Source of the DNA: Chloroflexota bacterium
Lineage (GTDB): Bacteria; Chloroflexota; Anaerolineae; Promineifilales; Promineifilaceae
Length of the DNA stretch: 48,934 nucleotides
Direction: 5' to 3'
Assembly (NCBI GenBank): GCA_003696605.1
Contig: RFGV01000040.1
Coordinates: forward strand, 1-48,934
Shown in pieces: positions 1 through 48,934 of the stretch (position 1 is the first letter of the stretch; each line of letters starts with the position of its first letter). The translations under genes were made by a program, and so were the position numbers. Under the pieces are notes generated by a model, which saw only the letters and a program-made list of their open reading frames with translations, had not been told where the DNA came from and did no database searches.

Positions 1-1
1 C

Positions 2-1177
2 TCTTTTTGGCGATACAATATTCCCGGACGGCCGTTTCTGCCACCAGCATTGGGAATACTGTTTTACGCAGGCATTGGCCTGGCCTTGTGGCAAGTATTT
101 CGCCCAGAAAAACGGCCGTTTACCGCTGCCGCCTCGCTACTGGCCTTGCTCTGGCTGGGGGGCGGTCTGGCCCCCGTCCTCATTACCGGGCCTGATCTGG
201 CTGTCACTCAGGCAATTGGGCTGCAACCGGTTCTATACTTGTTTCCGGCACTTGCGTTAGATCGGCTCACTCATTTCACATGGGGAAAACAAATTGTCCC
301 CTGGCTAGCAATCGGCTTGTATGGTCTCACGGCTCTTTTTACTGTACGTGACTATTTTTTTGTTTGGGCAAATCACCCTGAGGTGCGCGTGCAATATGAA
401 ACCACGATGGTCACTGCTTTGCAATTTGTGGCCAACCAGCCAGAGCCAACAACGGCCGTTTCTACCATCACCCCGGCTCCCTTCCACAGCCCGGCCATTG
501 CCCGCCTTATACCTGATGTCCCCGTCAATGATCTGCGCTGGTTCGATGCCCGTGCCAGCCTACTTATTCCCCGGGCGCCAATTGTGCGGCTGATCATTCC
601 CGGATTTACACCAATAGCACCAGAACTGCGCCCCTATTTAGAAATGGCCACATTGACACACACAATCCCTATGCGCCCCGACGACCTGGACAGGCCGATT
701 TGGATTTACGAAATGGATACAAACGCTGCCCAAACAGCGTGGCTTGATAATTTCCTCTGGCCGGATGGTCTTTCTGCTCCGGTATGGATTGGTGATAATT
801 TGCAATTTTTGGGGTATGTCTTGTCAGAAACGGCCGTTCGTCCGGGAGATACAGTGGCGCTGATAACCTGGTGGCAGGTAGAACGGCCGTTACCCAACGC
901 CGTCCTCTTTACCCATCTGCTGGCCCAAAACGGCCGTCCATTAGCCCAAACGGATCGCCTGGACGCCCCCGGCGCCCTGTGGCAGCGCGGCGACTGGCTC
1001 ATCCAGCTCCACCTGCTCACCATCCCTGCCAACACACCAGCAGGTCAATACCCACTTGTTACCGGTCTCTATACCAATCCTGACGGTCTTTCACCCCAAC
1101 CCAGGCTACCAATTACCGCCAATCATAAGCCTACAGGCGATACAATTACCCTGACTACACTCACGGTGACACCATGA
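2..1177 (+). CDS. C-terminal part of a membrane glycosyltransferase (family-39-like), 5' truncated
   Basis: The frame is open to the left edge of the window, so the true start lies outside; a TTG at 50 is only an internal candidate. About 390 residues are visible. The first 120 or so hold four hydrophobic segments, like the last membrane helices of a GT39/ArnT-type polyprenyl-phosphate sugar transferase. The rest is soluble and ends in a beta-sandwich-like domain (about residues 255-385) with the pattern GY-x-L-x-E-T-A-V-RPGD, W-x-V, FTHLL, and a GLY near the end. The same domain occurs in the next two genes, which suggests one cluster acting on envelope glycans. The catalytic N-terminal region is not visible, so the activity is inferred from neighbours. 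The stop overlaps the next start by ATGA, indicating translational coupling. Confidence 0.75.
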   Translation, partial: SFWRYNIPGRPFLPPALGILFYAGIGLALWQVFRPEKRPFTAAASLLALLWLGGGLAPVLITGPDLAVTQAIGLQPVLYLFPALALDRLTHFTWGKQIVPWLAIGLYGLTALFTVRDYFFVWANHPEVRVQYETTMVTALQFVANQPEPTTAVSTITPAPFHSPAIARLIPDVPVNDLRWFDARASLLIPRAPIVRLIIPGFTPIAPELRPYLEMATLTHTIPMRPDDLDRPIWIYEMDTNAAQTAWLDNFLWPDGLSAPVWIGDNLQFLGYVLSETAVRPGDTVALITWWQVERPLPNAVLFTHLLAQNGRPLAQTDRLDAPGALWQRGDWLIQLHLLTIPANTPAGQYPLVTGLYTNPDGLSPQPRLPITANHKPTGDTITLTTLTVTP

Positions 1178-3111
1178 ACAAATCAAACATTGACAAAATC
1201 CTCATTCTCATTCTGACACTGTTCGCTTTTGGTTTGCGCGTGTGGCAACTGGACAATGTGCCCCCTGGCTGGCGTGATGACGAACTGATCAACTCGTTGG
1301 TTATCTCCCAAAAAGTATTGGACGGCGATTGGGCTGTTTTTTATCCAGACGCATCAGGCCATGAGGCACTTTATCATGCATTAAATGCCCTGACTTTGGC
1401 CTTGCTGGGGGTAAATGTTTTTGGTATTCGCTTGCTCTCGGCAATTTTGGGCACATTGGCTATTCCGCTTATATGGTTGTTTGGTCGCCGTTTGGTAGGG
1501 CGTTGGGGGGCACTGGTTGCGGCTGGCATGTTGGCTGTCAGCTTTTGGTCGCTGATGTATTCTCGCTTTGGCTTGCGTCATATTCAAACACCGTTTATTA
1601 CGTTGTTGACTTTTTACTTCTTTTGGGCAGGCCTGACAGTTTCGTCGGAGCGGAAAGCAAGCAGATATTTTGGAATGGCTGGAGTAAGTATGGCGGCTGG
1701 CTTTTACACATATTTTGCAGCACGGGGTCTGCCACTTATCTGGCTGGCACTGATGGGATATGTGTGGCTGGCGGCACGAGAGCGATGGCAAGCACGCTGG
1801 CGCGGTATGGTGCTGGGGTTGGTGGTAACGGCCGTTTTGATTCTGCCTCTTGTCATCACCTTGCGCCAACAACCAGAAGCCGAAGGACGAGTCACTGAGC
1901 TGGCAATCCCGCTTGTCGCTGCTCGCCAGGGAGATTTTGCTCCCCTGGGCAAGCATATTCGTATCACCCTTGGTATGTTTCATGCTAATGGAGATGACGA
2001 GTGGCTTTACAATATTCCTCATCGGCCAGTTTTTAGCCTGCCAATTGGTGTTTGGTTCTGGTTTGGTGTCATTATGGCGGGCTGGCAGGCATTACGGCCG
2101 TTTCTCCAGCGCCAATCTGCCAACCACACAGCATTAGCCAGTGCGTTGCTGCTCATCTGGTGGCTGGCCGGCATCTCCCCCGGCTTTCTCAGTGTTCCCC
2201 CGGCCAGCCTGGGGCATACCATCCTGGCACAGCCAGCCGTATTCATGTTAGCCGGTCTGCCGATTACACTGGCACATCGTACCAACCGCTATTTTGCGCC
2301 ATTACTTGTTTCTGTCTTAATACTGGTAACAGGTATCCGCGACCTACCAGACTATTTTACCAACTGGCCCCAACGGGGATTGGTACGATTCCTCTACAAG
2401 GCAGATATTCACGATGTCGCTGCTTATCTAAATACCCACCCGGAACTAACCGATTTCGGCATAACCGGCCTGTTGGCTGGTCCGTGGGATCGGCTGGCGC
2501 TGACAGTAGATTTACATAAACCAACATTGTTCAGGCCACGCTGGTTTAACCCGGAACGGGCTTTGCTGTTGCAACCGTCTGTCAGTTTTGGGGGGTATCC
2601 GGATGTGCCATTTGCTTATGAAGAGGCGTTTTGGCCATTGCCAGATGTGCCCGGAACAGGCGAGTATCAGTTAAGTCAGGTAACATATGACCTGAACGAA
2701 ACGGCCGAACCAACTTGCTTTACGAACGGGTTATGTGTGGTTTCGGCTGTTTATGACACAGAAACCGGCTTTCTGGAACTGGGCTGGAAAGTGGCCAAAC
2801 CTTTAACCCTGCCCCCCATGCCACTTATCAGCAACCCACCACCGCCAGGTGTATATGCCGGGCCACGACTATTGGTGTTTGCTCAGATGCTAGACACCAA
2901 TGGGAATTTCCTGGCTGGAGATGATGGCCTATGGGTTGACCCGACAACGCTTTATCCGGGTGATCTGTTTGTGCAACGCCACCATTTGCCTGTCAACATG
3001 GACGGCGGTATGGTGGCATATGGTCTGTATGATCCAATGACCGGGGAGCGAATTCTCACCAAAGACGGCCGTGATCACCTGAGCATCAACTTGCAGAAGG
3101 AAGAACAATAG
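1174..3111 (+). CDS. Polytopic membrane glycosyltransferase, GT39/PMT-like
   Basis: This 645-residue protein begins with a membrane helix followed by an acidic RDDEL motif in the first outer loop. That is where GT-C enzymes of the PMT/ArnT type carry the Asp/Glu needed for transfer from a polyprenyl-phosphate sugar. GHEALYHALNAL and RLLSAILGTLAIPL follow, both typical of family-39-like proteins. About ten hydrophobic segments reach to residue ~410. The remainder is extracytoplasmic and ends in the same beta-sandwich-like module as its neighbours. The ATG overlaps the upstream stop, and the next gene begins four bases after this stop, so the three genes probably form one transcript. The acceptor could be a protein, lipid or polysaccharide and cannot be told from sequence. 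Confidence 0.8.
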   Translation: MNKSNIDKILILILTLFAFGLRVWQLDNVPPGWRDDELINSLVISQKVLDGDWAVFYPDASGHEALYHALNALTLALLGVNVFGIRLLSAILGTLAIPLIWLFGRRLVGRWGALVAAGMLAVSFWSLMYSRFGLRHIQTPFITLLTFYFFWAGLTVSSERKASRYFGMAGVSMAAGFYTYFAARGLPLIWLALMGYVWLAARERWQARWRGMVLGLVVTAVLILPLVITLRQQPEAEGRVTELAIPLVAARQGDFAPLGKHIRITLGMFHANGDDEWLYNIPHRPVFSLPIGVWFWFGVIMAGWQALRPFLQRQSANHTALASALLLIWWLAGISPGFLSVPPASLGHTILAQPAVFMLAGLPITLAHRTNRYFAPLLVSVLILVTGIRDLPDYFTNWPQRGLVRFLYKADIHDVAAYLNTHPELTDFGITGLLAGPWDRLALTVDLHKPTLFRPRWFNPERALLLQPSVSFGGYPDVPFAYEEAFWPLPDVPGTGEYQLSQVTYDLNETAEPTCFTNGLCVVSAVYDTETGFLELGWKVAKPLTLPPMPLISNPPPPGVYAGPRLLVFAQMLDTNGNFLAGDDGLWVDPTTLYPGDLFVQRHHLPVNMDGGMVAYGLYDPMTGERILTKDGRDHLSINLQKEEQ

Positions 3112-3115
3112 CCAA

Positions 3116-5377
3116 ATGAAAGAAAAACAGGCAATACGGGCTTTTCAGGTTATTTTGATAGCATTCGTCATGTTGGGGCTGGCCGCCAGCATCATCAACC
3201 CCCTGCACGAAGCAACTGATGAGTTGCGTCATTACCGTTTTGTGCGCCACATTGTGCAATATCGATCCTTACCGGTACAGGGACGCTTACCCTGCCGGGT
3301 ACAAGGACATCATCCACCTCTTTTTTACACAATTGGTGCGCTCGCCACATTTTGGATTGATACAGGACGGGATGTATGTTATGACCCGCCCAAAAATCCT
3401 TTTTGGGATTATCGGTACTGGGAAGTAGGGCGGGACAATAAAAACCAGTATCTACATGGCGCAGATGAAGCATTCCCGTGGCGAGGTGAGGCGCTGGCAG
3501 CGCATATTGTACGGGCAATCAATGTATTAATTGGTGCGGGTGTTGTCTGGCTGACGTGGGCTATTGCCCGGACAATTTGGCCAAAACGGCCGTGGCTAGG
3601 TGTAGGGGCCGCCGCTTTTGTGGCGTTTAACCCCATGTTTGTCTATATGTCGGGCGCAATTAACAATGACATTATGGCCGCTTTTAGTGGTGCAGCTGTA
3701 ACACTGGCTTGTGTGCAACTGTTACGAGATGAAAATGGGCTGAGTCGTCGTTGGGGTGTTGTGCTGGGAGCTCTCTATGGGCTGGCACTGATGAGCAAGT
3801 TTAATCTGGCTGCTATTGCCGGATTGATAGAATTGGCTGTGCTGTGGGTGGCCTGGCGCAAAGGGCAATGGCGGCTTTGGTGGCAGGTAAATGGCCTGAT
3901 TGTGTTCGTAACGGGGTTGATAGCGGGTTGGTGGTTTGTGCGTAACCAGTTGCTTTATGGTGAACCTACTGGCTTTGAGCAGGTAACGGTTTTGTGGGGC
4001 GCGCGAAATCCGGCGGAGAGTTTTGGGGTGGCTGTTTTTGAGTTGCCTTATGCCTGGACGAGTTTGTGGGGGCGGTTTGGGTATGGACAAATCCCGTTAC
4101 CAGAGGGGGTTTATCTGGCTTTGCGATGGCTGGTAGGGGGGGCGTTGTTGGGGGTTTTGTGGCCGCTGGTGTTGCGCCAGAAGGAGGAGTTGCGTTGGTC
4201 GGTGGTCCCAGTGGTGTTTTTGTTGGTGAATGTGGGGTTGTTTTTTAGTGTGCTGTTTGCTTACTTGCTGGTGAGTCCGGCGGGGCCGATGGGGCGGTTT
4301 TTCTTTCCGGCGTTGCCGTCGCTGGCAGTGTTGGTGTTTTATGGGTTGAGTCAATGGGTGGTGGTTTTGGCTCGGTTTTGGCGTCGGCCACAGGTGGATT
4401 GGGCGACAACGGCCGTTTTGGTGAATGTTGGTATGGGAAGTCTGACGGTTGTGGCGTTGTTTGGTTATCTGGCATATGCGTATGCTCGCCCCCCTGTTTT
4501 TGCATCAGATGCGGCCGTTCCCAATCCCATTAATGCTCAGTTTGACTTTTTTGTCAATTTGCGTGGTTACGAAGTTCAAGAAACGGCCGTTCGTCCTGGT
4601 GAGCCCGTCACTATTGACCTCTATTGGGAAGTCACTGGCAAACCTCCTGGCAACTATTTGCTCTTTGTTCATCTGATAGACACTGAAAATGGTGTCATTG
4701 TCGCGCAACGAGATACCCATCCCGGATTGGGCAATTTTCCCAGTCAGGAATGGAACCCTGGCGATCGTTTCATAGACTCTATCCGTGTATTTATTCCAGA
4801 AACGGCATACACCCCTACCACCGTTTCAGTACAGGTGGGGTTGTATGCTGCCTCACCAGAGGCATATCGGCTAGCCATTACTGCTGCCGATGGCACATTT
4901 TTGGGGGATGCATTATCGCTAGGTCAGGTAACTATTTTGCCAGCCCAAACAACTGATATTCCTAACCCCCTCGATCAAAACTTCAATAATGATGTGCGGT
5001 TAATTGGCTATGCTTATTCTGCCCGTACGCTTCATGCTGGCGAAAAGCTTGATGTAACATTGTACTGGCGTGCCGAAACGGCCGTTCTTCCAAACTATCT
5101 TGTCCAGGTTTGGCTGGTAGATGACAAAGGTCAAGCGTGGGCTACGGCCGACAGTCAGCCACAAAACGGCCAATCCCCAATGTCCACATGGCAGGCTGGT
5201 CAGGTTGTCGCTGACTCACACAAACTGACGATAGGAGACAATATACCACCAGGAAGCTATCATATTCACGTTGCCTTAATTGACCCCATGACCAAAGAAC
5301 CACAAAATATTGTTGCCGAAGATGGACACTGGATTGATAATCGCTTATTATTATCTAGAGTGCAGATTAGGCCGTAA
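3116..5377 (+). CDS. Polytopic membrane glycosyltransferase-like protein with two C-terminal beta-sandwich repeats
   Basis: The protein has 753 residues. The N-terminal helix is followed by NPLHEATDELRHY and then HHPPLFYTIGAL, a pattern of GT39/DUF2142-like membrane transferases (an acidic pair in loop 1, then an HPPL-like motif). About eleven hydrophobic segments extend to residue ~460. The tail contains two tandem copies of the cluster's beta-sandwich module, about residues 465-605 and 620-750. Each opens with LRGYEV or LIGYAY, continues with RPGE or HAGE and an LYW tryptophan motif, and ends with VGLYAA or VALID. The tandem duplication distinguishes it from the two genes upstream. Codon composition changes abruptly: 3950-4500 is strongly G/T-rich, while the tail is richer in C/A. 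Confidence 0.8.
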   Translation: MKEKQAIRAFQVILIAFVMLGLAASIINPLHEATDELRHYRFVRHIVQYRSLPVQGRLPCRVQGHHPPLFYTIGALATFWIDTGRDVCYDPPKNPFWDYRYWEVGRDNKNQYLHGADEAFPWRGEALAAHIVRAINVLIGAGVVWLTWAIARTIWPKRPWLGVGAAAFVAFNPMFVYMSGAINNDIMAAFSGAAVTLACVQLLRDENGLSRRWGVVLGALYGLALMSKFNLAAIAGLIELAVLWVAWRKGQWRLWWQVNGLIVFVTGLIAGWWFVRNQLLYGEPTGFEQVTVLWGARNPAESFGVAVFELPYAWTSLWGRFGYGQIPLPEGVYLALRWLVGGALLGVLWPLVLRQKEELRWSVVPVVFLLVNVGLFFSVLFAYLLVSPAGPMGRFFFPALPSLAVLVFYGLSQWVVVLARFWRRPQVDWATTAVLVNVGMGSLTVVALFGYLAYAYARPPVFASDAAVPNPINAQFDFFVNLRGYEVQETAVRPGEPVTIDLYWEVTGKPPGNYLLFVHLIDTENGVIVAQRDTHPGLGNFPSQEWNPGDRFIDSIRVFIPETAYTPTTVSVQVGLYAASPEAYRLAITAADGTFLGDALSLGQVTILPAQTTDIPNPLDQNFNNDVRLIGYAYSARTLHAGEKLDVTLYWRAETAVLPNYLVQVWLVDDKGQAWATADSQPQNGQSPMSTWQAGQVVADSHKLTIGDNIPPGSYHIHVALIDPMTKEPQNIVAEDGHWIDNRLLLSRVQIRP

Positions 5378-5497
5378 CCCTGTCAAGAAGTTCAGGTTTG
5401 TTTGCAGGCAGTTCTGGATTTGAAAATCAGTCAGTTTACTTTCTGAAAATAAATGGCGTCCTGATCAGGATGCAACTATTCAAAAAAATTATTTGTT

Positions 5498-8400
5498 GTG
5501 GAAGCACGAAAAGATCGGATTCGTAGATATATCATTCTGGCTGTAGTGGTAGCAACTGGTTTATTGAATCTTGTGCTGCCCGTGTTAGCCTTGCATACAG
5601 CCAGGATACCGTTCCCCGGCTTACTGGTTGACCCCAATCTGGTAGTGAACGCGGGTGGCGAAAGTGATTGGCCTGCCCGGACAGAAATTACACCGCCGGT
5701 AACATACCCGGAACGGATAACGGCCGTTGATGGCCAACCCATCACCAACATCCGCGATTACTGGAATCGTTTGGCAACTTACCAGGTCGGTGACACCATT
5801 GAACTTACCCTTGTCCAGCCAGATAATTCCCGTGTTCCTCCCAACAGCTCACAACCGGAACGCACTGTTTCTGTGCCACTCATCAATTGGTCAACCAGTA
5901 ACCTTTGGAACCAATTTTGGCTATTTTATCTAACCGGTTTGATCACCTTCATCATTGGGACTGTCACTTTTTACATTCGTCCCAAAGCTGAATCTGCCCA
6001 AATATTGGCTTTGTTTGCCAGCCTGGTTTCTGTGAGCATGGGGGCACTTTTCGATCAGGTTACTACCCAATATTTTGTACGGCTTTGGGTTTTTGCTCTG
6101 GCTGTTGTGGGCACAGCCAACTTTCTGCTGGCCAATGTATTCCCACATGAAACCAGGTTATTTGCTCGCTATCCTATTCTCAAGTGGATTTTGTTTATTC
6201 CAGGCATCTTGATTGGTATTTGGGGGCAGCTATGGCTACACAGTAGCGATCCCTGGGCATATGCAATTCCATGGCGGGCAGCTTATTTTCTCAATGGTGT
6301 CATGCTGGCTGGTACATGGCTACTTTTGGGATACAGGGCTTTTGTTTCTCCTTCTGTTTTGGTCAGGCAACAAAGCCGTTTAATCTTGATGGGAGCTTTG
6401 TTGGGCTTTTTGCCGTTGTTTAGTTATTTCTCGCTGGCAGCAGCAAATATCCCAACGCCCTGGCTTAAGTTTTCGCTGACGATTCCCCCGGCCGTCATCT
6501 ACCCTCTGGCTATTGCCTACACAATTATGCGCTATCGGCTACTAAATGTTGATGTGTTTTTGCGGCAAGGGGTGACGTTTGGGGCAATTACGTTGGTGCT
6601 GGCTATTGCGCTAACGTTGTTGATTACAGGTCTTACCTCTGCTTTGGGCTCGTCTTTTAATCTGGATAATCCCGTCTTTTTGGCTTTTGTTATTATTCTG
6701 GTGGCTTTTATCTTTGAGCCGCTGCGTTCCAGAGTGCAGCAGAGTGTGGATCAATATCTCTTCCGGCAGCCAGTTGCGCTGGATGAGTATTTGCGGGCGT
6801 TTAGTCGGGAGCTGACAACGGCCGTTAATACAGAACAGGTCGCCAATGTTCTGTTGAAATACGTAGCGATGGGTATCCCCCAAGCCACACCTCACCTCTA
6901 TTTACCGGACTTGCAAAATGAATGCTATTGTGAATTTACAGATCAACAGGGCGATAATGGACACAAGCAATTGATTGAATCTGATTCGGCTGTTGTCCAA
7001 TTTATGCGTGAAAAAAATATCCTGATTGATCTGGCTGAAGAACGTGCCTGGCCTCGTACTTTACGTGAGCACAGGGAACAGGTACTGGCTTTGAAAGCGG
7101 CCGTGCTGGCTCCCATGCATAATGGCCAGGAATTGTTGGGGTGGTTGGCCATTTCTCCTAAAGAAAATCATCAATATTTTACTCCGTCTGAATTGAATTA
7201 TATTGAAGCACTGGCTGATCAAGCAGTTGTTGGTCTGGAGCGGGCCAGTGTCATTAGTCGCCTGGAAACGAGAATTGCGGAGTTAGACCAACTGAGTCAG
7301 TTTTCGCAAGCACTAAACTTTACGATTGACCCCGACGCTCTGATGGAGTTGATTTATACAAACTACCATCGAATGTTGGGAGTGGTAACTCTGGGTATTG
7401 TGTTGCGTGATCCGGAAACACGGAAAATTTATACAGCGTTTTACGTGGAGGGTGATGAGCGGTACTTTGAATGTGAAGGCAAGGATAAACTGGTGGAAAA
7501 TGAACATATACGCCAGGTAGTAGAAACGGGGCAGCCGCTAACGACTACAGATGAAAACGGCCGTACCTGGATCATCGCTCCCCTAAATGCCGGAGCAGAA
7601 GCTCTGGGCGCACTATACACCTGGCATGAAACCCACGAATCCCATTTCCGACAACGCCAGGAACAACTTTTTGCCGTACTGGCGGATCGTTCAGCTGCTG
7701 CCCTTGACCGCCTGCAAACCCGTCGCCAACTGGAAGACCGTGCTCGTCAGCTGGAAATTATTAACGAAGTAACCTTTTCACTGGCGTCCACTCTGGAACT
7801 GGAACCCTTGCTTAACCTGGTGCTGGACAAAGCAATGGAATTACTGGACACAGAAGCCGGTACATTCATGCTAATTGATGAAGATACAGGCGAATTGGAA
7901 TTTCGAGTTGTACGTGGTCCTGCCAGCCAGGAACTTGTGGGAACACGCTTGCCCATAGGAACCGGTTTGGCTGGTACAGTCGCCCAAACTGGCCGTCCTA
8001 CTATTGTAAACCGGGCACAGGAGGATCGTCGTTGGTTTAGTGGCGTAGATGCCAACACAGAATTCCATACAGAGTCTATTCTCACTGTACCACTTTTGCG
8101 TCAAAACACAGTCCAGGGAGTTTTACAAGTCATTAATAAACGAAATGGCGCCCCATTTGACGAAGAAGACCAGCAACTGCTAATGGCTTTTGCCAGTCAG
8201 GCGGTGGTGGCGCTGGAAAATGCACGATTGTTGCAACAAACAGACCGTGCCTTGCAAGAACGGGTTAATGAGTTGTTTATGCTCCAGCAACTAGACCGAG
8301 ATTTGAATACAACGCTGGAGCTGAATCATGTATTGAGTTTGACGTTAGATTGGGTGTTACGGATTTGTGATGCAACTGCAGGTGGAATTATTATTTTTGA

Positions 8401-9469
8401 TGAAGACGGCCGTCCTTACCTCCATGCAACACGCGGATACGATCCTGACTTTGACCCATCTTCACTAGACCTGGAAAAGGGGCTAGTGGGATATGTACTA
8501 AAAACTGGCCAACCCCACATAACCGGCAATGTTCATGAAGAGGAAGGGTATATCCCGGCTACATTTGATACCCATTCTCAGATGACGCTGCCCATTATTC
8601 ACAAACAGCAATTAATTGGGGCAATTGCTATCGAAAGTAATAAATTTGATGCGTTTACTGAGAAAGACCTGGAACGAGCGATGCGTGTTACCAATCATGC
8701 TGCTGTAGCCATCGCCAACGCAATTTTGTATGAGCAGGTCAATGCTGCCAATATGGCCAAATCGGAATTTGTTTCCATGGTATCGCATGAGCTAAAAACA
8801 CCGATGACCTCTATGCGCGGATATACCGATTTGATGCTTTCCGGCATGACAGGGGAGTTAACACCACAACAACGTAGTTTCCTGGAAACGATTGCTGCTA
8901 ATATTCGCCGCATGAGTCAGCAAATTCAGGATTTAACGGATATTTCGCGCATTGAAACCGGGCGCTTGCGGATGGAATTTGCACCAACTGCATTTTCCAG
9001 TGTGGTAAGTGAAACGTTGCAAACAATACGGCCATTAGCCGAAGAAAAAAATATCGAACTCAAGCTCGATTTACCAGTGGATTTGCCGCTAGTAATGGCA
9101 GATAAAGACCGGTTGGTTCAAGTATTAACCAACTTGTTGAGCAATGCTTGCAAGTACTCTCCACCTGAAACTACTGTGCGTGTGACTGTCAGACCAGAGA
9201 TAATGAATGGGGAAAACGATCATCCTCAATCGGTTGTTCTCTGTGCTGTACAAGATGAGGGGTATGGTATTTCTGAAGAAGATCAGAAAAAACTGTTCAC
9301 CAAATTCTTCCGTGCAGATGACCCAAATATTCGCAAAGCATCTGGTACAGGGCTTGGTCTTTCTATTACGAAAGGTATTGTAGAATTGCACGGGGGCAAG
9401 ATTTGGGTAGAAAGCACACTAGGCAAAGGGACAACATTTTACTTTACCATCCCCCAGGCAACGGATTAA
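5498..9469 (+). CDS. Large membrane sensor histidine kinase: PDZ-like domain, TM block, GAF domains, HisKA and HATPase
   Basis: A 1323-residue sensor kinase. After an N-terminal helix (about 11-30) comes a PDZ-like stretch (about 45-125, with ITAVDGQPI). A block of eight or so helices follows (about 145-410). GAF-like regions start near 435, 586, 752 and 925; the third and fourth are the clearest. The HisKA phospho-acceptor is His1097 in SHELKTP. The HATPase domain shows an N box (LLSNACKYS), then DEGYGIS and GTGLGLSI. There is no receiver domain and no response regulator beside it, so it is an orphan kinase. The GTG start is the best in-frame option because an upstream ATG (5469) is in another frame and soon stops; the ribosome site is weak. 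The ligand is unknown. Confidence 0.9.
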   Translation: MEARKDRIRRYIILAVVVATGLLNLVLPVLALHTARIPFPGLLVDPNLVVNAGGESDWPARTEITPPVTYPERITAVDGQPITNIRDYWNRLATYQVGDTIELTLVQPDNSRVPPNSSQPERTVSVPLINWSTSNLWNQFWLFYLTGLITFIIGTVTFYIRPKAESAQILALFASLVSVSMGALFDQVTTQYFVRLWVFALAVVGTANFLLANVFPHETRLFARYPILKWILFIPGILIGIWGQLWLHSSDPWAYAIPWRAAYFLNGVMLAGTWLLLGYRAFVSPSVLVRQQSRLILMGALLGFLPLFSYFSLAAANIPTPWLKFSLTIPPAVIYPLAIAYTIMRYRLLNVDVFLRQGVTFGAITLVLAIALTLLITGLTSALGSSFNLDNPVFLAFVIILVAFIFEPLRSRVQQSVDQYLFRQPVALDEYLRAFSRELTTAVNTEQVANVLLKYVAMGIPQATPHLYLPDLQNECYCEFTDQQGDNGHKQLIESDSAVVQFMREKNILIDLAEERAWPRTLREHREQVLALKAAVLAPMHNGQELLGWLAISPKENHQYFTPSELNYIEALADQAVVGLERASVISRLETRIAELDQLSQFSQALNFTIDPDALMELIYTNYHRMLGVVTLGIVLRDPETRKIYTAFYVEGDERYFECEGKDKLVENEHIRQVVETGQPLTTTDENGRTWIIAPLNAGAEALGALYTWHETHESHFRQRQEQLFAVLADRSAAALDRLQTRRQLEDRARQLEIINEVTFSLASTLELEPLLNLVLDKAMELLDTEAGTFMLIDEDTGELEFRVVRGPASQELVGTRLPIGTGLAGTVAQTGRPTIVNRAQEDRRWFSGVDANTEFHTESILTVPLLRQNTVQGVLQVINKRNGAPFDEEDQQLLMAFASQAVVALENARLLQQTDRALQERVNELFMLQQLDRDLNTTLELNHVLSLTLDWVLRICDATAGGIIIFDEDGRPYLHATRGYDPDFDPSSLDLEKGLVGYVLKTGQPHITGNVHEEEGYIPATFDTHSQMTLPIIHKQQLIGAIAIESNKFDAFTEKDLERAMRVTNHAAVAIANAILYEQVNAANMAKSEFVSMVSHELKTPMTSMRGYTDLMLSGMTGELTPQQRSFLETIAANIRRMSQQIQDLTDISRIETGRLRMEFAPTAFSSVVSETLQTIRPLAEEKNIELKLDLPVDLPLVMADKDRLVQVLTNLLSNACKYSPPETTVRVTVRPEIMNGENDHPQSVVLCAVQDEGYGISEEDQKKLFTKFFRADDPNIRKASGTGLGLSITKGIVELHGGKIWVESTLGKGTTFYFTIPQATD

Positions 9470-9519
9470 TGGGCAAGAATACAGGTATAGGAAAATTTGA
9501 CTGTTTGGCCGGTACTGGA

Positions 9520-9547
9520 TTGACACGAACCCCCAATTGAGTATACT
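9520..9547 (+). promoter_or_regulatory. Consensus sigma-70-type promoter
   Basis: A perfect -35 hexamer TTGACA (9520-9525) and a -10 hexamer TATACT (9542-9547) are separated by 16 bp. Transcription should start about seven bases further on, at or next to the ATG at 9554. It drives a very short RNA that ends at the hairpin at 9610-9636, or reads through into the SWIM gene at 9698. Confidence 0.8.
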
Positions 9548-9553
9548 AGAGAC

Positions 9554-9601
9554 ATGAGTGTGAAAAACTCACATAGTGAACATGCAGAAGCTGCTTTATA
9601 G
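9554..9601 (+). CDS. Possible leaderless 15-codon ORF (leader peptide candidate)
   Basis: ATG at 9554 opens a frame encoding MSVKNSHSEHAEAAL and stops at TAG (9599-9601). It begins exactly where transcription from the promoter at 9520-9547 should start, so it has no room for a ribosome-binding site and would be a leaderless message. Nine bases after the stop an intrinsic terminator begins, then the SWIM zinc-finger gene. That order (promoter, tiny ORF, terminator, gene) is the layout of a transcription-attenuation leader. The peptide has no run of one amino acid that would name a regulating tRNA; it contains two His and three Ala. It may instead be a non-coding RNA with a chance ORF. Confidence 0.35.
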   Translation: MSVKNSHSEHAEAAL

Positions 9602-9609
9602 AAATCTGG

Positions 9610-9636
9610 CGCACGCATTTATTTGCGTGCGTTTTT
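9610..9636 (+). terminator. Intrinsic terminator (possible attenuator)
   Basis: An 8-bp perfect stem, CGCACGCA (9610-9617) with TGCGTGCG (9624-9631), has a 6-base loop and runs directly into TTTTT. It lies between a strong promoter and the SWIM gene start at 9698. It therefore either ends a small RNA of about 80 nt or controls read-through into that gene. Confidence 0.8.
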
Positions 9637-9697
9637 GTTTATTTACCAGGTGCGCCGCTTATGCGGCCATTTAATTCCTTGCAGAGGAGAGTGTAAA

Positions 9698-9937
9698 ATG
9701 GATTATGGGATGATCAGCAAGATTGAAAAAGCCAAAATTTATGCTGAAGAGCGCGATCGCATCCAATTCGAATCTTTGCGGGTTCGAATTCAGGGTGATA
9801 ACACAGAAGCCCCACATCTTGTTAGCTATGACAATGGTAGTTGGAATTGTGATTGTTCTTTCTTTGCTTCACGTGGGGTTTGCAGCCATACAATGGCCAT
9901 GGAGCGTATTTTGGCTAATATGGTTGAGATTGGCTGA
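9698..9937 (+). CDS. Small SWIM zinc-finger protein
   Basis: A 79-residue protein. The ATG at 9698 is chosen because GAGGAGA stands just upstream; a longer reading from 9623 would run through the terminator tail and has no ribosome site. The C-terminal half carries CDC-x9-CSH, the CxCx(n)CxH zinc-binding signature of SWIM domains, which bind DNA or proteins. The N-terminal half is a charged helix rich in Lys, Glu and Arg. The protein is a bare SWIM module without the partner domains seen in larger family members such as Swi2/Snf2 or transposase relatives. Its role is unknown. It is followed by its own terminator, and expression may be controlled by the upstream hairpin. Confidence 0.75.
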   Translation: MDYGMISKIEKAKIYAEERDRIQFESLRVRIQGDNTEAPHLVSYDNGSWNCDCSFFASRGVCSHTMAMERILANMVEIG

Positions 9938-9958
9938 TTTCCTCTTGATATGAATTTG

Positions 9959-9989
9959 AAAAGCCTCTGGTTTGTCCAGGGGCTTTTTT
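9959..9989 (+). terminator. Intrinsic terminator after the SWIM gene
   Basis: AGCCTCTGG (9962-9970) pairs with CCAGGGGCT (9976-9984), with one G-U pair and a 5-base loop, followed by a run of T. It ends the SWIM transcript just before the next promoter. Confidence 0.85.
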
Positions 9990-10021
9990 GTTTGGGTGTG
10001 TGGGGAGCTGTTGGTGGTTTC

Positions 10022-10030
10022 TGTTATAAT
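10022..10030 (+). promoter_or_regulatory. Extended -10 promoter for the cupin operon
   Basis: TGTTATAAT matches the extended -10 consensus TGnTATAAT. No good -35 is present at 16-18 bp. It lies between the terminator at 9959-9989 and the cupin start at 10091, the position expected for the promoter of the four-gene run 10091-12847. Confidence 0.6.
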
Positions 10031-10090
10031 CGGCTGGGATGGGGAGGAGATATTATCCAATTGTTTGTGTTAGGTGAAGGTGAGGCAGCT

Positions 10091-10411
10091 ATGGAGTTGG
10101 TTAAAAAACTGGATGATTTTGTAGGAGTGCGAGAAGGGAAGTTTTATAAGGAGACGCTTTTTCGGAGTGAGCGATTGTTATTGGGGGTTAATTGTCTGGA
10201 GCCTGGGCAGGTGCAACTAGCTCATACGCATGATGGTCAGGATAAGTTTTATTTTGTGGTATCGGGCAACGGCCGTTTCCAGCTTGGTGATGAGTTTGTA
10301 ACGGCCGTTTCCGGTCAAGTCGTTTGGGCACCGGCTGGACTGGTACACGGGGTAGAAAACGTGGGAAACGGCCGTCTTACCCTCCTCATCGGTATTGCCC
10401 CAGCCCCATAA
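10091..10411 (+). CDS. Small single-domain cupin protein
   Basis: A 106-residue protein made almost entirely of one cupin_2 barrel. The first motif has HTHDGQDKFYFVVSG, where the two His and the following acidic/polar positions usually bind a divalent metal. The second motif is WAPAGLVHGVENVG, carrying the third His. The ATG at 10091 follows GGTGAGG and starts at the natural edge of the domain; a longer reading from 9950 would overlap the terminator of the previous gene. Such cupins may be sugar isomerases, dioxygenases or small-molecule binders, and substrate cannot be inferred here. Three ACGGCCGT copies lie within 110 bases, and composition flips from G/T-rich to C-rich after the last one. 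Confidence 0.8.
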   Translation: MELVKKLDDFVGVREGKFYKETLFRSERLLLGVNCLEPGQVQLAHTHDGQDKFYFVVSGNGRFQLGDEFVTAVSGQVVWAPAGLVHGVENVGNGRLTLLIGIAPAP

Positions 10412-10426
10412 AACGAGGTAAGCACG

Positions 10427-11047
10427 ATGACATTCGCCGGCATTCAATTTGATCCAAAATTAACCTTTCTTATCATCTTTAGCACCATTATTCCCATGCT
10501 AGACTACTACCAGCACCGCCTTACCAGCCTGAAAGCACATGACCGTTTCATCTTCTACTTCATTCTGCCTATGCTCATTATCCTGATACTTTTCCGAGAG
10601 TCGCCAACGAATTACGGCTTTCAAATTGGCAATTGGCGTACTGGTCTCAAATGGGTCATCCCTGTTTGTATGATCATGGCCGTCATCCTCCTCTTTCTTG
10701 CCCGAACACCAGCCATGCAATCCTATTACGCTGCCCGTACGCCACAGCAGCTATGGCGACTGCTTTACCTGAATGGCATCGAACTGTTTGCCTGGGAGTT
10801 TGTCTGGCGGGGGTTCATGCTATTTGGGCTGGCTCGTGCCTTAGGACCAGGTCCAGCCATTTTCTTACAAGCTGTTCCCTTTGCCTTTATGCACTTGGGT
10901 AAGCCAGAAATAGAAACTTTGAGTACAATTTTCGGTGGAGCAGGCTTTGCTATTGTTGCCTGGCAATCACAATCCTTTTTGTACCCCTGGCTAATTCACT
11001 GGTTTATTGCCTCTTTTACCATGTTGGTAGCCACAGGAAGAATTTAA
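10427..11047 (+). CDS. CPBP-family intramembrane protease-like protein
   Basis: A 206-residue protein with about six hydrophobic segments, the size and fold of CPBP (CAAX protease and bacteriocin-processing, Abi) proteins. Motif 1 reads AWEFVWRGF, where classical members have EExxxR, so the first Glu is replaced by Trp while the second Glu and the Arg remain. Motif 2 is FAFMH (FxxxH) and motif 3 is HWFIAS (normally HxxxN/D/S). It sits 15 bases after the cupin, with AGGTAA before the ATG. Its stop abuts the ATG of the methyltransferase gene. Family assignment is good; proteolytic activity is uncertain given the motif 1 change, though WE variants may be an established subgroup. Confidence 0.75.
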   Translation: MTFAGIQFDPKLTFLIIFSTIIPMLDYYQHRLTSLKAHDRFIFYFILPMLIILILFRESPTNYGFQIGNWRTGLKWVIPVCMIMAVILLFLARTPAMQSYYAARTPQQLWRLLYLNGIELFAWEFVWRGFMLFGLARALGPGPAIFLQAVPFAFMHLGKPEIETLSTIFGGAGFAIVAWQSQSFLYPWLIHWFIASFTMLVATGRI

Positions 11048-12274
11048 ATGGACGAACTGGTCATTAAGCTAACAAAAATGGCACATGGGGGAACAGCGAT
11101 GGGACGGGACAAAAACGGCCGTTCCATTTTCGTCCCCTTTGCCCTACCTGGTGAGCGCGTACGAGTGCGCCTGCTGGACGAAAAAAGCAACTACAGCCGC
11201 GCCGAACTCATCGAAATCCTGACACCCTCTTCCAAACGCATTGAACCCCGATGCCCACATTTTGGCATTTGTGGCGGCTGCCACTTTCAACACATGGATT
11301 ATGAAACCCAACTGGCGACCAAACGTACCATCACCCATGACCAGCTACAACGTATTGGCGGCTTTCGTCGCACCAGCGTGCAGCCCACTCTACCCAATCC
11401 ACAGCCCTGGGCATACCGCATGGACGTAACACTCAGCCCTGTTGGCGATGGCAAACTAGGCTTTTGGTCTCCCACACGCCGCCAGGTAATTCCGATCGAT
11501 ATTTGTCACATCATCCATCCACGCCTGTTAGAACTGTGGCAAGATATTGACCTGGATTTGCCTGAATTACGAAAATTAACTTTACGGATTGGTTCTGATG
11601 AAGAACTGCTCATTGCATTGGAAGTAGAAGGCGTAGAACCACCATCCCTTGAAGCTGATTTTCCTGTATCTGTTGCCATTGTTTTACCAGATGGCACGGC
11701 CGCTTCTCTTGTTGGTGACACGTATATTGTGCGCACTGTGAAAGATCGGGATTTTCGCGTGTCGCCGGGTTGTTATTTTCAGCCATCCGTTGCTGGTGTG
11801 GATGTGCTGGTAGATACTGTGCTGGAATTGACTGCGCTTTCTGGACGAGAACGGGTTTTGGAGCTTTATACAGGCGTAGGGATGTTAACAGCCTTTTTAG
11901 CCGAACAGGCGGCAGAAGTAACCGGCATTGAGGTAAATTCAGATGCTGTGCAAGATTTGGCAACGAACCTGGAAGAAACGGATAACGTGGCTTTGTACGA
12001 AGGGCTAGTGGAGGATGTGCTGCCGTTGTTAACGTTACAACCAGATGTGGCTGTGGTCAATCCACCGGCTGGGGGGATGAGTGAGGAAGCGTTACGGGCA
12101 TTGGTGGCTTGCCGACCGGTACGGCTGGTGTATGTGAGTGCTGATGTGGCTACGTTGGCGCGCGACGGCCGTTTTCTTTCCCAGGCTGGCTATCGCCCAA
12201 CCCATATTCAACCCATTGATCTCGCCCCACAAACCTATCAGATTGACGTTGTCAGCTTGTGGGAGACGGGGTGA
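11048..12274 (+). CDS. RumA/TrmA-like RNA m5U methyltransferase homologue lacking the catalytic Cys
   Basis: A 408-residue protein with the full RumA/RlmD layout: N-terminal TRAM-like beta barrel (about 1-60); iron-sulfur cysteines Cys69, Cys75, Cys78 and a likely fourth at Cys153; then a Rossmann methyltransferase domain with LELYTGVGMLTAFLA (SAM site). In active m5U enzymes the nucleophile lies in YVSCNPAT; here the segment reads YVSADVATLARD, with Ala365 in the Cys position. The DPPRxG motif is NPPAGG, and the C-terminal general-base region is APQTYQIDVVSL instead of a PxTxHxE pattern. Sequence therefore predicts SAM and Fe-S binding but not classical uracil methylation. It begins immediately after the CPBP stop. 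It could be a divergent enzyme or an RNA-binding paralogue. Confidence 0.8.
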   Translation: MDELVIKLTKMAHGGTAMGRDKNGRSIFVPFALPGERVRVRLLDEKSNYSRAELIEILTPSSKRIEPRCPHFGICGGCHFQHMDYETQLATKRTITHDQLQRIGGFRRTSVQPTLPNPQPWAYRMDVTLSPVGDGKLGFWSPTRRQVIPIDICHIIHPRLLELWQDIDLDLPELRKLTLRIGSDEELLIALEVEGVEPPSLEADFPVSVAIVLPDGTAASLVGDTYIVRTVKDRDFRVSPGCYFQPSVAGVDVLVDTVLELTALSGRERVLELYTGVGMLTAFLAEQAAEVTGIEVNSDAVQDLATNLEETDNVALYEGLVEDVLPLLTLQPDVAVVNPPAGGMSEEALRALVACRPVRLVYVSADVATLARDGRFLSQAGYRPTHIQPIDLAPQTYQIDVVSLWETG

Positions 12275-12289
12275 TTTTGTTCAGGCAGT

Positions 12290-12847
12290 ATGACAACCCA
12301 CACGGACAATTGGCAGGAAGCGGCCGTTCTCATTCCCCTTTATCATAACAAGGACGGCAAACTTACCTTGTTGCTGGCACGACGGACTGAAGGGGGAATG
12401 CATGGGGGGCAGATTGCTTTTCCGGGCGGCAAGCGGGAACCGGGTGATACTTCTCTGGCAGAAACTGCATTGCGAGAAACGGCCGAAGAAATTGGTCTCT
12501 CTCCGGCCAATGTACACATCGTCACCCAGTTACCCGTTCAAGAAACCCGAACAACCCGTTTTCGTGTGCACCCATTCCTGGGCTATATTTCTGTCCTGCC
12601 AGCCAACCTGTCCCGTTCCGAACGAGAAATTGCTGAAATTTTGCACGTGCAGGTATCAACACTGACTCGACCAGAAGCGGAGGGGGTTGTATGGATGGAT
12701 TTTGCCACATGGGATGAACCCCGCCAGGTTCCCTGTTATTTTGCCGGAGAATATCCGGTTTGGGGGCTCACTTACCGGATTCTGCGCCAGTTTTTGCCTC
12801 GCCTCCTGGCAGGAGAATGGCCTGAGTTGACAGAACGACGTGGATAA
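12290..12847 (+). CDS. Nudix hydrolase, CoA pyrophosphatase (NudL)-like
   Basis: A 185-residue protein with a canonical Nudix box at about residues 43-67: GGKREPGD, then a spacer, then RETAEEIGL. The region before it (LLARRTEGGMHGGQIAFPGG) matches the GGQIAFPGG pattern of the NudL/YeaB group, which cleaves coenzyme A and related diphosphates. The end of the domain has VWGLTYRIL, also common in that group. It follows the RumA-like gene by 15 bases on the same strand and closes the run that begins with the cupin. The ribosome site before the ATG is weak, so translation may depend on coupling. Substrate choice is inferred from family only. Confidence 0.85.
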   Translation: MTTHTDNWQEAAVLIPLYHNKDGKLTLLLARRTEGGMHGGQIAFPGGKREPGDTSLAETALRETAEEIGLSPANVHIVTQLPVQETRTTRFRVHPFLGYISVLPANLSRSEREIAEILHVQVSTLTRPEAEGVVWMDFATWDEPRQVPCYFAGEYPVWGLTYRILRQFLPRLLAGEWPELTERRG

Positions 12848-12858
12848 TGGGCTTTTTG

Positions 12859-12908
12859 AGAGCGATGAATGGCAGATGCGGGGAGGGGTGATTGTCATTT
12901 ATCGTTCT
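12859..12908. other. 16-bp hairpin between convergent genes
   Basis: The arm at 12859-12874 pairs with 12893-12908 over 16 positions when three G-U pairs are allowed. The wobble pairs favour the + strand RNA. It lies in the gap between the Nudix stop (+) and the glycosyltransferase stop (-), where a terminator is expected, but no T-run follows. Confidence 0.4.
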
Positions 12909-12914
12909 GCCTGA

Positions 12915-14459
12915 TCAGTTTTCATTGGCAATGAATTGGAAGATGTAGAGATCGTTGTATTGACGAACGGCCGTTTCGGTGTAGTGGGCGCGTAACCAGG
13001 CCAGGTGCGGGTGTGGTTTGCCTTGTTCTGCAAACTCTTCTATTGCCTGCTGAAATATGACAAACCAAACACGGGAATGGCTGTCAACGGCCGTTTCCAC
13101 ATTCTCTATTGCCTTTGCCTTAATGCCCAAAGCCCTTTGCGTGGCCTCAGCCAATGTATCGGAACCAGAACCTGGCGGATCGACAATAAACACCTGGGGC
13201 AAGTCAGGAGCATAATACTGGGCAGGCAAAAAGGTGAGTTTGTTACTATGCATCACCAGATCACCTGTGGCCAATTCTGCCTGCAAATCGGCCGTTGCCT
13301 GGGCAAAAGGTGGTCGGGGAAATGCCTGGTAAGTGTAATGGTTAAACAGGGAGAGCAAAGCCACAACGGCCGTTCCGCCCCACAGCAACCAACGTATCCC
13401 TCGTGGCATTTTCGCCGCTGCCAAAACAACTGCCAACAAAGCATAATAGGCTAATGCCGATGGCAACAATGCGCGCACAACATACACCGGCACAAACCGG
13501 GAAACCAAAAATGTCAACCCCACCGGCACGATTGCCAGACAAACCAACAAAGAAACTGCATCGGGAATTGTTTCCTGCCGTGCTGATTGTCGGCGTGCTT
13601 GCCAGGCAGCCAGCAAGAGAAACGCCAACAGCAAAAAGCTAAGGAAAAGGGCGAATGGAACGAGCCATACTGGCAAAGCCTGATTGTCGTATCCAAAGTG
13701 GAAAATCAGAATTGTCTGAAGCAAACTGGTCAGATCGGGGCGGGTTATCCAATAAGCTTGCCGGATATGGCCTAGTTGGGTGAATAAAACAGTAAGCCAG
13801 GGGGCAAATAATAAAAGCATGAATATGTGCGCTGCCAGCCATTTGCGCCAGTACATACGGCCGTTTCCCTTTAACCATTGCCAGCCAGTCCAAATAACCA
13901 GGGAGATAATAATCATACTCCCCAAATTGTGGGCATACAGTGTTAATGCACCACTCACACTGACAAGTAACCAGTCCCGCCAGCGACCACTTGCCCAGGC
14001 ACGGGTAAAAAGCCAGGCAGTAGCAACGGCCGTTGTCGCCAACAAGGCATACATACGGGTTTCCTGGCTGTAGTAAACATGAAAAGGAGACAATGCCACC
14101 AAAACGGCCGTCATCCGCCCCGTCTCTTCAGCAAACAACCAACTCAACCAGCGCCATATCAACACCACTGTCAATACGCCCAAAAACACCGAAAACGAGC
14201 GTGCTCCTATGGGAGTATCCCCCAACAGACGCATCCAGCCATTAAGCAAGCCATAATAAAACAGGGAATGCACATCTGCGGCTGCCCCATTTTCAATCGA
14301 GACAGCTCCCTGGGTGATAACCGCTGGCAAATTTCGGGCGTAAAGGATGGAAAACGCTTCATCATACCACAAGGAACGGCCGTTTAACCCTGGCAGACGA
14401 GCCAACAAAGCCAGCAAAACAACCCCTATACCAAATTGGCGAGCAGACAACTTCATCAT
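12915..14459 (-). CDS. Polytopic membrane glycosyltransferase, GT39/PMT-like
   Basis: A 514-residue protein when started at the ATG at 14459. This start gives an ATGA overlap with the upstream gene; a longer reading to 14516 would bury 60 bases in that gene. After the first helix comes GRSLWYDEAFS, the WxDE motif of the first outer loop that carries the catalytic acid in GT39/PMT and ArnT proteins. SQETRMYALL follows helix 3-4, another hallmark. About eleven hydrophobic segments end near residue 395 and a soluble tail follows. It is the last gene of the four-gene operon 19267-12915. The donor is presumably a polyprenyl-phosphate sugar; the acceptor is unknown. Confidence 0.85.
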   Translation of the reverse strand: MMKLSARQFGIGVVLLALLARLPGLNGRSLWYDEAFSILYARNLPAVITQGAVSIENGAAADVHSLFYYGLLNGWMRLLGDTPIGARSFSVFLGVLTVVLIWRWLSWLFAEETGRMTAVLVALSPFHVYYSQETRMYALLATTAVATAWLFTRAWASGRWRDWLLVSVSGALTLYAHNLGSMIIISLVIWTGWQWLKGNGRMYWRKWLAAHIFMLLLFAPWLTVLFTQLGHIRQAYWITRPDLTSLLQTILIFHFGYDNQALPVWLVPFALFLSFLLLAFLLLAAWQARRQSARQETIPDAVSLLVCLAIVPVGLTFLVSRFVPVYVVRALLPSALAYYALLAVVLAAAKMPRGIRWLLWGGTAVVALLSLFNHYTYQAFPRPPFAQATADLQAELATGDLVMHSNKLTFLPAQYYAPDLPQVFIVDPPGSGSDTLAEATQRALGIKAKAIENVETAVDSHSRVWFVIFQQAIEEFAEQGKPHPHLAWLRAHYTETAVRQYNDLYIFQFIANEN

Positions 14460-15673
14460 GTGCCAGATTGTAACAAACGCATGCGGGAAACAGCCAACTT
14501 TCGCCACACCATCCAACCTAACAAGAAAAACGGCAATGGCAAAGAAACAATCGGCTGCTCAAAATCCCCCTGCACGGTTACTAAAAATAACCACCAAACC
14601 AACACACCACTTACCACATAAAAAACGACAATCACCCCCTCCCCAAAACGACGCGCCCACCTTTGCAAAAGCCAGAATAACGGGACATACATTTCTACAT
14701 AATTAGTGGTAGCCGTCCGCAAAACCACCAGATTGGTCACAACAAGCGTCAGGCCAATAGTAAACAAAAAGGCTTCTGATGTGGCTGACTGGCGCGGCAG
14801 TTGCCGCCACTCTACCAGCAGCCAACCCAATAACACCAACGACAACACTATCTCCACCGGCTTGCCTAACCAGGGAAAATAATAACTGGTTATCACCCAC
14901 AATGGCGAACCAATGGCCGTGTAGCCAGGGTAAGCGGTAATTTGGGTAATAAAACTGGTGAGCCAACTGGGTAAAAACAGAAAGGATAACAGAACCAATC
15001 CCCCCAAAACGGCCGTAAAACTCCCCACAAACCGCCACCGCCGTTGCCCCACTCCCCAAAGCAACAACGCTGGAATTAACAAAAAGCTCATCTGAGGTTT
15101 TACCGTTGTCAATGCCAGCAATACACCAGCGCCAAAATCCCGTCCTTGTCGCAAAGCCAGCAAACAGCCTGCTATCCACAAAAACACAAGCCCTGCAAAC
15201 TGCCCCAGCAACACTGTGCGCGCACTGTGATAAAATAAAATTCCCCACAAAAACGTAATCGCCAACAGCCAGGGTTTCATTCGCCATTCAATCAATTGCA
15301 ACGTTAAAAACAAGCCCCCAGCTAATCCAAAAATCAAAGCCGCCATCCAGATAGCCTGTACCCAATCATAGGGCAACCATACGAACGGAATAAGCAAAAA
15401 TATTGTGTAAAACGGATACACAAAGAGAAACTGGTCTTCGTCTGGGCGGGAAGGCCGTCCCTGAATACCGTATTGGATTGCTTCTGTGGCGGTATCTGAA
15501 TAAGGGTCAATACCTTCTGTAATGAACAATTGTGCCCCTTTCCAGCGCGGGAAAAAGTCGTTTGCCCCCAAAAAGCGGCTGGTAAAGACTGAATGCAAAA
15601 GGATTACAGTGCTCACAAATGCAATTCCCAAGATGAGAAACATGCCAAATCGTTGCCTGATTTTATGGTTCAT
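14456..15673 (-). CDS. Polytopic glycosyltransferase, GT87 (DUF2029)-like
   Basis: A 405-residue membrane protein with about ten helices. After the first helix it has NDFFPRWKGAQLF and then GIDPYS, matching the DFxxxWxxA and G-x-x-x-Y pattern of family GT87 (DUF2029), polyprenyl-phosphate mannosyltransferases best known from actinobacterial lipoglycan synthesis. The mid-protein VKPQMSF fits the conserved KPQ element of the family. It overlaps the upstream gene by 11 bases and the downstream gene by four, so it is the third cistron of a coupled operon with three GT39-like enzymes. Together they probably build an envelope glycan or glycolipid. The sugar is not predictable. Confidence 0.8.
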   Translation of the reverse strand: MNHKIRQRFGMFLILGIAFVSTVILLHSVFTSRFLGANDFFPRWKGAQLFITEGIDPYSDTATEAIQYGIQGRPSRPDEDQFLFVYPFYTIFLLIPFVWLPYDWVQAIWMAALIFGLAGGLFLTLQLIEWRMKPWLLAITFLWGILFYHSARTVLLGQFAGLVFLWIAGCLLALRQGRDFGAGVLLALTTVKPQMSFLLIPALLLWGVGQRRWRFVGSFTAVLGGLVLLSFLFLPSWLTSFITQITAYPGYTAIGSPLWVITSYYFPWLGKPVEIVLSLVLLGWLLVEWRQLPRQSATSEAFLFTIGLTLVVTNLVVLRTATTNYVEMYVPLFWLLQRWARRFGEGVIVVFYVVSGVLVWWLFLVTVQGDFEQPIVSLPLPFFLLGWMVWRKLAVSRMRLLQSGT

Positions 15674-17228
15674 GCTCTGCCTCTGCCTGGTATTGTGTCA
15701 GATGAATGCCGGTAAATGTTTTTTCTGTAATAATGGTGTAGCGTGTGTCGAGCCATTGTTTGTACACATCTTTTTGGGCGATGTTGGCAATGGTTTGGTT
15801 GCGTGCCTGGGGAAATCCGTGTGGGTTGGTGTTGTCTTGTGAGCGCACCAGCCAGAACTGGTTGGTCGTACGGGTGAGTTGGTGCATCAGGTGGGGCATT
15901 TCGTTTTGCATGAAGGCGTCTCGTTTGTCTGCTTCCAGTAGAATTGGCAGTATTTCAGTTTGGGTTTGAAGACGGCCGTTTCCATATACCTTTAGAGGCA
16001 ACACCTGACCAGCATCTAGCAAGATCATATCTTCAGGTTCGGCCGTTTCTGAAAGCCACCCCATTGCCGTCCGCCAATCCTCTCGCATATATGCCTCATG
16101 TGTGTACATATTGGCCAATGCCAACGAGGCTGGCAGCAGCATACTCGCCATACCCGCCCAAACCAACAGCGGCCATTTGTGAGCCAACAGTTCCCAGCCC
16201 CATGCTACTAGCAACAATAATGCCGGCAAACTGACAATGAGATATCGATCCATATAAATGGATCGTTTTTGTGGCAGGGGCAGATCGAGCGAAATGAGCC
16301 AGGTGAGCATCAGGGGGGCAATAAGCCAAACCAGCAAAAAATGTGTCACCAGCGTATTATCGGAAAGAACGGTCAGGTTACGGCCGTTTCCTCCATAACG
16401 CCACACAACCATCCCCACACCCAGCATCCCTGCCACCAATGCCACATAAGGCCACCCCTGCGCCGGGTCAATCGTTGGACCAGCCGTAAAAGCCAGCAAT
16501 GTGAACAACGGCTCATACCAATGTGCTGGCGCAATCCAGCTAATAGACGCCTCCCGATACCCGCCTATACGCAACGTAAGCGCCACCCACCCGGCAAACA
16601 ACACTCCCGGCACAATTACGGCCAACAACCAGCGCCGAAATGCATCAGGAAAACGCCGATAATACACAGACAAAAAGATATAATGTGCCAGCAAAACAAA
16701 CAGGGAGAAATAATGTATATAGACGCAAACGGCCATCGCCAGCGAATACCCTGCCCAAGCCCGCCAATTAGCAGAACGCAATGCTTGCCAAAAAAGAAGA
16801 TTGACCAGCAATGGCGCCAACGCCAGCAGGGAATACATCCGTGTTTCCTGAGAAAACCAAATATGGAATGGAGAAACCGCCAGTAAACCGGCCGTTAATA
16901 ACGCCACGTTTCGGCCGATCAGGCGTTGCCCCAGCCTGTACACTAACGGCACAGCCAAAAAACCGGCAAGCACCGAAAAATACCGCAAGCCAAATGTATT
17001 GAGCCCCAACCATGAAACCCAGCCCCGCAATGCGACAAAATAAAGGGGCATGTGTACTCGGTCGGCCAGTAACGCACTGAACATTTCTGATGGTGGCATT
17101 TGCAGCAATGCTACCGTCCACATTTCATCCCACCAAAGGCTTTGGCCTGTAAGGTGGTAGATGCGCAAGGCAAAACTAATCCATAAAATAATCAGTAAAA
17201 TTCGATAATGTCTTTTCTGTCTGTTCAT
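15663..17228 (-). CDS. Polytopic membrane glycosyltransferase, GT39/PMT-like
   Basis: A 521-residue protein very similar in plan to the one at 12915-14459. GQSLWWDEMWTV supplies the loop-1 WxDE motif, HMPLYFVAL the second short motif, and SPFHIWFSQETRMYSLL the conserved segment before helix 4. About eleven helices run to residue ~400, with a soluble C-terminal domain of about 115 residues. The ATG overlaps the stop of the preceding gene (ATGA) and its own end overlaps the GT87-like gene. The two WxDE genes of this operon are probably ancient paralogues, given the shared YSQETRMY-like segment. Confidence 0.85.
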   Translation of the reverse strand: MNRQKRHYRILLIILWISFALRIYHLTGQSLWWDEMWTVALLQMPPSEMFSALLADRVHMPLYFVALRGWVSWLGLNTFGLRYFSVLAGFLAVPLVYRLGQRLIGRNVALLTAGLLAVSPFHIWFSQETRMYSLLALAPLLVNLLFWQALRSANWRAWAGYSLAMAVCVYIHYFSLFVLLAHYIFLSVYYRRFPDAFRRWLLAVIVPGVLFAGWVALTLRIGGYREASISWIAPAHWYEPLFTLLAFTAGPTIDPAQGWPYVALVAGMLGVGMVVWRYGGNGRNLTVLSDNTLVTHFLLVWLIAPLMLTWLISLDLPLPQKRSIYMDRYLIVSLPALLLLVAWGWELLAHKWPLLVWAGMASMLLPASLALANMYTHEAYMREDWRTAMGWLSETAEPEDMILLDAGQVLPLKVYGNGRLQTQTEILPILLEADKRDAFMQNEMPHLMHQLTRTTNQFWLVRSQDNTNPHGFPQARNQTIANIAQKDVYKQWLDTRYTIITEKTFTGIHLTQYQAEAEHEP

Positions 17229-19267
17229 TTCACTTCAAATAAAATATAGGCATCCTGCCATCTTCTGATTTCTTGCAAGTGACTGGTCTGTAATTCGGCC
17301 AAGATCGCCAGGTCTTGGGAACGTATTGGGTCAAAACCAGCCTCTACAATAAAGTCTAGTCCTTCCTGATGGAGTAATACATGGGTAATGCCTTCTGCTC
17401 GCCACTGGTTGGCTATTTCGTCGGCTGTCGCGGCTTCGTGTTGGGTCAGGTGTAGCCAGCGGTCAAGGAGTGCATCGGGCAGGCAGGTTACCTGGCAGGC
17501 ATAGCTACGTGGCTCCCAGAGGAAAATGATTTTGCTGTCGTCAGGTAGCTGGTTTATGTCGTCCATGACTTGTTGGTAGATGCCCAGTTGGCGAGTAAGA
17601 AAACGGCCGTTTTCCTCCAACCCAATTATCACCGGCAAAGGATTCGTCAGGACAAATTCGTTCACCTGTGTAAACAGCATCAACCCCAATGTGAGTGTGA
17701 CAAGAACCTGCACCAGCCAATCCACAGCCAACTCTGGCCGCCGCAAATGACGTATGCGACTGATTGCCCCGCCTCCCAAAACGGCCGTAATACCAAATAC
17801 CGGCAACAGCAATCGTGTTTGTAACAGCAACGCCGAACGCGCCAGCCCCATCAACCAAAGCGCATAATTCACACCAAAAAACCAGAGGAGATGACCTGTG
17901 ATTGCTTTCTCCTCACGCCGCAAAAACGGCCAGGCGACAGGTAACAAAAACACGCCACCCAAAATGAATGGCCCAATCGTGGCATCATAATATTCCGTGC
18001 CGGTAGTGCCCAAAATGGTGGCCTCCAAAGGTGCAGTCAGCAGTCGCCAGGGAGCAGTTGCCCACAAGCCAGTTCCGGGACGATCGTACCACCATTGACG
18101 CCATGCATCCCAAAAACGGCCGTTTGTCAGCAAAAACGGATAAACCGGATTCCCCGTCGTCAGCCAATTTTCCAACAACCAGGGCAGCACCAATCCTGTC
18201 GTCACCACAGCCAATATCATCACCCGCCGCCCCAGCAATAACCAACCATCCCGTCTTGACACCCAACCCACACTTACCGCCAACGCCACAGGTACAGCCA
18301 CAGCAGTGTACTTGACGCCAGCACTCATCCCCCCAAACACCCCCATCAATATCAGCCAGCTCAACCCGGCATCACGATTCTCTCGCCAACGGACAAAAGC
18401 ATAAAAAGCAGCCGTCATATAAAACAAAAGCGTAATATCTACATACGCATCTCCCATTAACCCTAACAAAAGTGGGACAGAAAGATAAAAAATGGCGGAA
18501 AACCAGGCGGCTGTTTTGCCAAATAACCGACGTGCCATCACCACAGTCAGTGCCAGACCCATTATGCCGTATCCAAAATGGAATAGTGGGGCAGTTCCAT
18601 CGCCAACCAATGCCATCCCCAACAAAAATTGCATCTCACCCAACTGGGGAAACCCAAGATAAGGCAAATCAATGGCATGCGTGATACGACCCGCTTCCAA
18701 AAAAAGTCGTGGCCCGGTAAGGTGATAGACCAGTGCATCCCATGCTGTTTCGGGAACAAGTGCCAGTATAAATGCTATTGCCAGATTGATGATGATGTAA
18801 ATTAGCCAAACGCGCTGAAAACCATCTTGGGGACGTGGCCAGGTAATGGCCAGCCAATCAGCCAGAGCTTGCCGCCAATAGTTGCGCCACAGAAATGCCA
18901 GCAGGAGCAGGAGTAACCAGAGGAAAAACGGCCGTATGCCTCCCATCAGTCCCAACACCAGCACACCCAACGACATACTCCCCAGCCCCACACCGGCAGC
19001 CAATACCAGCCGCACCACCGGTTCCTCCTCTTGTAGCCAGCTCTCCACCAACCAATAACCAGCCCCCGCACCGACAAGACTGATACCCAGCCAACCCAAT
19101 ATGCTAATAAACGTGCGCCCCAAACCGACCAGTTGTGTTGTATCAAACGGCTTATGTGCCCAAAAGTAACCCGCCATCAGGACAAACAACCAGAAAATGA
19201 GAAAAACGGCCGTTCCCAGCCACTTCACACGCAATCCTTGTTCATCCAATCCGTTCTTTTCCGTCAT
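17225..19267 (-). CDS. Large polytopic membrane glycosyltransferase-like protein, first gene of the operon
   Basis: With the ATG at 19267 (preceded by GGGAGAGG) the protein has 680 residues; a reading to 19348 has no ribosome site. About twelve helices are visible. The first long outer loop has ETAWDALVYHLTGPRLF, followed by LPYLGFPQLGEMQFLLG. This resembles the E-x-W-D-x-L-x-Y-H-L signature of large GT39-related membrane proteins in Chloroflexota and other phyla. The C-terminal 120 residues are soluble. It is the promoter-proximal gene of the operon, with 256 bp separating it from the divergent amidase gene. The family is clear as a GT-C-type membrane protein; enzymatic activity is inferred. 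Confidence 0.75.
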   Translation of the reverse strand: MTEKNGLDEQGLRVKWLGTAVFLIFWLFVLMAGYFWAHKPFDTTQLVGLGRTFISILGWLGISLVGAGAGYWLVESWLQEEEPVVRLVLAAGVGLGSMSLGVLVLGLMGGIRPFFLWLLLLLLAFLWRNYWRQALADWLAITWPRPQDGFQRVWLIYIIINLAIAFILALVPETAWDALVYHLTGPRLFLEAGRITHAIDLPYLGFPQLGEMQFLLGMALVGDGTAPLFHFGYGIMGLALTVVMARRLFGKTAAWFSAIFYLSVPLLLGLMGDAYVDITLLFYMTAAFYAFVRWRENRDAGLSWLILMGVFGGMSAGVKYTAVAVPVALAVSVGWVSRRDGWLLLGRRVMILAVVTTGLVLPWLLENWLTTGNPVYPFLLTNGRFWDAWRQWWYDRPGTGLWATAPWRLLTAPLEATILGTTGTEYYDATIGPFILGGVFLLPVAWPFLRREEKAITGHLLWFFGVNYALWLMGLARSALLLQTRLLLPVFGITAVLGGGAISRIRHLRRPELAVDWLVQVLVTLTLGLMLFTQVNEFVLTNPLPVIIGLEENGRFLTRQLGIYQQVMDDINQLPDDSKIIFLWEPRSYACQVTCLPDALLDRWLHLTQHEAATADEIANQWRAEGITHVLLHQEGLDFIVEAGFDPIRSQDLAILAELQTSHLQEIRRWQDAYILFEVK

Positions 19268-19389
19268 CAAGTCCGCCTCTCCCGTATATTTATCGGTAAT
19301 CAACAGGCTATTTTGCGTATGGGCACTAACCGCAAAAGCGTATAACAATCACTGGCAAATGTCCATTGGCAGATAGTACCAACACCAGT

Positions 19390-19429
19390 TTCACGCTTTT
19401 TATACACCCAAATTCACCCTTTTTATACT
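19390..19429 (+). promoter_or_regulatory. Two 16-nt direct repeats overlapping a possible -10, upstream of the amidase gene
   Basis: TTCACGCTTTTTATAC (19390-19405) and TTCACCCTTTTTATAC (19413-19428) differ at one base and are spaced 23 bp start to start, about two helical turns. The second ends in TATACT, a plausible -10 for the amidase gene at 19524. The arrangement suggests tandem promoters or a regulator binding twice on one face of the DNA. The divergent operon promoter must lie in the same 256-bp gap. Confidence 0.45.
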
Positions 19430-19523
19430 CTTCTCCTTTCACAAGACTGGTAAGATGAACACTGCCTGCCAACACCATAAACAACACATACGACACCAAA
19501 AGGAATCATAACGGAGTACAACC

Positions 19524-22403
19524 ATGCGACACAAGCGTGTTACGCTGATACTTTTGAGTCTTATCTTCTTGGGAGCTATTTGGCCAGAAATTTCTGTTGC
19601 CAGTAATCATTCACCCCAGGCTATCATCACCGAACTCACTTACGCTGGCAATACATTCCCACAAACGGAAAATACCGGCATATTAATAACCGATGCTGGC
19701 CTGACACTGGCCGATAATGTCAACACGGCCGTTTACCTCTCCCCCATCCTCACCGCCCCGGCCACCTTCAATGTCGTCATTCCCCAATGGATTGCTGACA
19801 TTCCGGATGGAACCAGTATGGGCATCATGCTCCGTACAGCCAAAACACCCGAAAACTGGAGTGAATGGTTTGAAATTGAAGCCCAACCAGACTGGATGTT
19901 GCCCGGCGAGCCAGATACTGTCGGCGCAATGATCGCCGTTCCCGCCGCCGACGTAACCCACCAATACATACAGGTAATGATCAGCTTCGGCCGTTACACC
20001 GACATGCCCGCTCCTGTCCTGCAACAACTCCGCCTCACATTCATAGACGCCACCGCTGGCCCCACAGAAGAAGAGCTGTTGGCCCAACAACAGGCATTAG
20101 ATGCGACCAATCCTGCCGCAGAAACAGAAACTGCCTATCCTCGCCCCACTGTCATCAGCCGTCAGGTGTGGTGCATCTACGACGACTGTAACTACACCAC
20201 TGGCCTTGAATACGAACCTGTCACTCACATGATTATTCACCATACCGTTTCCAGTAACGACAGTAGCGACTGGGCAGCCGTCGTTCGGGCCATCTGGAAC
20301 TTCCATACCTACACACGTGGTTGGGGTGACATCGGCTATAACTACCTTGTTGACTTAAACGGCGTCATTTACGAAGGACACAACAGTGAAGATTATCTGA
20401 ATTTAGATGTCGTGGGCACCCATGCCGCCATCGCCAATGCAGGCGGAATGGGGGTAGCTCTCATTGGCACATTTACCACCCCAGAAGAGTATTCCGTTTC
20501 GGGCACACCCTCACAAGCAATGCTAGACGCAACGGCCGATTTGTTGGCCTGGAAAGCATCCCAGCGCAACATTGATGTGTACGATGCAGCCCGTATGGTC
20601 AACACAAGCTGGGGGCTCCCCCAACTTATGGGACATCGGGATGTGTATGGCGGAACGGCCACGCTATGCCCCGGTGGTAATGCGTACAATCTCTTGCCCT
20701 GGTTGCGAGATGCCGTCGCCAGCAGGTTGAATTATGTATCGCCATATATCTATGTGGATGAGTTGAGCGGCAACTTTACCAAAAGTAATAGCACCTGGCA
20801 TGAAGGCCCGCGCGGGTGTGGTAATAATGGACATTCGTATTACACATGGTCTACTACTGATCCGGCACAAAGCACAAACTGGGGGGAATGGCGACCGAAT
20901 GTCCCGGAAAACGGCCGTTATCTCATTGAAGTCTATGCCCCCTACTGCGACACCGGCGCACCAGAAACAGATGGCGCAACCTACGAAATTCAACACGCCA
21001 ACGGCACAAGTACCGTCGTTGTCAGCCATAACAACAACGTAGGATTATGGATGCCATTAGGTGAGTTTGATTTACAAGCCGGACAAAACACCGTCATTCG
21101 CCTCACAGACCTGACAGCTACTGATTCCGGGCGTGGTGTCTGGTTCGATGCCGTACGCCTGAAAATGGTCCCCCCACAAGCAACAAACAGTCTGCCAACA
21201 ACAAATGCCTGGGTCAATGACTTAAATGTCTCTTTTTCCTGGAATATCTTGAATCCATCTGGTGTACAGACGACCACATTGCAAGTAGCCACCGATGCGG
21301 CGTTCACCAACCCGGTATGGACAACTTCATGGGGAACGGCCGTTACCAATACCACCCACACCTTCACCCAAGAATACCCCGACCTATATTGGCGCGTCAT
21401 CCTCACCCCCACCCTCGGCAACACCGTCAGCTCACCAACCACCCGCTTTGGCCTGGACACAACACCCCCCACAACTACCATCACATCACTCCAACACAAA
21501 CTAGCCAACAACACCTACGAACTCACCTGGCAAGGAAGCGATGCCCTCTCCGGCCTGGCCAGCTACTCAATAGAATACCGCCCAGACAACGACATCAACT
21601 GGACACCCTGGTTAACAGATACCACAGCAACCAGCGCCATCTTCACCCCACCAGATCCCAAACAAACTTACTGGTTCCGCGTACAAGGAAAAGACATAGC
21701 CGGCAATATTGAACCCAGCCATGCAGGAAATGGCGACATCAACACCACACAGGCAACGCCAGTCTTCAATCCAGCAGTCACTGGAAATACCCCCAAACCA
21801 GGTTGGCTTTCATCCCCCACAGTTACCTTTCGTTGGACAATAACAGATGTAACGGCCGTCTTTACCAGCACCCTCCAGATAGCTACCGACCCTTCCTTCA
21901 GCACCCCCATCCTCACGCAAACAATCCCCGCTCCCCAACTCACCTACACCCACACCTTTACCCAGGAATACACCACCCTATACTGGCAAACAACCATAAC
22001 CATGGAACCACCCACCCCCGGCCTAACCGATACCATCAAAACAACCATACTCAGCTTCGGCCTCGACTACACCCCGCCAGATGCCAACATCAGCACAATC
22101 TACACCCTCGCCACCGATTCCTATCTCATCCAATGGCAAGGCAGCGACAACACCTCCGGCATAGCCACATACACCATCGAATATCGGGCTGTTGGTGAAA
22201 CCACCTGGACCCCCTTACTCACCAATACCACCATCACCCACACCCAATTCACCGCCCCCACACCCGGCCAAACCTACGAATTTCGGGCTTACGCCACCGA
22301 TGCAGCCGGAAACCAGGAAACACCACCCAACACGGCCGATCTCAACACAAATCAGGCAATTCCTCTGCCTCATGCTATAATGCTACCCGTCATCATACGG
22401 TAA
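19524..22403 (+). CDS. Secreted N-acetylmuramoyl-L-alanine amidase (PGRP/Amidase_2) with wall-binding and FnIII-like repeats
   Basis: A 959-residue exported protein. Residues 1-27 form a signal peptide. About 30-180 is a beta-rich domain. A PGRP/type-2 amidase domain spans about 205-400: MIIHHTV supplies the first zinc His, YNYLVDLNG the catalytic Tyr region, and GHRDVYGG followed by LCPGGN the second His and the Cys ligand, so the site looks intact. About 405-550 resembles a golvesin-C-terminal-like domain. Two tandem units of about 185 residues follow, each with FTQEY, a FGLD-TPP linker and an IEYR FnIII-like half. The protein ends in LPHAIMLPVIIR. It should cleave peptide stems from peptidoglycan outside the membrane. 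Codon use is strongly C/A-rich. Confidence 0.88.
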   Translation: MRHKRVTLILLSLIFLGAIWPEISVASNHSPQAIITELTYAGNTFPQTENTGILITDAGLTLADNVNTAVYLSPILTAPATFNVVIPQWIADIPDGTSMGIMLRTAKTPENWSEWFEIEAQPDWMLPGEPDTVGAMIAVPAADVTHQYIQVMISFGRYTDMPAPVLQQLRLTFIDATAGPTEEELLAQQQALDATNPAAETETAYPRPTVISRQVWCIYDDCNYTTGLEYEPVTHMIIHHTVSSNDSSDWAAVVRAIWNFHTYTRGWGDIGYNYLVDLNGVIYEGHNSEDYLNLDVVGTHAAIANAGGMGVALIGTFTTPEEYSVSGTPSQAMLDATADLLAWKASQRNIDVYDAARMVNTSWGLPQLMGHRDVYGGTATLCPGGNAYNLLPWLRDAVASRLNYVSPYIYVDELSGNFTKSNSTWHEGPRGCGNNGHSYYTWSTTDPAQSTNWGEWRPNVPENGRYLIEVYAPYCDTGAPETDGATYEIQHANGTSTVVVSHNNNVGLWMPLGEFDLQAGQNTVIRLTDLTATDSGRGVWFDAVRLKMVPPQATNSLPTTNAWVNDLNVSFSWNILNPSGVQTTTLQVATDAAFTNPVWTTSWGTAVTNTTHTFTQEYPDLYWRVILTPTLGNTVSSPTTRFGLDTTPPTTTITSLQHKLANNTYELTWQGSDALSGLASYSIEYRPDNDINWTPWLTDTTATSAIFTPPDPKQTYWFRVQGKDIAGNIEPSHAGNGDINTTQATPVFNPAVTGNTPKPGWLSSPTVTFRWTITDVTAVFTSTLQIATDPSFSTPILTQTIPAPQLTYTHTFTQEYTTLYWQTTITMEPPTPGLTDTIKTTILSFGLDYTPPDANISTIYTLATDSYLIQWQGSDNTSGIATYTIEYRAVGETTWTPLLTNTTITHTQFTAPTPGQTYEFRAYATDAAGNQETPPNTADLNTNQAIPLPHAIMLPVIIR

Positions 22404-22459
22404 GCATCAGCTACAAACGGCCAGCCATGCCGGTTTCTGGTCGTTGGAGGAGGACGGAA

Positions 22460-23662
22460 ATGGCGGAAATCGAACACGTAGATATCCTGATTGTCGGCAC
22501 AGGACCATCCGGCACATCCACAGCCCTGCACCTCGTCAAACAAAACCCTGCATGGGCCAAACGTATCATCATGGTAGACAAAGCCGTACACCCCCGCGAA
22601 AAACTGTGTGGCGGCGGTGTCACCCATCTCGGCCAAAACATTCTCGCCCGCCTGGGACTCCCTTTTGAGCCACAAAACTTCGAAGTACGTGAAGTACGCC
22701 TGGTGTACCGAGACAAAAGCTACTCATTCTATGGCAACCCCGTATTCCGGGTAGTAAGACGAGATGAATTCGACCACTGGCTGGTAAAAACGGCCGAATC
22801 CCTCGGCGTCCGTATCCGACAAGGCGAAGCCGTCAAGCAAGTCACCCCCCACCCTGACTACATCGAAGTCACCACCGACAAAGCCACCTTCCACGCCAAA
22901 GTCCTTGTCGCTGCCGATGGCTCCCGCAGCTTTATACGCCGTGCCCTCAAATGGGACGATGGCCCCGAACCCGCTCCGCGCGTCGCCCGCCTGTTAGAAG
23001 TACTCACCCCCGAAGACGCCCATACCCAACCCGAATTCAAAAACGGTGTAGCCATCTTTGATTTTTCACGCATGACCGACGGCCTGCAAGGTTACTATTG
23101 GGACTTTCCCAGCTATGTCAAAGGCCAGCCACACATGAACCGTGGCGTCTTTGACAGCCGTGCCGTCCCCAGCCGCCCCAAAGCCCCCCTAAAAGAAATT
23201 TTGCGCGATGCTCTGCGTCAACGTCAGCGCCGCCTGGAAGATTATCAGCTAAAAGGACACCCTATCCACTGGTGGAGTTCAAAAGCTCGCTTTGCCATGC
23301 CGCGTGTACTGCTGGTGGGAGATGCGGCTGGTGTGGACCCATTATTTGGCGAAGGTATTTCCTTCGCATTGGGATATGGTGAAGTGGCTGCCGCAGCCAT
23401 TGCTGATGCGTTTGCGCGTCAAGACTTTAGCTTTGCCACTTATAAAGCGCGGCTACGCAAACACCCCTTATTTTTTCAGTTACGTATTCGTACACGTCTG
23501 GCCCGTTTTGCCTACCTGTTGCAATACCCCTGGCTGGTGCGCTTGGGGTGGCAAGTGGCGCGCTGGGTTATCCGCTTTACCCGATGGCGCAACCCTGAAT
23601 ATGTGCCCGCAGAATCTCCCCGCCTGTTGTTGACTGATTTGGTCCAAACCAGCGGCGATTAA
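22460..23662 (+). CDS. Geranylgeranyl reductase family FAD-dependent oxidoreductase
   Basis: A 400-residue flavoprotein. The ATG at 22460 is preferred over 22427 because GGAGGAGG stands immediately before it and the FAD fold then starts at once: DILIVGTGPSGTST (GxGxxG dinucleotide site). Further on come EKLCGGGV, an ADGSRS motif, and LLVGDAAGVDPLFGEGISFAL, the GD motif of the p-hydroxybenzoate-hydroxylase-like superfamily in the geranylgeranyl-reductase branch. Members reduce isoprenoid side chains of quinones, lipids or chlorophyll, so a role in menaquinone or polyprenyl-lipid saturation is plausible. It sits 56 bases after the amidase stop and ends before a strong hairpin. Confidence 0.85.
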   Translation: MAEIEHVDILIVGTGPSGTSTALHLVKQNPAWAKRIIMVDKAVHPREKLCGGGVTHLGQNILARLGLPFEPQNFEVREVRLVYRDKSYSFYGNPVFRVVRRDEFDHWLVKTAESLGVRIRQGEAVKQVTPHPDYIEVTTDKATFHAKVLVAADGSRSFIRRALKWDDGPEPAPRVARLLEVLTPEDAHTQPEFKNGVAIFDFSRMTDGLQGYYWDFPSYVKGQPHMNRGVFDSRAVPSRPKAPLKEILRDALRQRQRRLEDYQLKGHPIHWWSSKARFAMPRVLLVGDAAGVDPLFGEGISFALGYGEVAAAAIADAFARQDFSFATYKARLRKHPLFFQLRIRTRLARFAYLLQYPWLVRLGWQVARWVIRFTRWRNPEYVPAESPRLLLTDLVQTSGD

Positions 23663-23681
23663 CTCCTGTTTTTTCAGGCTA

Positions 23682-23714
23682 AACAGGCCATCCGGTTTTT
23701 CCAGATGGCCTGTT
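23682..23714. terminator. Hairpin terminator between convergent genes
   Basis: AACAGGCCATC (23682-23692) pairs perfectly with GATGGCCTGTT (23704-23714), an 11-bp stem with an 11-base loop. It lies between the stops of the flavoprotein gene (+) and the tandem-paralogue gene (-) and could serve both strands. There is no long T-run on the + side. Confidence 0.65.
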
Positions 23715-23735
23715 GTTGGTTTGGGCTCAAGAAAT

Positions 23736-24326
23736 TTATGTGGTTGTTTCTGGTTCTTGTTTGGGAGAGCCGTATAACCACCAATATGTATCTTCTGGAT
23801 AGGCAGGTTTCCATACAGATTCCCAGACAAAGCTGCCCGGCTGCCAGCGACCTTTCAGGTTTTTGTCCAGGGTTGCCAGTTCTTCGATGACTTTTTTGTC
23901 CAGCCGGTATGGTGGTTGTTGGAGTTTGTTGATCATGGCTTGCAGGACAACACGGGTATCTACCACACGGGCGTAATATTCGCGCCCATGTCGGCTAAAT
24001 ACGCCGAGGTAGGCAATCCATTCGCTAAGGCGGGCTCGGATTTCGGTGTAGGTGCGTTGTTCGAAACGAACAACTTGTTCAGAAAGAAGGCGTTTGAGTT
24101 TGTTTACGGCCGTATCCAGCCGTACCTGTTCTTCGGGATGAAATTGAGATTTCAAGGCCAAAAGCCGATGTTGTCGCATCAAACATCCGCCAATCGTTAG
24201 TTTGGGCAAACCGGGTGGAACTAATGTCCAATGTGTGGCTTCGCTGGCCAGGTAAAGGTCCATTTCGTTTACCATGGCTTCATAGGTCATGAGGTCTCTG
24301 AGCAAAATTTCTTGCGCGTTTTGCAT
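23736..24326 (-). CDS. Uncharacterised helical protein, tandem paralogue A
   Basis: A 196-residue soluble protein that I do not recognise. It is a clear paralogue of the next gene on the same strand (24456-25040), by eye a little under half identical. Shared blocks are GGxLMRQHRLLAL (about 46-58), PEE-x-x-RLDTAV (about 64-74), PPYRL (about 139), LDKxLKxRWQxGxFVW (about 153-168) and YWWLYGxP near the end. The middle looks helical with heptad-like Leu/Val spacing. No signal peptide or membrane helix is visible. AAGGAAG stands before the ATG. The conserved Arg/His (RQHR) and the aromatic C-terminal motif may form a binding surface; no function should be assigned. Confidence 0.7.
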   Translation of the reverse strand: MQNAQEILLRDLMTYEAMVNEMDLYLASEATHWTLVPPGLPKLTIGGCLMRQHRLLALKSQFHPEEQVRLDTAVNKLKRLLSEQVVRFEQRTYTEIRARLSEWIAYLGVFSRHGREYYARVVDTRVVLQAMINKLQQPPYRLDKKVIEELATLDKNLKGRWQPGSFVWESVWKPAYPEDTYWWLYGSPKQEPETTT

Positions 24327-24455
24327 GGCACACTTCCTTTTTGTTTTGCCGGTCGTTTTGTACCACCGACAACACCATCAAACGGCCGTAACGCCTCCCC
24401 TGCCTGACATTTATAGTATAAACGATTTGCCCACCAAACGGAATGGATGGCGTAA

Positions 24456-25040
24456 TTATTGACCAGAACGAGGACGGCCGTATAGCCACCAATATTTGGC
24501 AGCCGGATATGCCGATTCCCATTCTGCTGGCCAGACAAATGTGCCTTTTTGCCAACGTGATTTCAGGCTTTTATCCAGCATGGTTACACGCTCAGGCACA
24601 GTTGGCTCCAGACGATATGGTGGCATTTGCAACTGGTCTATAATGGCCTCAATCATAGCGCGTGCTTCAACTGCTACCGGGTAATTACTATGTGCAGATT
24701 CCCCTTGTGCCAGATCTTTCAGATATTCGCTCCATTGGCGGATGCGCGCATCTAGCTCATGGTGGGCTTTTTGTTCCAAACGGACTATTTTTTCAGTAAC
24801 CGCCTGGTTAAATTGCATAACGGCCGTATCCAACCGGCCTATTTCTTCTGGTTCCAGTAAATGCCGCAAAGCCAACAACCGATGTTGTCGCATCAGATAC
24901 CCCCCCAACGTCAACATCGGCATACCACCTTTCATCATCCGCCAAAAAAGTACATCACTCACCAAATAGCTATCCATTTCACTGGCCATTGCTTCCAGTA
25001 TAGCCAGATCAGATTTCAATTTTTTAATACCATCCTGCAT
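24456..25040 (-). CDS. Uncharacterised helical protein, tandem paralogue B
   Basis: A 194-residue protein, upstream partner of paralogue A in a same-strand pair separated by 129 bp. The conserved blocks fall at the same positions: LTLGGYLMRQHRLLAL, RLDTAV, PPYRL, LDKSLKSRWQKGTFVW and YWWLYGRP. A strong GGAGG stands before the ATG. The 129-bp gap contains one ACGGCCGT copy and, on the minus strand, a TATACT-like hexamer near 24410-24423, so gene A may have its own promoter. The family is unrecognised. The perfect retention of the motifs in both copies argues that both are functional. Confidence 0.7.
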   Translation of the reverse strand: MQDGIKKLKSDLAILEAMASEMDSYLVSDVLFWRMMKGGMPMLTLGGYLMRQHRLLALRHLLEPEEIGRLDTAVMQFNQAVTEKIVRLEQKAHHELDARIRQWSEYLKDLAQGESAHSNYPVAVEARAMIEAIIDQLQMPPYRLEPTVPERVTMLDKSLKSRWQKGTFVWPAEWESAYPAAKYWWLYGRPRSGQ

Positions 25041-25190
25041 ATTTGCCTCCAGATGTTTCCAAAACGGCCGTCATGCCGCCTGAATTTAACACTCATTAAA
25101 TTTACCCGCCATATTTTTCAGGCAAGGGTATAATAACAACAGAAACCTTTTGAGCAACCAACAAGCGCAAATGCGCAAAGGATAAAAATC

Positions 25191-25490
25191 ATGAGTTCTA
25201 TCCGACGAGCCACAATCCTCAAGCTGGCATCTGCCGCTTATGAAATGGATCTGGATGTCATGAACGGCATTGTGCGTCAGGATGAAAACGGCCGTTGGTA
25301 TGTCGGCAACCACGATTTAACCGCCTGGCTAGAAAACCACCTTGGCGAAGAAATGGTGTTGGTTTCCGGCTCACTGGCCGATGAACGAGAAGTCCCCACA
25401 AGAACCTGTCGTACCTGCGGCCGCGACTATACCGATTTAGAATGCCCTTATTGTCGGGCAAATCGAATTCGATTAAGAGGCCACGCCTGA
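25191..25490 (+). CDS. Small zinc-ribbon-like protein of unknown function
   Basis: A 99-residue protein. The first 50 residues are a helical segment resembling a short helix-turn-helix or coiled region, ending near GRWYVGNHDLTAWLENHL. The C-terminal part has CRTCGRDYTDLECPYC, two CxxC knuckles nine residues apart, which should bind one zinc ion. A TATAAT (25129-25134) lies 57 bases upstream of the ATG, without a good -35. It ends ten bases before the next gene, another zinc-ribbon protein, so the two are probably cotranscribed. I do not recognise the family. Confidence 0.65.
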   Translation: MSSIRRATILKLASAAYEMDLDVMNGIVRQDENGRWYVGNHDLTAWLENHLGEEMVLVSGSLADEREVPTRTCRTCGRDYTDLECPYCRANRIRLRGHA

Positions 25491-25500
25491 AGGAATTTCT

Positions 25501-26367
25501 ATGAAGCGATTATTGCTGCCCATTCTTGTTATCCTGCTCACAGTTCTCACAGTTCAGGCACAAGAACCTGCCACACATCTGGAAACATTAAATATCGACC
25601 TTTGGCCAGATTTTGACCAACCCTCAGTTCTCATATTGCTCACAGGTCAGCTTTCTGCCAATGTGTCATTACCAGCTCAGGTCACGCTTCCGTTGCCCCC
25701 AGAAGCAACACTAAATGTTGTGGCTCGTATTACGTCCACCGGCAATATGATTGATGACCTGGTCTATGAAACAACGGCCGATTCTGTCACATTTACCCTG
25801 CCCGACCGGCAATTTCGGGTAGAGTACTATGTGCCTTACCAGGCACAAGAACTCAATCGCAATTTCTCATTCACCTGGCTGGCCAACCTGACAGTTAACC
25901 GACTGCGCGTTACCGTACAACAACCAGCAACGGCCGCTTCCCTGACCATAACCCCCGCGCCCATGCGCCAGGTCTCCAATACACCCGATGGCCTCACCTA
26001 CCACCTCCTGCCCGAATTAAGCGTCCCTGCTGGAGAACCCTATCAGGTACAATTGGCATACACCCTTACCGCTCCTGTGCTTACCATTAATGCGGACAGC
26101 ACAAACCAAACAACAGAAACGGCCGTTTCCACCCCCACCACCACAACCAACACCCGCTCCACCTTCAATATCCCCACCATCCTCGTCACCACCGGCCTGT
26201 TCCTCATCGTCATCGCTCTCATCTGGGGATACAACAGCCGCCGCCAGACACCCCGCCCCAAAACCAAACCAGCCCCAAAGCGACAAGCCCGTTATTGCCA
26301 CCAATGCGGCCACAAGCTCCGCCCCAACGACAAATTCTGCCGCGAATGCGGAACGGCCGTTCGTTAG
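25501..26367 (+). CDS. Membrane-anchored protein with outer beta domain and cytoplasmic zinc ribbon
   Basis: A 288-residue protein. Residues 1-20 form a signal sequence ending in VQA. About 25-195 is an extracytoplasmic beta-rich domain without Cys. A Thr-rich linker follows, then one membrane helix (about 226-244, TILVTTGLFLIVIALIWGY). The basic cytoplasmic tail ends in a zinc ribbon, YCHQCGHKLRPNDKFCRECG, with two CxxC pairs. This gives an outside sensor or adhesive domain joined through the membrane to an inside zinc ribbon. GAAGGAA precedes the ATG. It lies between the small CxxC protein and the ABC exporter genes. Function is unknown. Confidence 0.7.
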   Translation: MKRLLLPILVILLTVLTVQAQEPATHLETLNIDLWPDFDQPSVLILLTGQLSANVSLPAQVTLPLPPEATLNVVARITSTGNMIDDLVYETTADSVTFTLPDRQFRVEYYVPYQAQELNRNFSFTWLANLTVNRLRVTVQQPATAASLTITPAPMRQVSNTPDGLTYHLLPELSVPAGEPYQVQLAYTLTAPVLTINADSTNQTTETAVSTPTTTTNTRSTFNIPTILVTTGLFLIVIALIWGYNSRRQTPRPKTKPAPKRQARYCHQCGHKLRPNDKFCRECGTAVR

Positions 26368-26541
26368 ACACCCTCCCTTCCCCCTGCCACACCAGCCCCC
26401 CATAACCAACAACACTCCCTACGATTCCCCCACGCTGCCACAAGTCCTATGGACAAAGCCCCCCCTCTTCAGGTAAACTATATTGTTCAGTTAGACAATC
26501 ATCTAATTTTACTTTTGTGCCAGAAAGTAAAAGGAGAAATT

Positions 26542-28359
26542 ATGATTGGTACAAAAAACACAAAAACAAACCAAAACCAACAACCAGCCATCTACCGCCG
26601 CCTCCTAAGCTACCTCCGCCCCTACTGGAAACAAGTCCTACTCGCCTACGGCGCCATGATAGCCAGCGTGCTGCTAAACCTGTTCATCCCCCAAATCATC
26701 AAACAAGCCATAGACGTTGGACTTGCCGCCGGGCGTGCATCCGCTTTATTCGTTTCCGGAGGCATCATCCTGGCCATTGCCCTCATACGAGGCATTGCCG
26801 GATTCGGTCAACGATTCTACGGCGAATGGCTTACTCATCGCGTCGCCTATGACCTGCGCAACGCCTACTACCGCAGTGTCCAAAGTCTCCCATTCGCCTT
26901 CCATGATCGCACCCACACTGGCGACCTGATGAGCCGTGCCACCAGCGACATCTCTGAAACCGAGCGATTCGTCGGCATTGGCCTCATGGACCTGCTTTCC
27001 ACATTCCTGCTATTACTGGGTGTATTAGGCGCCATGTTATTCGAATCCATCCCATTAGCTCTGCTTGCGCTCCTTCCCATGCCCGTGTTGCTCATCGCCA
27101 CACTCCGCTTTGGCAACACCGTTCGCCCCATGTTCAAAAGCATCCAGGAACAAATTGGGCTGCTTTCCACCACCATGCAAGAAAGTCTGACCGGTATCCG
27201 GGTAGTCAAAGCATTTGCCCGCGAACCATATGAGCTACAAAAATTCGATGAAGCCAACGACGAATGGTTCCGTCGCCGCTACAATTTAATTCAAACCTGG
27301 GCGAATAACTGGCCATTCTTCACCTTTCTGGTGGCCAGCAGCATCTTTTTATTGCTCTGGTTTGGCGGGCCACGCGCTCTGAGTGGCGAAATTACTGTTG
27401 GTTCTCTGTTTGCCCTTATTTCTTATGTGCTGATGCTTAGTCAGCCAGTGCAACGATTGGGGTTTCTGGTAAATCTGGCTGCTACGGCCGGGGCCAGTGC
27501 ATCTCGGGTATTTGAAATTATGGATACTCCCAATGAAGTGGCCGACCGTCCAGATGCGATAGAGTTACGGAATCCAAAGGGAGAAGTGATTTTTGAGCAT
27601 GTTGGTTTTGCCTACCGTGAGGGAGTGCCCATTCTGAAAGATGTGAGTTTTCGGGCAGAGCCGGGACAAAAAATTGCCCTTATTGGGCCAACTGGCTCTG
27701 GTAAATCTACGATTACCAACTTGATTCCCCGTTTTTATGAGGCAACAGAGGGGCGTGTATTGGTTGATGGGGTTGATGTGCGCCAAATTCGGCTTCCCAG
27801 CTTGCGCCGTCATATTGGTATTGTGTTGCAAGATCCGTTTTTGTTTAGCCAAACGATTGCGGAAAACATTGCCTACGGCCGTCCTGATGCCAGCCGGGAG
27901 GAAATTGTTGCCGCCGCCAAGGCCGCCCACGCCCATGAGTTTATTATGAGTTTTCCAGAAGGGTATGAGACGCGCGTGGGTGAACGGGGGGTGACGCTCA
28001 GTGGTGGTCAAAAGCAGCGAATTGCCATTGCCCGAGCCCTGTTGACAAATCCGCGCATCCTGATTTTAGATGATTCGACCAGTAGTGTGGATACGGAAAC
28101 GGAACACCTGATTCAGCAGGCGCTGGCTGTGCTGATGGAGGGGCGAACGACGTTTATTATTGCCCAACGCTTACTGACGCTGAAGGGGGCAGATTGTATC
28201 CTGGTGCTGGATAAAGGGCAGATTGTAGAACGGGGTACGCATGAGGAGTTGTTGGCGTTGAATGGTCTTTATCGCCAGATTTATGATTTGCAGTTGAAGG
28301 ATCAGGAAGAGTTTGTGGCTTTGCAAACCAGGATGAATCGTGAGGCACGAAGCGCCTGA
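26542..28359 (+). CDS. Heterodimeric ABC exporter, subunit with degenerate Walker B and H-loop
   Basis: A 605-residue half-transporter. The ATG at 26542 follows AAGGAG; the longer reading from 26449 lacks support. Six membrane helices (about 25-310) precede the ATPase domain: Walker A GPTGSGKST (Lys388), signature LSGGQKQ, and Walker B ILILDDSTSSVD, where the catalytic Glu is Asp511. The switch His is Gln542 (IIAQR instead of IIAHR). This is the degenerate half seen in heterodimeric exporters such as TM287/288 and BmrCD. Its intact LSGGQ should complete the active site with the partner encoded next. Likely substrates are drugs, lipids or peptides. Base composition switches from C/A-rich to G/T-rich near 27350. 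Confidence 0.92.
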   Translation: MIGTKNTKTNQNQQPAIYRRLLSYLRPYWKQVLLAYGAMIASVLLNLFIPQIIKQAIDVGLAAGRASALFVSGGIILAIALIRGIAGFGQRFYGEWLTHRVAYDLRNAYYRSVQSLPFAFHDRTHTGDLMSRATSDISETERFVGIGLMDLLSTFLLLLGVLGAMLFESIPLALLALLPMPVLLIATLRFGNTVRPMFKSIQEQIGLLSTTMQESLTGIRVVKAFAREPYELQKFDEANDEWFRRRYNLIQTWANNWPFFTFLVASSIFLLLWFGGPRALSGEITVGSLFALISYVLMLSQPVQRLGFLVNLAATAGASASRVFEIMDTPNEVADRPDAIELRNPKGEVIFEHVGFAYREGVPILKDVSFRAEPGQKIALIGPTGSGKSTITNLIPRFYEATEGRVLVDGVDVRQIRLPSLRRHIGIVLQDPFLFSQTIAENIAYGRPDASREEIVAAAKAAHAHEFIMSFPEGYETRVGERGVTLSGGQKQRIAIARALLTNPRILILDDSTSSVDTETEHLIQQALAVLMEGRTTFIIAQRLLTLKGADCILVLDKGQIVERGTHEELLALNGLYRQIYDLQLKDQEEFVALQTRMNREARSA

Positions 28360-28376
28360 AGAGGAGTTTTGGGGTT

Positions 28377-30308
28377 ATGAGTGAAAAGAATACGAAAAAA
28401 GGAACTGTTTTGGAAAAGAGAGCGTTTGTGGCGGGAAACGGCCGTTCCCGGCTAGATCGTCTCTTTGGTTTTGCTGAAATGAGCGAAGAGGAACTGGAGC
28501 GGGAACAGCGCATCAAAGACCTGCTACCAGACGAAGACGAACTACTAGGCAAGGCATACGACGGCCGTCTTGTGCGCCGCCTCCTCCAATATCTCAGACC
28601 ATACCACCGCAAACTAATTGCTGCCATCATCCTCATGGTCACCAGCTCTCTGCTGAGCGTAGCACAACCCCTCATCATCGGCCGTGCCATCGACGACGGA
28701 ATTCGGGGCGGTTCTCTAACCACCTTGCGGTTTTGGACTATCGCCTTCATCCTTGCTGCCGTTGGTGAATGGATTAGCAACCGTTCGCGCATTTCCCTAA
28801 TGGCCTATGTGGGCACAAAAGTCGTTGCCGATTTTCGCAGCCACCTCTTTCGCCACCTGCACACCCTCACCCTCAACTTCTACAACAATTACAGCATCGG
28901 CCGTCTAATGAGCCGCCTCATCAGTGATGTCGGTGTGCTTCAGGACTTCATCACCTGGTCTATTACTGGCCTCTTCCGCTCATTCTTCACCCTCACCGGT
29001 ATCATCATCGCCATGCTCATCCTCAACTGGCGATTGGCATTGGTTGCCTTTGCCGTTTTGCCGCTCATGATTATCCTGACCAACTACTGGCGGGTACGGG
29101 TACGCGCAGCTTACCGAGCGACCCGACAACGGCTTTCTCTCATCAACGGCTACCTGAACGAAAGCATCTCCGGCATTCGGGTCACCAAAAGCTTTACTCG
29201 CGAAGAAATGAATGCGCGCCAATTTGATGACCTGAACCGTTCATTTTTCAATGCCAATGTGAATGCCACCCGCCTGGCTGCTGTCTTTTTCCCTGGGGTA
29301 GATTTTATGGGGTCACTGGCAACGGCACTGGTGGTTGGCGTTGGTGGCTGGTTGGTGTTGGGTAACGCCCTGACTACGGGTACATTGATTGCCTTTGTTT
29401 TGTATGTAAATCGGTTTTTTGAGCCGATTCGGGAACTGGCACAACGGTATAATGTGTTTCAGGCAACGATGGCTGCCAGTGAACGGGTTTTTAACTTGCT
29501 GGATACGAAGCCAGATATTACTGATGCCCCGGATGCAATTCAGTTGCCTCCCATTAAAGGGCATGTGGTATTTGAAGATGTCAGTTTTGCCTACAAGGAT
29601 GGAGAGCCTGTGTTGCGGAATATTTATCTCACGGCCGAACCGGGACAAACGATTGCTTTGGTGGGGGAAACAGGGGCAGGTAAAAGTACTATCATCCGTT
29701 TGCTGGCTCGCTTTTTTGATGTGACAAACGGCCGTATTACCATTGACGGGTATGATATTCGTCAGGTTACTCGCGCCAGCCTGCGCTCCCAATTGGGTGT
29801 TGTGTTACAAGACACCTTTTTATTCACCGGCACCATCGCAGACAACATTCGATACGGCCGTTTAGATGCCACCGACGAAGAAATCATAGCCGCCGCCAAA
29901 GCCGTAGGCGCACATGAATTCATCAGCAAATTACCCGAAGGATATGAGACAGAAGTCGGAGAAAACGGCGTCAATCTGAGTGTCGGACAACGACAAATCA
30001 TCTCTTTTGCCCGGGCATTACTGGCTAATCCGCGCATCCTGATTTTAGACGAGGCCACCAGCAGTGTGGACACAACAACCGAAAAACAAATTCAGAAGGC
30101 ACTGGCCCGGTTGCTAGACGGCCGAACCAGTTTTGTGATCGCCCATCGTCTGAGCACCATTGTCAATGCCGACCAAATCGTCGTACTGGATAACGGCCGT
30201 ATTGTAGAACAAGGCACACACGAAGAACTACTCGCACGCAAAGGCCGCTACTATCACCTTTACACGATGCAATGGGCACAAGAAGGCACCCAATTCAGCA
30301 AAAACTAA
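28377..30308 (+). CDS. Heterodimeric ABC exporter, catalytic subunit
   Basis: A 643-residue half-transporter encoded 17 bases downstream of its partner, with GAGGAG before the ATG. About 65 charged residues precede the first membrane helix, an N-terminal extension that the partner lacks. The ATPase domain has Walker A GETGAGKST, Walker B ILILDEATSSVD with the catalytic Glu559, and the switch His590 in VIAHRLST. Its signature, however, reads LSVGQRQ, with Val536 in place of the first Gly of LSGGQ. The defects of the two subunits are complementary, giving one consensus and one degenerate ATP site, as in TM287/288-type exporters. A strong bidirectional terminator follows. Confidence 0.92.
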   Translation: MSEKNTKKGTVLEKRAFVAGNGRSRLDRLFGFAEMSEEELEREQRIKDLLPDEDELLGKAYDGRLVRRLLQYLRPYHRKLIAAIILMVTSSLLSVAQPLIIGRAIDDGIRGGSLTTLRFWTIAFILAAVGEWISNRSRISLMAYVGTKVVADFRSHLFRHLHTLTLNFYNNYSIGRLMSRLISDVGVLQDFITWSITGLFRSFFTLTGIIIAMLILNWRLALVAFAVLPLMIILTNYWRVRVRAAYRATRQRLSLINGYLNESISGIRVTKSFTREEMNARQFDDLNRSFFNANVNATRLAAVFFPGVDFMGSLATALVVGVGGWLVLGNALTTGTLIAFVLYVNRFFEPIRELAQRYNVFQATMAASERVFNLLDTKPDITDAPDAIQLPPIKGHVVFEDVSFAYKDGEPVLRNIYLTAEPGQTIALVGETGAGKSTIIRLLARFFDVTNGRITIDGYDIRQVTRASLRSQLGVVLQDTFLFTGTIADNIRYGRLDATDEEIIAAAKAVGAHEFISKLPEGYETEVGENGVNLSVGQRQIISFARALLANPRILILDEATSSVDTTTEKQIQKALARLLDGRTSFVIAHRLSTIVNADQIVVLDNGRIVEQGTHEELLARKGRYYHLYTMQWAQEGTQFSKN

Positions 30309-30328
30309 TACACCAACACCCCAAACAA

Positions 30329-30376
30329 AAAAGCCGGTCAGCAGTCAGCCCACAAGCCTTCCGTTGACCGGCTTTT
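30329..30376. terminator. Bidirectional intrinsic terminator
   Basis: AAAAGCCGGTCA (30329-30340) pairs perfectly with TGACCGGCTTTT (30365-30376), a 12-bp stem whose A/T ends give a T-run on both strands. It separates the ABC exporter (+) from the M42 peptidase operon (-). Confidence 0.9.
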
Positions 30377-30397
30377 CTTTTCATATTACCAGTTCAT

Positions 30398-31390
30398 CTA
30401 CAACGCAATCGGTTTGGAAAGAATCTCCACCAGCAAACGAACACTATTTTCCACATCATTCCCATCCACCATCTCACTTTGTGAGTGGACATACCGACAA
30501 GGAATCGAAATACAACCAGCCGCACACCCGGCATTGGCAATCTGCATTGGGCGGGCATCCGTAGTCCCCCCCTCCAAAACTTCCATCTGGTACGGAATAC
30601 CGGCTTCTTCTGCGCGTTGCCGCATCAACTTCACCAGACCAGCATGGGCAATCATTCCCGTATCTTTAACTTTGATAGCCGTCCCCTTGCCCAAACTGAC
30701 AGCCATTGGACGGGCTTCTGGCGTATCGCCTGTCAGTGTCACATCCAAAGCAATACCTACATCCGGATTCAACGCATTAGCGGCCGTTTGTGCCCCACGC
30801 GTACCCACTTCTTCTTGCACACTAAAAACAAAATACACATCATGGGGAGTCTCCTTAAGCCGCTTCAAAGCTTCTATGGCAACCACACACCCAATGCGAT
30901 CATCCATGCTTTTGGCAACCAACCGGGAACCCAACACAGCAAATTCCCGCCAGAACCCGGCCGCATCCCCTACTTTCACCGGACAATCTTCCGAACTGGT
31001 AGCACCGACATCTATAAAATGTTTGTCCAGTGAATTTACCTTGTTCCGATCAGCCAGCGGCTCTGTAGAAATAATGCCGATAGTGCCATCTGCAAATCGC
31101 ACCCGATTACCATGCAAAGTGCGGGGATATACACCACCAATATTGGTAAAGCGTACATACCCTTCTTTGGTGATATGAGTGACCATGACGCCAATTTCGT
31201 CCATATGGGCGGCAATCATCACTTTGAGGCCAGACCCATCTCCCTTTTTGTGAACAATCAGGTTTCCCAGGGCGTCCACTTTGATTTCATCGGCGTATGG
31301 GGCTACTTCTGGCTGAATTAAATCACGTACCTGGTCTTCAAATCCGGCTGGACCGTAGGCTTCGGTTAGTTTTTTTATGAGTTCGTTCAT
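30398..31390 (-). CDS. M42 family metallo-aminopeptidase (copy 1)
   Basis: A 330-residue member of the M42 glutamyl/tetrahedral aminopeptidase (FrvX/YsdC) family, cytosolic di-zinc enzymes that form dodecamers and trim peptides left by proteasome-like proteases. Visible ligand motifs in order are AAHMDEIG (His, Asp), KSMDDRIGC (bridging Asp), VQEEVGTRGAQ (catalytic Glu and ligand Glu), ALDVT (Asp) and CRYVHSQSE (last His). All appear intact. GAGGAAG precedes the ATG. It is the last gene of a run of three M42 paralogues read leftward. The GAATTC-like substrate preference of such enzymes cannot be read from sequence. Confidence 0.92.
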   Translation of the reverse strand: MNELIKKLTEAYGPAGFEDQVRDLIQPEVAPYADEIKVDALGNLIVHKKGDGSGLKVMIAAHMDEIGVMVTHITKEGYVRFTNIGGVYPRTLHGNRVRFADGTIGIISTEPLADRNKVNSLDKHFIDVGATSSEDCPVKVGDAAGFWREFAVLGSRLVAKSMDDRIGCVVAIEALKRLKETPHDVYFVFSVQEEVGTRGAQTAANALNPDVGIALDVTLTGDTPEARPMAVSLGKGTAIKVKDTGMIAHAGLVKLMRQRAEEAGIPYQMEVLEGGTTDARPMQIANAGCAAGCISIPCRYVHSQSEMVDGNDVENSVRLLVEILSKPIAL

Positions 31391-31420
31391 GTTCTTCCTC
31401 TCATTTTCAGTTGGCTGGTA

Positions 31421-32464
31421 TCAGTTTAGATTCCGCCGCACGATGTCGGGGGAAAGTGTTCGTAAAACAGCGTCGGTCAATTTGACGACGTTGGCGTAGT
31501 CTTCCAAATTAATCATCATCACGGGTGTATGGGCATGACGACCAGGGACAGCAATGGTAGCGGCGGGGATACCGGTATGAGTACGCTGAATAACGGCCGT
31601 ATTTGTGCCGCCACCCCCTGGCCGCCGAATCTGATAAGGAATTCCTCGTTCAGCCGCCGTGCGGGTAATATGCGCTACCAGTCGCGGGTCCTGAATCGTC
31701 ACAGCATCCATCACATAAATAGATGGTCCCTGACCAAGTGCCACATTGGGGCTTACATCTTCTTTCGTGGGCAAATCATAGGCCGGTGTACACTCCAATA
31801 CCAGCGCGACATCAGGCTGGACACTATAAGCCGCTACTTGTGCGCCGCGCAAGCCTACTTCTTCCTGCACGGTAAACGCTGCATACAAATCAAAGGGATA
31901 GGGTTCGCCTCGCAAAAGCTCAATCAAGGCCGCACAACCAGCCCGATTATCAAATGCTTTGCCCAAAGCTGTATTCCCCATTTCCTGGTATGTTGTCACA
32001 AATGCAGCAAAATCTCCCGGCTTCACCTTGCCATTGGCTGCGCTTTTGTCCTTGGCGCCAATATCTATACGCATACTGTCAATTTTGACCACTCGTCGCC
32101 GCTCTGATGCAGAAAGCAGGTGAACAGGCTTGGCACCAATGACACCGGAAATTTTGTCGGCACCCACACGTACGACTTTGCCTAGCAAGGTGCGATCATT
32201 GAAACCACCGACTGGTTCGAATTTAAGTGTGCCATCACTGGCTATTTCGGTAATCATTAATCCGACTTCGTCCATGTGGGCATCTACCAAGACACGCAAG
32301 TCAGATGCCCCTGTGCCTTTTTTGAGGGCTATCAGGTTGCCCATGCTATCCACTCGCCATTCGTCCACATGGTCGGCAATGAGGTCTCGAATGAGTAAAC
32401 GTATTTCTTTTTCGTTGCTGGAAACGCCATCAGCTTCGGTTAGTTGTTTGAGTAGTTCGTTCAT
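31421..32464 (-). CDS. M42 family metallo-aminopeptidase (copy 2)
   Basis: A 347-residue paralogue. Motifs are VDAHMDEVGLM, KAFDNRAGC, VQEEVGLRGAQ, VLECTP and GRHAHTPV. The fourth position has Glu (ECT) rather than the Asp (DVT) of its neighbours, a substitution that also occurs among natural M42 enzymes and may alter metal or substrate choice. The ATG overlaps the stop of copy 3 by four bases and is preceded by GGAGG, so the two are translationally coupled. It is 30 bases upstream of copy 1. Confidence 0.92.
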   Translation of the reverse strand: MNELLKQLTEADGVSSNEKEIRLLIRDLIADHVDEWRVDSMGNLIALKKGTGASDLRVLVDAHMDEVGLMITEIASDGTLKFEPVGGFNDRTLLGKVVRVGADKISGVIGAKPVHLLSASERRRVVKIDSMRIDIGAKDKSAANGKVKPGDFAAFVTTYQEMGNTALGKAFDNRAGCAALIELLRGEPYPFDLYAAFTVQEEVGLRGAQVAAYSVQPDVALVLECTPAYDLPTKEDVSPNVALGQGPSIYVMDAVTIQDPRLVAHITRTAAERGIPYQIRRPGGGGTNTAVIQRTHTGIPAATIAVPGRHAHTPVMMINLEDYANVVKLTDAVLRTLSPDIVRRNLN

Positions 32465-33540
32465 TTTTCCTCCATCATGCCTGCGGCGAGGCTTTCCAGG
32501 AATTTGTCGTCGAGGCGGGTGATGAATTCGGCCAAGAGGCGGCCTGTGCGTTCTATGTCGGTGAGATCGGCCGTTTCAACCATCGTATGCATGTAACGCA
32601 AGGGAATTCCTACCAGACCAGTGGGAATGCCTTCACGGGCTATTTGCAACCCAAATGCGTCGGTACCGCTGTAACGGCTGTGTGTAGCGGTATGTACAGG
32701 TAATTCGATGGCATCTGCAGCTTCTTTAAGTGCTCGATACATGCCCGGATGTACATTTGGCCCCCAATCTATTGTTGGCCCGCCACCTAGTTCGAAGGCA
32801 TTGGCATCATTAACACCGGGACCTTTGCCAAAGGTGACGTCAATAGCTACGGCTGCATCTGGTCGTTGGGAAAATGCGCTGGTATATGCACCCAACAGTC
32901 GGGTTTCTTCCTGGGCAGTAGCAACGGCTATGATATCCCAGGTGTGTGTACGTTGTGCCAGATAATGAAGACAGAGGGTAACGGCCGTTACCGACGCCCG
33001 ATTATCCAGCGACTTGCCGGCAACTCTCTTACCCAGCAATTGATGCAACGGCTGCCGAAAACTAACAAAATCCCCAACAGAAACCAGTTTTTCCACTTCC
33101 TCTGCTGGCAACCCTACATCTACAACCAAATCTTCATAATCATACGGCTTATTCTGTTTTTCTTCTGGCAACATAGAAGGGGGCAGACAACCCAGCACAC
33201 CAGGTAACTCCTGACGACCATGCACCACAACCTGTTGGGCATAAATCTGGCGAATGTCCACTCCCCCCACATTGGTTACCCGCAAAAAGCCATATCCATT
33301 ATGAGAAACAATTTGCCGCACCATCAGGCCGATTTCATCCATGTGTGCAGCCAACAACAAGCGTTGTCGGGGTGCTTTCCCTTGCCCATTTCGCACAGCA
33401 ATCAGGCTACCTACCCGATCAACTGTTACGCTATCCACATATGGCTGCCATAGCTCGGCAATGACATGTGCAATTCCGCCTTCATTTCCAGACGGACCAG
33501 GTGTTTCTGTTAGTTTTTTCAAAATCTCAAATGTGTCCAT
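32461..33540 (-). CDS. M42 family metallo-aminopeptidase (copy 3, divergent)
   Basis: A 359-residue protein when started at the ATG at 33540 (a GTG nine bases earlier is possible). Motifs are AAHMDEIGLM, KSLDNRAS, TAQEETRLLGAY, AIDVTF and LRYMHTMVE. The catalytic EE pair is kept, but the usual VGxRGA that follows is TRLLGA, so this copy is the most diverged of the three near the active site. It is the first of the three M42 genes and follows the Thr/Pro-rich membrane protein gene by about 30 bases, so all four may share a transcript. Confidence 0.9.
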   Translation of the reverse strand: MDTFEILKKLTETPGPSGNEGGIAHVIAELWQPYVDSVTVDRVGSLIAVRNGQGKAPRQRLLLAAHMDEIGLMVRQIVSHNGYGFLRVTNVGGVDIRQIYAQQVVVHGRQELPGVLGCLPPSMLPEEKQNKPYDYEDLVVDVGLPAEEVEKLVSVGDFVSFRQPLHQLLGKRVAGKSLDNRASVTAVTLCLHYLAQRTHTWDIIAVATAQEETRLLGAYTSAFSQRPDAAVAIDVTFGKGPGVNDANAFELGGGPTIDWGPNVHPGMYRALKEAADAIELPVHTATHSRYSGTDAFGLQIAREGIPTGLVGIPLRYMHTMVETADLTDIERTGRLLAEFITRLDDKFLESLAAGMMEEK

Positions 33541-33571
33541 ATCTTTCACTCTCTATTATTTCGTCAAAAGT

Positions 33572-34186
33572 CTAAGGTGTTGGTGTGTCTGTACTTGTCG
33601 GTACAGGTGTATTGGTGAGTGTTGGCGTTGGGGTATCAACTGGTGGGGGTGTTGGCGTTGGGGTATTGGTTGGCTGTACGGTGATGGGAATAAATGTTGG
33701 TGTAAATGTCGGGGTAGGCGGTAATGGGCTGGGAGTAGAAGATGGTGTACTGGTTGGCGGTGGTGTTGTTGGTATGGCTGTGGCTGTAGGTGGCAGGGTG
33801 GCCGTTGCTGTGAGTGTCGGTGTTAATGTGGCCGTGGGGGTAATGGTTCCGGTAGCTGTGGGAGTGGAGGTACTGGTGGGGGTAGGGGTGTTGGTGGGTA
33901 TTTGTGTGGGCAGGCGTGTCGGGGTGAGGAATTGGGGAGGAGTAGGCAACAGGGTGGCAGTGGGCAGACCGGGAGTAATGGTGGGAACGGCCGTTATTGT
34001 ACCCGGTATAACTTCCGGCAGTTCTGTCGGCGTGGGTGTAGGCGAAATAACGGCCGGTAATGTGGGTGCAACCGAACCATCACCTTCGGGAGCCAACACC
34101 AAAGCCACAATCCCCAAACAATAACATGGTAATGTCAACAAAATAATTCCTATCAGAATTGCATATGTCCGACGCCGATAATCCAT
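33572..34186 (-). CDS. Membrane-anchored Thr/Pro-rich low-complexity protein
   Basis: A 204-residue protein. Positively charged residues (YRRR) and a single helix (about 8-32) anchor it at the membrane. From about residue 45 to the end it is almost entirely Thr, Pro, Ser and Ala in TPTPT-like repeats, with no folded domain. Such tails are common in Chloroflexota and often serve as stalks or sites of O-glycosylation, which fits a genome with many GT39-like transferases; that link is inference. The opposite strand also stays open (a Gly/Val-rich reading), but this is a by-product of the repeat. It lies upstream of the M42 genes on the same strand. Confidence 0.7.
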
Positions 34187-34336
34187 GCAATCAACTCTTT
34201 ATCAGGCAAACCACCAGTGCCATAGTCAAAGCACTATTTATTTACTGGAAACGTCTGTGATGATAGTAGACATTATGGCAAATGACAAATAGAACGGCCG
34301 TTTTCTCCATCTTTCTCCATCATACTCATTCCCCAA

Positions 34337-34365
34337 TTGCGATGCCTATTTGGGCATGTTATAAT
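34337..34365 (+). promoter_or_regulatory. Promoter with extended -10 for the second histidine kinase
   Basis: TTGCGA (34337-34342, 4/6 to TTGACA), a 17-bp spacer, and TATAAT (34360-34365) preceded by TG at the extended -10 position, giving TGTTATAAT as at 10022-10030. It lies about 90 bases before the kinase ATG. The rest of the 270-bp gap holds one ACGGCCGT copy at 34294. Confidence 0.6.
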
Positions 34366-34456
34366 CATCAAAACCTGAATGATTGTTACATAATCATCCT
34401 GTCAGGAGTTTGGCCATCAGCAAACGCTTTCACCTATTGCAGGAAGTATAAACAAG

Positions 34457-37400
34457 ATGCCTCTGGAATTATGGGGAGCGACTGGCTCGTTTTACATTAG
34501 TTTGCCAAATCGCCCCCTGGGATACTTACTTCTGATAATTTATCTGGCATTGCTGGGGCTAATTGTTCACCGCCACCAGCAAGGATTTCGCTCTTTATCT
34601 CCCCAGCAATGGCGGTGGGTAGCTGCTTTGGCCATTGCCTCATTTCTTGCCAGTCAACTATTTCCCATTCACCTGAATTTCGACAATCAACTCCCCCCTC
34701 TATACACTGCCCGCAACCCGGTCACCGTATTGACACTATTTTCAGCTGCCCCATTTTTATTGGCTGGCGCAATCCTCAATCCAGCAGCTGCATTTCTTGT
34801 CGGTATGGCTGGCGGGCTGGGACAATCATTGGGGCAATCTCACCAAATCTTCGACATTTTTCACGTTGGCTTTGCGGCCGTGCTGGCAGCAATGTGGCTG
34901 GAGCAAAACTATCTCGGCCGTATCAACGAATGGTTACGGCATCCAGTAGTCAGCGGCGCCCTCAGCTCTCTGGCCATGATTGTCCCCATCGGCATAGAAA
35001 CATTTGTTACCGCCAACGCCAATGCCAGCTATCTGGTCGCAATGGACCTGGCATTTTCCACAACCATTGCCAACATTTGGCCTTTGTTAATTGAAGGGAC
35101 CTTTGGCGGGGGGCTCGTATGGGTTATTCTGCAAGGCATGCCCCATCTGCGACCACAACGGCCGCTTTTGCCCTCCCCAGTTCAACGCAGCCTACGTTCT
35201 CGCTTGCTGAACAATTTCACCATTTTTGCTGTATTACTCACTCTTTTGGTAAGCACCGTTGTATTTCGGCTGGCAGTAAACGTATCTACGCAACTGGTCA
35301 TCAACCAAATGGCCCACAATGCCAAAACTGTCTCGGCCGAAATCCCAGATTTTCAAGCTCACTTGCAAAATCTCCTGACACAATATACACCCCCCTCCCA
35401 ATTGCTCACAGACAACGAAACAGAAGTACAAACAACATTACGGCAATTGTTCCGGGTTAGCCCACTTTATCGGCGTGTGATGCTGGTGAATGACCAAATG
35501 GAAGTAGTCGCATTCTATCCACCAGATGTGCCGGAAGTACAATTGACTGATTTGGAACAAACGGCCGTTGCCGAAACCTTGACAACAGGCATCCTGGAAA
35601 TCACCCCCGCCCAAACAGAAGAAGACGAATCCATTATCAGCTTTGCTGCCCCTCTACTCAATGAACAGGGAGAAGCAAAAGCTGTACTCGTAGGCCGGGT
35701 GCCAGAAATCTCTCTGGAGAATCTGATCACCGGTGTTCAGGGAACTGTGGGCGAAGGAACCGGCTTTATCGTGGACGAAAACGGCCGAATTATTGCCCAC
35801 GCCAACCACGAACAACTCCTCAACTACTGGACACCGCCCGATTCTGCCACCAACTTCATCGAAACCGAAGAAACATCTCCCGGTTTTGCTTATCAGGGGC
35901 TACAGGGCACATCCAACGCCCGCGAACTAGTCTATTACATCACCGGCCCCGATCATCAATGGACAGTCGTTGTTACCGTCCCATACGAAGTTGTCCTTCG
36001 CCTGGCCTTAAACATAGGCGGCCCACTCATGATCATTATGCTGGTGGTCATCTCCCTGTTCTATATCAACCTGGCCTATTTAGGACACGACATCACAAAA
36101 CCAATCACCGAACTGGTAGAAGCTTCACGCACCATCGCCGCTGGTGGTAACTGGACCCCACCCTCCGCTGACACAATACGGGACGATGAAGTAGGTCAGC
36201 TTCACAAAGCGTTTGCCCAAATGCAGCGCTCCATGAAACAACGCCTAAATGAATTATCCCTTCTGCTCAGCGTTAGCCACGACGTATCCAGCACCATCGA
36301 TATTGGACAGGGTATGCCCACCATTCTGCGCGGTGCCTTAAGAGGCACAGGGGCATCTGGCGCCCGGGCTGTGGTCATCAATCCAGCTGGTGGACGGCCG
36401 TTAACCTTTGGCGAAGGCCCAGCCGCCCGCATCATGACCACCCTTGACCGCAACATTATGCTGGCACTACGCGATCTCAAAGAGCTAATGCTAGAAACAC
36501 CAGAAGAAATCCGCTCTGTTTTGCAACTGGAAGCCAACATTGACCCGCCAATCCCAGCCCTGATTGCCCTGCCGCTTGTCTTCCATGACCGTTTTCAGGG
36601 TGTCCTTTGGCTTGGATATCGTCAGCCCCACAGTTTCGACCTGACAGAACGCAATCTGTTGCGAACTTTGGCCAGTCAGGCTGCTATTTTGGTAGAAAAT
36701 GCCCGCCTGTTTGCTACGGCCGAAGGGGGAAGACGACGGCTGGCTGCTGTATTGGCCAGTACGACCGATGCTGTTATCGTCACCGACCAGACAGAACGGG
36801 TATTGCTGATTAATCGGGCAATGGAACGAATTTTCAATATCAAAGCCCAGGAAGTCATTAACCGGCATGTGGCTGATGTCATTGATTCCGAAATTTTGGT
36901 GAAGGCACTAACAGCAGGCGAAGAACACATGCGAAATCTGGAAATCCGCACGGAAGACGGCCGTATTTTCTACACCAACGCCTCCGCCATTATCAGCAAC
37001 GACGGACAAGCTCTAGGCCGTGTCGCTGTCTTGCACGACATCACCCACTTCAAAGAAATTGACGAACTCAAGTCAGATTTCGTCCAAACCGTCTCTCACG
37101 ACCTGCGCGGACCACTAACCTTTATGCGCGGCTACGCCACTATGATTCCTATGGTAGGCGAGCTAAACGACAAGCAAAAAGAGTACATGGACAAAATATT
37201 GAGTGGTATTGACCAAATGGCCAAGCTGGTTAATGATCTACTCGATTTGGGACGCATCGAAGCTGGTGTAGAACTACAATGTGTACCAGTAGATGTACAC
37301 ACCCTGCTTACGGATATTGCCGAAGAATATTGGCAACATGCCCACTTGAACGGCATCCAGATTGAAGTAAACGCCCCAGAAAATATCATTCTGGAAGGCG

Positions 37401-37759
37401 ACAAGGCTTTAATCAAACAAGCCATCACAAACCTTGTTTCCAATGGCCTGAAATATGCCCCCAACAGCGGCCGTATGGTTTTGCAAGCTGAACAACGAAA
37501 TGGGGAAGTCATTATCAGTGTTCAGGATAACGGGCCAGGTATCCCCAAAGAAGATCAGATGCGACTCTTTGAAAAATTCTACCGTGCCCGACAACGTGGC
37601 ACAGAGAAAATCAAGGGGTCAGGTCTGGGGTTGGCTATTGTCAAGTCTATTGCTGAGCGACATGGGGGACGTGTATGGGTGCACAGCCAACAAGGTAAGG
37701 GAAGCACGTTTTATATTGCCTTACCTTTGCAACAAGCGAAAAACGGCCGACAAGGCTGA
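34457..37759 (+). CDS. Large membrane sensor histidine kinase: TM block, Cache-like, HAMP, GAF, PAS, HisKA, HATPase
   Basis: An 1100-residue kinase. Six or seven helices fill the first 270 residues. An outer sensory domain (about 275-515) resembles a double Cache fold (GFIVDENGRIIAHAN). One more helix leads to a HAMP-like region (about 545-600), a GAF domain (about 610-755) and a PAS domain (about 765-860). The HisKA phospho-acceptor is His881 in SHDLRGP, and the HATPase domain has LVSNGLKYAP, DNGPGIP and GSGLGLAI. AGGAAG precedes the ATG. No response regulator gene is adjacent, so it is an orphan like the kinase at 5498. The N-terminal multi-helix block may itself sense a membrane-soluble signal. 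Confidence 0.9.
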   Translation: MPLELWGATGSFYISLPNRPLGYLLLIIYLALLGLIVHRHQQGFRSLSPQQWRWVAALAIASFLASQLFPIHLNFDNQLPPLYTARNPVTVLTLFSAAPFLLAGAILNPAAAFLVGMAGGLGQSLGQSHQIFDIFHVGFAAVLAAMWLEQNYLGRINEWLRHPVVSGALSSLAMIVPIGIETFVTANANASYLVAMDLAFSTTIANIWPLLIEGTFGGGLVWVILQGMPHLRPQRPLLPSPVQRSLRSRLLNNFTIFAVLLTLLVSTVVFRLAVNVSTQLVINQMAHNAKTVSAEIPDFQAHLQNLLTQYTPPSQLLTDNETEVQTTLRQLFRVSPLYRRVMLVNDQMEVVAFYPPDVPEVQLTDLEQTAVAETLTTGILEITPAQTEEDESIISFAAPLLNEQGEAKAVLVGRVPEISLENLITGVQGTVGEGTGFIVDENGRIIAHANHEQLLNYWTPPDSATNFIETEETSPGFAYQGLQGTSNARELVYYITGPDHQWTVVVTVPYEVVLRLALNIGGPLMIIMLVVISLFYINLAYLGHDITKPITELVEASRTIAAGGNWTPPSADTIRDDEVGQLHKAFAQMQRSMKQRLNELSLLLSVSHDVSSTIDIGQGMPTILRGALRGTGASGARAVVINPAGGRPLTFGEGPAARIMTTLDRNIMLALRDLKELMLETPEEIRSVLQLEANIDPPIPALIALPLVFHDRFQGVLWLGYRQPHSFDLTERNLLRTLASQAAILVENARLFATAEGGRRRLAAVLASTTDAVIVTDQTERVLLINRAMERIFNIKAQEVINRHVADVIDSEILVKALTAGEEHMRNLEIRTEDGRIFYTNASAIISNDGQALGRVAVLHDITHFKEIDELKSDFVQTVSHDLRGPLTFMRGYATMIPMVGELNDKQKEYMDKILSGIDQMAKLVNDLLDLGRIEAGVELQCVPVDVHTLLTDIAEEYWQHAHLNGIQIEVNAPENIILEGDKALIKQAITNLVSNGLKYAPNSGRMVLQAEQRNGEVIISVQDNGPGIPKEDQMRLFEKFYRARQRGTEKIKGSGLGLAIVKSIAERHGGRVWVHSQQGKGSTFYIALPLQQAKNGRQG

Positions 37760-37766
37760 TTGCTGA

Positions 37767-38690
37767 TCAGACTCGATTAAGTTCGTCTAGCACTTGTTGC
37801 AGCTCTGGGGGGAGTTCTGCCTCAAATGTCATTTCCTGTTCATCTGAAGGCCGCCGGAAGGTAAGACGGGCTGCATGTAGAAAATGGCGTTTAAGCCGAA
37901 TGCGTTGCTTGCGACGGCCGTATATCGCATCTCCCACAATAGGGTAGCCGATATATGCCAGATGCACTCGAATTTGATGAGTGCGTCCTGTTAATGGCAT
38001 GCACGCCAGCAGGGTGAAATCATCATATGTCGTCACTGTTTCGTATTGGGTTTGTGCTGGCCGGGCTGTGAGGGAAGGGTTGGTAATTACGCTCATTTTC
38101 TTGCGCTGGCGTGGATCGCGGCCAATAGGGGCATCAATGAGAGCGGCTGGCGGTTGAACATGCCCTTCTACTAACGCCAGATATTGTTTTTTGACGGTAC
38201 GTTCTTTGAATTGAGCTTGCAGGTAGGCCAATGCCTGATCATGTTTGGCTACCAGAATCAAGCCAGAGGTGTCTTTGTCTAGCCGGTGAACAATGCCGGG
38301 GCGACGTTCTCCCCCAATGCCGGGCAAGTCTGGGCAGTAGGCTAAGATGGCGTTTACCAGCGTGCTGTCTTCATGTCCGGGGGCAGGATGGACAACCATG
38401 CCTGCTGGTTTATTGATGAGGAGGATGTCTGCATCTTCGTACCGAATATCAAGTGGAATGGGTTGGGGTTTTAGTTCGGTGTCAGTGGTTTCAGGTAAGG
38501 TGGCAATGATTTGTTCTCCCCCTTCGAGGCGCAGGCTGGGACGAGCGGAACGGCCGTTTACCAGCACCATCCCTGCCTTGATCAATCGCTGCCATTGCAT
38601 CCGTGAGATGTCGGGGCGTGCCGTAGCCAATGCCCGATCCAGGCGTTCTCCGGGTTGATTCAATTTCAGTTCAATATGCTGACCAGCCAT
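37767..38690 (-). CDS. rluD: RluD/RluA-family 23S rRNA pseudouridine synthase
   Basis: A 307-residue protein with an N-terminal S4 RNA-binding domain (about 13-75) and the RluA-type catalytic domain. The catalytic Asp lies in HRLDKDTSGLILVAK. LLINKPAGMVVHPAPGH, TGRTHQIRVHL and GDAIYG are the other family signatures. Length and order match RluD, which modifies helix 69 of 23S rRNA, but RluA and RluC relatives share these motifs, so the exact site is inferred. The start overlaps the lspA end by 20 bases; lspA-rluD pairing is a common bacterial arrangement. Its stop lies seven bases from the convergent histidine kinase stop. Confidence 0.9.
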   Translation of the reverse strand: MAGQHIELKLNQPGERLDRALATARPDISRMQWQRLIKAGMVLVNGRSARPSLRLEGGEQIIATLPETTDTELKPQPIPLDIRYEDADILLINKPAGMVVHPAPGHEDSTLVNAILAYCPDLPGIGGERRPGIVHRLDKDTSGLILVAKHDQALAYLQAQFKERTVKKQYLALVEGHVQPPAALIDAPIGRDPRQRKKMSVITNPSLTARPAQTQYETVTTYDDFTLLACMPLTGRTHQIRVHLAYIGYPIVGDAIYGRRKQRIRLKRHFLHAARLTFRRPSDEQEMTFEAELPPELQQVLDELNRV

Positions 38691-39285
38691 CTTGCGTCTC
38701 AGTTTCGGCCGTTTCTACGCCCGTTTCTACGGCCTTCTCTTCTGGCAAATCCACTGTCTCCTGTCGGCTTTCCTGCCACATCAACCAGGCCAGCAAAATT
38801 GCCCCGGCTACGATTGCCGTATCGGCCACATTAAATACAGGCCAAAAACCAAAATCGAAAAAATCAGTCACATGCCCCAGCCGAATCCGATCAATGAGAT
38901 TGCCTAATGCGCCGCCCAGTTGCAGCCCAAGAGCGACTCGCAGCCAACCCTGGCCGTAAGGCAAGGTGTAGTTGTAATAAAGAATAACCAGCGTTACCAA
39001 TACCGCAACACCAGCAAAAATCAAACTGTTGCCAGAAAAGAGGCCAAAGGCCGCTCCGGTATTCGTAACATGGGTGATGCGAAAAAATAAGGCCAATGCC
39101 GGAAAAGGCGCCCAGCTATGATAAAGGGGCAATGTTGCTTCAACCAACAGCTTGGTCAGATGATCAATGGCAATAACAATAGCGGCCACAACCAGCATCA
39201 ATAAGCGCTGGGTGAGCGTCGCTTGTTGTTCTTGATTATCGGCCTCTGAGGAAACGGCCGTCTCTTGCAAATTAACGTCTTTCAT
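38671..39285 (-). CDS. lspA: Lipoprotein signal peptidase (signal peptidase II)
   Basis: A 204-residue membrane aspartyl protease that removes signal peptides from diacylglyceryl-modified prolipoproteins. Four helices are visible. Conserved blocks are IDHLTK, NTGAAFGLFSG, GGALGNLIDRI (first catalytic Asp) and VTDFFDF followed by FNVADTAI (second catalytic Asp). It has an extra charged N-terminal extension of about 30 residues and a Glu/Thr-rich C-terminal tail of about 30 residues beyond the usual 160-170. The ATG at 39285 is preferred to a GTG two codons earlier. It is followed directly by rluD. Confidence 0.93.
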   Translation of the reverse strand: MKDVNLQETAVSSEADNQEQQATLTQRLLMLVVAAIVIAIDHLTKLLVEATLPLYHSWAPFPALALFFRITHVTNTGAAFGLFSGNSLIFAGVAVLVTLVILYYNYTLPYGQGWLRVALGLQLGGALGNLIDRIRLGHVTDFFDFGFWPVFNVADTAIVAGAILLAWLMWQESRQETVDLPEEKAVETGVETAETETQDGWSAY

Positions 39286-39337
39286 GCACACTCACTTCTT
39301 TAAGATTTTCCGCCCACAAGCGGTAGATTTTTCTGAT

Positions 39338-40057
39338 TCATTGTACCAACGGCACATCAGAGGGCAAATCACGCTTTTGGGCCACAAGCACCGTAACCGC
39401 CGTCCGGGTAAATTTCACCACATGCTTTGACAATGTGAATCCGGCCTTCTGAAAAATGGGAACATACTGCTGCCAGACACCCAAATCTCCTTCTGCATCA
39501 ATAGCAAATGCGCCGGCACGCTGGCCGGTTATTCGATACAACCATTCCAAAAAACGAACGATCAAACCAGAATGAATAAAATGGCCTTCGGGAACAATAA
39601 CCAACCGCCCACCAGGACGCAGCACCCGGGAAACGGCCGTTATCGTCTCTGGTTCCACAATATACGGGGTAGGAAAAGTAGCCAACACGGTATCAAACAT
39701 TTCATCAGCAAACGGCAATGCCTGTGCCCGCCCGCGCACCAACAAAAACGGCCGTTTTGCCCGCTGTAACCGCTGCCACGCCATACGCCCCATATACACC
39801 GACAAATCCAACCCCACCACCTCATACCCTTGCTGCACCAACGCCAGCAACACATGCCCCGGTCCATGCCCCAACTCCAACACCCGTTTCCCCCTCACAT
39901 AAGGCAACGCTGCCATCTGCCATGCCCGCCAATCCCCCAACGACACCAACCAGCTCACCACATCATACATCCATGCCAGTTCGTTATATAACAGGCGAAA
40001 CCCCAGCCGAATCAGCCATCGCCACCAGCTCATAAAAATTCGCCCAACCCTGTTCAC
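39338..40057 (-). CDS. Class I SAM-dependent methyltransferase (UbiE-like)
   Basis: A 239-residue protein. The GTG start at 40057 is supported by GAGGAGG just upstream. Residues 65-100 hold the SAM site VLELGHGPGHVLLAL and the acidic VVGLDLS; ALPFADEMFDTVLATFP and LRPGGRLVIV are the later Methyltransf_11 motifs. The first 50 residues are hydrophobic and Trp-rich (WWRWLIRLGFRLL), suggesting membrane association and possibly a lipid or quinone substrate. It precedes lspA by 52 bases on the same strand. The substrate cannot be identified. Confidence 0.85.
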   Translation of the reverse strand: MNRVGRIFMSWWRWLIRLGFRLLYNELAWMYDVVSWLVSLGDWRAWQMAALPYVRGKRVLELGHGPGHVLLALVQQGYEVVGLDLSVYMGRMAWQRLQRAKRPFLLVRGRAQALPFADEMFDTVLATFPTPYIVEPETITAVSRVLRPGGRLVIVPEGHFIHSGLIVRFLEWLYRITGQRAGAFAIDAEGDLGVWQQYVPIFQKAGFTLSKHVVKFTRTAVTVLVAQKRDLPSDVPLVQ

Positions 40058-40168
40058 AAACCACTCCTCCTCAACACCCCTCTTTATCTTTCACCCATCA
40101 AGAGTATACTATCTGTAACCATTCCCAAAACAGAAAACAGGCAAGACTCAGACAAACAAGAGGATACA

Positions 40169-41269
40169 ATGAACATTAAACGCATCGCAATTACAACAGG
40201 TGGTGGTGATGCCCCCGGATTAAACGCAGTCATCCGGGCTGCTGTGCTGGCGGCACTTAACCGAGGCTGGACATGCTGTGGCATTCGGGAAGGATATAAT
40301 GGCCTACTAGAACCAGACCGGTTTCCCCAGGGCGGCCTGATTGAACTAACGGCCGATTCTGTACGCGGTATCACCCATTTAGGCGGCACAATTCTGGGCA
40401 CAACCAACCGAGGCAACCCGCTTAAATACCCGATGATGGACGAAAATGGACAGATAAAAGAAGTAAACCGATTAGACGAATTAATTGCTGCCATCCAGGC
40501 ACATCATATTGACGCGCTCATCACAATTGGCGGAGACGGCTCGATGGGTATTGCCCATCAATTGGCACAAAAAGGGGTCAGACTGGTTGGCGTGCCCAAA
40601 ACAATTGATAACGATCTCGACCGCACCGTGGTGACCTTTGGATTCAATACGGCCGTTTACTTTGCCACCGAATGCATTGATCGCCTACACGCCACAGCCG
40701 AAGCCCACCAGCGCGTCATCGTTGTGGAAGTAATGGGACGATACGCAGGCTGGATAGCCCTGCATGCCGGCGTTGCTGGCTCAGCCGATGCCATCCTCAT
40801 CCCCGAAATCCCATATGACATCAATAAAGTGGCTGAAAAAGTACTGGCACGAGAAAAAAAAGGACGTCATTTCTCCATTATCGTTGTGGCCGAAGGAGCA
40901 CGCCCCATTGGCGGAACATACAGCGTCATCCGCCACGCAGCAGGACAAACAGAGCGATTGGGCGGCATTGGCCACAAAGTAGGCGCTGCAATTGAAACAC
41001 TTACCGGCAAGGAAACGCGGGTGGTGGTATTAGGTCATCTGCTTCGTGGCGGCAAGCCAACCGCCTATGATCGGCTGCTTTCATTGCGTTTTGGGGCAGC
41101 CGCCGTACGGGCATTGGCTGAAGGTCAAACTGATGTGATGGTTGCCCTCGACCCACCCACTGTGAACTACGTTCCTTTAGAACTGGCAACCAGTCGCATG
41201 AAAACCGTTCCCCTCGATTGTGACACAATTCTCACAGCCCGTGATTTGGGAATCTCATTTGGGGATTAA
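40169..41269 (+). CDS. pfkA: 6-phosphofructokinase
   Basis: A 366-residue kinase phosphorylating fructose 6-phosphate in glycolysis. TGGGDAPGLNAVIRA opens the nucleotide site. IGGDGS (Gly124) corresponds to Gly104 of E. coli PfkA, a residue favouring ATP, whereas PPi enzymes usually have Asp there. PKTIDND (Lys144) has Lys at the position that is Gly in E. coli. This Gly/Lys pair is known from ATP-dependent group III enzymes such as those of actinobacteria, so ATP is the likelier donor, with PPi not excluded. The catalytic Asp lies in TIDND, and MGRYAGW and GHLLRGG are present. AGAGGA precedes the ATG; a TATACT at 40105-40110 may be its -10. Confidence 0.93.
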   Translation: MNIKRIAITTGGGDAPGLNAVIRAAVLAALNRGWTCCGIREGYNGLLEPDRFPQGGLIELTADSVRGITHLGGTILGTTNRGNPLKYPMMDENGQIKEVNRLDELIAAIQAHHIDALITIGGDGSMGIAHQLAQKGVRLVGVPKTIDNDLDRTVVTFGFNTAVYFATECIDRLHATAEAHQRVIVVEVMGRYAGWIALHAGVAGSADAILIPEIPYDINKVAEKVLAREKKGRHFSIIVVAEGARPIGGTYSVIRHAAGQTERLGGIGHKVGAAIETLTGKETRVVVLGHLLRGGKPTAYDRLLSLRFGAAAVRALAEGQTDVMVALDPPTVNYVPLELATSRMKTVPLDCDTILTARDLGISFGD

Positions 41270-41321
41270 TTGGCTGCCATGCCTAAATTCCTGCAAAAAG
41301 GGGCTTTCCGTTTTCCAGATA

Positions 41322-41330
41322 TGCTATACT
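41322..41330 (+). promoter_or_regulatory. Extended -10 promoter for the radical SAM gene
   Basis: TGCTATACT fits TGnTATA-T and stands 65 bases before the ATG at 41395, within the 125-bp gap after pfkA. No convincing -35 is visible. A GGAAGGGA ribosome site lies directly before the ATG. Confidence 0.5.
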
Positions 41331-41394
41331 GTAATTAACTGCTTAACGCCAACACCCTTACACTGGCAAACGAGACAATTTAAGGAAGGGAACT

Positions 41395-42396
41395 ATGCCC
41401 CTACCCAAAACAACGTCCCGTTTCCTGCTGCCCGCCCATACATTTGAGCCAGCTTATATGGCTCTCTATCGCAGTGGCGAACTGGAAAAACGTGCCCGGC
41501 AAGCTGTACAAGAGTTGGCCGAATGTCATGTGTGCCCTCGTGATTGTGGTATAAACCGGCTGGCTGATGAAACGGCCGTTTGCAAAAGCGGCCGTTTTGC
41601 ACTAGTCGCCAGCTACTTCCCCCACTTCGGTGAAGAAGACTGCCTGCGAGGCTGGAACGGCAGCGGCACCATTTTCTTTTCCATGTGCAACCTGCGCTGT
41701 GTCTTCTGCCAAAACTTTGACATCAGCCAGGGCGGAGAAGGAACGGCCGTTACCCCCCAACAACTTGCCCACATCATGCTCAAACTCCAACAAGCAGGCT
41801 GCCACAACATCAACCTCGTCACCCCCGAACACGTCGTCCCCCAAATCCTCGAAGCACTCCCCCTGGCCATTGCCGCCGGCCTCCGTCTTCCCATCGTGTA
41901 CAACACCTCCGCCTACGATTCTCTCCACAGCCTCCATCTCATGGACGGCATCGTAGATATTTACATGCCCGATTTCAAATTCTGGGACACGCGACTTTCC
42001 CTACGCTACCTCAAAGCCAAAGACTACCCAGAAGCCGCCCGGCAAGCCATTCGCGAAATGCACCGCCAGGTTGGCGACCTCAAGCTGGACGAATTCGGAC
42101 TGGCACGACGTGGCCTGCTCGTTCGCCACCTGGTTATGCCTGGCCACATTGCCGAAACAGAAGCCATCATGCACTTTCTGGCAAAGGAAATTTCCGTAGA
42201 CACTTATGTCAACATAATGGCGCAATACTATCCGGCTGGCAAAGTCACACCCGAAAAATACCCCGAAATTAACCGACACATTTCACAGAACGAATACCAG
42301 GCGGCTATCCATGCAGCCCAAAAGGCGGGATTGTGGCGATTCGACAAACGGCATCCCCGTTGGCCGGGCAAACCATTTCAGGAAATTGCGCTCTAG
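41395..42396 (+). CDS. PflA-like radical SAM protein
   Basis: A 333-residue protein. The radical SAM signature is CNLRCVFCQN (CxxxCxxC) at about residues 100-109, binding the 4Fe-4S cluster that cleaves SAM. An additional cysteine group near residues 44-63 (CHVCPRDCG, then VCKSG) is typical of the COG1313 branch of PflA-like proteins. Later blocks are VTPEHVVPQI, YNTSAYDS, DIYMPDFKFW and RHLVMPGH. The branch is related to pyruvate formate-lyase activase, but no glycyl radical enzyme is nearby, so the target is unknown. Two ACGGCCGT copies flank the cysteine region. It converges with ppc, 41 bases away. Confidence 0.85.
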   Translation: MPLPKTTSRFLLPAHTFEPAYMALYRSGELEKRARQAVQELAECHVCPRDCGINRLADETAVCKSGRFALVASYFPHFGEEDCLRGWNGSGTIFFSMCNLRCVFCQNFDISQGGEGTAVTPQQLAHIMLKLQQAGCHNINLVTPEHVVPQILEALPLAIAAGLRLPIVYNTSAYDSLHSLHLMDGIVDIYMPDFKFWDTRLSLRYLKAKDYPEAARQAIREMHRQVGDLKLDEFGLARRGLLVRHLVMPGHIAETEAIMHFLAKEISVDTYVNIMAQYYPAGKVTPEKYPEINRHISQNEYQAAIHAAQKAGLWRFDKRHPRWPGKPFQEIAL

Positions 42397-42437
42397 CTTA
42401 TGTTCTCAGCATTCTCCCACCATTTAAGCTGAGTTAT

Positions 42438-45221
42438 TCACCCCGTATTCTTAAGGCCGGCAGCAATTCCCTTGATAGTGAGAAAAACTGCATCCAGCAA
42501 TTGTCGTCCGGCCTCACTCTCCGCATCATCCATTGCACGCAAACGACGCAACAAACTTACCTGAATGAAGTTAAGCGGATCAACATACGGATTGCGTCGT
42601 TCAATGGTGCGTTGCAAAACCGGCTGGTTATCTAGCAACCGACGCAATTCTGTCACGCGCAAAATCCACGTAACCGTTTCGGCAAATGCCCGCTCCACTT
42701 CGCCAAAAATCTGGTCTCGTATGGTTACATCCTCTACCAGAGAGGCATAAAGACGAGCGATGCCCATATCTGCCTTGGCCAATGAAAGTTGGGCATTATC
42801 AATCAGGGTGCGGAAGAAGGGCCACTCTCGATACATGCGTTGTAATTGGTGCAGGTTGCTGGCAGAACGGCCGTATTCCGCCAACGCCGCCCCCACACCA
42901 TACCACCCCGGTAATACATGCCGACTTTGCATCCAGCTAAATCCCCAGGGGATTGCCCGCAGGCTGGTAAATGTGGCTGATGAAGAACGCCGGGCTGGTC
43001 GTGAACCAATACGCATTTGGCTGATTTCATGAATAGGTGTTGCTTGCTGCCAGTAAGCCAATAAAGCAGGGGTCTCATAAATCAATTGCCGATATGCCCG
43101 GTAAGAAAGTGCTGCCAGTTCATCCATTGCCGCCCGCCAACCCGGTTCAGGCTCTGGTAACACATGGTGATGTCGGGGAGCACTGGCTATTAGCACAGCA
43201 TGCATAACCTGTTCCAGGTGGCGACGGGCAATAGCCGGATGTCCATACCGTTCATCAATCACCTCCCCCTGTTCTGTAATGCGAATACGGCCGTCCACAG
43301 AGCCGGGGGGTTGTGCCAAAATCGCCCGGTTTGCCGGCCCTCCCCCGCGCGCAATCGTGCCTCCCCGCCCATGAAACAAGGTCATCGTCACATTATGCTG
43401 ACGACAACAAGCAGCCAACTGCTCCTGTGCCTGATACAGCTCCCAGTTTGCTGCCAGATACCCCGCATCCTTATTGCTATCAGAATAGCCTATCATGATT
43501 GTTTGCTGATTATTCAGGCGGGCCAGATGCCGCGTATACACGGGATGGGTGAATAGCTCGCTCATAATGCGCGGGGCTGCCCGCAAATCTTCCCGTGTTT
43601 CAAAAAGAGGCGCAATAGCCAGGCTATCCGTATCCTGCTCCGGGTTCAGGTTCAGACCATGCCATCGGGCAAGTAACAATACGGCCAACAAATCTTCAGG
43701 GCCGTGTGTCATGCTGATAATGTAGGGACCGATAAGTTCCGGACCGTAAAAAGAAATAGCCCGGCGCAAGATCTGGAAAAGGGTATGTGTCTCTTGCCAT
43801 TCGGGGGAAGGATCGGGGATGTGATCGAAGTCTGGGACAGGTGCATCTAGCAGTTGGGTAAGAACGGCCGTCTTTTCTGTGGCGTGTAAATCGGCAAACC
43901 CGTCACACAACCCCAATTTCCCCAGCACTTCATCCAAAACGGCCGTGTTATAGTCACTATATTGCCGAATATCCAGACAAGCCACATGCAACCCAAACAC
44001 CTGCCCCTGATATCGCATTCGTACCAGTTCGGCATCCGCAATATCGGCCAGAGAACAGCTTCGCAAAGATCGATCCATCAGATCGAGTGGCTCCAGCAAA
44101 TCCTTCATTGTACGCAAACGGAGCGGCGGATTGGCAACTCCTTTCAAGCGAGCAATCATATTACCCGCCGAGGCCTCCCCCAAATCTGCGGCCAATATAG
44201 CCGCCAACAAGCGGTACGGCTCATTGGGATACCGGCTATGCAAAAAGGCAACATGATCCGAACGAGAACGGCCGTCAGCCAATGCCTGTGCCAACTCTGT
44301 ACTTATCCCCACCTTGCGTGCCGACACACTTAACGAACGATCCAGCAAGCGAGCCATTGCTCGATGCCGCTCCACAGCCAACCCGCGATGCAAGCGGAGC
44401 GTTTCGGCCGTAACATCCGCTGTCACATTCGGATTACCATCCCGATCCCCGCCAATCCACGAACCAAACGTCAAAAAACGCGCCGGCAATTGCAAATTAG
44501 GGTAATACTCCGCCAGCGCCTGCGCCATCGTCGCATACACCTGCGGCAACACATCCCAAAGGGTAATATCAAAATAATACAGACCAGTACGCACCTCATC
44601 AGTCACCGTTGGCTGGCGCGTACGGCTATGGTCTGTCACCCAAAGCGAAGTGACTTCGGCTCGAATTTGTGCCTCAATTGCCGCCTTTTCTGCTGGCAAC
44701 AAATCACGCACCTGTAAATCAGTCAACGCCTGAGCAATACGCCGCAACTTGGAAAGCACAGTACGACGTTTGGCTTGCGTGGGATGGGCTGTAAAAACCA
44801 ATTCCACGTGCAGGCGCTCCAGCAATTGCGCCATTTCAAACTCATCCACACCCATTTGGCGCAAGGTGGCGATAGCATCCGGAATGGATTCGGGTAATGG
44901 CTGGGGATGACTGGCGCGTTCTCGTTGTCGTAAAACGTGTACCCGGTTTTGTTCTTCGGCCAGGTTGACCAACTCAAAATAAATGGCAAAGCTACGGGCA
45001 ACCAATTCGGCTTCGTCAAGGGACAAGCTGTCTATCAGCTGTTGCAGGTGGGTGTCAATGGCCGGATCATTATCCATGCGCCGTGCTTTGGTAAGGGCGC
45101 GGACTCGCTCTTCCAGCTCAAAAATTTGGATGCCTGCTTGCCGCCGAATGACCTGACCAAGAATATCGCCTAGCAGGTGAATGTCACGACTAAGCAGGTT
45201 TTGGGTAGTTTCTTGAGACAT
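42438..45221 (-). CDS. ppc: Phosphoenolpyruvate carboxylase
   Basis: A 927-residue enzyme that carboxylates phosphoenolpyruvate with bicarbonate to oxaloacetate, refilling the TCA cycle. Signatures in order are FTAHPTQAKRRTVLSKL (catalytic His; most relatives have HPTE, so note Gln), GYSDSNKDAGYLA, FHGRGGTIARGGGP (catalytic loop), SRPARR, and the terminal GLKNTG, which matches the conserved QNTG-type end. The length is normal. AGAGAGGGG precedes the ATG. It is the last of five leftward genes with gaps of 12-41 bases starting at the ECF sigma factor, so it may share their transcript. Confidence 0.97.
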   Translation of the reverse strand: MSQETTQNLLSRDIHLLGDILGQVIRRQAGIQIFELEERVRALTKARRMDNDPAIDTHLQQLIDSLSLDEAELVARSFAIYFELVNLAEEQNRVHVLRQRERASHPQPLPESIPDAIATLRQMGVDEFEMAQLLERLHVELVFTAHPTQAKRRTVLSKLRRIAQALTDLQVRDLLPAEKAAIEAQIRAEVTSLWVTDHSRTRQPTVTDEVRTGLYYFDITLWDVLPQVYATMAQALAEYYPNLQLPARFLTFGSWIGGDRDGNPNVTADVTAETLRLHRGLAVERHRAMARLLDRSLSVSARKVGISTELAQALADGRSRSDHVAFLHSRYPNEPYRLLAAILAADLGEASAGNMIARLKGVANPPLRLRTMKDLLEPLDLMDRSLRSCSLADIADAELVRMRYQGQVFGLHVACLDIRQYSDYNTAVLDEVLGKLGLCDGFADLHATEKTAVLTQLLDAPVPDFDHIPDPSPEWQETHTLFQILRRAISFYGPELIGPYIISMTHGPEDLLAVLLLARWHGLNLNPEQDTDSLAIAPLFETREDLRAAPRIMSELFTHPVYTRHLARLNNQQTIMIGYSDSNKDAGYLAANWELYQAQEQLAACCRQHNVTMTLFHGRGGTIARGGGPANRAILAQPPGSVDGRIRITEQGEVIDERYGHPAIARRHLEQVMHAVLIASAPRHHHVLPEPEPGWRAAMDELAALSYRAYRQLIYETPALLAYWQQATPIHEISQMRIGSRPARRSSSATFTSLRAIPWGFSWMQSRHVLPGWYGVGAALAEYGRSASNLHQLQRMYREWPFFRTLIDNAQLSLAKADMGIARLYASLVEDVTIRDQIFGEVERAFAETVTWILRVTELRRLLDNQPVLQRTIERRNPYVDPLNFIQVSLLRRLRAMDDAESEAGRQLLDAVFLTIKGIAAGLKNTG

Positions 45222-45233
45222 GATACCCCTCTC

Positions 45234-45788
45234 TTATAATGGGTGTTGTGACTGATAGAGGTGCAAAAAGTGGAAGGCCGCGATGACAAGGGCGTGGGTT
45301 ATGCGGCCGTTTTTAATCAACGTTGGTACTTCGGATAACGGCCGTTCTTCCACCACAATATCTTCTGCCCCATCAAGCTGAGCCGCCTGCACCTTTCGCG
45401 CTCCCAACGCCAAAAATGAATGACACCGGTTATTCAAAAAAGCCGGATTCGGCGCAACCGTGCCAATATGCACAAACTCCTCCGCCATATAACCCGTTTC
45501 TTCCAGCAACTCCCGTCTGGCCGAATCGGCTGGCGACAAATCTGTATCATCCACCATACCACCCGGAATCTCCAGCGTTACCGCTTCTATGCCATGCCGG
45601 TACTGATGAATAAACACCACCATACCTTCTGGCGTCAGGGGAATCACATTAATCCAGTCACACGCTTCCAACACATAAAAATCATGCGTCTTGTTCGTGC
45701 GCGGCGAACGGCTTGTATCCTGCCGCAATTTGAAAATCCGGTAATCACCTAACAGAGCACTTTGCAGTTTATTCCATTTTCTTACCAT
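45234..45788 (-). CDS. Nudix hydrolase, ADP-sugar pyrophosphatase-like
   Basis: A 184-residue Nudix protein. The box is GGMVDDTDLSPADSARRELLEETGY, split here as GGMVDD, then RELLEETGY at about residues 96-120. The upstream IHQYRHGIEAVTLEIPGG and the downstream APNPAFLNNRCHSFLA resemble ADP-ribose/ADP-sugar pyrophosphatases (NudF), which hydrolyse ADP-ribose to AMP and ribose 5-phosphate. It precedes ppc by 12 bases and follows another Nudix gene by 38 bases. The substrate is inferred from the family. Confidence 0.85.
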   Translation of the reverse strand: MVRKWNKLQSALLGDYRIFKLRQDTSRSPRTNKTHDFYVLEACDWINVIPLTPEGMVVFIHQYRHGIEAVTLEIPGGMVDDTDLSPADSARRELLEETGYMAEEFVHIGTVAPNPAFLNNRCHSFLALGARKVQAAQLDGAEDIVVEERPLSEVPTLIKNGRITHALVIAAFHFLHLYQSQHPL

Positions 45789-45826
45789 ATGGAGATTGTA
45801 GAGGGCGAAAAGAAGGGGGTCAAGCG

Positions 45827-46378
45827 TTAAACGTCTTTATCAGCGGTCAGGGTCTGCTGCCAGCGACGAATCGCATCTTTTGTGCTGGCAAAAGCCAGGT
45901 CGGGCAACTCATCCGCGCCAAAGAATTCAGCTCTGTCTGCATCGTCACCAGGGCGCAGTGTTCCACCCGCTATGTGCGCTTCGTACAGGATAAAAATGGA
46001 CGCTCCTCCTGCTTCTGGCGGGTTATAGTACACATCCAACAGGCGATCAATCACGACATCCAAACCAGTTTCTTCCTGGGCTTCGCGCACGGCCGTTTCT
46101 TGTGGATTTTCACCCCTATCCACAAACCCGGCAGGAATACTCCATTTGCCCCGTTCCGGATTCATCACTCGCCGCACCAACAACACCTTGCCTTCGGAAA
46201 CTACCAGCACCCCTACCCCCACTTTCGGATCTGTGAAGTAAATATATTCACAAGCGGGGCATACCCGTCGCGGCTTATCCCCTACCTGTCGGGTTTCCAT
46301 TGGCGTGGCACACCGTGGGCAATAAACAAATTCAGTCGGGGCGCTCATGTTGTGGGTATGCGTATGGTGTTCAGTCAT
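45827..46378 (-). CDS. Nudix hydrolase with N-terminal zinc ribbon (NudC-like)
   Basis: A 183-residue protein. A zinc ribbon at about residues 19-45 (YCPRCATPM, then VCPACEYIYF) precedes the Nudix domain. This is the arrangement of NudC-type NADH pyrophosphatases, but without their large N-terminal domain. The Nudix box is GFVDRGENPQETAVREAQEETGL, read as GFVDRGEN then REAQEETGL. Small ribbon-Nudix proteins of this kind have varied substrates, including NADH and other dinucleotides. GGTGGAAG precedes the ATG. It lies 27 bases after the anti-sigma gene and 38 before the next Nudix gene. Confidence 0.85.
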   Translation of the reverse strand: MTEHHTHTHNMSAPTEFVYCPRCATPMETRQVGDKPRRVCPACEYIYFTDPKVGVGVLVVSEGKVLLVRRVMNPERGKWSIPAGFVDRGENPQETAVREAQEETGLDVVIDRLLDVYYNPPEAGGASIFILYEAHIAGGTLRPGDDADRAEFFGADELPDLAFASTKDAIRRWQQTLTADKDV

Positions 46379-46405
46379 TTGTCTTCCACCCTGGTTAATT
46401 AACGG

Positions 46406-47335
46406 TCATTTTGCCTGGCGGCGTGCCAGCCAGGTGAGGCAAGCAAAAATAATCAGCAAAACACCCAGTCCCAATTGAATCTGGCGCAAGCCAAACTGGA
46501 ATGAGGCTGATGGTGGCGTGGGTGGTGTAGGCAAAACGGCCGTTTCTTCTGGCGCTATCTTTTCGGTATCCGTCACCACTGCCACCGATTCCGCCGTCTC
46601 CTCCAATGCCCGATTGGGTGGTGTTGCCAGCGGTGTCGGGCGAGGCAGGTCTGAGCGGGTAGCCGTGGGCAACACAGACGGGACAGCAGCCGGCTGGGTG
46701 GCAGCGAGTGGTGGTAACGGTTCAAATGCGCCGGTTTCCTCCTCTGCAGGGGCTTCTTCTACAACTTCCTCACCTTCTATAACCGTTTCAGAGAAAACGG
46801 CCGTTTCCGCCAACTCAGTTGCTGGCAATTCCTCTCCCTCCTCCGTTGTTTCTGCGGCCACATCCGCCGCCGGCATCTCCGCCTCTGCCGACACTGCTTC
46901 AGGTGGAATTTCCGTCACAGCACTCTCCACACTCAAAGCCACAGGCTCTGCCATTTCCAATTGTCTACTGGCGATACCCAGGCCTCCCCCCAGCCCTGCA
47001 AACAGCGCAATTACAAAGAAAAAAGCAGTAAGCACCGTACCCATACGCAAAACCGGGTACAGCTGCACCAAAGGCTGACGCGCAGGACGGCCGTAAACAG
47101 CCGGATCCAGCGTAAAATTACGCGGCACAGGACGACGTGGCAACTCTCGCAACTGCTGCTTTAGCCGGCGGTGCTGCGCCACCAACGCCTGCAACTCTGC
47201 ATCCTGTGCCAGCAGTTGCTCAAACTGTTGCCGTTCACGCGGCGACAAAGCATCATCCAAATAAGCATGCAGCTGCTCCTGTCGTCTCTCTTCAGCCGAT
47301 TTCCGCAATTGTCGTAAAAAGTCTAGCATTTTCAT
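46406..47335 (-). CDS. Anti-sigma factor-like membrane protein
   Basis: A 309-residue protein encoded directly downstream of the ECF sigma factor. The N-terminal 60 residues (LHAYLDDALSPRERQQFEQLL) form the anti-sigma helical fold, but without the HxxxCxxC zinc ligands of classical ZAS domains. A membrane helix follows at about 98-120. A long outer segment very rich in Glu, Ala, Thr and Pro (about 125-280) leads to a second helix (about 285-303) and a short basic end. It should hold the sigma factor at the membrane and release it on an outside signal. The start is the ATG at 47335; a TTG just before it and an ATG two codons later are alternatives. Confidence 0.75.
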   Translation of the reverse strand: MKMLDFLRQLRKSAEERRQEQLHAYLDDALSPRERQQFEQLLAQDAELQALVAQHRRLKQQLRELPRRPVPRNFTLDPAVYGRPARQPLVQLYPVLRMGTVLTAFFFVIALFAGLGGGLGIASRQLEMAEPVALSVESAVTEIPPEAVSAEAEMPAADVAAETTEEGEELPATELAETAVFSETVIEGEEVVEEAPAEEETGAFEPLPPLAATQPAAVPSVLPTATRSDLPRPTPLATPPNRALEETAESVAVVTDTEKIAPEETAVLPTPPTPPSASFQFGLRQIQLGLGVLLIIFACLTWLARRQAK

Positions 47336-47375
47336 CAAAACCCGCCTGCTTCATGCCAAAAGCATGAGCAAGCCA

Positions 47376-47972
47376 TCAGGATTCCTCAGATGTTAGACGA
47401 TACCGGGACGGTAAAAGTTCCAACACATCTTGCAGGCAATCTCGCAACCGTGCCCGTGCCCGGCTGATTCGTGACTTCACCGTCCCCAAAGATACAGAAG
47501 TGATTTGAGCAATTTCATTGTAATCATACCCTTCCACATCACAGAGAACGGCCGTTATCCGTTGATCATCCGGCAACAACTCCAGACACCGCTCAATTGC
47601 CAGCATCAACTCCACCCGTTGCTGAAACTGCTCCGGCGTATCTTCATCTGCACGCAAAAAAGCAAAGGACTCATTATCATCCGTCAACTCATCCAACGAT
47701 GACTGTGGCCGCCGTTTACGCCGTCGTAACTCATCATAGCAACGGTTTGTAACAATTCGCATTAGCCAGGCCTTAAAATTGCCACCACGAAACTTATTCA
47801 GCGCATGATAAGCAGCAATAAACGCCTCTTGCGTAACATCCTCCGCCATTTGCGGCTCACCCATAATGCGATATGCCACGTTATAAACCGACTCCTGATA
47901 ATGTAAAACCAGTCGGTTAAAGGCGGTTACATCCCCTTTTTGAGCCTGGGCAATGAGGGCAGTTTCGTCCAT
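47376..47972 (-). CDS. RNA polymerase ECF sigma factor (sigma-70 family)
   Basis: A 198-residue extracytoplasmic-function sigma factor. Region 2 spans about residues 25-90 (DVTQEAFIAAYHAL, then WLMRIVTNRCYDELRRRKRR). Region 4 spans about 125-185 (LPDDQRITAVLCDVEGYDYNEIA, then SLGTVKSRISRARARL, the -35-binding helix-turn-helix). There is no region 1 or 3. It is the first of five leftward genes: sigma, anti-sigma, two Nudix hydrolases and ppc. The ribosome site is weak. Autoregulation is likely by analogy but I see no secure ECF promoter before it. Confidence 0.93.
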   Translation of the reverse strand: MDETALIAQAQKGDVTAFNRLVLHYQESVYNVAYRIMGEPQMAEDVTQEAFIAAYHALNKFRGGNFKAWLMRIVTNRCYDELRRRKRRPQSSLDELTDDNESFAFLRADEDTPEQFQQRVELMLAIERCLELLPDDQRITAVLCDVEGYDYNEIAQITSVSLGTVKSRISRARARLRDCLQDVLELLPSRYRLTSEES

Positions 47973-48034
47973 ACAAATCTGATAAAAGTTTCCTTATTTT
48001 TTGCTACTACTGCCCATTTTCTCTGGAAAATAGA

Positions 48035-48063
48035 TTGACAGATTGGGCAGGTTGAATTATACT
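48035..48063 (+). promoter_or_regulatory. Consensus sigma-70 promoter for tRNA-Leu
   Basis: TTGACA (48035-48040), a 17-bp spacer and TATACT (48058-48063). The start of transcription should fall about 13 bases before the tRNA, as expected for a strong stable-RNA promoter. It is divergent from the ECF sigma gene. Confidence 0.85.
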
Positions 48064-48082
48064 CCACGCCGTAAAAAAATGT

Positions 48083-48164
48083 GCCGAAGTGGCGGAACTG
48101 GCAGACGCGCACGACTCAAAATCGTGTTCCTTCGGGAGTGTGGGTTCGATTCCCACCTTCGGCA
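48083..48164 (+). tRNA. tRNA-Leu (anticodon CAA)
   Basis: The cloverleaf is clear. The acceptor stem is GCCGAAG (48083-48089) with CTTCGGC (48157-48163) and discriminator A. The anticodon stem CACGA/TCGTG encloses the loop CTCAAAA with anticodon CAA (48117-48119), which reads the Leu codon TTG. A long variable arm (class II) and the T arm GTGGG-TTCGATT-CCCAC confirm a leucine tRNA. CCA is not encoded. Confidence 0.96.
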
Positions 48165-48197
48165 TCAAAAGAGATTATAAAGGCAAATAGTAGCACA

Positions 48198-48227
48198 AGC
48201 CACCACAAAATGGTGGCTGTTTTTTTA
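48198..48227 (+). terminator. Intrinsic terminator after tRNA-Leu
   Basis: AGCCACCA (48198-48205) pairs with TGGTGGCT (48211-48218) around a 5-base loop and is followed by GTTTTTTT. Confidence 0.92.
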
Positions 48228-48297
48228 TCAGAAACTGACGGTAAAATAGCAAAGCAGGTATGGCAGAAAAAAGTTTATCGTCAAAAAGGCATTGCTG

Positions 48298-48696
48298 ATG
48301 AATAAGAACGGCCGTTCCCCACTCCACAATATCCTGCTCTTACTACTCGGTCTTCTTGTTGGTAGCGGGCTGGGGCTTTACATTGGCTGGGTAGCCTGGC
48401 CTACCGAGTTCACCAACGCCGATCCCACATTACTCGACGAAAGCTATCGACGGGACATCGTTCTGATGACAGCCTCTGTGTATGCAGCCGATGGCAACCT
48501 GATAATAGCCCGCCAGCGCATTGCCAGCCTGGGCGAAAATGGGGAAGAGTTTCTCCTTGCCGTGCTTGTTGACGAAATCTTGCGTGCTGAAAATGAAACG
48601 ACCATCCGACAACTGGTAAATTTGGCGGCAGATTTGGGGCTTTCCTCACCTGCGATGGCCCCCTACCTGGCGCCTACGCCGGAGCGTGTCCCATGA
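48298..48696 (+). CDS. Small membrane-anchored protein of unknown function, tandem paralogue 1
   Basis: A 132-residue protein. A short basic N-terminus (NKNGR) is followed by one helix (about 11-33, LLLLLGLLVGSGLGLYIGWV), then WPTEFTNADPTLL and a helical soluble domain with YAADGNLIIARQRIASLG, possibly TPR-like helices. The ATG at 48298 is preferred over a TTG two codons upstream. The next gene starts with ATGA overlap and shares the helix, the P-x-x-Y/F-TNA-x-P motif and the following helices. I do not recognise the family. Confidence 0.7.
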   Translation: MNKNGRSPLHNILLLLLGLLVGSGLGLYIGWVAWPTEFTNADPTLLDESYRRDIVLMTASVYAADGNLIIARQRIASLGENGEEFLLAVLVDEILRAENETTIRQLVNLAADLGLSSPAMAPYLAPTPERVP

Positions 48697-48934
48697 AGTT
48701 GCGCCGTCGTTCACGTCGCCCACACACTGTCCGCCCGGAACTGGAAATGGCCGAACAGAAAAACGGCCGTTTCTCACCCACCAGCCTCTTCTTTCTCGGC
48801 CTCATCATTGGGCTGGCCGCCAGTCTGTACTACGCCTGGATCATCGATCCCGTTGTCTATACCAACGCCAGCCCTGCACGCCTCAGCAGTACCCACAAAG
48901 AAGCCTACATCCTGCTCGTCAGCCAAAGCTACGC
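48693..48934 (+). CDS. Membrane-anchored protein, tandem paralogue 2, cut at the window end
   Basis: The start ATG overlaps the previous stop (ATGA) and the frame is open to the end of the window, showing 80 residues. A very basic N-terminus (MKLRRRSRRP) and one helix (LFFLGLIIGLAASLYYAWII) are followed by DPVVYTNASPARL, the same P-x-x-TNA-x-P element as in the gene before. The remaining sequence (KEAYILLVSQSY) aligns with RRDIVLMTASVY of the first copy. The C-terminal part is outside the window. Confidence 0.7.
   Translation, partial: MKLRRRSRRPHTVRPELEMAEQKNGRFSPTSLFFLGLIIGLAASLYYAWIIDPVVYTNASPARLSSTHKEAYILLVSQSY

Follow-up and report, generated by a model that had tools for sequence, protein, structure and literature searches.

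A predicted leaderless mini-ORF ending at an intrinsic terminator: a proposed ribosome-operated attenuator of a SWIM zinc-finger gene in Chloroflexota

Why should a strong promoter be placed such that its transcript appears to begin with the start codon of a tiny reading frame, which ends directly in front of a terminator and a small zinc-finger gene? This question is raised by positions 9520-9697 of the window, i.e. the whole 48,934-nucleotide stretch of DNA analysed here, in which all features of the locus lie on the forward strand. The promoter (9520-9547) consists of TTGACA (9520-9525), a 16-bp spacer and TATACT (9542-9547), and transcription probably starts at the A at position 9554, the seventh base past the -10 box, which is preceded by a pyrimidine. 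The same A opens the ATG (9554-9556) of a 15-codon leader ORF (9554-9601; MSVKNSHSEHAEAAL) with TAG as stop codon (9599-9601), followed by an intrinsic terminator (9608-9641) composed of the stem-loop GGCGCACGCA-TTTATT-TGCGTGCGTT (9608-9633) and a T-run. A ribosome-binding region, GAGGAGAG (9682-9691), of which the purine-rich GAGAGGAG is retained in relatives, precedes the proposed controlled gene (9698-9937; ATG at 9698, stop codon at 9935-9937), which encodes a SWIM zinc-finger protein of 79 amino acids (Pfam PF04434, E 5.8e-4). A probable second terminator, AAAGCCTCTGGTTTGTCCAGGGGCTTTTTT (9952-9991), read off the sequence past the gene, suggests a single-gene unit. Further downstream lies a cupin gene (10091-10408), and similar sequence is apparently found 3' of the SWIM gene in several relatives. 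Promoter, ATG, 15 codons, terminator and SWIM gene had all been described in an earlier sequence-only reading and are indeed present, while two of its distances needed correction: the stop codon was said to end nine bases before the terminator, but lies 6 nt from the longest stem or 8 nt from its CGCACGC core, and the 61 bases given between terminator and SWIM gene become 64 nt when counted from the last base of the stem-loop to the SWIM ATG.

Could such an arrangement be a product of chance? The promoter matches 11 of 12 consensus positions (with TATAAT as reference for the -10 box) and ranks first among six in 6 kb, but shuffled sequences yield about seven sites with at least 9 of 12 matches per 6 kb. 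Since promoter matches are thus common in shuffles, statistics on the single sequence are insufficient by themselves and the comparison among relatives decides. For this comparison we used the 45 readable SWIM loci with upstream DNA from the family of the window, which represent 20 genera (the SWIM gene was found in 47 of 52 family genomes). A near-perfect promoter is present in all 45, as exact TTGACA-N16-TATACT in 40 and as near variants in five, and each has an ATG located 6 nt (40 loci) or 7 nt (5 loci) 3' of the -10 box, with C or T at -1 and A at +1. A terminator hairpin with T-run precedes the SWIM gene in 45/45 loci as well, and the leader ORFs range from 10 to 34 codons. With promoter, ATG, stop position and terminator recurring in 45, 45, 37 and 45 of the 45 loci, respectively, the arrangement is far from chance. 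No second promoter beyond chance expectation was found between terminator and SWIM gene in the family loci, so that promoter, short ORF, terminator and a gene lacking its own promoter, the general anatomy of ribosome-mediated attenuators, are found together in 45/45. Two loci (L015, L049) have their leader terminator about 220 nt before the SWIM gene instead of 40-120 nt, with start and promoter geometry retained.

This geometry would fit a leaderless RNA with its 5' end at the leader AUG. Leaderless genes were detected in four of 12 Chloroflexi genomes, where they made up about 4.7% on average (PMC3160421). In the genome of the window, no more than 36 strong promoters belong to this class (3 in the control), and just three of them have an ATG at +6/7, two being copies of one repeat-like sequence. 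Apart from the SWIM locus and these two, the 36 promoters revealed no further copy of the whole unit. The repeat-like copies (L081, at G000:C305, and G000:C650) read TTGACA-N18-TATACT-ATGCCC/ATGTCC-ATG, and the ORF of L081, with 24 codons, stops ahead of a hairpin without T-run.

The feature that links the reading frame to the terminator is the position of the stop codon. In 37 of the 45 family loci, the first in-frame stop has its end in the interval from 14 nt before the terminator stem to 3 nt inside it; in the remaining eight it falls into the hairpin loop (four) or beyond the hairpin (four). Occlusion by a ribosome would demand a stop or ribosome site inside the hairpin or no more than about 27 nt away from it, and such a stop was found in the 37 loci plus the four with a stop in the loop. 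Dinucleotide shuffles of the stretch from ATG to stem predict a stop at the stem in merely 14.4 of 45 loci; as this null retains the base composition of the stretch and the stem itself, the A-rich flanks of terminators are already accounted for. When only one locus per genus is considered, the stop lies at the stem in 18 of 20 genera against 6.4 expected (P ~1e-9). In longer ORFs (29 codons in L044 and 34 codons in L045) it is still located at the stem, having shifted along with the hairpin, and across the family loci its identity varies between TAA, TGA and TAG at constant position. In L029, L047, L053 and L248, the leader ORF passes through the terminator without a stop, so that termination there would yield a nonstop mRNA.

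Conservation of start and stop suggests that the leader ORF is translated. But is it the peptide that matters? Between loci of the same genus, substitutions are spread evenly over the three codon positions (59/63/65), and 22 synonymous stand against 89 nonsynonymous codon changes; these pairs are not mutually independent. No shared peptide motif and no run of a single residue was detected among the family leader ORFs, which includes the lack of a codon run of the trp/his/ilv type: the peptides are variable and not enriched for any one residue. Judged from these sequences, there is no amino-acid constraint on the leader peptide. It is accordingly highly improbable that the leader encodes a small functional peptide equipped with its own terminator, even though the conserved start, the length range and the stop near a terminator give it the look of a tiny gene and the leaderless 14-aa leader peptide peTrpL of Sinorhizobium has a function in trans (PMC7298713); the even substitution pattern and the lack of a motif common to the genera both contradict it.

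A second possibility is that the RNA itself is the product. In this case, the terminated transcript of about 85 nt would be an independent small RNA and the SWIM gene just a neighbour or fed by leaky read-through. The very strong promoter and the good terminator do predict an abundant short RNA, and the sequence of the terminator stem is unusually conserved in the family. However, the leaders vary freely from ATG to hairpin and share no conserved seed, while the unit stays fixed before the SWIM gene, which disfavours a small RNA; moreover, stops keep to the hairpin in a single frame, the SWIM gene is preceded by promoter and terminator throughout the class, and Rfam covariance models gave no match at the gathering score and none at E values up to 1. 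We thus regard the small RNA as unlikely. Of the two options offered by the sequence-only reading, it is the attenuation leader with a leaderless peptide that the comparison supports.

Attenuators of the trp, his and ilv type depend on an antiterminator that is mutually exclusive with the terminator, and no such structure was found in the family loci: segments of the leader pair with either arm of the terminator no better than shuffles do (mean z 0.10 and -0.11). The two weak hairpins noticed earlier in the leader (9555-9571 and 9584-9594) fold as described, but their suggested role as alternatives to the terminator stem was not borne out, as they do not overlap the terminator and leader-to-arm pairing equals that of shuffles. 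The proposed comparison of the 15 codons with the stems turned out differently from either expectation: what is conserved is neither the peptide nor an alternative stem but the start codon, the placement of the stop relative to the terminator and the terminator itself. Over 20 genera, the first 36 nt of the leader ORF exceed shuffles in structure (mean z -1.3, below -1 in 12 genera) and tend towards a hairpin in many of them, and folding of the window's leader yields a weak hairpin within the ORF (9558-9574). By analogy with the trp leader, we suggest that this structure is possibly a pause hairpin for RNA polymerase.

The same parts list, i.e. promoter, short ORF, terminator and small regulatory-looking gene, could in principle be operated with the opposite sign in the style of trp/ilv or whiB7/wblC, such that efficient translation of the leader leads to termination and ribosomes slowed or stalled by amino-acid shortage or antibiotics allow read-through into the SWIM gene. 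Control of whiB7 by a uORF and attenuation of ilvB1 have been described in actinobacteria (PMC13236596), and the structured first 36 nt could then serve as a switching stem. Against this stand the lack of a regulatory codon run, of a conserved peptide and of conserved pairing with either terminator arm, and the stop is too close to the hairpin: a ribosome sitting there after finishing the leader would not free the terminator. The opposite sign is hence rather unlikely. With the stop 6 nt before the terminator, no antiterminator pairing and no second promoter, occlusion of the terminator by the ribosome is favoured.

We propose that the region 9520-9697 attenuates transcription of the SWIM gene and is operated by ribosomes, with translation of the leader causing read-through, a reading that appears on balance likely from the sequence comparison. 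The strong promoter would begin the RNA at the A of the ATG, and a ribosome would load straight on the 5' AUG in the family of the window, or via a Shine-Dalgarno site in other Chloroflexota. It would translate about 15 codons, the identity of which is irrelevant, and at or near the leader stop it would cover the 5' arm of the hairpin. A hairpin covered in this way could not close as RNA polymerase crosses the U-run, and transcription would proceed into the SWIM gene; if no ribosome trails closely, the terminator would form and the product would be limited to an RNA of about 85 nt. It is thus probably the passage of the ribosome, not the peptide, that decides whether the SWIM gene is transcribed. 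The assignment of read-through to translation draws on the analogy with E. coli, in which termination at the intrinsic terminator tR2 fell from about 90% to less than 10% when the stop codon was shifted from 28 bp to 5 bp ahead of it (PMC4824070, Li et al.), an effect that required translation and was gone beyond 27 nt (PMC4824070). Terminators lying no more than 100 bp into a coding region were efficient in the same study because the ribosome lags behind (PMC4824070). Since only about 54 nt separate start codon and hairpin, termination may likewise be the default state here, and read-through may depend on a polymerase that pauses or is slow. The signal would presumably be general translation or ribosome availability, possibly conditions favouring 70S initiation on leaderless RNA.

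The principle behind this proposal is known from attenuators of the pyrBI/pyrE/ampC type. In the pyrBI and pyrE attenuators of E. coli, a ribosome close behind RNA polymerase blocks the hairpin of an intrinsic terminator without any antiterminator RNA, the upstream stop of pyrE being placed directly ahead of the terminator. In the growth-rate attenuator of E. coli ampC, a tiny start-stop ORF overlaps an intrinsic terminator, ribosome occupancy acts as antiterminator and ribosome supply is the signal; this attenuator is not known to extend across a phylum. The proposed SWIM attenuator would share with ampC the tiny ORF at an intrinsic terminator and antitermination by ribosome occupancy itself, but ampC has a minimal ORF led by a Shine-Dalgarno site and a beta-lactamase gene downstream. 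With pyrBI and pyrE it would share a trailing ribosome that prevents folding of the terminator in the absence of antiterminator RNA (pyrBI is also discussed in PMC4824070). These two, however, respond to UTP, which they sense by pausing of the polymerase at U-rich tracts, and have longer, Shine-Dalgarno-led ORFs, whereas the SWIM leader has about 15 codons, is probably leaderless in the family of the window and has no known link to pyrimidines. Leader ORFs that begin at the RNA 5' end, as predicted for the SWIM leader, are known from trpL of Sinorhizobium meliloti (PMC7298713) and from the polycysteine leaderless sORFs of mycobacteria (Canestrari 2020, cited in PMC13236596); these carry sensor codons for Trp and Cys, respectively, while we found neither sensor codons nor an alternative stem in the SWIM leader. 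The whiB7/wblC uORF attenuator of actinobacteria (cited in PMC13236596) would resemble the SWIM leader in that transcription into the gene for a small regulator of metal-binding type depends on how a short uORF is being translated, and differs in having the opposite proposed sign and another protein family. We found no description of a leaderless, codon-independent and widely conserved form before SWIM genes in the literature accessible to us, which lies outside most subscription journals.

One property of the terminator exceeds what termination requires. Its stem core CGCACGC/GCGTGCG is retained in 38 of the 45 family loci and occurs only once in the genome of the window, a degree of conservation that, on the sequences compared, is beyond the terminator's need. 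The hairpin may additionally be bound by a protein, perhaps by the SWIM protein itself in an autoregulatory manner, with leader translation keeping it single-stranded. Stem sequences differ outside the family, though, even where the SWIM protein is conserved, and we consider such binding very unlikely.

Is the arrangement restricted to the family? In the class Anaerolineae, the promoter (with spacers of 17-18 bp), the terminator and the SWIM gene recur, and in 37 of 90 non-redundant class loci a Shine-Dalgarno match was recognised for an ATG. The stop of these ORFs is at or in the hairpin in 24 of 37 loci (11.2 expected, P 9e-6) compared to eight and six in the two shifted frames; the other 13 miss the hairpin. 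In L204, a Shine-Dalgarno site is followed by nine codons and a TAG abutting the stem, and L208, L173, L142, L182 and L157 are further examples of ORFs stopping at the hairpin. Under the rule applied, about 53 of 90 class leaders lack an ATG with recognised Shine-Dalgarno site; some of these start with GTG or TTG. Others may be devoid of any leader ORF, such as those of the sister family f2, in which promoter and terminator are kept without an ATG at the start. Outside the class, in some other Chloroflexota, stops lie at the hairpin in seven of 11 loci (3.4 expected, P 0.02) and in one and six in the shifted frames, a set of 11 loci that is weak alone. Clear cases are L239, L241, L244, L246 and L247, the last with AAGGAGG, 12 codons and a TAG abutting the hairpin. 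As judged from these sequences, the succession of promoter, terminator and SWIM gene occurs widely and often comes with a leader ORF that stops at the hairpin, while the family of the window has the version with a leaderless start.

The attenuator would not only be a simple natural switch for studies of transcription-translation coupling outside the usual model bacteria, but also provide a natural pair of leaderless and Shine-Dalgarno-led versions of one device. A regulatory ORF kept over many families although its peptide is not selected cleanly illustrates how selection can act on translation as such and on where it ends, and leader ORFs skipped by gene finders become recognisable from fixed end-points alone. 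It also gives a first lead on what the widely conserved, unstudied SWIM protein responds to, as it suggests a link of this protein to the translation state. The SWIM gene was matched in 247 of 298 genomes of the class and in 123 of 151 sampled Chloroflexota genomes, once per genome in the family. The protein has a C-x-C...C-x-H site with invariant C51, C53, C62 and H64 and a confidently predicted structure (pLDDT 91), for which sequence and fold searches of the PDB gave no significant match; its annotation is limited to the Pfam SWIM domain, with a weak NCBIfam match far below cut-off. For Chloroflexi or Dehalococcoides, the same body of literature yielded no paper on SWIM zinc fingers. A tentative, rather speculative extension is that a codon-independent ribosome sensor operates across the phylum: the near-universal Chloroflexota SWIM gene might be gated by whether a dummy ORF is traversed by a ribosome trailing the polymerase, and in one family this gate might have been rewired to leaderless 70S initiation and thereby be a natural reporter of leaderless translation, with the SWIM protein perhaps acting on transcription-translation coupling or translation stress.

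Within the SWIM match, an in-frame TAA was noticed in genus g35 (three genomes: G131, G173 and G191), and a tandem or fused second SWIM copy lies beside the first at L158 (G246) and at L067 and L200 (G057, G318), in families f21 and f46. Unrelated to the attenuator, the palindrome ACGGCCGT occurs at 83 sites in the whole window (e.g. 10269, 10301 and 10368) against 0.7 expected and a maximum of 3 in 100 shuffles; its sites are located within and between genes and resemble the cyanobacterial HIP1 octamer.
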